Assembly (NCBI GenBank): GCA_016882285.1
Contig: VGQS01000010.1
Location: 1 to 35,762 of the forward strand
Source: Cyanobacteria bacterium K_DeepCast_35m_m2_155
GTDB taxonomy: Bacteria > Cyanobacteriota > Cyanobacteriia > PCC-6307 > Cyanobiaceae
Reading direction: 5' to 3'
Length of the DNA stretch: 35,762 bases
Made by a program: the position numbers and the translations under genes. Of this stretch, positions 1 through 35,762 are shown piece after piece (position 1 is the first letter of the stretch; each line of letters starts with the position of its first letter). Under the pieces are notes generated by a model. That model searched no databases and had not been told where the DNA came from. It was given only the letters and a program-made list of their open reading frames with translations.

Positions 1-328
1 TCACGCCATCCGAGCGGGTGATGAAGCCCGACCCCTGGCCCTGCTGCTGCTGGATCGAGGGGCCCTGACCGAACAGGCCACCCAGGGGATTGATGGTGCG
101 CTTGACCGTGTCGATGCGCACCACGGCAGGTCCGACGCGTCGGACCGCATCCACAATCACGTTGCTGCCCGGTTGCAGGGGTGCCGACGGTGCCGCATCA
201 GAAATGCGGGGCTGTTGCTGACGCCAACCGGCGCCAGGCAGGCCCGGCAGGCCACCGCTGCAGCTGCTCAACAGAGCCAGGCCCAGGGCAGCGGCAACGC
301 CGATGGGCCGTGATGCAATGCGTGTCAT
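1..328 (-). CDS. HtrA/DegP-type serine protease, N-terminal part (gene runs off the left edge)
   Basis: The ORF opens at an ATG at 328 and is still open at base 1, so only about 109 residues are visible. The N-terminus is a lipoprotein-like signal (hydrophobic run followed by LLSSC-SGG, a plausible lipobox). It is followed by a linker and a segment ([19 protein letters not shown], then [10 protein letters not shown]) that matches the start of the trypsin-like domain of periplasmic HtrA proteases (HhoA/HhoB/HtrA in cyanobacteria). The catalytic His/Asp/Ser and any PDZ domain would lie outside the window. These proteases degrade or refold damaged envelope and lumenal proteins. It is divergent from dnaA, with 54 nt between the two starts. 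The protease assignment rests on the N-terminal part only; which HtrA paralogue it is cannot be said. Confidence 0.75.
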
Positions 329-382
329 GGGCGACGGATTTGGGAGGCTGATCTGCGTATAGTCGCGAGTCGTGATTGTCGG

Positions 383-1810
383 TTGCCGGTGCAGCAGGGG
401 GAGCAGCTGTGGCACCAGGTTCAGAAGGATCTTCAGGCCAGCCTGAGCAAACCGACCTTTGAGACCTGGATCCGGCCGGCCCGCTGCATCGCATTAAACG
501 ATGGGAGGCTGGAGCTGGAAGCTCCCAACAGTTTCGCCTGCGGCTGGCTGCGCAAGAACTACCTGGGGGCCATCACCACGGCCGCCAGCACCCTGGCCGG
601 CAAGCCGATCGAGGTGGTGGTGCACAGCGCCAATGGCCATGGCAGCGCAGGCACGGCAACGACCAGCGGCCTGGCCGGCGCCGCCGCCGAGAGCCTGACC
701 GCCCCGCCAGCGTCTCAACCCCCAGCAGAGGGCGCCTCAGACAACCAGAGTCAGGCCAGCGCAACTGCGGCGCGACTGAGCAGCGGGCTCAATGGCCGCT
801 ACGTCTTTGATCGCTTTGTTGTAGGACCCAACAGCCGCATGGCCCACGCAGCCGCCCTGGCGGTGGCCGAGGCCCCCGGGCGCGAATTCAACCCGTTGTT
901 TCTCTGCGGTGGCGTTGGCCTGGGCAAGACCCACCTGATGCAGGCCATCGGCCAGTACCGCCTCGAAATCGATCCGAGCGCCAAGGTCTTTTACGTCAGC
1001 ACCGAGACGTTCACCAACGACCTGATCCAGGCGATTCGCAAGGACGGCATGCAGGCCTTTCGCAATCGCTACCGCGCCGCCGACCTGATCTTGATCGACG
1101 ACATTCAGTTCATCGAAGGCAAGGAGTACACCCAGGAGGAGTTCTTCCATACTTTCAACGCTCTGCACGAAGCAGGCCGGCAGATCGTGATCGCCAGCGA
1201 CCGCCCCCCCAGCCAGATACCGAGGCTGCAGGAACGGTTGATTTCGCGCTTTTCGATGGGGCTGATCGCCGACATTCAGGCGCCTGATCTGGAGACGCGC
1301 ATGGCGATCCTGCACAAAAAGGCCGAGCAGGAGCGCATGAGCCTGCCGCGCGAGCTGATTCAGTTCATTGCCGGGCGTTTCACCTCCAACATTCGCGAAC
1401 TCGAAGGCGCCCTGACGCGCGCCGTGGCCTTTGCCTCGATCACCGGCCTGCCCATGACCGTCGAGTCGGTGGCGCCGATGCTTGATCCCGGCGGGGTCGA
1501 TGTCGATGTCACCCCAGAGCAGGTGATCGACAAAGTTGCCGAGGTGTTTGGCGTGTCGCGCGACGAGATGCGCAGCGCCAGCCGCAAGCGCAATGTCTCA
1601 CAGGCGAGGCAGGTGGGCATGTACCTGATGCGCCAGAGCACCGACCTGTCGCTGCCCCGCATCGGCGATGCCTTTGGCGGTAAGGATCATTCGACAGTCA
1701 TGTATGCCGTCGAGCAAATCGACAAAAAGCTCAGCAGCGATCCAGCCCTCTCGCGGCAGGTTCAGCAGGTGCGCGATCTGCTGCAGATCGACTCACGCCG
1801 CAGGCGTTGA
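383..1810 (+). CDS. dnaA: Chromosomal replication initiator DnaA
   Basis: DnaA is the AAA+ ATPase that binds DnaA boxes and opens the origin. All four domains are visible: an N-terminal domain I ([19 protein letters not shown]), a long Ala/Ser/Gln-rich linker (about residues 83-135), the ATPase core with Walker [10 protein letters not shown] (about 176-184) and Walker [10 protein letters not shown], and domain IV with the DnaA signature [14 protein letters not shown] near the C-terminus. The length of 475 aa is normal for cyanobacteria. The start is uncertain: the track uses TTG 383, while GTG 389 two codons later gives an equally good N-terminus, and no in-frame ATG lies nearby. It is convergent with cbbX (9 nt between stops). 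No cluster of DnaA boxes was noticed around it, which fits cyanobacteria where the origin is often not beside dnaA. Confidence 0.97.
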
Positions 1811-1819
1811 GCTCAGTCC

Positions 1820-2773
1820 TCAGGGCGGGCTGAGCGGCTCTGCAGGGTCGAGACCTTCGACCTGGCCGGCAAAGACACGGCTGGCGGTGATGTCTTCGGC
1901 TTCGATCGTCATCAGATCAAGCTTGCTGAGCGAGCGGCCCATCGTTTTGAACAGGCGTCCAGCCTGACGCATGCGGGCCCGATCAATCGCGTTACGAATC
2001 GAGCGCGCATTGGCAAAGAACGGCAACTGCATGCGCCGCTGAATGTAGTCGCCAAAGGCAGCGGTGGCCTCCTCGCTGAAGCGGTAGTGCTCTGCCGCCA
2101 GAATCAAGCGGGCGATGGCGAGCAGTTCCTCAGCGCTGTAATCCGGAAAGTCAATGTGGTTGGCCACCCGCGAGGAGAGTCCAGGATTGGATTGGTAGAA
2201 GACATCCATGCGCTCCTTGTAGCCCGCAAAGATCACAACAAGATCGTCGCGGTTGTTTTCCATCACCTGCAGCAGAATCTCGATTGCTTCGGCGCCATAA
2301 TCCCGTTCATTTTCAGGGCGGTAGAGGTAGTAGGCCTCATCGATGAACAGCACACCGCCCATCGCCTTTTTGAGCATCTCGCGGGTCTTTGGGGCGGTAT
2401 GGCCGATGTACTGACCCACCAGGTCATCACGGGTCGCGGTGACGACATGGCCTTTGCGCACGTATCCCAGCCGGTGCAGGATCATGCTCATGCGCTCGGC
2501 CACCGTCGTCTTGCCCGTACCAGGGCGGCCTGTGAACGACATGTGCAGACTGGGCGGCGTGGTCTGCAGGCCGAGCGAGGCGCGCGCCTTGTCGACCACA
2601 AGCAACGCGGCAATCTCGCGGATGCGGGCTTTGACCGGTTGCAGGCCGATCAACTCTTGATCGAGCTGCTCAAGCACCGCCTGAATGCCAGCGGCGTCAT
2701 AGGCCTGGGTGAGGTCGATCGATGCTCGTCCATCTGCCTGAATCGCATCGGCAGGATCAGTGGGTTGGGGCAT
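1820..2773 (-). CDS. cbbX: Rubisco activase CbbX (AAA+ ATPase)
   Basis: CbbX is the red-type Rubisco activase: a hexameric AAA+ motor that pulls on the large-subunit C-terminus to release inhibitory sugar phosphates. The 317-aa product has Walker [10 protein letters not shown] (about 82-90), the pore-loop segment GQYIGHTA (about 120-127) and Walker [11 protein letters not shown] (about 141-150), followed by sensor and arginine-finger regions (NPGLSSRV). The track starts at 2860, but that would overlap the upstream acRAF gene by 68 nt. The ATG at 2773 ([10 protein letters not shown]) begins 20 nt after that gene's stop and is preferred. It is the last gene of the CO2-concentrating block and converges on dnaA. 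Alpha-cyanobacteria carry a form IA Rubisco, so this CbbX serves a green-type enzyme, as reported for cso-associated CbbX proteins. Confidence 0.93.
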
Positions 2774-2792
2774 CGCAGTCACGCAGGTGGAC

Positions 2793-3053
2793 TCAGCTGC
2801 TGAGCAAGGCGTCAATGGCTGCGGCAAATGCCGTTTCGGCATCCCCCAGGGCGACATCATCGCGCTCAGGGCGCACGGTGATGTTCACGTACGTGCGGCC
2901 AAAACTGATGTCGGGAAAACGCTGCTGCGCCTCTGAAAGCTCGTTCAGCTGCTCGAGAAACGTGCGTGTGGCCTGGTAATCGGCAAACTCGATGCGGCGC
3001 TCGAGGCGATCAGCCTGCTCGGGTTTGGGCCGTGGCGTCCAGGGCTGGTCCAT
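2793..3053 (-). CDS. acRAF, pterin-4a-carbinolamine dehydratase-like Rubisco assembly factor
   Basis: This 86-aa protein has the pterin carbinolamine dehydratase fold pattern: [45 protein letters not shown]. It lacks the typical dehydratase HHPE-type active-site signature at the place where true PCD enzymes have it ([11 protein letters not shown] instead). Degenerate PCD-like proteins of this size encoded in alpha-carboxysome operons are known as acRAF and act as Rubisco assembly or folding chaperones rather than as enzymes. It lies between chpX and cbbX, with short gaps on both sides (9 and 19 nt), so it is surely cotranscribed. The assignment comes from sequence pattern plus context; loss of catalysis is an inference from the missing motif. 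Confidence 0.85.
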
Positions 3054-3062
3054 GGCTTGAGC

Positions 3063-4205
3063 CTACGCCGTCAGGCAGTCGGTGCGGGCCGCCGCCAGGC
3101 GTTTGGCCCAGGCCAGGGCATAGGCCGCATTGGCCTGCTGCTGGGTGCGCTCAGCGGTATCCAGCGGGTGCGGCATGGTGCCGTTGATGGCGGCATTGGT
3201 CACACAGAACATCGAGCGCTGAAAGCTCATGCAGATCTTCACGCGCACGTCCCCCTCGCCGCGGGTGCGCTGCAAATACCACTGGTGCAAACGCTCCGGC
3301 AGATGCCGGTACATGTCCTGCATCAGCAGGCTGGGAGGAATGCCCGCCCCCATACTCGGCAGCGGGTCGGCGTAGAGAGCGCCATAGGCAAACTGCGATT
3401 GATCCGGTGAGATCTGCTGGGCCTGGGCGTTGAAGCTGACCGTCCCCAGAAAGGGCATGCCACGCAAAAACACAGCTTCCACATAGGGAACGGCCACATC
3501 CACCAGAAACGTGAGACCCGCCTCAGGCGGCAGCACCCAGAGGTGCTCATCGCCAATGCTCACCCCGTAACCGATCGGGTTGGCGGCGGCGGCCACAAGA
3601 CCATCTTTGATGAAGTCGACCACCTGGGCGATGGTGCGCACGCGGCCGTCGGCCTCGGCAGCGGCCAGATCGAGAAACAGATCGCTCATCACCCGCCAGA
3701 ACTGACCCAGGGCATGGGTGGTGGCCGCCGAGCGGATCAGCTCGGGCGCAAAGCCAGGAAACAGCGCATCAAGCAGCGCCAGCAACGGGTCGCGGCGACG
3801 CTTGGCCGCCATGATGGCGCGGCAGTTGGCGGCAAAGGCCTCACTGTCGAGGTAAGCATCGAGGCCACCGGTGCCATGCCAGAACATCGCCTTCTGGCAG
3901 TACTCGGCGTACTCAAAATTGATGCGGTCGTGGTTGAGATGGCGCCAGATCTTGGCGGGGTTGAGATCGCCATCGAGGTACTTGAAGATCGGCAGCGGAT
4001 TGAGGAACTGATGCTCAGCCTGGTAGATCAGATTGATGCTGTAGGCATCGAGCACCTCGCCGTAGCTCTTGAGCACATCAACCACCTCGATGAGGTGGTC
4101 AGACGTCTCGCTCAGCAGGGTCTGGCCGCTCAGCAGGCGCTGCTGCACCTGCTCGACGCTGAGCGAGGGCTCAAGGTGAACCAGATCAGCAGGAATGACT
4201 GGCAT
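3063..4205 (-). CDS. chpX: CO2 hydration protein ChpX (CupB type)
   Basis: This 380-aa soluble protein is the CO2 hydration subunit (ChpX/CupA/CupB family) that docks on the specialised NDH-1 complex built with NdhD3/F3 or NdhD4/F4 and converts CO2 to bicarbonate on the cytoplasmic face of the thylakoid. Recognisable family stretches include HQFLNPLPIFKYLDGDLNPAKIWRHLNHDRINFEYAEYCQKAMFWHGTGGLD and the C-terminal VKICMSFQRSMFCVTNAAI. His and Cys residues in these segments are the plausible zinc ligands. It starts one base after the ndhD4 stop, so it is translationally linked to that gene. Alpha-cyanobacteria generally carry only the low-affinity, constitutive NDH-1(4) version, so CupB type is the likely subclass; this is an inference. 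Confidence 0.92.
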   Translation of the reverse strand: MPVIPADLVHLEPSLSVEQVQQRLLSGQTLLSETSDHLIEVVDVLKSYGEVLDAYSINLIYQAEHQFLNPLPIFKYLDGDLNPAKIWRHLNHDRINFEYAEYCQKAMFWHGTGGLDAYLDSEAFAANCRAIMAAKRRRDPLLALLDALFPGFAPELIRSAATTHALGQFWRVMSDLFLDLAAAEADGRVRTIAQVVDFIKDGLVAAAANPIGYGVSIGDEHLWVLPPEAGLTFLVDVAVPYVEAVFLRGMPFLGTVSFNAQAQQISPDQSQFAYGALYADPLPSMGAGIPPSLLMQDMYRHLPERLHQWYLQRTRGEGDVRVKICMSFQRSMFCVTNAAINGTMPHPLDTAERTQQQANAAYALAWAKRLAAARTDCLTA

Positions 4206-4206
4206 C

Positions 4207-5715
4207 TCAGCTGATCCCCACGCCGATCTGCGCCAGCGCCGTCGTGGCCGACTCGCTCAGGTGCCCCAGGCTCGATGGGATCAGGCCCAGCAGCACAACG
4301 CCGAGCGCCAGGGCAATGGCTGGCAGCGTTTCACGCGGCGCCACAGGGGCCAGCTGCACATCGAGCTTGCCGTCGACACTCGTATCGCCGGTGGCTGGGG
4401 TGATCGCCAGACGGCCAAAGAAGGCGCGGTTGACCAGCAGCAAGAAGTACACAGCCGTCAGGCCTGAACCCACCATCGACAGCAACGTCGCCAGCGGAAA
4501 CACAGCGATGCTGCCCCTGAACACCAGAAATTCGGAGATGAAGCCGGCCATGCCAGGCAGCCCCGCGCTGGCCATCACACCCACGATCATGAGCGACCCG
4601 GTCAGCGGCAGACCCCTTTCCGGGTTCAGCAGACCGTGCAGCACCTGCAGATCCCGCGTGCCTGTCTTGCGATAGACAATCCCCACCAGCAAAAACAGCA
4701 GGGCCGAGATCAGGCCATGGCTGACCATCTGAAACACAGCGCCCAGCAGGGCCACCGGTGTGCCCGCGGCGGCGGCCAGCAGCACATAGCCCATGTGCCC
4801 CACCGAACTGAAGGCGACCATGCGCTTCATGTCGCTCTGGGCGATGGCCGCCAGCGATCCATATAACACTGAAATGGCTGCCCAGATCGCCAGCGCCGGC
4901 GCCAACCGAACCCAGGCCTCAGGAAAGAGCATCAGGCCAAAGCGCAGCAGGCCATAGGTCCCCAGCTTCAGCAGCACACCAGCCAGCAGCACCGAGACGG
5001 GGGTGGACGCCTGGGTGTGGGCATCGGGCAGCCAGTTGTGCAGCGGAACCAGGGGAATCTTGATGCCGAAGCCCAGCAGCAGGGCCACCAGCAACACCAG
5101 CTGGCCCCCCATCGCCAGCCGGTCAGAGAGGACCGGCGTCAGGCTGAAATCGACACTGCCGGTGAGCAGCGCCAGGCCCAGGAACGCCCCCAGAATCAAC
5201 ATGCCAGAGATGGCGGTGAAGATCAGAAACTTGGTGGCTGCGTAGGCGCGGTTGGCACCGCCCCACACCGAAATGAGCAGCCACAAAGGGATCAGCTCAA
5301 GCTCGTAAAAGAGGAAGAACAGCAGCAGGTTCTCGGCCAGAAATGCCCCGTTGACGGCTCCACTGATGAGCAGCAGCATCGCGAAATAGATGCGCGGCCG
5401 GCGATCAATGTCGCGGGTGATCACGGCTGACACCAGGGTGAGGCCGCCGTTGACGAGCACCAGTGGCAACGACAGACCATCGACGCCCAGGGCGTAGTCA
5501 AGGCCAATACCAGGCACCCAACGGTGCAGCTCACGCAGCTGCATGCCGCCGACAGCAGGATCAAACCGCAGCGCCACAAGCACGCTGATGGCCAGCTGCA
5601 ACCCCAGAATGCCGATGGCCAACAGACGCAGGCGCTGCGGACTGGGCTGGCCCGGCCAAAGCAGCAACAGCAGGGTGCCGCCAAAGGGGATCAACAGCAG
5701 CAACGAGAGCAACAT
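4207..5715 (-). CDS. ndhD4: NDH-1 subunit NdhD4 (CO2-uptake NDH-1 complex)
   Basis: This is a polytopic antiporter-like membrane subunit of NDH-1 (Complex I ND4/NuoM family), about 502 aa, with about 14 hydrophobic segments. The family core is visible: LLLFFLFYELELIPLWLLISVWGG with the conserved Glu in TM5, and GFGIKIPLVPLHNWLPDAHTQASTPVSVLLAGVLLKLGTYGLLRFG. The neighbours (ndhF and chpX) make this the CO2-uptake form rather than the respiratory NdhD1/D2. The track starts at 5739, but the ATG at 5715 shares its A with the ndhF stop (TGATG), which strongly suggests coupled translation and gives the expected N-terminus MLLSLLLLIPFGG. The D4 designation (not D3) is inferred from lineage. Confidence 0.92.
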   Translation of the reverse strand: MLLSLLLLIPFGGTLLLLLWPGQPSPQRLRLLAIGILGLQLAISVLVALRFDPAVGGMQLRELHRWVPGIGLDYALGVDGLSLPLVLVNGGLTLVSAVITRDIDRRPRIYFAMLLLISGAVNGAFLAENLLLFFLFYELELIPLWLLISVWGGANRAYAATKFLIFTAISGMLILGAFLGLALLTGSVDFSLTPVLSDRLAMGGQLVLLVALLLGFGIKIPLVPLHNWLPDAHTQASTPVSVLLAGVLLKLGTYGLLRFGLMLFPEAWVRLAPALAIWAAISVLYGSLAAIAQSDMKRMVAFSSVGHMGYVLLAAAAGTPVALLGAVFQMVSHGLISALLFLLVGIVYRKTGTRDLQVLHGLLNPERGLPLTGSLMIVGVMASAGLPGMAGFISEFLVFRGSIAVFPLATLLSMVGSGLTAVYFLLLVNRAFFGRLAITPATGDTSVDGKLDVQLAPVAPRETLPAIALALGVVLLGLIPSSLGHLSESATTALAQIGVGIS

Positions 5716-7595
5716 CAGCCCGGCGCCCCCCAGACCCACTGCAAACCGGAGAGCAGCAAGAGAATTGCCACAATCAACGTGAGCACATAGCTCTGCAGCT
5801 GACCGCTGACGGTCAGCTTGAGACCCTCAGCTGTGGCCAGTGACGCCCGCCCGATGCCATCGATCAAGCCTTTGACGAGCGTGCGATCGATCCACAGGAT
5901 CAGCCTGGCCAACGCGGCCACCGGCATCACGATGATGCGCCGGTAGAGCTCAGGCGTGTAGAAGTCGTAGGCAAGCAGGTCCTGCACCAGCCGAAGCCAG
6001 ATGGTACTGGAGCGCGACCAGAAGCTCTCCTGCGGCAGCAGCACACCGGCAAGCACACCGGCGCCACCGCTGAGCAGCACCAGAGCTGCCACCGGCAACG
6101 GGAACGCCGCAATCCCAGGCACCGGGTCGATGCGCTGCATGATCCAGGGGAGCAGCACCACCAGCACCGTGAGGCTCACCATGGGCAGAGCCATCAACCA
6201 GTTGGCCTCGGGGGTGCGGCGCGTTTTGGGCATGACTGGCCCAAAAAACAGCGAGCGGATCACACGCACGGCATTGGCTGTTGCCAGTCCATTGGTCAGC
6301 AGAAACACCGCGGCAAGAGCCGGAGCATCGGGCAACAGGCTGTTGAGAACCAGCCCGTAACACCAGAAGCAACCGAGCGGCAGCAGCCCCGTGACGCCGG
6401 CACTCCCGACCACAAAAGCCAGCAGGGTGGCTGGCATGCGGGTGCCGATACCGCCCAGTTCGCTCAGGTCCTGGCAGTTGGTGCAGGCAATCACACTGCC
6501 AACGCCCATGAACTGAAGCGCCCGCGACAGGCCATGGGCAAACAGAAACAGCAGGGCGATACCAGGCAACTGCATCGCGATCGCGATGAACACCAGCCCC
6601 AGGCTGGAGGTGGTGCCGTAGCTGAACGCCCGCTTGAGATCGACCTGCGCCAGGGCCACCAAGGCTCCGCCGATGGCGCTGATGGCTCCAACGACCAGCA
6701 ACACATCGGTGGCGAGCGGCGAGAGCGGCGCCACCACAGGCATCAACTTGAGCAGCACGATCGCCCCGCAGGTGACCACAACCGAATTGCGCAGGATCGA
6801 CGCCGGATTGGGACCCTCCATGGCCTCATCCAGCCAGAGGTGCATGGGGAACTGGGCGCATTTGCCCATGGGTCCGGCAATCAAACCAAGCCCAAGCAAC
6901 GTGCCCGCCAGAGGCGTGATCCAACCCTGGGTGTGGGCCTGCGCGGCCCAGGCATAGAGATCGTTGAACTCCAGCGATCCCGACCAAGCCGCCAGGGCCA
7001 CCACCCCCATGAGCAAGAGCACATCGCCGACCCGCTTGGTCAAAAACGCATCGCGTGCGGCCGTCACCACCAGCGGCTGGGCGTACCAGAACCCCACCAG
7101 CAGGTAGGTCGAGAGGGTGAGCATTTCCAGCAGGAAATAGCTCATGAACAGGTTGCTGCTGAGCACCACACCGCTCATCGCCCCCTCAAAGAAACCGAGC
7201 AGGGCGTAAAAGCGGGCCAGTGACCATTCCTTATCGAGATAACCCAGGGCAAACACCTGGCAGATCAGGCTCATGGTCGTCACCAGTTCAAGCGCGGCCA
7301 CGTTGGTGAGCGAGAGATCAAAGCCGATGCGCAGGTTCAAATCAGCCGCCTGGAACCAGCCGAAATCAAGATGCTGCGGCCCAAGTGCCAGCACCTCCCG
7401 GATGACGGCCGTGCCATGCAGCACCGCCAGCAGCGTCATCAGCAGATTCAGATAGGCCGCAGGCCGCGGGCCATTGCGTTTGATCCATCCACTGGCCCAG
7501 GGCAGCGCCAGCACCATGCCACTGACTCCGTAGACCGGAATCAACCAGACCAGGCGCATCGCCAGGGGCAACGCATCAGACGCCGGCATCGACAT
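5715..7595 (-). CDS. ndhF4: NDH-1 subunit NdhF4 (CO2-uptake NDH-1 complex)
   Basis: This is the distal proton-pumping, antiporter-like subunit of NDH-1 (ND5/NuoL family), about 626 aa with many membrane segments. The conserved NdhF core appears as SYFLLEMLTLSTYLLVGFWYAQPLVVTAARDAFLTKRVGDVLLLMGV and GPMGKCAQFPMHLWLDEAMEGPNPASILRNSVVVTCGAIVLLK. The C-terminal part carries the lateral-helix-like amphipathic region (YDFYTPELYRRIIVMPVAALARLILWIDRTLVKGLIDG). The track uses TTG 7616, which overlaps the upstream bacterioferritin stop; ATG 7595 or ATG 7589 give family-like N-termini (MSMPASDALPLAMRL) and 7595 is chosen with modest certainty. Together with ndhD4 and chpX it forms the CO2-to-bicarbonate conversion module on the thylakoid. 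Confidence 0.92.
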   Translation of the reverse strand: MSMPASDALPLAMRLVWLIPVYGVSGMVLALPWASGWIKRNGPRPAAYLNLLMTLLAVLHGTAVIREVLALGPQHLDFGWFQAADLNLRIGFDLSLTNVAALELVTTMSLICQVFALGYLDKEWSLARFYALLGFFEGAMSGVVLSSNLFMSYFLLEMLTLSTYLLVGFWYAQPLVVTAARDAFLTKRVGDVLLLMGVVALAAWSGSLEFNDLYAWAAQAHTQGWITPLAGTLLGLGLIAGPMGKCAQFPMHLWLDEAMEGPNPASILRNSVVVTCGAIVLLKLMPVVAPLSPLATDVLLVVGAISAIGGALVALAQVDLKRAFSYGTTSSLGLVFIAIAMQLPGIALLFLFAHGLSRALQFMGVGSVIACTNCQDLSELGGIGTRMPATLLAFVVGSAGVTGLLPLGCFWCYGLVLNSLLPDAPALAAVFLLTNGLATANAVRVIRSLFFGPVMPKTRRTPEANWLMALPMVSLTVLVVLLPWIMQRIDPVPGIAAFPLPVAALVLLSGGAGVLAGVLLPQESFWSRSSTIWLRLVQDLLAYDFYTPELYRRIIVMPVAALARLILWIDRTLVKGLIDGIGRASLATAEGLKLTVSGQLQSYVLTLIVAILLLLSGLQWVWGAPG

Positions 7596-7612
7596 AGCCA
7601 AACTGATCACGT

Positions 7613-8098
7613 TCAAAAGGTGGCCCGCTCAACAACCCAGGCTGCGTACGGGTCGGCATGGCTTGGCAGCGAGCGATGCCAGCCTTCAAGCTCTCGGGCG
7701 TGATGCTCTTCATCAGCCAACAATCCCGCAAACAGCTCCCCACTGTCGGCATCGCCAATCAGGGCGCAGAAGCGCACCGCATCGCGATACAGCTGGATCA
7801 GATCCTGCTCAAGCCTGAGGTTGTGCTGCAACAGACCGGGCAGATCAGCTGCATGGGTGACAGGCCGCAGCTGCGAGGCTGCAGGTGCCACCCCCAGGGC
7901 CAGCATGCGCTGAATCAGGCTTTCGGCGTGGCGCAGTTCCTCGACGGTTTCGCGGCGAAAGCGCTCGGCCGACTCGGCATCACCCCAGAGCTCCACAAGC
8001 GACGCCTGGGTCATGTACTGCTGCACGGCGGTGAGCTCAAGGCTCAGGGCGCGGCCTAGACAAGCGAGGACGCGCGGATGGGCGGCGTCCATGCTCAT
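7613..8098 (-). CDS. Bacterioferritin-like di-iron protein of the carboxysome operon
   Basis: This 161-aa four-helix-bundle protein shows the full ferroxidase ligand set of bacterioferritin in order: E21 (SLELTAVQQY), E54 and H57 (VEELRHAE), E97 (LRLEQDLIQLY), and E130 and H133 (ADEEHHARELEGW). It should therefore bind a di-iron centre and could oxidise or store iron, or act as an oxidase or peroxide scavenger. Its ATG (8098) overlaps the csoS1E stop as TGATG, so its synthesis appears coupled to that shell protein. Bacterioferritin-like genes are known passengers of cso operons in chemoautotrophs and alpha-cyanobacteria, but their job there is not settled. No clear haem-ligand methionine could be assigned. 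Confidence 0.85.
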   Translation of the reverse strand: MSMDAAHPRVLACLGRALSLELTAVQQYMTQASLVELWGDAESAERFRRETVEELRHAESLIQRMLALGVAPAASQLRPVTHAADLPGLLQHNLRLEQDLIQLYRDAVRFCALIGDADSGELFAGLLADEEHHARELEGWHRSLPSHADPYAAWVVERATF

Positions 8099-8721
8099 CA
8101 GGCGCGGCGGTTGCCGGCCATGCTCAGGGCAGGCTCAACCTCGCCATGGGGACGGGCAATGATGTGGGCGGCCACCAGGCCATCGCCGACGCGCTCGCAG
8201 GCATCGGCACCAGCACGCACGGCTGCGTTGACGGCACCGGTCTCGCCGCGCACCATCACCGTCACGTAGCCACCGCCCACAAACTCGCGTGCCACCAGGG
8301 TGACCTCGGCAGCCTTGGTCATGGCATCGGCGGCTTCAATGGCGGGCACCAGGCCGCGGGTCTCGATCATGCCCAGGGCGATGCCGGTGACAGGCGAACC
8401 CATCGGTTGGCTGCGCACTTGACGCGCAGGCGGGGTCACCCCGCGGCCCGCGCCACTGCTGCGGCTGGTGCTGCTGCGCTGGGCAGGGGCACTAGCACGA
8501 CGAGCTGTTGAGCTGCTGCGTGCGCTGGCACTGCGGGCCGTGGTGGTGCGTTTGGCCGTGGACCCTTTGCTGCTGCCGGCTGGTACTACTTCAGGGGTGA
8601 CCGCCTTGGCAGCAGGGGCAGCAGCTGTGCTGGAAGCAGCCGGTGCCGAGGCGGCCGGCTTGGCTGCAGCAGCAGAAGCAGAGGCGTTGGCAGCGGTGGC
8701 GGGCTTGGCGGGGGTGGCCAT
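8098..8721 (-). CDS. csoS1E: Carboxysome shell protein CsoS1E (BMC-H with long disordered N-terminal extension)
   Basis: Residues from about 112 to the C-terminus of this 207-aa protein form a BMC-H domain (TGIALGMIETRGLVPAIEAADAM..), nearly identical to CsoS1A in this window. The first 110 or so residues are a low-complexity Ala/Ser/Thr/Pro tract that becomes Arg-rich (TARSASARSSSTARRASAPAQRSSTSRSS). BMC-H hexamers tile the shell facets; an N-terminally extended version in the alpha-cyanobacterial operon is known as CsoS1E. The track begins at 8757, but ATG 8721 (MATPAKPATA) is the more natural start. It lies 76 nt after csoS4B and overlaps the bacterioferritin start. The basic, flexible tail could reach the lumen or the cytosol and contact Rubisco, CsoS2 or nucleic acid; that is inference. 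Confidence 0.88.
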   Translation of the reverse strand: MATPAKPATAANASASAAAAKPAASAPAASSTAAAPAAKAVTPEVVPAGSSKGSTAKRTTTARSASARSSSTARRASAPAQRSSTSRSSGAGRGVTPPARQVRSQPMGSPVTGIALGMIETRGLVPAIEAADAMTKAAEVTLVAREFVGGGYVTVMVRGETGAVNAAVRAGADACERVGDGLVAAHIIARPHGEVEPALSMAGNRRA

Positions 8722-8797
8722 GTCTGAAGCGCGGTGGAGTGTGCTGGGCAGGAACAAAAGGCTGGGGAGGCGTCAGAAACGCTGCTGCAGAGGAGCG

Positions 8798-9049
8798 CTA
8801 TCCATCTGGATCCCAGAAATCAATGATTCCGCCGATCGTGAGATCGGTGTGGGTGTCGGCATCACCACAGGCAAAGCGGGCTGCCGAGCCGCTGGCGGTG
8901 AACACCCAGTTGCCGGGCGAAGACCCGACCGGATCGACAGCAACGTTGAGCTTGCCCTTGGCCGTGCGCAGCACCCGCAGGTTCCAGTGCTTGAGCCCAC
9001 TGACCCGATGGGTACAGACCAGCGAGCCGGTGACTTGCATGATCTCCAT
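8798..9049 (-). CDS. csoS4B: Carboxysome vertex protein CsoS4B (BMC-P pentamer)
   Basis: This 83-aa BMC-P (EutN/CcmL family) protein forms pentamers that cap the vertices of the icosahedral shell. The family pattern is visible: MEIMQVTGSLVCTHRVSGLKHWNLRVL, then VAVDPVGSSPGNWVFTASGSAAR, and the C-terminal LTIGGIIDFWD. Its ATG at 9049 shares a base with the csoS4A stop (TGATG), consistent with coupled, low-level production of the two vertex proteins. It is shorter than CsoS4A, as in other alpha-carboxysome operons. Confidence 0.93.
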   Translation of the reverse strand: MEIMQVTGSLVCTHRVSGLKHWNLRVLRTAKGKLNVAVDPVGSSPGNWVFTASGSAARFACGDADTHTDLTIGGIIDFWDPDG

Positions 9050-9348
9050 CAGCTGGCACCTCCGCTGCTGCTGCCACCGCTGGCTGGCGGCACCGACTTG
9101 CCGGCTTCAGGGTCCCAGTGGTCAATGATGCCAACAATGGTCAGATCACTGGGATAGGACTTGCTGCCTGCCGCCTCGCGCGCAGCCGAGCTGCCAACGC
9201 AGATGACCCAGTCACCGGGAATGCAGCCGACAGCGTCGACCGCCACCTTCTGGGTGCTGCCATCGAGCACGACCAACAGGTGCTTGTGCTCGAAATCGGG
9301 AATCCGATTGGTGGAGACGAGGGGTTTGACGACCTTGCAGATCAACAT
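9049..9348 (-). CDS. csoS4A: Carboxysome vertex protein CsoS4A (BMC-P pentamer)
   Basis: This 99-aa BMC-P protein is the major vertex pentamer of alpha-carboxysomes. Conserved features are MLICKVVKPLVSTNRI at the N-terminus, KVAVDAVGCIPGDWVICVGSSAAREAAG in the middle, and the DLTIVGIIDHWD strand, followed by a Gly/Ser-rich tail (PPASGGSSSGGAS). The track starts at 9372, within csoSCA; the ATG at 9348 matches the usual family N-terminus and starts just after the csoSCA stop. The stop overlaps the csoS4B start. The flexible C-terminal tail is a little unusual, but it sits outside the pentamer core. Confidence 0.94.
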   Translation of the reverse strand: MLICKVVKPLVSTNRIPDFEHKHLLVVLDGSTQKVAVDAVGCIPGDWVICVGSSAAREAAGSKSYPSDLTIVGIIDHWDPEAGKSVPPASGGSSSGGAS

Positions 9349-9349
9349 C

Positions 9350-10930
9350 TCAATGGCCTCCCGCGCTGGCAAAGCTGATGGTGGAACCTACCGCCTCCGC
9401 AGGCACATGGCGGTCCTGGTCGCGCACGGTCAGCAGGGCATGCAGCAACCCCTGTTGCACGAGATCGCCATAGCGCTGCTCGATGGCCTGCTGCACGCGC
9501 TCGGCACGCACAACGGCCCGCTCACGCGCGCCTGGCACACGGCCGTTGTAGTCAAAGCGCACAACCACCGGAACCGGCAGCCCCCGCGAGACGTTGAGGC
9601 CTTTGAAGATCTTGACGCCAACGTCGAGATCGGCGGCGCCCTCTTCAACGGTGTCCATGTAGGCGAAGTAGGTGAGGTTGCGCAAATGGATCTCTTTAAA
9701 GCCGATGCCCACACCGATGAAGCGCTCGGCGTGGCCCGCATCGCTGTAAGCACCGGCATGAAACTGGCGCACGTAGTCGATCTGGGAGATGTTGTGCTCG
9801 AGGAAGCGGGCGATGAGGCGCACCATGCCGGGATCTGGAGCTGATGCGGCGGCTTCATGGACCATCTGCTCGATCAGCTGGCGACCCTGGGATGCGGGCA
9901 GGCCTGCGGTGGCGTCATAGACCTGCTGGGCATCAAGCCAGCGCTCCAGGTTGGTGCTGCCATCGAGACCCGGCACATGCACGCGAATGGCATCGGTGTC
10001 GGTGTCCATACCCATCAGCAACAGATCGACCGAGGCCCCACAACAGAAGCTGTTCTCGACGGCCTGCTGAAAGTCATTGAGGCGTGAGAGACCGCCGCTG
10101 GCGGCGAGCGCGTCATTGCTGCCATGGGCCGCGCAGCCTTCGTGGGTTGGATCCTTGGAGCTGAAGTGATACAGAACGACCTTGAGGTAGCGGGTGTCCT
10201 CATGGGCCGCATTGGGCAGGGCTTCGCGGTAGCGGCGATGCTCTGTCTTGACCCAGCGGTTGACGGTGTTCTCCACATCAAACATCGCCCCGGCATGGGA
10301 GCGGCGCCTGACCGAGGCAAACGGCAGACGCAGGGCATAGGCAATGGCATGGGCCAGCCGGCCGTCGGCGCAGGGTGTGATGTCGAGCAGGTGAAAGCCG
10401 CACTCGAGCAGGAAACTGTTGAAGCTTTCGGCTGCAGCGCTGCCAGGTTGTGCCTGCAGCGGGTCCTGATCAAAGAACGCCGCACTGGTCTGCTCATAGG
10501 TCTCAAACACGCACCAGGCAAACAGGGTGCGCATGTCGAGCTGCGTCACCCAGGCGGTTTCAAGAATGGGCAGTGGCAGCTCGAAGCCCAACTCGCTGCG
10601 AGCCAGATCCTGGGCGGCTGCCATGAACTCAGGTTCATGCTGCAGCGCAGCAATGCGCTTGAGCACCGGCACGATGCGATCAAATGCATCCTTGACGCTG
10701 GCGTCGTAGACGCGCAGGGCCTCGTTGGCGTTCCGGTCGCTGAGCGGATGCCCACCAGCCAGGTGCGGCCGAGGCGTGCGCATCGGCCGCACCTGGCTGT
10801 TGGGGCGGGCCTGGGGGACCGTGCTCAGCGCAGCAGCAGGGGCATCAGAAGCCTCCATCAACTGCAGGGCACGCCGGCTTGGAGCCGTCGGTGCCAGGGG
10901 TCGGTTGGTGGTGGCGAGAGAACGCCGCAT
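9350..10930 (-). CDS. csoSCA: Carboxysomal carbonic anhydrase CsoSCA (CsoS3)
   Basis: CsoSCA dehydrates bicarbonate to CO2 inside the shell. The 526-aa protein (start ATG 10930, MRRSLATTNR) has an N-terminal disordered stretch, a helical domain, the catalytic beta-CA domain and a degenerate second domain. The zinc site can be read directly: PCADGR supplies Cys187 with the Asp189/Arg191 dyad, and LYHFSSKDPTHEGC supplies His255 and Cys266. The C-x-D-x-R pattern and the 11-residue His-to-Cys spacing are as in characterised CsoSCA. The track start at 10951 would overlap csoS2, so the second Met is preferred. The gene sits between csoS2 and csoS4A, as in all cso operons. The N-terminus has a CsoS2-like basic motif, discussed in the findings. 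Confidence 0.95.
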   Translation of the reverse strand: MRRSLATTNRPLAPTAPSRRALQLMEASDAPAAALSTVPQARPNSQVRPMRTPRPHLAGGHPLSDRNANEALRVYDASVKDAFDRIVPVLKRIAALQHEPEFMAAAQDLARSELGFELPLPILETAWVTQLDMRTLFAWCVFETYEQTSAAFFDQDPLQAQPGSAAAESFNSFLLECGFHLLDITPCADGRLAHAIAYALRLPFASVRRRSHAGAMFDVENTVNRWVKTEHRRYREALPNAAHEDTRYLKVVLYHFSSKDPTHEGCAAHGSNDALAASGGLSRLNDFQQAVENSFCCGASVDLLLMGMDTDTDAIRVHVPGLDGSTNLERWLDAQQVYDATAGLPASQGRQLIEQMVHEAAASAPDPGMVRLIARFLEHNISQIDYVRQFHAGAYSDAGHAERFIGVGIGFKEIHLRNLTYFAYMDTVEEGAADLDVGVKIFKGLNVSRGLPVPVVVRFDYNGRVPGARERAVVRAERVQQAIEQRYGDLVQQGLLHALLTVRDQDRHVPAEAVGSTISFASAGGH

Positions 10931-10937
10931 CCGTGCC

Positions 10938-13313
10938 TCAGCCGCGAGCACCGCCAGAGACGGTGATCAGCGAACCGGCCGTGGTGTTGCCACTGGATCC
11001 GGTGACGCGGCTCACAGGCTCGGGCACCTCGTCGTTGCGCTTGGCCTGAACCATGGCCATCGCCGGCATGGGGCCGGTGCGCGTGGGGTTACGGCGGCGG
11101 GCCGATGCACCTTCGGTGCCTGTGACCCGTTCGTTGCGATCCCAGTCATCGCCGGTGATGCGCAAACCAGCCGAAATGCCTTCGCCGGTGACCCGAGAGA
11201 CCGGACGCTCGTCCTGTTCAGCAGTCGGTGCTGATTCAATCGGACCACGGGCCAGTTGGGCCCCACGACGATCAAAGCGGAACTGCTCAGTGCCGGTGAC
11301 CTTGTCACCGGCCATGTCAAAAGGGCCGGTTATACGACTGCCCTGCTCATAGCTGGTGCCGGTGACGCCACCACCGCGCTGACGCTCTGTGTGGGCAGCA
11401 CGCGCCGGGGACTGAACACTGAAGCGCTGCCAGGGTGCCTGATCGAGAGACTGAGGAAAATCCGAATCCTTGCCGGCAGCCGAGCCACAGGTAGCGGCGA
11501 GCTGATCAGCGCCGACATAGGGCGTGCCGGTGATGTCTTCACAGGCGCCGCGCGCTGCCCCGGTGAGACGACCACCGATGCCGGGTTGAATTCCGCTCAT
11601 GCGGCTGCCGCCACGCACGGGGGTGCGCTCACGAATGGCGCGCACCGCTGGGGTGGCGCAGTGGTCGTTGGCCTGCTCAAGGCCTGCATAGGGAGTCCCA
11701 GTCACCACCTTGCAGGTGCCGGGCTCATCGCCGGTGACCTTGTCAGAGCGACCCGTGCGGGTACCACTGACCACCTGGGCTCGGTTGGTGATGCTGAAGC
11801 CGACCTTGGCAGCCTCGGGAGCGGGTTTGGCGCCGCAAAAGTCGCCGTACTGCTGGGCACCGATGTACTCGTCGCCGGTGATGTTGCGGCAGCTGCCAGG
11901 CTCATCGCCGGTCACATGCTGGCTGCGACCCACGGCGGTGCCGGTCACGCCGGTGCCGCGCAGGGTCTGCTGGCTGGCCACCTTGGTGGGCGTGCGGCCA
12001 GCGGCTGGCGGTTCTGCGCCCAGATACTGATCGCCGGTGAGCTGCAGGCCCGAACCGGGCTCATCACCGGTGACCTTGCTGCTGCGGCCCACCATGACGC
12101 CTGAAACAGCCTGACCGCCAAGGGTCTGACTGCGACCCACCTTGCGGGGATTCGGAGTACTGGTGCCGCAGTAGGCCGCCGACTGGTTGGCCGACACATA
12201 TTCAGTGCCAGTCACGCTTTTGCAGGTGCCGGGCTCGTCACCGGTGACCTTCTCGGAGCGACCGACTTCGTTGCCGGTGACACGGTTGCCGTGGCTTGTG
12301 GCCGTGACGCGAACCTTGGCGGGCTGGCTTGCAGCGGGCGCACTGTTGCAGAAGCTCTGGAAGACTTCTGCGCCGAGATATTCGGTACCGGTGATCGAAC
12401 GGCAGGTGGCTGCCTCGTTGCCGGTGGTCTTGGCCGAGCGGTTCGCCTGGGTGCCGGTCACCATCTGACCTCCGGTCGTCTCGCTGACACCCACCTTCCA
12501 GTGGGCGTCGGCGGCGGCGGCCTGTTTGGCGCCATTGCGATTGGGACCAGTTGGCCGGGTGCCGCCACTGCGGCTCGAGCCAGCGGCACCGCTCTTGCTC
12601 TTGAGCTCGCGCACCTTCTGGGCGAGCTCACGGCCGTTGAGGTCGGGATTGATCTGTTTGGCCACTGCAGCCGGGCCGCTCTTGCTGGCGGTGCTGGCTG
12701 ACTTGCCACGCTTGGAGAGGGCTTCGCGGCGGGCAAGCACAAGCGCACGGCTGGGGTTGTGCTGGGCGGTGCCCTTGCGCTGCTGGGCGCGGCGATCGCC
12801 GCCCGTGCTGGAACCCAGGCTTAAACGTGTCGCCGAGGGCTCACGACTCTCACCCTTACAGCCGCAGGGCTTGCTATCGGCAGCCGCAGCGGTGGCAACC
12901 GGTGCGGCTGCCGCAGGCGCGTCGGTCGCCGTGGGGCGCACAACACCGAGATCGGTCCTGGTGCGATCTTTCGATGGATTGGCACGCTTACCGCTTCGGC
13001 TCAGGGCTTCACGGCGGGCAAGTACCAGTTCACGGCTCGGATTGCTGATCCGGGCGCCACCACTGCGGCGCGGGGCGGATGGAGCACTCAGACTGCGACT
13101 GGAACGGGCGGGTAACGGAGCTGGGGTCGCCGCGGCGGGAGCCGTAGGTGCCGACGAGGGGGCTGTGGGCTCAGCAGTCCGGCTGGGCCGGGCATCAGCA
13201 GCAGAGCGCACCCGGCTGGGGGCTGAGGTGAACCGGCCGGCGGCTTTCTTGCCGCCTGTGGTTAGCGCCTTACGGCGCTCAAGAGCTGCTTCCCGGCTGG
13301 ATGTGCTGGCCAT
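10938..13313 (-). CDS. csoS2: Carboxysome assembly scaffold CsoS2
   Basis: CsoS2 is the intrinsically disordered linker that ties Rubisco to the shell. The 791-aa protein starts at ATG 13313 (MASTSSREAALERRKAL); the track's extra 34 N-terminal residues are upstream leader. It shows four N-terminal repeats: SREAALERRKALTTGGKKA, PSRELVLARREALSRSGK, PSRALVLARREALSKRGK and a degenerate NGRELAQKVRELKSKSG. These bind Rubisco. Next come about six M repeats carrying the VTG/ITG triplets, mostly in the form VGRSxKVTGDEPGTC...TGTEY, then the C-terminal region (VTGTSYEQGSRITGPFD, VTGEGISAGLRITGDDW) and a conserved end peptide (SRVTGSSGNTTAGSLITVSGG) that anchors to the shell. The third M repeat lacks its cysteines. 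I did not identify a convincing programmed frameshift site for a short CsoS2A isoform. Confidence 0.95.
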   Translation of the reverse strand: MASTSSREAALERRKALTTGGKKAAGRFTSAPSRVRSAADARPSRTAEPTAPSSAPTAPAAATPAPLPARSSRSLSAPSAPRRSGGARISNPSRELVLARREALSRSGKRANPSKDRTRTDLGVVRPTATDAPAAAAPVATAAAADSKPCGCKGESREPSATRLSLGSSTGGDRRAQQRKGTAQHNPSRALVLARREALSKRGKSASTASKSGPAAVAKQINPDLNGRELAQKVRELKSKSGAAGSSRSGGTRPTGPNRNGAKQAAAADAHWKVGVSETTGGQMVTGTQANRSAKTTGNEAATCRSITGTEYLGAEVFQSFCNSAPAASQPAKVRVTATSHGNRVTGNEVGRSEKVTGDEPGTCKSVTGTEYVSANQSAAYCGTSTPNPRKVGRSQTLGGQAVSGVMVGRSSKVTGDEPGSGLQLTGDQYLGAEPPAAGRTPTKVASQQTLRGTGVTGTAVGRSQHVTGDEPGSCRNITGDEYIGAQQYGDFCGAKPAPEAAKVGFSITNRAQVVSGTRTGRSDKVTGDEPGTCKVVTGTPYAGLEQANDHCATPAVRAIRERTPVRGGSRMSGIQPGIGGRLTGAARGACEDITGTPYVGADQLAATCGSAAGKDSDFPQSLDQAPWQRFSVQSPARAAHTERQRGGGVTGTSYEQGSRITGPFDMAGDKVTGTEQFRFDRRGAQLARGPIESAPTAEQDERPVSRVTGEGISAGLRITGDDWDRNERVTGTEGASARRRNPTRTGPMPAMAMVQAKRNDEVPEPVSRVTGSSGNTTAGSLITVSGGARG

Positions 13314-13380
13314 AACCGCCCGTCGAATGGAAGTGCAAAGGAGTGGCAGCAGCAGGAGAGACGCCCGCGCTGCGAAGAGG

Positions 13381-13414
13381 TGAAGGGTCCCGACCTGATG
13401 CCAGGACCACTTCA
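13381..13414 (-). other. RNA hairpin in the cbbS-csoS2 intergenic region
   Basis: On the plus strand TGAAGGGTCC (13381-13390) is complementary to GGACC-A-CTTCA (13404-13414), giving a 10-bp stem with one bulged A and a 13-nt loop. There is no T-run on the minus-strand side, so it is not a standard intrinsic terminator. Its place between a highly expressed Rubisco gene and csoS2 suggests a 3'-end stabiliser, processing site or partial attenuator that lowers csoS2 expression relative to cbbLS. Confidence 0.55.
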
Positions 13415-13442
13415 CTCATGAGACTTGAGAAACGCTGAAAAC

Positions 13443-13784
13443 TCAGCGGCCCTCAAACACCACGAAGCAGGCACCCTGGCTTTGGGTGTAAGCGTCGTAG
13501 CCAACCAGACGCACGTGGTGATCGGGGTATGCGCGGTGGCAGGCCTCGAGTTCATTCACGATCACGCTCAGGTCCTTCTCACCGAAGAACGGCAGCTTCC
13601 AGTAGGACCAATAGGTGGCCATGGAGCGGCTGGGATGGACGTGCTCGACGAGCGGGCTCCAACCCTGGGCAATGATGTAGGCGATCTGGTCGTAGATCTC
13701 GTCCTGGGTCATCGGCGGGAGGAAGCCGAACGTCTCCAGGGTGGCGACTGTTTGGTAGTCACCCACGGTGCTCTTGAAGGGCAT
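13443..13784 (-). CDS. cbbS: Rubisco small subunit, form IA
   Basis: This 113-aa small subunit of the L8S8 Rubisco starts MPFKSTVGDYQTVATLETFGFLPPMTQDEIYDQIAYIIAQGWSPLVEH and has the expected middle segment YWSYWKLPFFGEKDLSVIVNELEACHRAYPDHHVRLVGYDAYTQSQG. The ATG at 13784 has a good ribosome site (AAGGA, about 6 nt upstream). It lies 137 nt downstream of cbbL, with a strong hairpin in between, and 129 nt upstream of csoS2. Length and sequence are those of alpha-cyanobacterial and proteobacterial form IA enzymes, which are packaged in alpha-carboxysomes through CsoS2. Confidence 0.97.
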   Translation of the reverse strand: MPFKSTVGDYQTVATLETFGFLPPMTQDEIYDQIAYIIAQGWSPLVEHVHPSRSMATYWSYWKLPFFGEKDLSVIVNELEACHRAYPDHHVRLVGYDAYTQSQGACFVVFEGR

Positions 13785-13870
13785 GGGGATCCTTGGGGGA
13801 AAGATGGGATTCGCCTGAAGCCATTAGGGCTCAATCAGGCAGAGAAGTCGATTCGGCTGGATCGGCGCTG

Positions 13871-13904
13871 GGTGGGAGTCATGCCACAGGGACATGACTC
13901 CACC
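13871..13904 (-). other. Strong RNA hairpin in the cbbL-cbbS intergenic region
   Basis: GGTGGGAGTCATG (13871-13883) pairs with CATGACTCCACC (13893-13904): 12 base pairs with one bulged G and a 9-nt loop. It lies 17 nt after the cbbL stop on the transcribed strand. No T-run follows on the minus strand, so a stability or processing element protecting the cbbL mRNA 3' end is more likely than a terminator. Confidence 0.6.
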
Positions 13905-13921
13905 GAGACCCCAGCAGACGA

Positions 13922-15334
13922 TCACTGGACGTCGAGCTTGTCGACGGTGTCGAACTCGAACTTGATCTCCTTCCAGGTTTCGAGGGCGATGGCCAGCTCG
14001 GGGCTGTGCTTCGCGGCTTCCATGAGGATGTCGCGGCCTTCGCGCTCGATCTCGCGACCGGCGTTGCGTGCCTTGACGCAGGCTTCGAGAGCCACGCGGT
14101 TGGCAGCGGCGCCAGCAGCCGAACCCCAGGGGTGACCGTGGGTACCACCACCGAACTGGAGCACCGAGTCATCGCCGAAGATGGCAACCAGTGCAGGCAT
14201 GTGCCACACGTGAATACCACCTGAGGCCACGGCGAACACGCCGCCCATGGAACCCCAGTCCTGATCGAAGAAGTTGCCGCGGCTGCGATCTTCGGGAACG
14301 AAGGATTCGCGCAGTTGGTCGATGTAGCCGAGGGTCGACTGACGGTCGCCCTCGAGCTTGCCGACCACGGTGCCGGTGTGCAGCTGGTCACCACCAGAGA
14401 GGCGCAGGCACTTGGCCAGCACACGGAAGTGAATGCCGTGCTTGGGGTGACGGTCAATCACCGCGTGCATGGCGCGGTGAATGTGCAGCAGCATGCCGTT
14501 CTTGCGGCACCACTTCGCCAGACCGGTGTTGGCCGTGAAGCCACCGGTGATGTAGTCGTGCATGATGATCGGCTGCCCGAGTTCCTTGGCGAACTCGGCC
14601 CGCTCGTACATCTCTTCAGGAGTGGCGGCGGTGCAGTTCAGGTAGTGACCCTTCTTCTCGCCGGTTTCCTCCTGAGCCGAACGCACGGCTTCAGCCACGA
14701 ACTCGAAACGGTTCTGCCAGCGCTGGAAGGGCTGGGAGTTGATGTTTTCGTCGTCCTTGGTGAAGTCGAGACCACCGCGCAGGCACTCATAGACCACACG
14801 GCCGTAGTTCTTACCGCTCAGGCCGAGCTTCGGCTTGATGGTGCAACCCAGCAGCGGGCGGCCGTACTTGTTCATACGGTCACGCTCGACCACGATGCCG
14901 TTCGGAGGACCCATGCAGGTCTTGATGAACGCCATCGGGAAGCGAATGTCTTCCAGACGCAGGTTGCGCAGGGCCTTGAAGCCGAACACGTTGCCGACCA
15001 GGGAGGTCAGCACGTTGGTGATCGAACCCTCTTCGAACAGATCGAGGGGGTAGGCGATGAAGGCGTAGAAGGCGTCCTTGTCACCAGGGACGTCTTCAAT
15101 GCGATAGCAGCGGCCTTTGTAGAAGTCGAGATCGGTGAGGAGCTCGGACCACACAGTGGACCAGGTGCCGGTTGACGATTCAGCAGCCACAGCAGCGGCC
15201 ACTTCCTCGCGGGGCACACCTTCCTGGCCGGTGCACTTGAAGCAGGCCAGCAGGTCGGTGTCGAGGGGGACGTAATCAGGAGTCCAATACGTGTCGCGGT
15301 ACTCCTTGACCCCAGCGTCGTACTTCTTGCTCAT
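13922..15334 (-). CDS. cbbL: Rubisco large subunit, form IA
   Basis: This is the 470-aa catalytic subunit of ribulose-1,5-bisphosphate carboxylase/oxygenase. The active-site Lys that is carbamylated is in the motif [11 protein letters not shown], loop 6 can be read as VVGKLEGDR, and the phosphate-binding segments include [10 protein letters not shown] and [12 protein letters not shown]. The sequence ([44 protein letters not shown]) is the form IA type found with alpha-carboxysomes. The start is ATG 15334, preceded by a purine-rich ribosome site (GGAGACCCTCC). It follows csoS1A by 89 nt. No missing catalytic residues were noticed. Confidence 0.98.
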
Positions 15335-15423
15335 GGAGGGTCTCCGGTTGGGTCGGGTAAAGGGAAGACAGCAGGCTCAGTCGCGGCTGCTCAAGGGCGA
15401 ACGCGTCGACTGATCAAACGGTC

Positions 15424-15738
15424 TCAGTCCTTCGAACCAACAAAGCCGGCGCTACCAGCCAGAGCCGGCTCCACTTCGCGGTGGGGGCGGGCGATGATGT
15501 GGGCGGCGACGAGGCCATCACCAACGCGCTCGCAAGCGTCAGCACCGGCACGCACAGCGGCGTTCACAGCACCGGTTTCGCCACGCACCATGACGGTGAC
15601 GTAGCCGCCGCCGACGAATTCGCGGGCGATGAGGCGCACTTCGGCAGCCTTGGTCATGGCGTCCGCCGCTTCAATCGCGGGAACCAGACCGCGGGTCTCG
15701 ATCATGCCGAGGGCGATGCCCATGGTTTCGTTTGCCAT
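15424..15738 (-). CDS. csoS1A: Major carboxysome shell protein CsoS1A (BMC-H hexamer)
   Basis: This 104-aa BMC-H protein forms the hexamers that make up most of the shell facets. The whole domain is visible: MGIALGMIETRGLVPAIEAADAMTKAAEVRLIAREFVGGGYVTVMVRGETGAVNAAVRAGADACERVGDGLVAAHIIARPH. The pore-loop region (FVGGG) is standard for CsoS1. The track begins at 15783, but the ATG at 15738 (MANETMG) has a perfect ribosome site (AAGGAG, 7 nt upstream), so it is used. It is the first gene after a roughly 207-nt intergenic region holding the promoter and dyad described separately, and it heads the Rubisco/carboxysome part of the operon. Confidence 0.97.
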   Translation of the reverse strand: MANETMGIALGMIETRGLVPAIEAADAMTKAAEVRLIAREFVGGGYVTVMVRGETGAVNAAVRAGADACERVGDGLVAAHIIARPHREVEPALAGSAGFVGSKD

Positions 15739-15846
15739 TACCTGCTCCTTGAGGAGGGGGGTGGAATGTTCGCCAATCACCATGGTCTGTGGCGAAACCC
15801 TCCGTCAAGGGATTTGGGGCACTGTGACGATCACCGTTTCCAGTGC

Positions 15847-15871
15847 CACTGATAAGCGCGACTGATCAGTG
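15847..15871. promoter_or_regulatory. LysR-type dyad operator candidate upstream of csoS1A
   Basis: CACTGAT-N11-ATCAGTG is a perfect 7-bp inverted repeat whose inner bases give the T-N11-A pattern typical of LysR-type regulators (CbbR/CmpR/NdhR class). Its right half also contains the 10-bp palindrome ACTGATCAGT (15861-15870). A second, wider dyad, GGCACTG (15818-15824) with CAGTGCC (15841-15847), lies next to it on the csoS1A side. The element sits at about +1 to +20 of the predicted csoS1A promoter, so binding there would most simply repress. Confidence 0.5.
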
Positions 15872-15872
15872 C

Positions 15873-15901
15873 ATTACAAAACGTTAGGGAACACTTGGCA
15901 A
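15873..15901 (-). promoter_or_regulatory. Predicted sigma-70 type promoter for csoS1A and the carboxysome operon
   Basis: On the minus strand TTGCCA (15896-15901) and TGTAAT (15873-15878) are separated by exactly 17 nt, close to consensus for the principal sigma factor. The predicted start is near 15866, giving a leader of about 128 nt before csoS1A. It would lie between sbtB and csoS1A, so the carboxysome genes can be transcribed independently of sbtAB. Confidence 0.5.
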
Positions 15902-15945
15902 TCAAGGCGCCGCAATGGCTCTGGCGGTGTCGACTGCTGCAGTCT

Positions 15946-16236
15946 TCACAGCGGATTCGTCTCTGACACGAAGCCGACCCCGCCGTAGTAATCGAGCAGT
16001 GGGTTGATCGCCGCGCGAATCGCCTCCAGTTCATCGCGCTGGCAGAACACGATGACGTGGGCGTTGGCACCGAAGCCACTGAACTCCATGCCTTCGGAGA
16101 CCTGCCCGGCATGCCCGCGGCCGGTCACATGACGCAGCACCGAATAGCCCGGTGCGCCCGCCTTGAGCAGGGCCTCACAGAGGCGATCAAGCTCGCGTTC
16201 ACTGACGATCAGATCGAGACGTTTCATTGGGTCCAT
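15946..16236 (-). CDS. sbtB: PII-like regulator SbtB of the SbtA bicarbonate transporter
   Basis: This 96-aa protein has the PII ferredoxin-like fold: MKRLDLIVSERELDRLCEALLKAGAPGYSVLRHVTGRGHAG (strand-helix-strand entering the T-loop), then GANAHVIVFCQRDELEAIRAAINPLLDYYGGVGFVSE. SbtB trimers bind adenine nucleotides (cAMP, AMP, ADP, ATP) and block SbtA. The gene begins 5 nt after the sbtA stop (ATG 16236 MDPMKRL; ATG 16227 is an alternative). The track's longer ORF is an artefact running into sbtA. The C-terminus ends right after FVSETNPL, so the Cys-bounded C-terminal redox loop described for Synechocystis SbtB is absent here. Confidence 0.9.
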   Translation of the reverse strand: MDPMKRLDLIVSERELDRLCEALLKAGAPGYSVLRHVTGRGHAGQVSEGMEFSGFGANAHVIVFCQRDELEAIRAAINPLLDYYGGVGFVSETNPL

Positions 16237-16241
16237 GCGGT

Positions 16242-17234
16242 TCAGCCAGGCGGAATAAAGCGCTGCACAGCGGCCATGTAGAGCGGGATGCCCACGACGA
16301 TGTTGAACGGGAAGGTGAGCCCAAGCGATGAGGTGATGTAAAGGCTCGGATTGGCCTGCGGCACGGTCATGCGCATCGCGGCAGGCACGGCGATGTAGCT
16401 GGCACTGGCGCACAGCACCATGAACAACAGCGCATCCCCCTGGGGCAACTGCAGCAGCAACGACACGCCTAGCCCCACGGCCCCATGCAGCAGGGGAGCC
16501 AACAGGGAAAACCCGATCAGAAAGGCGCCGGTCTCTTTGAGTTCACGCAGCCTCTGGGCCGCGACGATGCCCATGTCGAGCAGAAAGAAGCTGAGGGCCC
16601 CATAAAAGAGCTGTTCTGTGAATGGCAGCAGCTTGTTCAAGCCGGCAGGACTGAACGCTGCACTCAGATACCCAATCAACAACGAGCCCACCAACAGCAG
16701 CACCGAACTGTTGAGAAAGGCCTCGTGCAACAGGGCACCCCAGCGCAGGCCCTCGGCGCGGCCTGGCTGCCCGGGAGCGGTCAGCCGCACCAGCAGCAGG
16801 CCGATGATGATCGCCGGCGACTCCATCAAGGCCAGGGCGGCGACCATGAAGCCATCGAAGTCAATACCCAGGGCGCCCAAGAACGTTTCAGCCGTGATGA
16901 AGGTGACCGCACTGATCGAGCCATAGGCCGCAGCTACAGCAGCGGCGTTGTAGGTGTCAAAGCGCGTGCGCAGCACAGCAAAGCTGCTGATCGGCACCAG
17001 CACCGCCATGGCCAGTGAGGCCAGCAGGGTCAGCAGCACAGCCCCGCCCAGACCGCTGGCGTGCAGCTCCATGCCGCCCTTGATGCCGATTGCCAGCAAC
17101 AAATAGAGCGAAAACAGCTTGGGCAGGGGTGCCGGGATCTCCAGGTCCGAGCGCAGGGCCACGGAGAGCAGTCCCAGTGCAAAAAACAGCACCGGGGGCG
17201 AGAGCAGGTTCTGCAGCACCAGCGATGCATTCAT
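16242..17234 (-). CDS. sbtA: Sodium-dependent bicarbonate transporter SbtA
   Basis: This 330-aa inner-membrane protein has about ten hydrophobic segments and an internal two-fold repeat. It imports bicarbonate with Na+. Family stretches include LFSLYLLLAIGIKGGMEL, AAAVAAAYGSISAVTFITAETFLGALG, ALALMESPAIIIGLLLV in the first half and FLLDMGIVAAQRL, LFMVLCASASYIAVPAAMRMTVPQANPSLYITSSLGLTFPFNIVVGIPLY in the second. The start is ATG 17234 (MNASLVLQNLLSPP). It is followed immediately by sbtB, the usual regulator pair. It is first in the co-directional CO2-concentrating block and faces rdgB across a 273-nt divergent region. Confidence 0.93.
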   Translation of the reverse strand: MNASLVLQNLLSPPVLFFALGLLSVALRSDLEIPAPLPKLFSLYLLLAIGIKGGMELHASGLGGAVLLTLLASLAMAVLVPISSFAVLRTRFDTYNAAAVAAAYGSISAVTFITAETFLGALGIDFDGFMVAALALMESPAIIIGLLLVRLTAPGQPGRAEGLRWGALLHEAFLNSSVLLLVGSLLIGYLSAAFSPAGLNKLLPFTEQLFYGALSFFLLDMGIVAAQRLRELKETGAFLIGFSLLAPLLHGAVGLGVSLLLQLPQGDALLFMVLCASASYIAVPAAMRMTVPQANPSLYITSSLGLTFPFNIVVGIPLYMAAVQRFIPPG

Positions 17235-17507
17235 CGGCTGCAGACCATCGACACCTTCAACCCACGCTAGGCATCGGAGCCAGTGCGGGCTGCTGTCAGG
17301 AGCCGCACATCGAGTCAGGCTGCAGGCTCGTCAGCGGCCGGTGGTCTCCTTAGCGTTGCGGCGGAACCGGTACCTCCGAGCCTGTTCGGGGGGTGGACTG
17401 TTCAACCCGGCCGGTTCCAACCTCTGTGTGACCGTGCTCCGTTAGGAGACAATGGCCCCTCTGCACCATCAGCCAGCGTGCTGCGGCCATCGGATCCATC
17501 TGCCCCC

Positions 17508-18101
17508 ATGGAGCCGCGCGCTCAAGGCCCGATCAGGCATGTGGTGATTGCCAGCGGCAACGTTCACAAGGTCGCCGAGATCGCCTCGATGCTCGAGGAG
17601 CTACCCCTGAGCTTTGAAGCCCAACCGCAGGGACTCGACATCGAGGAAACGGGCGACACATACCTGGCCAACGCACGTCTCAAAGCCGAAGCGGTGGCAC
17701 GGGCCACCGGACACTGGGCCCTGGCCGACGATTCGGGCCTTGAGGTCGATGCCCTGGGCGGTGCGCCGGGGCTGTATTCAGCCCGCTACGCACCCACCGA
17801 CCACGAGCGCATCCACCGCCTGCTCAAGGAGTTAGGGGACACCCCCTACCGCAGCGCCAGCTTCAACAGCGCCATGGCGCTGGCCGATCCGCAGGGCCGC
17901 ATCGTGCTCGAGTCCCAGGGCCAGGTCCGCGGTGAACTGTTGCGCGTCACACGCGGCCATGGCGGCGGTTACGACCCAATCTTTTGGCTGCGCGAGACGG
18001 GCTGCAGCTACGCCGAGCTCAATCCCTACCAACGCCTGCGATTTGGCAGCAGGGGCCGCGCCGCCCGTCAGATGGCGGCCGAGCTGCGGGCTTTGCTTTA
18101 A
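17508..18101 (+). CDS. rdgB: XTP/dITP diphosphatase (RdgB/HAM1 family)
   Basis: This nucleotide-pool cleaning enzyme hydrolyses dITP, ITP and XTP to the monophosphates and pyrophosphate. The 197-aa product (start ATG 17508, [13 protein letters not shown]) has the substrate loop [12 protein letters not shown], the catalytic patch [18 protein letters not shown] and [25 protein letters not shown], and the C-terminal [12 protein letters not shown]. The track's ORF runs upstream to 17283, but that part does not resemble the family. The 3' end overlaps the csoS1D 3' end by 4 nt on opposite strands. A HAM1-family gene close to csoS1D is a familiar neighbour in alpha-cyanobacterial carboxysome loci. 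Confidence 0.92.
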
Positions 18102-18892
18102 CCCTGCGCGTTGCGGTTGACGAGGTTGACCGCGCGCATGGCGGCGGCGGCGGCTTCTTCAACATCGCCCTCGCGGCCGGCCAGGGTCAGACGGCCAAAG
18201 GCGCCCACCGCCTTGACATCAACGACGGTGATGTTGGAGGCCTTTTCGGCCTCATTGGCAGCGATCAGCACGTAACCGGCGGGCTCGGTTTCGAGGATGA
18301 ACATGCTCATGCCGGCCTGAATCATCGAACCGCGGCGGTTCTGGCGGTTGATCAGCACAGCGTGGTCAGGGGTGATCGCACGAATGATCTCGGTCCAGCT
18401 GACCTCGCAACGGCTGCGTTTTTCAATGCTGCTGCCGATCGCTTCGAGCACCACATCGCCCGAATGCAGCACATTGCTCTGGTCGCGGTGGTACAGGGCC
18501 AGCGAGCCAAAGGCCCGCTCGACGATCATCTGACCGAGGCGCACCGTGCTGGCCTTGAGAGCGATGTCGGTGACCCGGTGCACCGCCATGCCCGGTGAGA
18601 CCTCAAGCCAGAGACAGGCATCACCAGGAATCGGCAAAAACCCCTGGCTGACGGTGCCCATGTAGGCCGCCAACTGGGGCTGCAGGCTGTCGAGAAACAC
18701 GTAGGTGCGCAGCTCGATCGACTCGACATGGCTCGACTCGCGCGCCAGGCGTGAGGTCTCGCTATCGGTGGTGATCACGCAGCTGGCTGCCGACTGCCCC
18801 GGTTCGCGCTCAGCTGAACCCGCGCCCACGCCGACATCGGTGCCGGTGATTGCCACCGGCCCCGTGCGTCGCCTGGGGTTCGACTGTGCCAA
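18098..18892 (-). CDS. csoS1D: Tandem-BMC shell protein CsoS1D (gated BMC-T pseudohexamer)
   Basis: CsoS1D has two fused BMC domains, forms trimers that stack face to face, and has a large pore proposed to open and close for metabolite passage. The 264-aa sequence has an N-terminal unstructured stretch of about 55 residues, domain 1 ([74 protein letters not shown]) and domain 2 ([64 protein letters not shown]). The first in-frame start after an upstream stop is TTG 18892 (AGGAG 13 nt upstream); this gives a length close to that of known CsoS1D proteins. It is separated from the main operon by sbtAB and rdgB. Confidence 0.93.
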
Positions 18893-19034
18893 AGGTTCTC
18901 AAGCGCTCCTGCAGCAGCCTGAGTGCAGAAGCGGCCTGACTCTACGCGTCAAAGCAGCGGCGATGGCACGGGCCAGAGGACTTGCGCAAGCGTCCGCAAC
19001 CGGTACCGTCCGCCCATCGCTGCAATTACCTCCA

Positions 19035-19475
19035 ATGGCCGTCAAACGCTCTGCCAGCAACGGATCTGCCAAGAGCGGCAAAGCCGCAGGCCAGGAGCCG
19101 GCTGTGGAGCAGGGTGAGGTGCGCCCCGAGCAGGCCCTGGCCCTGGTGGGCATGGGCCTGCTGCAAAAGATGGCTGCCAATGGAGAACTCCCCTGGAGCT
19201 GGAGCGAAGCCGAAGATGGCGGTGCCTGCGACCCCGGCGCGCTGCGCAATCGGCTCGAGCTGACCGATCTGGCCCTACGCACCGGTGCCCCCCTGAGCAC
19301 CGCCGAGGTCACTTATCTGATGGGCGCCCGTCCTGGTGCCGCCGTGGTCGAGCGCGGCGGGCTCAAGGCCCGCCGGGTCAGCCGCAACGTGTGGAAATTG
19401 AGCCAGAGCTCAGGCAGCAGCAGCGAGGGCTCTGCGTTCAGCAGCTTCAACGACGGCCGCCGCCGGTTTGGCTGA
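19035..19475 (+). CDS. Unrecognised conserved-looking protein beside csoS1D
   Basis: This 146-aa protein begins at ATG 19035 (MAVKRSASNGSAKSGKAAGQ); ATG 18963 is a less likely alternative. After a basic, Ser/Lys/Gly-rich tail comes a compact acidic/hydrophobic part, EQALALVGMGLLQKMAANGELPWSWSEAEDGGACDPGALRNRLELTDLALRTGAPLSTAEVTYLMGARPGAAVVERGGLKARRVSRNVWKLS, then a Ser-rich C-terminal tail. The region LSTAEVTYLMGARPGA...LKARRVSRNVWKL has the look of a small helix-turn-helix with a basic wing, so DNA or RNA binding is possible but not shown. It is divergent from csoS1D and convergent with the secreted-protein gene (11 nt apart). I do not recognise a named family. Confidence 0.7.
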   Translation: MAVKRSASNGSAKSGKAAGQEPAVEQGEVRPEQALALVGMGLLQKMAANGELPWSWSEAEDGGACDPGALRNRLELTDLALRTGAPLSTAEVTYLMGARPGAAVVERGGLKARRVSRNVWKLSQSSGSSSEGSAFSSFNDGRRRFG

Positions 19476-19486
19476 TCGCCCCTGGA

Positions 19487-19987
19487 TCAGCGGCATCCCT
19501 GAACGGAGATGCGATAGCTGAAGCCGGTGGCTGCCTGGTTGGATCCAGAGCCCACTTTGATGTTGACCTGAGAGGTGGTCTTGGCTGGATAACCCGGCAC
19601 GGTGATGTGGCCTCCGGTTCCCGGCCTGGGGGTCACGGTCTGGTTGAAGACGCGAAGGTTTGAACCGTCGCTGAACTTGAGAAAGGCCTCGATCGGATAG
19701 CTGGCGCTTTCTGATGAATTGGCCGTGAAAAAGAGTTTGTAGCGCGCGTAGGGCGCTGTCACAAAAAAGTCAGTGTTCCAGTTGGAACGTCCAAATGGAT
19801 TTCCCGCCTGGATGCGCTTGCTCACAACAGGACTGGTGCCATCACCACCGACCGGCTGCAAAAAGGCGCAGGTCTCTGCGCTGGCAGGGTGAGCACTCAT
19901 CAGAACGGCACTGGCAGCAGCCACTGCACTGGCAGCAGCCACGGCAAAGCGGCAGCTGGCGGCGCGGCTGAACGGTCCCATGAGCAT
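19487..19987 (-). CDS. Secreted protein of unknown function
   Basis: The 166-aa product starts at ATG 19987 (the track uses the TTG one codon earlier; ATG 19981 is also possible). A long Ala-rich signal peptide (RAASCRFAVAAASAVAAASAVLMSAHPASA) ends with a good cleavage site before ETCAFLQPVGGDG. The mature part looks like a beta-sandwich: NWNTDFFVTAPYARYKLFFTANSSESASYPIEAFLKFSDGSNLRVFNQTVTPRPGTGGHITVPG..VNIKVGSGSNQAATGFSYRISVQGC. It has two cysteines, near its start and at its end, that could form one disulfide. No family is recognised. It lies between bioA (same strand, 65 nt upstream) and the convergent gene at 19035. Confidence 0.75.
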   Translation of the reverse strand: MLMGPFSRAASCRFAVAAASAVAAASAVLMSAHPASAETCAFLQPVGGDGTSPVVSKRIQAGNPFGRSNWNTDFFVTAPYARYKLFFTANSSESASYPIEAFLKFSDGSNLRVFNQTVTPRPGTGGHITVPGYPAKTTSQVNIKVGSGSNQAATGFSYRISVQGCR

Positions 19988-20052
19988 CAATCCATCGGCA
20001 ACAACGTCTCCAGAACCTAGGCCGATCCATCGGCGTTGTCAGATGGTCTGGC

Positions 20053-21321
20053 TCAGGCCAACTGATCCAAAGCCCGGTTCAAGGCGTCATAACAACGCTG
20101 GAGCTGCTCATCACTGATGCACAGAGGCGGCAACAGGTAAACGGTGTTTCCCAGAGGACGCAGATAGACGCCCATCTCAAGGCAGAGCCGTTGCAGTTGC
20201 TTACCGACTGGGTTCAGGTAGCCGTCGTCTCCCGCCTTCACATCAAACGCGGCGATGGTGCCCAGACATCGAGGACGCACGACCCTTGGGTGCTGCGCAA
20301 GAACCTCCAGCAATGGACTGTGGCGCGGCTCAAACTGCTGATAGCGCTCTGGCTGGTTCTGCAGCAGATCAAGGCTTGCCAGGGCAGCTGCGCAACCCAG
20401 CGGATTGGCGGTAAAGCTGTGGCCATGAAAAAAGGTCAGCTCAGCCTTGTTGCCGATGAAGCCCTGGTAGAGACGTTCACTGGCCATCGTCACACCCATC
20501 GGCAGGAAGCCACCGGTGAGACCTTTGGAGAGTGCCATCAGATCGGGCTGAACCCCGGCCTTCTGACAGGCAAAGAGGGCGCCGGTGCGGCCAAAGCCTG
20601 TCATCACCTCATCGGCGATGAGCAGGGCGCCACTGGCTTGCACGCGCTCGGCGACGGCACGCACATACGCTGGCCGCACCAACCGCATCCCCGATGCACC
20701 CTGCAGCAGGGGCTCGAGGATCACTGCCGCTGTGGGCGTTCTCAACGCCTGCTCAAGCTGGGACAGAGCCTGCTGCTCGCGTGCCTCGACGGTCGCATCT
20801 CCCCACGAGGTGTGGGGCCATGCGATGCGGCAGACCTCAAACAACAGAGGCTCATAGGGGGCCGTGAATAGCGAGCGCTCGCCCACCGCCATGGCTCCAA
20901 ACGTGTCGCCGTGATACGCGCCATCAAAGGCAATCAACTGCTGGCGTGATTGGCCCTGGTTGGTCCACCACTGCCAGGCGATCTTGAGCGCCACTTCGAT
21001 GGCCGTTGAGCCGTTATCAGAAAAGAACAACCGCTGCAAACCCGTCAACGCGCTCAGGCGGGTGGCGAGCTGCTCGGCAGGCTGGTGGCTGAAATTCGCA
21101 AAAATGACCTGCTCGAGCTGCTGGGCCTGACGCGCAATCGACGCGGCGATCGACGGTTCGGCATGGCCATGCAGGGTCACCCACCAGCTGCTGATCGCAT
21201 CGATCAGCCGGCGACCATCGGCCAGCTCCAGTTCACAGCCGCGGGCCCTGCGCACCTGCAGGGGCACGGGGCTGGTCGCCACCTGGGTGGTGGGATGCCA
21301 GAGATGGGGGTGCCAGCTCAT
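20053..21321 (-). CDS. bioA: Adenosylmethionine-8-amino-7-oxononanoate aminotransferase BioA
   Basis: BioA converts KAPA to DAPA in biotin synthesis using S-adenosylmethionine as amino donor. It is a class III PLP aminotransferase of 422 aa (start ATG 21321, MSWHPHLWHPTTQVA). The substrate-side motif ISSWWVTLHGHAEPSI is the BioA hallmark. PLP contacts include SDNGSTAIEVALK, FDGAYHGDTFGAMAVG, IADEVMTGFGRTG with Asp237, and the Schiff-base Lys266 in ALSKGLTGGFLPMG. The track's extra 117 N-terminal residues are a shadow of the SulP gene region and its downstream leader. No other bio genes are in the window. Confidence 0.94.
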   Translation of the reverse strand: MSWHPHLWHPTTQVATSPVPLQVRRARGCELELADGRRLIDAISSWWVTLHGHAEPSIAASIARQAQQLEQVIFANFSHQPAEQLATRLSALTGLQRLFFSDNGSTAIEVALKIAWQWWTNQGQSRQQLIAFDGAYHGDTFGAMAVGERSLFTAPYEPLLFEVCRIAWPHTSWGDATVEAREQQALSQLEQALRTPTAAVILEPLLQGASGMRLVRPAYVRAVAERVQASGALLIADEVMTGFGRTGALFACQKAGVQPDLMALSKGLTGGFLPMGVTMASERLYQGFIGNKAELTFFHGHSFTANPLGCAAALASLDLLQNQPERYQQFEPRHSPLLEVLAQHPRVVRPRCLGTIAAFDVKAGDDGYLNPVGKQLQRLCLEMGVYLRPLGNTVYLLPPLCISDEQLQRCYDALNRALDQLA

Positions 21322-21423
21322 CGTCAAGCGATCAGGCCATAACCAGCTAGGAGCACTTTGGCCCCTGGTATGGAGAGGCTGCAGCAACCCGATCCAAGCC
21401 GCCGGCACAGCAGCAAAAGCGGC

Positions 21424-21452
21424 ACAAAAAAAGCCCCGGGTTGTCTCGGGGC
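21424..21452 (-). terminator. Intrinsic terminator of the bicA-like gene
   Basis: On the minus strand AGCCCCGAGACAACCCGGGGCTTTTTTTG forms a GC-rich stem (GCCCCG/CGGGGC, with an extra A-T pair), an 8-nt loop and a run of seven T. It lies about 20 nt after the SulP stop at 21473 and is the clearest rho-independent terminator in the window. Confidence 0.88.
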
Positions 21453-21472
21453 TCTGGGTTGACGCTGTTGGT

Positions 21473-23161
21473 TCAGGCCAGCGCTGAGACGGCCTGCTGC
21501 AGGGCATCACGGCGGCTGAGGTTGGTGCGCTCGGCAGGGACCTTTTGGTAGAGACCCAGCTTCTCCAGTCGGCGCTGGGTGGTTCCAGTGGCACCCACCA
21601 CAAACACCTGGCGGCCCTTTTCGATGGCCTCCTCGACGGCGTTCTCAACGGCAAGAGCCGCCGTGACGCCAAGGTGGGAGACCTCGCTCAGGTCAAACAC
21701 CACAGCCTTGCAGTCACCGATGGCGTTGTGCTCACGGCCGATGGCCTTGGCCACGCCAAAGATCATGGCGCCGTTGAGCTGGAACAACAGCACCTGCCCG
21801 CGACCCTGATCAAGGAGGCTGCGCTCGTCATCACTGATGTCGAGGTCGCCGTCGCCGGTGCTGATCGACTTGACCGATTTGCTCTGCAGCGCGCTCATCT
21901 TGTCGATGGTGAGGATGTTGGCGATGAACACGCCAATGCCCACCGCAGCAATCAGGTCGACCAGCACGGTCAGGGCGATCACCAGGTACATGATCAGCGC
22001 GCCACTGATCGAGATGCGGTGCGCACGCTTCAAAAAGCCCCAGTCGACGATGTCGACACCGACCTTGAGAGCGATACCGGCCAGCACTGCCTGGGGAATC
22101 TGAGCCGCGACACCACTGAAGGCAAGGATCACCACCATCAGGATCACGGCGCGGCTGATGCCAGACAGGGCACTGCGGCCGCCCGCCTGAATGTTGACCA
22201 CAGTTCCCATGGTGGCGCCGGCACCGGCGATGCCTCCGAACAGGCCAGAAGCCAGGTTGCCCAGGCCCTGACCGATCAACTCCTTGTTGGAGTTGTGCTC
22301 GGTGCGGGTGATGCTGTCAGCAATCACGGCCGTCAGCAGGGCGTCGATGCAGCCGAGCATGCCCAGCACAGCGGCATCGACAAACATGAGCCGCAGTTCA
22401 CCAACCTCGAAGTAGGGCAGCTGCAACTTGGGGAAACCGGAAGCGATTTCACCGATGCGGCGGATCTCTTCACCACCGCCGCCGTTGAGCACGGTCAATG
22501 ACAGCACGGTGCCGATCACCAGGGCGATCAGCTGAGGCGGGGCAATCTTCTTGACCCCGGCAGGCGTGAGCCACAGGATCGCCAGGGTGATCAGCGCCAG
22601 GATGACCTCAGGCAGGCGGGCGCTGCTGATCAGCTGGGGCAGGGCCGACAGGGTGCCCATCACCCCGCCCTTGGGAATGGCCTGGCCCAGGAAGGGACCG
22701 ATCTGCAGGATCACCAGGATCAAGCCGATGCCGCTCATGAAGCCCGAGATGACCGTGTAGGGCATCTGGGTGATGTAGCGGCCGAGCTTCAGCAGACCAA
22801 AAATGATCTGAAAAACACCGGCCAACATGACCACGGTGAAGGCCATGGCCAGGCCGTGTTCGGGGTGGCGGGCGGTGAGGCTGGCGATGACGGCGGTCAT
22901 CACCACGGTCATCGGGCCCGTGGGCTCCGAAATGAGCGTGGGCGTGCCGCCAAAGAGTGCTGCAAACAGGCCAACCAGCACAGCGCCCCAGAGGCCAGCG
23001 GCAGCGCCGGCGCCACTGGCAACCCCGAAGGCCAAAGCCAACGGCAGGGCGACGATGGCCGCGGTGACACCGCCAAAGAGATCACCTTTGATGTTGTTGG
23101 TGCTGATGTGGTTCAGCACCCGAAAAGCCGGGCGCCCAGGGAGTGCCGACGTGGTGGTCAT
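21473..23161 (-). CDS. bicA: SulP-family bicarbonate transporter, BicA-like
   Basis: This 562-aa SulP/SLC26 protein has about 14 membrane segments and a C-terminal STAS domain. The membrane core is very BicA-like: GGVTAAIVALPLALAFGVASGAGAAAGLWGAVLVGLFAALFGGTPTLISEPTGPMTVVMTAVIA, VISGFMSGIGLILVILQIGPFLGQA, and AVLGMLGCIDALLTAVIADSITRTEHNSNKELIGQGLGNLASGLFGGIAGAGATMGTVVNIQAGG. The STAS part (VLLFQLNGAMIFGVAKAI..VVFDLSEVSHLGVTAALAVENAVEEA) is intact. BicA imports bicarbonate at high flux with Na+; sulfate transport by a paralogue cannot be excluded from sequence alone. The start ATG 23161 is preceded closely by the 21-nt element also found upstream of the sigma gene. A clear terminator follows. 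Confidence 0.87.
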   Translation of the reverse strand: MTTTSALPGRPAFRVLNHISTNNIKGDLFGGVTAAIVALPLALAFGVASGAGAAAGLWGAVLVGLFAALFGGTPTLISEPTGPMTVVMTAVIASLTARHPEHGLAMAFTVVMLAGVFQIIFGLLKLGRYITQMPYTVISGFMSGIGLILVILQIGPFLGQAIPKGGVMGTLSALPQLISSARLPEVILALITLAILWLTPAGVKKIAPPQLIALVIGTVLSLTVLNGGGGEEIRRIGEIASGFPKLQLPYFEVGELRLMFVDAAVLGMLGCIDALLTAVIADSITRTEHNSNKELIGQGLGNLASGLFGGIAGAGATMGTVVNIQAGGRSALSGISRAVILMVVILAFSGVAAQIPQAVLAGIALKVGVDIVDWGFLKRAHRISISGALIMYLVIALTVLVDLIAAVGIGVFIANILTIDKMSALQSKSVKSISTGDGDLDISDDERSLLDQGRGQVLLFQLNGAMIFGVAKAIGREHNAIGDCKAVVFDLSEVSHLGVTAALAVENAVEEAIEKGRQVFVVGATGTTQRRLEKLGLYQKVPAERTNLSRRDALQQAVSALA

Positions 23162-23179
23162 GGGCTACAGGAGTGTGTA

Positions 23180-23200
23180 GTCGCGGAACCTTAGGGAGTG
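23180..23200 (-). promoter_or_regulatory. 21-nt element upstream of bicA-like gene, shared with the sigma factor gene
   Basis: Minus strand CACTCCCTAAGGTTCCGCGAC. It matches 19 of 21 bases of the copy at 24306-24326 and lies 18 nt upstream of the start codon. It probably holds the -10 region and transcription start (CTAAGG or nearby); this is inference from position and repetition. Confidence 0.5.
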
Positions 23201-23305
23201 TCCGCAGACATTGGGTCGCCCCTGCCAGTGTGCGCAGCGGATCAACAGCTCCAACAGCCGAATCGGAGCCATCAGAAAGCAGACCAAGGAAACGCGGAAG
23301 CTGAC

Positions 23306-24280
23306 TCAGGCCTCGTGGATGTAGTCGAGCACCCTGTGCGAGAGACCTCGCACCGCGGCCAGGGCACGGCGCTCAATGCCACGCGCCGTGTCGCGGGTGA
23401 CACCCATGTGACGAGCCACGGCACTGAGGTTCTGAGGCTCGCAGCCGCCCATGCCGTAGCGCAAACGCAGCAGTTCGGCCTCCTGGGGCAGCAAGTCTTG
23501 CAACAGCCGCTCAAAGTCATGGCTGAGCAGCTGCCCCATCAGGCGCTCTTCCGGCAGGCTTGACGGGCAATGAATGCGATCGATCAGGCTGCCGTCGGTC
23601 TCGTGCGACAGGCCTGCATCGAGACTGACGGGCTGCTGGGCACGGAACAGCACTTCCTGGATGTCAAGGGGCTTGAGACCGCTCTCGGCGGCCAGTTCAT
23701 CGATGGAAGGCGTACGGCCCAGGTGCTGGGTGAGGTTCTGCTGGACGCGGCGCAGCTTGCTGAGCACCTCACCCACATGCACCGGCAGGCGAATGGTGCG
23801 GCTCTTGTCGGCGATGGCGCGGCCAATGCCCTCGCGGATCCACCAGTAGGCATAGGTCGAAAACTTGTAGCCCCGGGTGGGATCAAAGCGCTCGACGGCT
23901 TTGATCAGACCGATGTTGCCTTCCTGGATCAGATCCTCGAGCTCCAGCTGAGCATTGACGTACTTGCGCGCAACGGTCACGACCAGGCGCAGGTTGGCTG
24001 TGACCATACGGGACTTGGCCCGTTCGCCGCGGCGTCGACTACGCAGCAGCTCGAGCGGCGACAGGCCGGCCTCTGCCGCCCAGGTCTCCAGGCTTGGCGG
24101 CACCCCACCAGAGCGCATGGTGAGTTCTTCGGAGATCTCATCAAGCCTGCGGCGGCTCTGCACCGAGCGAGCGAGGGTGATCTCCTCCTCGTAGGTCAAC
24201 AGGGGAATGCGGGCGAGGTTGCGCAGGTGTGTGCCGAGGGCGTCGCAGCTGCTGCGTGAGAGCTTCTGTGGCGCAGACAT
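23306..24280 (-). CDS. Group 2 RNA polymerase sigma factor (RpoD-like, non-essential type)
   Basis: This is a 324-aa sigma-70 family member. It has a short region 1.2 (DALGTHLRNLARIPLLTYEEEITLARSVQ), region 2 with the RpoD hallmark (ANLRLVVTVARKYVNAQLELEDLIQEGNIGLIKAVERFDPTRGYKFSTYAYWWIREGIGRAI), region 3 (RTIRLPVHVGEVLSKLRRVQQNL) and region 4 (LLPQEAELLRLRYGMGGCEPQNLSAVARHMGVTRDTARGIERRALAAVR). It lacks the long region 1.1 and non-conserved insert of the principal SigA, so it is a group 2 factor; cyanobacteria have several of these, used in light, nutrient and carbon responses. Which Sig letter applies cannot be told. It shares an upstream element with the downstream bicA-like gene, which it may help transcribe. 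Confidence 0.92.
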   Translation of the reverse strand: MSAPQKLSRSSCDALGTHLRNLARIPLLTYEEEITLARSVQSRRRLDEISEELTMRSGGVPPSLETWAAEAGLSPLELLRSRRRGERAKSRMVTANLRLVVTVARKYVNAQLELEDLIQEGNIGLIKAVERFDPTRGYKFSTYAYWWIREGIGRAIADKSRTIRLPVHVGEVLSKLRRVQQNLTQHLGRTPSIDELAAESGLKPLDIQEVLFRAQQPVSLDAGLSHETDGSLIDRIHCPSSLPEERLMGQLLSHDFERLLQDLLPQEAELLRLRYGMGGCEPQNLSAVARHMGVTRDTARGIERRALAAVRGLSHRVLDYIHEA

Positions 24281-24305
24281 GGGTGGCGGGGCAAACCCGT
24301 CAGAG

Positions 24306-24326
24306 GTCGCGGAACCCTAAGGAGTG
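24306..24326 (-). promoter_or_regulatory. 21-nt element upstream of the sigma factor gene, shared with the bicA-like gene
   Basis: Minus strand CACTCCTTAGGGTTCCGCGAC, 25 nt upstream of the sigma factor ATG. It is 19/21 identical to the element at 23180-23200. A looser match to its core (TACCGGTTCCGC on the minus strand, about 17360-17375) lies upstream of sbtA. A promoter core or shared operator is the likely role. Confidence 0.5.
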
Positions 24327-24385
24327 ACGAAAGGGTTTGGGCGCGTTTCGCCCCAACATTCAACGAGAAGAGCAAATCACCCTGA

Positions 24386-24435
24386 TCAGAACCACTTATC
24401 AAATCCCAGAAGAGTCGCTCTGCCAGTGGTTCTGA
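24386..24435. repeat. Perfect 11-bp inverted repeat with structured loop
   Basis: TCAGAACCACT (24386-24396) and AGTGGTTCTGA (24425-24435) are perfect complements. The 28-nt loop contains a smaller AGAG-TCG-CTCT hairpin. No T-run follows on either strand, so it is not a normal terminator. It is a candidate RNA structure or a widely spaced operator. Confidence 0.6.
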
Positions 24436-24559
24436 CGAAGCCAACTGAAGTGATCCAGTCGCTCAATCCCAATGATTCACCCAGCACATTGAGGCCGCAG
24501 CAGGTGATTACACGACACATGATTAGCCTGCCCTCTTGATGTCAAGCCCCTGTGCAACA

Positions 24560-24597
24560 TGCCGCTGCCTGGCCTTTCGGTTGAGGCCAGCCAGCGG
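24560..24597. repeat. Near-perfect 15-bp hairpin upstream of the antiporter gene
   Basis: GCCGCTGCCTGGCCT (24560-24574) pairs with AGGCCAGCCAGCGGC (24583-24597) with a single C-C mismatch and an 8-nt loop (TTCGGTTG). It ends about 80 nt before the antiporter ATG (24680), so it may lie in the 5' leader. No poly-T follows on either strand. Confidence 0.65.
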
Positions 24598-24679
24598 CTG
24601 CGCATCAGTGCTGTAGCAGCGCAATCCCCAAAACACCTGCTGCAGCGCCTATGAGTAGGGCGCCGTTCTGAGCGCAGCC

Positions 24680-26035
24680 ATGCTCGCCCTGCCTCCACAA
24701 CTGCTGGAGATCAGCCCTCACCAGCTTGAAGTTGCCGAAACCCTGCTGCAGGTGGGCCGCTTTTTGGTGATCTTCATTGCTGCCCGTGCCATCGCCGAAG
24801 TGATGGTGCGCCTGCAGCTGCCGACCATCCTGGGTGAACTGGTCGCCGGCGTGTTGATCGGGGTCTCTGGCCTGCACCTCATTGTCCCGCCCGAAACCCA
24901 GGCCCAGCTCAGTGCTGCCGCAGCCGGGCTTGTTGGTGCGCTGGCCGAGATCACGCCCGATGCGGTGCGCGAGATCAATGTGGAAACCTTCCCCAGCCTG
25001 CAGACGGTGTCGCAGCTGGGGCTGTTTGCCTTGCTGTTTCTCACCGGCCTTGAAAGCGAGCTCGACGAGCTGGTGGCTGTGGGCGTGCAGGCCAGCACGG
25101 TCGCTGTGACAGGTGTGTTGCTGCCCTTTGCCCTGGGAACCGCAGGCCTCTATTACATGTTCGATGTGCCGTTGATCCCGGCGGTGTTTGCCGGGGCTGC
25201 CATGACCGCCACCAGCATCGGCATCACCGCCAGCGTGTTCGGTGAGCTGCGCTGGCTCAAGCGCCGCGAAGGCCAGATCGTCATCGGCGCCGCCGTGCTC
25301 GATGACATCTTGGGCATCGTGATCCTGGCGGTGGTGGTGGCCGTGGTGGGGGGCGGCGCCTTCAGCATCGGCCCGGTGCTCAAGCTGTGCCTGGCGGCTG
25401 TGGCCTTTGTGGGGGTGGCCTTGTTTTTGAGCCGCAAGGCAGCACCGGCCTTTGATTGGGTGGTGGACCGGCTCAAAGCCCCCGGCGATGTGGCCGTGGC
25501 CAGCTTTGTGGTGCTGACCCTCTGCTGTTTTGCCGCCCAGGCGATCGGCCTGGAGGCCGCGCTGGGTGCCTTTGCCGCCGGCCTGATCTTGAGTGCCTCC
25601 AAGCACACCCACGACATCGACGCTGCCGTCAAGCCACTGGTGGCGCTGTTCGCCACCGTGTTCTTTGTGCTGATCGGCACCAGCATGGATCTCTCGGTGC
25701 TCAATCCGTTTGATCCGGCCAACCGTGAAGGTCTGATCGTGGCGGCCTTCCTGCTGGTGGTCGCCATCGCCGGCAAGGTGGCCACTGGCTGGAGCTACCT
25801 GAGCAAAGAGCCCACCAACCGGCTGGTGGTGGGGCTGGGCATGATGCCCCGCGGCGAAGTCGGCCTGATCTTTTTGGGGTTGGGCAGCCAGGCCGGCATC
25901 CTGACGCCAGCGCTGGAAGCAGCCATTTTGCTGATGGTGATCGGCACCACGTTTCTGGCGCCAATCCTGCTGCGCCTGGTGATCCCAAGCGAACCAGGTG
26001 AGAGTGAACTGAAGGCGCTGGAGCAGTCGAGCTGA
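24680..26035 (+). CDS. CPA2-family monovalent cation:proton antiporter
   Basis: This 451-aa integral membrane protein of the CPA2 (Kef/NapA-like) family has about 12 membrane segments. The conserved first bundle LPTILGELVAGVLIGVSGLHL, the segment FALLFLTGLESELDEL, and the ion-binding aspartate pair D208-D209 in IGAAVLDDILGIVILAVV are all present; the second half has ALGAFAAGLILSAS and GLGMMPRGEVGLIFLGLG. No C-terminal RCK/TrkA-N domain follows, so it is more like cyanobacterial NhaS-type Na+/H+ antiporters than a regulated KefB/C. Such antiporters extrude Na+ and would support the Na+-coupled SbtA and BicA transporters. It is convergent with the GAP-family gene, with one base between stops. 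The exact NhaS number cannot be assigned. Confidence 0.88.
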   Translation: MLALPPQLLEISPHQLEVAETLLQVGRFLVIFIAARAIAEVMVRLQLPTILGELVAGVLIGVSGLHLIVPPETQAQLSAAAAGLVGALAEITPDAVREINVETFPSLQTVSQLGLFALLFLTGLESELDELVAVGVQASTVAVTGVLLPFALGTAGLYYMFDVPLIPAVFAGAAMTATSIGITASVFGELRWLKRREGQIVIGAAVLDDILGIVILAVVVAVVGGGAFSIGPVLKLCLAAVAFVGVALFLSRKAAPAFDWVVDRLKAPGDVAVASFVVLTLCCFAAQAIGLEAALGAFAAGLILSASKHTHDIDAAVKPLVALFATVFFVLIGTSMDLSVLNPFDPANREGLIVAAFLLVVAIAGKVATGWSYLSKEPTNRLVVGLGMMPRGEVGLIFLGLGSQAGILTPALEAAILLMVIGTTFLAPILLRLVIPSEPGESELKALEQSS

Positions 26036-26036
26036 G

Positions 26037-26735
26037 TCAGAGCGCGGCCTGCGTCATCTGATGCAGGCCCTCGATGCCTTGCCAGCCCAGATAGAGGCCC
26101 AGCAGCAAAGCAAACACACCCACCAGCCATTCGGCCCGGTGCACCAGCCAGTCGTTGATGCGCGTGAGCGGTTCACGCAGGCTGCCGCGGCTGATCAGCC
26201 AGGCCAGCGGCGGCAAAAGCAGCAGCGAGGTGGTCACCGCCACAAACACCGCTCCCACTTCCAGATCACCGCGCAGCGAGGTGTGGTTGGTGAGCAGCAT
26301 GCCGCCTTCTTTCACGTAAAAGACGAGGTTCTCGGGGCTCACCAGGGCGCAGCCGGCGCCAAGCCCCATCAACGGCAACCAGTCGAGCTCGGGCAGCTGG
26401 CCCATCAGCTGCATGGCCCAGTTTTCTTCGCCCAGGGCCACCGCCGGGGTCAGTTGAAACAGCCCCAGGGCCATCAGCGCGCCGGCGCCGATCAGGTCCA
26501 TCAGCACCTGGCCGCGGCTGCCCAGATGCATGGCCCAGCTGAAGCGGCTACCAACCAGCACAACGGCCGCCAGGGCACCTCCATTGGCGAGCATCCAGCC
26601 GCCCAGGTAAGTGGCGCAGCGCAGCAGCGGATTGCGGCCCAGCAAGAGCAACGCCACCAGGGCAATGTTGATCGGGCTGAAGGCGATCCCCAGACCCAAA
26701 GCGATGGTCTGGGTGAGCCAGTGAAAGGGAAGCAT
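26037..26735 (-). CDS. GAP-family (Sap-like) membrane protein
   Basis: This 232-aa protein has six predicted membrane segments. It has the LysE-fold-like GAP family pattern: an N-terminal LGLGIAFSPINIALVALLLLGRNPLLRCATYLGGWMLAN, then central GAGCALVSPENLVFYVKEGGMLL and a C-terminal LVGVFALLLGLYLGWQGIEGL. Members are annotated GAP family (related to the mycobacterial sulfolipid-addressing protein Sap); substrates in cyanobacteria are unknown, and small-molecule export is the usual guess from the fold. The start is ATG 26735. It is convergent with the antiporter gene and divergent from the small ORF and P-type ATPase. Confidence 0.8.
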   Translation of the reverse strand: MLPFHWLTQTIALGLGIAFSPINIALVALLLLGRNPLLRCATYLGGWMLANGGALAAVVLVGSRFSWAMHLGSRGQVLMDLIGAGALMALGLFQLTPAVALGEENWAMQLMGQLPELDWLPLMGLGAGCALVSPENLVFYVKEGGMLLTNHTSLRGDLEVGAVFVAVTTSLLLLPPLAWLISRGSLREPLTRINDWLVHRAEWLVGVFALLLGLYLGWQGIEGLHQMTQAAL

Positions 26736-26835
26736 GGGGGCGATTGTGCCGCGCCAACGCTGCCAACGGTGACAACGAACACAGTCAGGTCCCCGCCGGC
26801 TCTGTTGGTGTGGGTGGGTTGGTCAGGCAGCAGCC

Positions 26836-26919
26836 ATGGACGAGCGCATGATCGGGCTCTGGGAGGTGCTGTTGGTGGCGATTGTGATGGCCCTCATGGC
26901 TGGGGTCATCACAACCTGA
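26836..26919 (+). CDS. Possible 27-aa single-span membrane peptide
   Basis: This short ORF is absent from the track: MDERMIGLWEVLLVAIVMALMAGVITT. It has a charged N-terminus and one hydrophobic helix of about 18 residues, the layout of small membrane subunits in cyanobacteria. A weak ribosome site (AGG, 8-9 nt upstream) precedes the ATG. It lies 61 nt before the Ca2+ ATPase start on the same strand and might be cotranscribed and regulate it, as small peptides do for SERCA-type pumps; this is speculation. It could be a chance ORF in GC-rich DNA. Confidence 0.35.
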   Translation: MDERMIGLWEVLLVAIVMALMAGVITT

Positions 26920-26979
26920 GCGCAACCGTGAGCAAGCCCACAGGCGCTGGCTAGCTTCGAATCGGACGCCCAAAGCCCC

Positions 26980-29751
26980 TTGCCCCAAGGCCCGCTGACC
27001 GCATGGCATGCCCTGACGCCGCAGGCGGCTCTTGAGACGCTCGAGGCCACCGAGCAGGGGCTAACGACAGCAGAGGTGAGCGTGCGGCTGGCCAGGAGCG
27101 GCCTGAACCGACTTGAGCTCAAGGCGGGGCGTTCAACGCTGGCGATCCTGTGGGATCAGTTCAGCAACGTGATGCTGATCCTGCTGCTGGTGGTGGCAGC
27201 GGTCTCGGCGGGCATCGACCTGCATCAGCAGACCTTTCCCAAAGATGCCATCGCGATTCTCGTGATCGTGATCCTGAACGGCCTGCTGGGTTACGTGCAG
27301 GAAAGCAAGGCGCAAAAAGCGCTGCTGGCGCTGCGCACCATGGCCCAACCCATGGTGCAGGTGCGGCGTGATGGGCAGTGGCAGCGCATCAGCAGTGAGC
27401 AACTGGTGCGCGGTGATCTGATTCGCCTCGAGGCCGGCGATCGGGTGCCCGCCGATGCCCGCCTGCTGGAGGTGGCCGAGCTGGCCGTGCGCGAGGCCGC
27501 CCTCACCGGTGAGGCCGAGGCGGTGTTCAAACACGCCACCCTGGTGCTGGAGCCAGCGACACCGGTGCTGGACCGCCAGAACTGCCTGTTCCAGGGCACC
27601 GAGGTGGTGCGCGGTCGCGCCGTGGCTGTGGTGTTTGCCACCGGCATGGCGACTGAGCTGGGACAGATCGCCGAGCTGATCAACACGGCCGACACGGCGG
27701 CCACCCCGCTGCAGGAGCGGCTCGATGGGCTGGCCAAGGTACTGGTGGCCGGCGCCCTGGCGCTGGTGGGCCTGGTGCTGCTGGTTGCCGGAGTGATCCT
27801 GCGGCAGCCGCTGTTGAACCTGCTGGAGGTGTCACTGTCGATGGCGGTGGCGATCGTGCCCGAAGGGCTACCGGCAGTGATCACCGTGACGCTGGCGATC
27901 GGCACCCAGCGCATGGTGCGGCGCGCCGCCTTGATTCGCCGCCTGCCGGCGGTGGAAGGCCTGGGGTCGGTGACGGTCATCTGCTCCGACAAAACCGGCA
28001 CCCTGACGCAAAACCGCATGGTGGTGCAGGAGCTGCGCCACGGCACCCAGGCCATCGAGGTCAGCGGCAACGGCTATGACCCGGCAGGCACGTTCAGCGC
28101 CATCGCGCTCGACGGACCTGACGGCGCCAGCGTTGGTTCTGCAGCGGGGTTGCAGCAACTGCTGCTCGAGGCTGGCGTGCTGTGCAGCGATGCTGAGCAC
28201 AAGCAGGACGGCCACGGCCGCTGGCAGATTTTGGGCGATCCCACCGAAGGCGCCCTGTCGGTGGTGGCGGCCAAAGCGGGCATCGACGACTTTGCGCTGC
28301 GCAGTCACTACCCGCGCGCCGCCGAGATCCCGTTCAGTTCTGAACGCCAACTCATGGCGGTGTGGATCAACGACCCCAAGGGCACCCTGCAGACACCCCT
28401 TGGGGACAGTGCTGCGGGATCGAGCCGGCTGTTGATCAGCAAGGGAGCGCCAGAAGCGATCGTGGCACTGTGCGACCGCTGGATCGATGGCGCAGGGGTC
28501 GCGCCGCTGAGCGCACAGCAGCGCCAGTGGTGGCTCGATCAATCCCAGCAACTGGCCGCTCGCGGGCTGCGGGTGCTGGCCTGTGCCTGCGCGCCGCATC
28601 ACCAAAGTCCTGAGCACGAGCTGGGTGCTCAGGTGTTGCTGGGGTTAATGGCCCAGCAAGACCCGGCCCGCCCCGAGGTGGCGCAAGCGGTCGCCACCTG
28701 CCGCCGCGCCGGCATTCGCCCGCTGATGATCACAGGCGATCACCCGCTGACAGCACGGGCCATCGCCAGCTCGATCGGCTTGAGCCCGGTCGATGGCGAG
28801 GTGGTGCTGGGCCGAGAGCTCGAGGGATTGGGTGACGACACGCTCAAAGAGGTGGTGCAGCGCTGCAATGTGTACGCGCGGGTTCCGCCTGAGCAAAAAC
28901 TGCGCATCGTCAAAGCCCTGCAGGCCGGCGGGCAGATCGTTGCGATGACCGGTGATGGCGTCAACGACGCCCCGGCCCTCAAGCAGGCCCACATCGGCGT
29001 GGCCATGGGCATCACCGGCACCGATGTCAGCAAGGAAGCCGCCGACATGGTGCTGCTCGACGACAACTTCGCCACCATCGTCAACGCTGTTGAAGAGGGT
29101 CGCCTCGTCTACGCCAACATCCGCCGCTTTGTGAAGTACATCCTGGGCAGCAACGTCGGTGAACTGGTGACGATTGCAGCCGCACCGCTCCTGGGCTTGG
29201 TGGGTGTACCACTCACCCCGCTGCAGATTCTGTGGATGAACCTGGTCACCGACGGCCTCCCTGCCCTGGCCCTGGCGCTTGAGCCAGGCGAAGAGGGCCT
29301 GATGCAGCGCCCGCCGGCACGGCCCGGCGAATCGATCTTTGCCGCCGGCACTGGCGCCTACATCCTGCGCACTGGACTGGTGTTCGGCCTGATCACGATC
29401 GTGATGATGCTGCATGCCGCCGGCCGCGGTGATCCCTGGCCAACGATGGTGTTCACCGCCCTGTGCCTGGCGCAGATGGGCCATGCCCTCTCGTGCCGCA
29501 GCACCCTGCCGCTGGTGCAGCTGAACCCGTTCAGCAACCCGGCCCTGTTGGGGTCGGTGGCACTGACCTCACTGCTGCAGCTGCTGCTGCTGTACGTACC
29601 GGCACTGTCGTCGTTTTTTGGCACCCAGCCGCTGGCGCTCGACGATCTGCTGGTGTGCATCGGCTTCAGCTTGGTGTTCTTCGTGTTTCTGGAAGCCGAA
29701 AAGGTATGGCGGCTGTGGCGGCTCAAAGCCCGCGCTGATGCCGATCTCTAG
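26980..29751 (+). CDS. P2A-type cation-transporting ATPase, PacL-like (probable Ca2+ pump)
   Basis: This 923-aa P-type ATPase has the normal order: N-terminal cation ATPase domain (TAWHALTPQAALETLEATEQGLTTAEVSVRLARSGLN), actuator loop with LTGEAE (about 175-180), the TM4 ion site AIVPEGLPAVITVTLA (PEGLP at 294-298, the Ca2+/SERCA-type motif), the phosphorylation site SDKTGTLTQ with Asp337, the nucleotide-binding region, the hinge MTGDGVNDAPALKQAHIGVAMGITGTDVSKEAADMVLLDDNF, and six C-terminal membrane segments with NLVTDGLPALALALEP. Motifs fit P2A Ca2+ pumps such as PacL. The first usable start is TTG 26980; no in-frame ATG or GTG lies near the family N-terminus. Substrate is inferred from motifs, and Mn2+ or Na+ are possible alternatives. 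Confidence 0.92.
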   Translation: MPQGPLTAWHALTPQAALETLEATEQGLTTAEVSVRLARSGLNRLELKAGRSTLAILWDQFSNVMLILLLVVAAVSAGIDLHQQTFPKDAIAILVIVILNGLLGYVQESKAQKALLALRTMAQPMVQVRRDGQWQRISSEQLVRGDLIRLEAGDRVPADARLLEVAELAVREAALTGEAEAVFKHATLVLEPATPVLDRQNCLFQGTEVVRGRAVAVVFATGMATELGQIAELINTADTAATPLQERLDGLAKVLVAGALALVGLVLLVAGVILRQPLLNLLEVSLSMAVAIVPEGLPAVITVTLAIGTQRMVRRAALIRRLPAVEGLGSVTVICSDKTGTLTQNRMVVQELRHGTQAIEVSGNGYDPAGTFSAIALDGPDGASVGSAAGLQQLLLEAGVLCSDAEHKQDGHGRWQILGDPTEGALSVVAAKAGIDDFALRSHYPRAAEIPFSSERQLMAVWINDPKGTLQTPLGDSAAGSSRLLISKGAPEAIVALCDRWIDGAGVAPLSAQQRQWWLDQSQQLAARGLRVLACACAPHHQSPEHELGAQVLLGLMAQQDPARPEVAQAVATCRRAGIRPLMITGDHPLTARAIASSIGLSPVDGEVVLGRELEGLGDDTLKEVVQRCNVYARVPPEQKLRIVKALQAGGQIVAMTGDGVNDAPALKQAHIGVAMGITGTDVSKEAADMVLLDDNFATIVNAVEEGRLVYANIRRFVKYILGSNVGELVTIAAAPLLGLVGVPLTPLQILWMNLVTDGLPALALALEPGEEGLMQRPPARPGESIFAAGTGAYILRTGLVFGLITIVMMLHAAGRGDPWPTMVFTALCLAQMGHALSCRSTLPLVQLNPFSNPALLGSVALTSLLQLLLLYVPALSSFFGTQPLALDDLLVCIGFSLVFFVFLEAEKVWRLWRLKARADADL

Positions 29752-29754
29752 GCC

Positions 29755-29859
29755 ATGCTGCGCGCCAAGACCAGCGACAACGGCCAACCGCTGTGTCTGA
29801 CGACCCGTCACGGCAAGGACAAGGCCGATCCAGGCCAGTGCAGCTGGTGCAATCCGTGA
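29755..29859 (+). CDS. Possible 34-aa cysteine-containing peptide
   Basis: This ORF, too short for the track, starts 3 nt after the ATPase stop: MLRAKTSDNGQPLCLTTRHGKDKADPGQCSWCNP. It has three cysteines, two in a CSWC (CxxC) pair, which could bind a metal or be redox active. Its close coupling to the ATPase stop suggests it is the next gene of the same transcript. No family is recognised, and chance cannot be ruled out for an ORF of this size. Confidence 0.4.
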   Translation: MLRAKTSDNGQPLCLTTRHGKDKADPGQCSWCNP

Positions 29860-31245
<1,386 letters not shown>

Positions 31246-31251
31246 GCCCCC

Positions 31252-32841
31252 ATGGAACTGACCCTCTGGACCTATGAAGGCCCGCCCCATGTGGGGGCCA
31301 TGCGCATCGCCGATTCGATGGAGGGCGTGCACTACGTGCTGCACGCACCCCAGGGCGACACCTACGCCGATCTGCTGTTCACCATGATCGAGCGTCAGCA
31401 GCGCAGGCCGCCGGTCACCTACACCACCTTTCAGGCGCGCGATCTGGGCGGTGACACCGCCGAGCTGGTCAAGCGCTCGATCGCCGATGCCGTCGAGCGC
31501 TTCAAGCCCGAAGCGCTGCTGGTGGGTGAGAGCTGCACCGCCGAACTGATCCAGGACCAGCCCGGCGCCCTCGCGGCCGGCATGGACCTGGGCGGTATCC
31601 CGATGGTCAACCTGGAACTGCCCGCCTACTCCAAAAAAGAAAACTGGGGCGCGGGTGAAACCTTCTACCAGCTGGTGCGCAGCCTGCTCAAGGCCCAGTT
31701 GCCGCCGCCTGGCACGCCCAAACCAGGCCCCGGCCGCTGGCGCTCCGAGGGCCGCCGGCCGCAGGTCAACCTGCTGGGGCCCAGCCGCCTGGGCTTTCGC
31801 TGCCGTGACGATGTGCGCGAGATCACACAGCTGCTGGGCAGGTATGGCATCGATGTGGCGGTAGCCGCACCGCTTGGGGCCCGGCCGGCCGACCTGCTGC
31901 GCCTTCCGGACGCCGATGCCAATGTCTGCCTCTATCCAGAAGTGGCGGCCTCGGCCTGCAGCTGGCTTGAGCGTAGTTTCGGCATGCCAACGGTGAAGAC
32001 CGTACCGATCGGGATCGGCGCCACCGTGGCTTTCCTGCGTGAGCTTCACAGCGCTGTGGGTCTCGAGCTGCCCGCCGACCTGGTGCCTGACGACGATGGG
32101 CTGTGCGGCGCCGAATCGCGCTCGCGCATGCCCTGGTATGCACGATCGGTGGACTCGACGTACCTGAGCGGCAAGCGCGTGTTCATCTTTGGCGATGGCA
32201 CCCACGCCATCGCCGCCGCCCGCATCGCCAGCAAGGAGTTGGGTTTCAAGGTGGTCGGTCTGGGCAGCTACAGCCGCGAGCTGGCCCGTGAGGTGCGCGC
32301 CGCTGCCAGCGAACTGGGGCTGGAGGCGTTGATTTCAGACGACTACCTGGCGGTCGAGACCGCCATGGCTGAGGCTGCACCCGAACTGGTTCTGGGCACC
32401 CAGATGGAACGCCACAGTGCCAAGCGCCTGGGCATCCCCTGTGCGGTGATCAGCGCCCCACTGCATGTGCAGGATGTGCCGGCTCGCTACAGCCCGGTGA
32501 TGGGGTTTGAAGGGGCCAATGTCATCTTTGACAGCTGGGTGCACCCCTTGATGATGGGCCTGGAGGAACACCTGATCGGGATGTTTCGCCATGACTTCGA
32601 GTTTATCGACGGCCACCGCAGCCACCTGGGCGAGAGCGCCCCTGCAGGTAGCGATGCAGCCATCGCAGCGACGGCAGGCAGCCCTGTGTGGACCAGGGAA
32701 GGCGAAGCTGAACTGGCCAAGATTCCCTTTTTTGTAAGGCCAAAAGTCCGACGTAACACCGAAAGCTTTGCCCAGGAGCGCGGCATCGGCGCCATCACCG
32801 ATGAGGTGCTCTACGAAGCCAAAGCGCATTTCAGCCACTAA
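31252..32841 (+). CDS. chlB: Light-independent protochlorophyllide reductase subunit B
   Basis: ChlB is the second catalytic subunit of DPOR. The 529-aa protein begins [45 protein letters not shown] and contains Asp36, the unusual aspartate ligand that completes the NB cluster. [15 protein letters not shown] and [22 protein letters not shown] are further family blocks. The C-terminal protochlorophyllide-reductase domain ([34 protein letters not shown]) is complete. It follows chlN by 6 nt, so the two are surely one transcript. Its TAA overlaps the stop of a small ORF on the opposite strand. ChlL does not follow directly; see the presumed chlL start at 35741. Confidence 0.97.
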
Positions 32842-33056
32842 AAACGGCGCTGGCGGCGCCGATAGCGCTCGGCGACCTCAGCGACGAGCATCGCCGCGAT
32901 CACGGTCATGCCGATCGCCAGGGCAGCCGCCAGGGCCAGACGCTCGGCTGAGGGGAGCATCATGAGCCGATCCAATGGGTGAACGAACCCCTTCAGGCTG
33001 ATTGGACCCTGGCAGCTGGAGCAGGTGACGAGCAGGTTGCTGCAGCCCAGCTGCAT
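32838..33056 (-). CDS. Possible small membrane protein after chlB
   Basis: The chosen start is ATG 33056, giving 72 aa: a Cys-containing N-terminus ([24 protein letters not shown]) followed by one membrane helix ([28 protein letters not shown]) and a basic end RRRQRRF. The helix and positive tail give a plausible single-span protein with the basic end in the cytoplasm. The track's longer version from 33170 or ATG 33131 would overlap the divergent gene at 33130. The last codons form a terminator-like hairpin. No family is recognised. Confidence 0.45.
32840..32861 (-). terminator. Terminator-like hairpin at the 3' end of the small minus-strand ORF
   Basis: Minus strand CGGCGC-CGCCA-GCGCCG followed by TTTTT: a 6-bp GC stem, 5-nt loop and T-run, all inside the last codons and stop (TAG) of the ORF at 32838-33056. 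It points to minus-strand transcripts ending here, next to the chlB stop. Confidence 0.5.
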
Positions 33057-33129
33057 TCGCACCCCGCACACCCATGCCCACAGCCAGAGCGGCCTAGGTG
33101 GTGGATAGCCCGCGAGTTGTGCGTTCACC

Positions 33130-33441
33130 ATGAGCACTGGCCAACAGTTGCTGCGAGCCCTGCTGTTCACAAGTGCTGCGCTGCTCGAGCTGACAGCGCC
33201 TGAGGCCCTGGCCCAGCCTCAGGGCAGACGCCTCCCCACCACGTTGCATGAACGAGCGGCACTGATGCGTCAGATCACCCTGCAGCAGCAGGCGGTTCTC
33301 GAGCAGCGCACCCGTTGCATCAGCCAGGCCAAAACGCTGTCAGAGCTTGAGCGCTGCGAGCGCGGCTACCCCATTGGCATGCCGGGTTGGCATCACGACG
33401 GCGCCGGGGCCATGGGCGGCTGGAGATGCCCGTTGTGGTGA
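33130..33441 (+). CDS. Small secreted protein of unknown function
   Basis: This 103-aa protein has a clear signal peptide (LLRALLFTSAALLELTAPEALA, cleavage before QPQGRR). The mature part is a short helical stretch (TLHERAALMRQITLQQQAVLEQRTRCISQAKTLSELERCERGY) with two cysteines, ending in a Gly/Trp-rich tail with a third (WHHDGAGAMGGWRCPLW). The CPxW-type end is seen in small exported picocyanobacterial proteins, but I cannot name a family. It is in the same reading frame as the histidine kinase gene downstream and separated from it by one stop and 138 nt including the tandem repeat. Confidence 0.65.
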   Translation: MSTGQQLLRALLFTSAALLELTAPEALAQPQGRRLPTTLHERAALMRQITLQQQAVLEQRTRCISQAKTLSELERCERGYPIGMPGWHHDGAGAMGGWRCPLW

Positions 33442-33500
33442 CGCACCAAAAGGCCTGGTCGTCGCGACCCTGGGACGACAACAACAACACCTAAGATTTG

Positions 33501-33540
33501 GTACAGCAGTACAGCAGTACAGCAGTACAGCAGTACAGCA
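33501..33540 (+). repeat. Five tandem copies of the 8-bp unit GTACAGCA
   Basis: Five perfect head-to-tail copies of GTACAGCA, followed by GT of a sixth. The array lies 39 nt before the histidine kinase ATG, in its presumed leader or promoter. An 8-bp unit is prone to slipped-strand copy-number change. Confidence 0.95.
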
Positions 33541-33579
33541 GTCTGCTGGCTTCACGGCCGAGTCGGCAGGAGCCTGACC

Positions 33580-34707
33580 ATGCGCAACAGCCGCAGCATG
33601 CAACTCAGCGGCAGGGAATGGTCACTCACGGCTCTGATTGCGCTGCTGATCTGGCTGTTTTTTGCGGCTGATCTGAGCCATGCCCGTGCATCAGGAGCTC
33701 CACTAGCCGGCACTCGATTTCTGCCCTTTCTGGTGGCGGTCGCCTGGTTACCACCCAAGGCGGTGGTACCGCTTGGGCTCTGGGCGCTCGGCATCAAACC
33801 GCTGAGCCTGGCGCTCGCCCCAGCGGCAATGGCGTTCAAGGCAGCCAGCTGGACGCTTGACTTTGCCGTTGAAGCCGTCGCTGTCGCACTGTGCGTCTGG
33901 TTCTGCCAACAGCGCTGGACCCTGCAGCAGACGCGCAACAAACTGCGCAAAACCCTCAACAACAGCCTTAGGGCTTCGGCCTTGATCCATGAGGTGCGCC
34001 AGCCGATCGCACTGTTGCTGCAGCAGAGCCGAGTCTTGCTTCAGCAGCACGAACAAAAGCCAGATCAGCCCAGCAGCCGAGCAGATGACTATCACGCGCT
34101 GGTGGAGCTGCACAAGACGGCAGAAAACCTCGTCTCGATCACACAGACGATGGACGCGCTGCTGCGCTGCAACACACCCCCGGCCACAGAGGCGGTGGAT
34201 TTAAGTGCGCTGGTCTGTGCCCAGCTTGAACAACAGCGCGTTGCCCTCCAGACTGAAGCTGTGCGGCTGTACTGCCGGGGCCTTGATCAGAGCTACTGGC
34301 TCGAGGGCAATGCCGCCCAACTGCGTGTGTTGATCAAGCTGCTCATCAACAATGCCCGCGAAGCACTCTGCAGCACACCTGCAACGCAGCGGAGACTCGC
34401 GGTGGTGTTGAGCCAACAGGCCTGCAAGGGGCTGATTCGACTGAGCGTTTCTGACAGTGGCCCTGGCCTGGCGAGCTGTGACCTTGAGGACTTGCGCCTG
34501 AACAGCAGCAAAGCCACGGGCCTCGGCCTTGGCCTCTACATCGCCGAGCAGATCGCCATGGTCCACAGCGGCTCTCTGGTGATGGGCCGCGACAGCGAGC
34601 TGGGTGGAGCCTCAGTCCAGTTGACCTTGCCACAAGCCGCGATAGCAGCTCCATTCAGGGCTGCAACCGCAACAGCACAGCCAGGCGCACCAGCTGTTTG
34701 CCACTGA
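33580..34707 (+). CDS. Membrane-anchored sensor histidine kinase
   Basis: The 375-aa kinase has an N-terminal membrane region of three to four hydrophobic segments (about 14-31, 46-58, 61-84, 96-109), a short coiled linker (QQRWTLQQTRNKLRKTLNNSLRA), the dimerisation/phosphoacceptor segment ALIHEVRQPIALLLQQ with His137, and an HATPase_c domain: N box LLINNAREAL (about 255-263), DSGPGL (292-297), GLGLGLYIAEQIAMVHSG (314-331). HExRQP is the H-box style of the FixL/DctB-like group. No PAS, GAF or HAMP domain is seen, so sensing must use the membrane part. The ribosome site GGAG is 8 nt upstream. Its 3' end overlaps the convergent response regulator gene by 53 nt; the two are the likely partners. 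Confidence 0.9.
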   Translation: MRNSRSMQLSGREWSLTALIALLIWLFFAADLSHARASGAPLAGTRFLPFLVAVAWLPPKAVVPLGLWALGIKPLSLALAPAAMAFKAASWTLDFAVEAVAVALCVWFCQQRWTLQQTRNKLRKTLNNSLRASALIHEVRQPIALLLQQSRVLLQQHEQKPDQPSSRADDYHALVELHKTAENLVSITQTMDALLRCNTPPATEAVDLSALVCAQLEQQRVALQTEAVRLYCRGLDQSYWLEGNAAQLRVLIKLLINNAREALCSTPATQRRLAVVLSQQACKGLIRLSVSDSGPGLASCDLEDLRLNSSKATGLGLGLYIAEQIAMVHSGSLVMGRDSELGGASVQLTLPQAAIAAPFRAATATAQPGAPAVCH

Positions 34708-35251
34708 CGCCAAGCTTGCTGGCAATGCCTTTGCGATAGGTCTCAACCGTTGCCAGGCTGAGTCCCAGCTCAGCAGCAATTTCGCGGTTGAGGCAGCCGC
34801 GCCCCAGCGCTGCCAACAACGTTTTTTCACGCGCATTCAAAGCGGCTAATTGGGCAGCCGGTAGAGACGTTGCATGCAGCCGCGGTCCTTGCTTGATTCT
34901 CCAGGCCACGACGCAATCAACGAGTGCATGCCAGGCGTCAGACTTGTCGATCACCGCCAGAACAGAACCCCTAAAGCGCTGGGGCAGGACAAAGCCAGAG
35001 GTCAGGGCCGACAACACCACAATCGCCCCGTCTGGATTGGCACCAAGAAAGAGATCAGCCGCGTCTTCCCACGATTCACCTGGAAGCTGCAGATCGAGTA
35101 TCAGCAGATCGGCCCGCTGCATGCTCAACAGCGTCTTGGCCTGCTGGACCGATGGGCAGATGCCAATCAGCTCGAGCGCACAGAATTCAGACAGCAGCGA
35201 AGCCAGCGCCTGGGCAACCAAACGGTGATCGTCAACAACCAGAAAGCGCAT
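34655..35251 (-). CDS. NarL/FixJ-family response regulator
   Basis: This 198-aa two-domain regulator has a receiver domain with the acidic pair D7/D8 (VVDDHR), phosphoacceptor Asp53 (LLILDLQLPG), Ser81 and Lys103 (IDKSD), then a LuxR-type helix-turn-helix from about residue 135 (LAALNAREKTLLAALGRGCLNREIAAELGLSLATVETYRKGIASKLGVSGKQLVRLAVL). The start is ATG 35251 (MRFLVVDDH); the track's extra N-terminus runs into the upstream inverted repeats. It is divergent from the small RHH gene and convergent with, and overlapping, the histidine kinase. Several inverted repeats upstream are candidate sites for autoregulation. Confidence 0.92.
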   Translation of the reverse strand: MRFLVVDDHRLVAQALASLLSEFCALELIGICPSVQQAKTLLSMQRADLLILDLQLPGESWEDAADLFLGANPDGAIVVLSALTSGFVLPQRFRGSVLAVIDKSDAWHALVDCVVAWRIKQGPRLHATSLPAAQLAALNAREKTLLAALGRGCLNREIAAELGLSLATVETYRKGIASKLGVSGKQLVRLAVLLRLQP

Positions 35252-35263
35252 CAATGCTGGCTT

Positions 35264-35333
35264 CACCTTCTTAAGGTGCAAGCGATGCCAATCCCAGTTC
35301 TGGGGTATCTCAACTGGGTCCCAGTTCTGGGGT
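35264..35333. promoter_or_regulatory. Cluster of inverted and direct repeats between the response regulator and RHH genes
   Basis: Going away from the response regulator ATG (35251): CACCTT-CTT-AAGGTG (35264-35278); a 15-nt direct repeat TCCCAGTTCTGGGGT at 35292-35306 and 35319-35333, each holding CCCAG-TT-CTGGG; and the dyad AACTGGG-T-CCCAGTT (35312-35326) between them. The first IR pairs an AAGGTG ribosome-site-like sequence in the response-regulator leader; the others look like operator half-sites on both strands. Confidence 0.65.
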
Positions 35334-35387
35334 CGTCGAGCCAGGCACATTGGCCTAAACGGTGTTCAGGTTGCTTTCTTGTCAGCC

Positions 35388-35576
35388 ATGAACCCGACTA
35401 CAGGCCAACAAACATGCTTTCGCACGCCGCAGCGCATTTCGATCACCCTGGCTCAACATGTTGTCGATGCACTGGTGATTCGCAGCCAGCAAGAGGGGCG
35501 CTCAGTCAGTAATTTATCGACCTACCTGCTGGAATCATCTCTCCAGCAGCAGGATCAACGCCATCTCTATAGATAA
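35388..35576 (+). CDS. Small ribbon-helix-helix (CopG/Arc-like) protein
   Basis: This 62-aa protein, MNPTTGQQTCFRTPQRISITLAQHVVDALVIRSQQEGRSVSNLSTYLLESSLQQQDQRHLYR, shows the ribbon-helix-helix pattern: a strand RISITL, a first helix AQHVVDALVIRSQQEG, a turn RSVSN and a second helix LSTYLLESSLQQ. Such dimers bind DNA and repress their own promoters, often as antitoxins. No toxin-like partner ORF is adjacent. The start is ATG 35388; the track uses a TTG three codons earlier. It is divergent from the response regulator and sits 164 nt before the presumed chlL start. Confidence 0.7.
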   Translation: MNPTTGQQTCFRTPQRISITLAQHVVDALVIRSQQEGRSVSNLSTYLLESSLQQQDQRHLYR

Positions 35577-35595
35577 GTAGAAATGCTTACTTGAA

Positions 35596-35623
35596 GCCAG
35601 ACCTGGCTGTGCGGCTCGAGCCG
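35596..35623. repeat. Two adjacent palindromes before the presumed chlL gene
   Basis: GCCAG-AC-CTGGC (35596-35607) and the perfect 12-bp palindrome CGGCTCGAGCCG (35612-35623) lie about 120-145 nt upstream of ATG 35741. They could be operator sites or RNA hairpins in the leader. No clear promoter was identified in 35577-35740. Confidence 0.5.
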
Positions 35624-35740
35624 AAGCTTGCGCTCTAACTGTGTCGCTTTGCACGCATTGGTGGTGAAGATTGTCTGGCAGCAGTTGGATGAGATTGGAC
35701 TTCACCCAACCGTCGTCGGCTCTGCCGCACGTCCACCCCC

Positions 35741-35762
35741 ATGACCACCACGCTCAGCCGCC
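35741..35762 (+). CDS. chlL: Probable start of chlL (DPOR iron protein), cut by the right edge
   Basis: Only seven codons are visible: ATG ACC ACC ACG CTC AGC CGC (MTTTLSR). Picocyanobacterial ChlL proteins commonly begin MTTTLKR, and chlL normally sits beside chlN-chlB, so this is the likely identity. ChlL is the NifH-like ATP-dependent reductase of DPOR. Seven residues are too few to be sure. Confidence 0.5.

Follow-up and report, generated by a model that had tools for sequence, protein, structure and literature searches.

A conserved RbcR-type operator core, predicted to activate the alpha-carboxysome operon, upstream of csoS1 in alpha-cyanobacteria

Introduction

LysR-type regulators usually act through a pair of sites, a recognition site and an activation site, and the motif of the proteobacterial Rubisco-operon activator CbbR has the form TNA-N7/8-TNA. 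For cyanobacteria, a 2026 review (PMC13249358) gives the RbcR consensus, after Bolay et al. 2022, as ATTA(G/A)-N5-(C/T)TAAT, that of the repressor NdhR as ATAG-N8-CTAT and that of CmpR, a low-carbon activator, as TTA-N7/8-TAA. According to the same review, RbcR is an activator when bound at about -90 and a repressor when bound about 10 nt before the start. Synechocystis genes that it activates at low carbon include rbcLXS, ccmK2K1LMN and sbtA (PMC12014562, PMC13249358).

The alpha-carboxysome operon was gained from proteobacteria, and in one proteobacterial lineage, of the cbbR-cso type, cbbR is divergent from the operon and adjacent to it (PMC1904183). For MED4, the LysR-type regulator on record is RbcR (PMC6778093), and the available literature goes no further than describing RbcR as "believed" to control Rubisco in Prochlorococcus. 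Here, we analysed the csoS1 upstream region of a cyanobacterial genome, contained in a window of 35,762 nucleotides (the whole stretch of DNA examined), and compared it with related genomes and with these described operators.

Results

The palindrome lies upstream of csoS1 and its outer arms are particular to one genome

The window belongs to a metagenome-assembled genome (MAG; 83% complete, 1.74 Mb), most closely related to genomes named Cyanobium and freshwater Synechococcus. On the minus strand, sbtA and sbtB are followed by a 207-nt gap and then by csoS1, cbbL, cbbS, csoS2 and csoSCA (Table 1), with Pfam matches to BMC, CsoS2_M, CsoSCA and RuBisCO_large at the carboxysome operon, so that Rubisco and carbon-concentrating genes lie downstream of the dyad, as expected of an RbcR site. 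Translation of csoS1 has its conserved start (MANETMGIALG) at 15738, preceded by AAGGAG at 15750-15745; the start of the 119-aa open reading frame listed for this gene lies too far upstream of it and was rejected. The same cyanobacterial sbtA-sbtB-csoS1 arrangement was also observed in a sequence titled "MAG: Bifidobacterium breve" (CALPNT020000185.1), which is a mislabelled or contaminated bin.

Table 1. Features of the csoS1 upstream region and flanking genes (window positions)
Feature	Position	Strand	Evidence or remark
sbtA, precedes sbtB	17234-16242	-	Pfam Sbt_1
sbtB (P-II-like), upstream of csoS1	15946..16230	-	Pfam P-II
TTGCCA-N17-TGTAAT hexamers, promoter of the earlier note	15873..15901	-	TTGCCA 15901-15896, TGTAAT 15878-15873; unconserved
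CGTTTTGT block just upstream of the core	15876..15883	-	Conserved in the freshwater group; information content mostly 1.2-1.85 bits (47 freshwater sequences)
Palindrome CACTGAT-N11-ATCAGTG, CACTGATCAGTCGCGCTTATCAGTG	15847..15871	-	Outer CAC/GTG arms particular to this genome; perfect arms in 1/83 relatives
RbcR-type operator core ATCAG-TCGCG-CTTAT, putative recognition site	15852..15866	-	Conservation and RbcR consensus form; centre 15859, predicted at about -88
ACnGTGATnG element, candidate activation half-site	15828..15837	-	Alignment columns; putative role
TTGACG, -35 element of the predicted csoS1 promoter	15803..15808	-	TTGACG in 49/49 sbtB-csoS1 gaps
CATGGT, -10-like element, 18 nt from the -35 element	15779..15784	-	xAxxxT in 72/72 relatives
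Predicted transcription start, head of conserved leader GCGAACATTCC	15770..15773	-	Placed by the -10-like element
csoS1 (carboxysome shell BMC protein)	15424..15738	-	Pfam BMC and sequence; first gene of csoS1-cbbL-cbbS-csoS2-csoSCA

An earlier note on this DNA had described a perfect interrupted palindrome of T-N11-A form in the gap, together with four CACTG/CAGTG half-sites. The palindrome is present, reading CACTGATCAGTCGCGCTTATCAGTG from 15871 to 15847, and its exact 25-mer form occurs once in the 1.74-Mb genome; nine perfect 7-N11-7 inverted repeats fall within the window, however, so that such a palindrome is by chance unremarkable. All four CACTG/CAGTG copies were also found (15871-15867, 15851-15847, 15845-15841 and 15824-15820; four in 52 nt), but the outer CACTG copies vary among relatives and CACTG/CAGTG was rejected as the recognised half-site; one copy (15845-15841) is an arm of the candidate second element described below (15845-15832). 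The T-N11-A dyad, the general form of a LysR-type operator, runs from T15865 to A15853, and both positions are at 100% in 79 aligned relatives.

Across 83 distinct csoS1 upstream regions, complementarity of the outer arm pairs was close to the frequency expected from column composition, and perfect 7-bp arms were confined to this genome, which led us to reject the exact arms as a functional unit. The earlier note had itself proposed conservation of the dyad in close relatives as its check; by that footprint the inner core stood (72/74 regions, see below) and the outer arms did not (1/83 perfect).

The inner core is conserved at a fixed distance from a predicted promoter

Conservation was measured in two unbiased sets: 50 distinct sbtB-csoS1 gaps, found by protein neighbourhood with the motif not used, and 24 further csoS1 upstream regions, found via the CsoS1 protein in genomes mostly missing the strict pattern. 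A core of the form ATnAG-N5-CTnAT shares its centre (15859) with the 25-bp palindrome, and ATnA(G/A)-N5-(C/T)TnAT was kept in 49/50 of the gaps and 23/24 of the further regions (72/74), from freshwater Cyanobium to Prochlorococcus. In the same 72 regions the architecture was complete, with the core followed after 42-44 nt by TTGAC(G/T), then N18 and xAxxxT, and the distance from core to TTGAC was exactly 43 nt in 67 of them. Among the 83 distinct sequences, spacing was 43 nt in 79, 44 in two and 42 in two. The two exceptions among the 74 were L036, in which the gap is largely deleted, and L221, with a single-base change in the core. In L036 the sbtB-csoS1 gap measures about 30 nt and both the csoS1 start and the promoter are absent, probably through an assembly deletion.

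In a 79-row ungapped alignment (47 freshwater and 32 marine or other sequences), eight core letters were invariant; since the 32 were picked by pattern, this alignment is biased for the core and TTGACG, and the unbiased figures are those of the 74 regions chosen by protein. The columns between the conserved elements carried 0.03-0.6 bits in the same alignment, which argues that conservation of the elements is not merely recent ancestry. Pattern searches gave a similar picture, with CGTCAA-N32-60-core in 219/300 genomes of the family and the relaxed GTCAA-N40-47-core in 30/30 genomes searched, the latter with extra chance matches in A+T-rich genomes. The labels "Prochlorococcus" and "beta-cyanobacteria" among searched genomes were assigned from genome size, base composition, gene order and kinship.

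Thus, the part of the palindrome that evolution has kept is the inner core, not the outer arms. The nine 7-N11-7 repeats in the window and the unconserved outer arms are what a chance palindrome without function would give, but the near-universal inner core and its fixed spacing, in dozens of genera, leave that explanation with a negligible probability.

The conserved promoter places the predicted start downstream of the dyad

The -10 element took the forms CATGGT, CAAGGT, CAGGGT, CATTGT and others among 72 relatives, with columns 15783 and 15779 at 99%, and the leader columns 15772-15758 (GCGAACATTCCACCC) were near-invariant from Cyanobium to Prochlorococcus. TTGACT was seen in place of TTGACG as the -35 element in 22 of the 23 regions missing the strict pattern (L222-L244), a variant concentrated in Prochlorococcus-like genomes. 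From this conserved promoter, the first transcribed nucleotide of csoS1 is predicted at about 15771, which leaves a leader of 33 nt and puts the dyad centre at about -88; the predicted start is thus far from 15866, a distance that the earlier note had itself named as speaking against its model, and is not overlapped by the dyad. With C as its first base and G at positions 4-5, the -10 element is weak and the start uncertain; a weak -10 would need help and is consistent with an activated promoter. A search of the open literature retrieved no csoS1 transcription start, and a sigma-70 scan of 15700-16000 gave no promoter-like site that reached its threshold. Reported targeting of csoS1 by the sRNA Yfr10 in MED4 (PMC6778093) makes an RNA-level role for the leader GCGAACATTCCACCC possible.

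The earlier note had placed the promoter at the TTGCCA and TGTAAT hexamers and the start near 15866, with an NdhR/CcmR-like regulator bound at the dyad blocking initiation when carbon is plentiful and with the repeat able to fold as a hairpin at the 5' end of the mRNA. Both hexamers are present with their 17-nt spacer, as is the palindrome, and RbcR itself can repress from about 10 nt upstream of a start, according to the review (PMC13249358). At the homologous place, however, TTGCCA was found in 2/72 relatives, TGTAAT in 1/72 and TAnnnT in 1/72, and the sigma-70 scan did not match them either. The near-invariant promoter lies about 43 nt beyond the core, with the predicted start about 88 nt from the dyad centre, and the repeat would not be part of an mRNA starting at 15771. 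The operator therefore does not overlap the conserved promoter or the predicted start, and the hexamers that it adjoins are unconserved.

NdhR/CcmR (sll1594) does share with the regulator proposed here its membership of the LysR family and its role in carbon-concentrating control. Its consensus, in the form given by the review, differs from the core in spacing and in both halves, and ATAG-N8-CTAT is absent within the dyad. The LysR gene described in the next section is, moreover, not the NdhR orthologue. Taken with the position of the promoter, these results make repression of the NdhR/CcmR kind at a start near 15866 very improbable.

The detected LysR gene belongs to a cyanobacteria-wide orthologue group

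A single gene with a LysR substrate domain was found in the MAG (L002:988-1962, on contig C98); at 83% completeness, a further LysR may be absent from the assembly. Its orthologues, 65-79% identical, occur in nearly all Cyanobacteriia searched, the next LysR in the same genomes reaching at most 37%, and 55-66 of the 66 residues of the DNA-binding region are identical. The MAG protein scored 132.9 bits against structure 5y2v, which we take to be NdhR (the entry is named Rubisco operon transcriptional regulator), compared with 441-562 bits between orthologues. It is thus the cyanobacteria-wide orthologue, and an rbcR orthologue is encoded in this genome; we infer that it is RbcR in the experimental sense. 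Neither an NdhR orthologue nor a CmpR orthologue was found in the 83%-complete MAG, whose sole detected LysR falls in another orthologue group than NdhR.

Prochlorococcus genomes encode a single LysR, 76-78% identical to that of the MAG, whereas in some relatives within the genus LysR-type matches number 4-6, several being weak. These additional matches, the incompleteness of the MAG and the fact that T-N11-A is common to LysR motifs are the grounds for supposing that the site serves another regulator, for example a second LysR absent from the MAG or a response regulator, and that its likeness to RbcR sites is a coincidence. The single-LysR Prochlorococcus genomes nevertheless keep the same site at the same spacing, and the inverted ATnAG/CTnAT is LysR-like and agrees with RbcR in form and position; we regard such a coincidence as highly improbable.

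In beta-cyanobacteria with an orthologue, a relaxed motif was present upstream of rbcL at 17/29 loci; the 21 copies there compare with an expectation of 4.0 in mononucleotide shuffles, and none was found in gene bodies of equal length. The same motif preceded rbcR in only one of the orthologues examined, and autoregulation of RbcR through it was rejected.

Comparison of the core with described operators

The core agrees with the RbcR consensus, as reported in the review (PMC13249358), in every letter of A,T,_,A,G / C,T,_,A,T; only the third base of each half-site differs, the left half carrying C or A here and the right half T, where the Synechocystis consensus has T and A. Its centre, at about -88 from the predicted start, lies beside the RbcR rule of about -90 taken from the same source. 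The RbcR (Ycf30, sll0998) operators of Synechocystis PCC 6803 are thus the closest described likeness, with the ATnA(G/A)-N5-(C/T)TnAT form, a position near -90 (here relative to a predicted start), Rubisco or carboxysome genes as targets and an orthologous regulator. The present site, which is putative, differs from them in that its target is a laterally acquired form IA Rubisco/alpha-carboxysome operon and in that its promoter spacing is strictly fixed across the family.

Among the other candidates, CmpR operators have a spacing similar to that of the core, but the letters do not match, the core reading TCA-N7-TTA where the review gives TTA-N7/8-TAA. The TNA-N7/8-TNA form of proteobacterial CbbR at cbb/cso operons is compatible with TCA-N7-TTA. 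Unlike in the cbbR-cso type, the regulator gene here is away from the operon, on contig C98, and belongs to the RbcR lineage of cyanobacteria.

Neighbouring conserved elements

In the ACnGTGATnG element, alignment columns -25 T, -23 A and -22 T were at 100%, -29 A at 96% and -28 C at 90%. It is enclosed by a weak dyad, CAC(T)GGAAAC(G)GTG (15845-15832), whose centre lies about 20.5 bp, or two helical turns, further downstream than that of the core. A scan of dyad centres found this second element not to be symmetric across the family; marine Synechococcus sequences (L153-L158, e.g. TTCACTATGGACAGTGATC) have there a perfect CACT-N6-AGTG palindrome, CACTATGGACAGTG, also two helical turns downstream of the core, which would fit contact by a second dimer.

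Immediately upstream of the core, the CGTTTTGT block is possibly the site of another regulator; marine relatives have a AACAGTnGTTTAAAACAGTC-like sequence in its place.

Further core-like sequences were noted in the genome. A second ATCAG-N5-CTTAT in the window (24385-24399) lies between a sigma-70-family gene (minus strand, from 24280) and a Na+/H+ antiporter gene (plus strand, from 24680); it was set aside as a conserved operator, the DNA match to relatives covering the coding part only. The remaining ATnAG-N5-CTTAT sites (C1:29351, C1:37333 and C9:5274) were rejected, their context being without clear promoter architecture.

Discussion

Conservation, form and position together make it probable, in our judgement, that the dyad core is a site for RbcR (Ycf30/CbbR-like) and that RbcR activates the alpha-carboxysome/Rubisco operon from it at low inorganic carbon. 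Of the earlier proposal that a LysR-type operator controls carboxysome transcription, the T-N11-A operator itself survives as a prediction from conservation, while overlap with the start and repression of the NdhR/CcmR kind do not.

In the mechanism that we propose, an RbcR dimer would recognise ATCAG-N5-CTTAT (15852-15866), and a second dimer would probably contact the ACGGTGATCG element about 20.5 bp, or two helical turns, downstream. RbcR would then recruit RNA polymerase to TTGACG-N18-CATGGT (15808-15779), with its weak -10, and csoS1-cbbL-cbbS-csoS2-csoSCA would be transcribed from about 15771. Low inorganic carbon, sensed via Calvin-cycle metabolites, would in this way raise carboxysome and Rubisco expression. 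RbcR binding at the core, activation, the exact start and the metabolite signal are what we infer from these comparisons. Activation is expected because the core sits at about -88, where RbcR activates according to the review (about -90, PMC13249358).

The arrangement of sbtA, sbtB and csoS1 on one strand, with no predicted terminator between them, and the reported ability of RbcR to activate or repress according to where it binds (PMC13249358) would also suit a dual role, in which RbcR activates the downstream promoter and acts as a roadblock or switch on sbtAB read-through, balancing transporter and carboxysome. In marine Synechococcus and Prochlorococcus, however, sbtB is not immediately upstream of csoS1 and the architecture is identical; it thus did not evolve for read-through control, and we consider this dual role unlikely. 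Activation by RbcR of the downstream promoter remains the reading that we prefer.

The kind of site is known, whereas no RbcR operator at the alpha-carboxysome operon of alpha-cyanobacteria was found in the available literature. The regulatory sign given in the earlier note is accordingly revised in our prediction, to activation at low carbon from repression at high carbon. The footprint amounts to a base-precise prediction of operator, promoter, start and regulatory sign across the most abundant photosynthetic organisms.

The proteobacterial origin of the operon (PMC1904183), together with an RbcR-type site, would imply rewiring to the native regulator, and the finding thus suggests a laterally acquired operon wired to such a regulator. 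We lean, with appreciable reservation, towards the view that the alpha-carboxysome/Rubisco operon, a proteobacterial gain, was placed under the resident RbcR, and that one rigid promoter (core, 43 nt, TTGAC-N18-CAnnnT) was then kept family-wide; in single-LysR Prochlorococcus, oceanic carbon fixation would then have RbcR as its only LysR switch.
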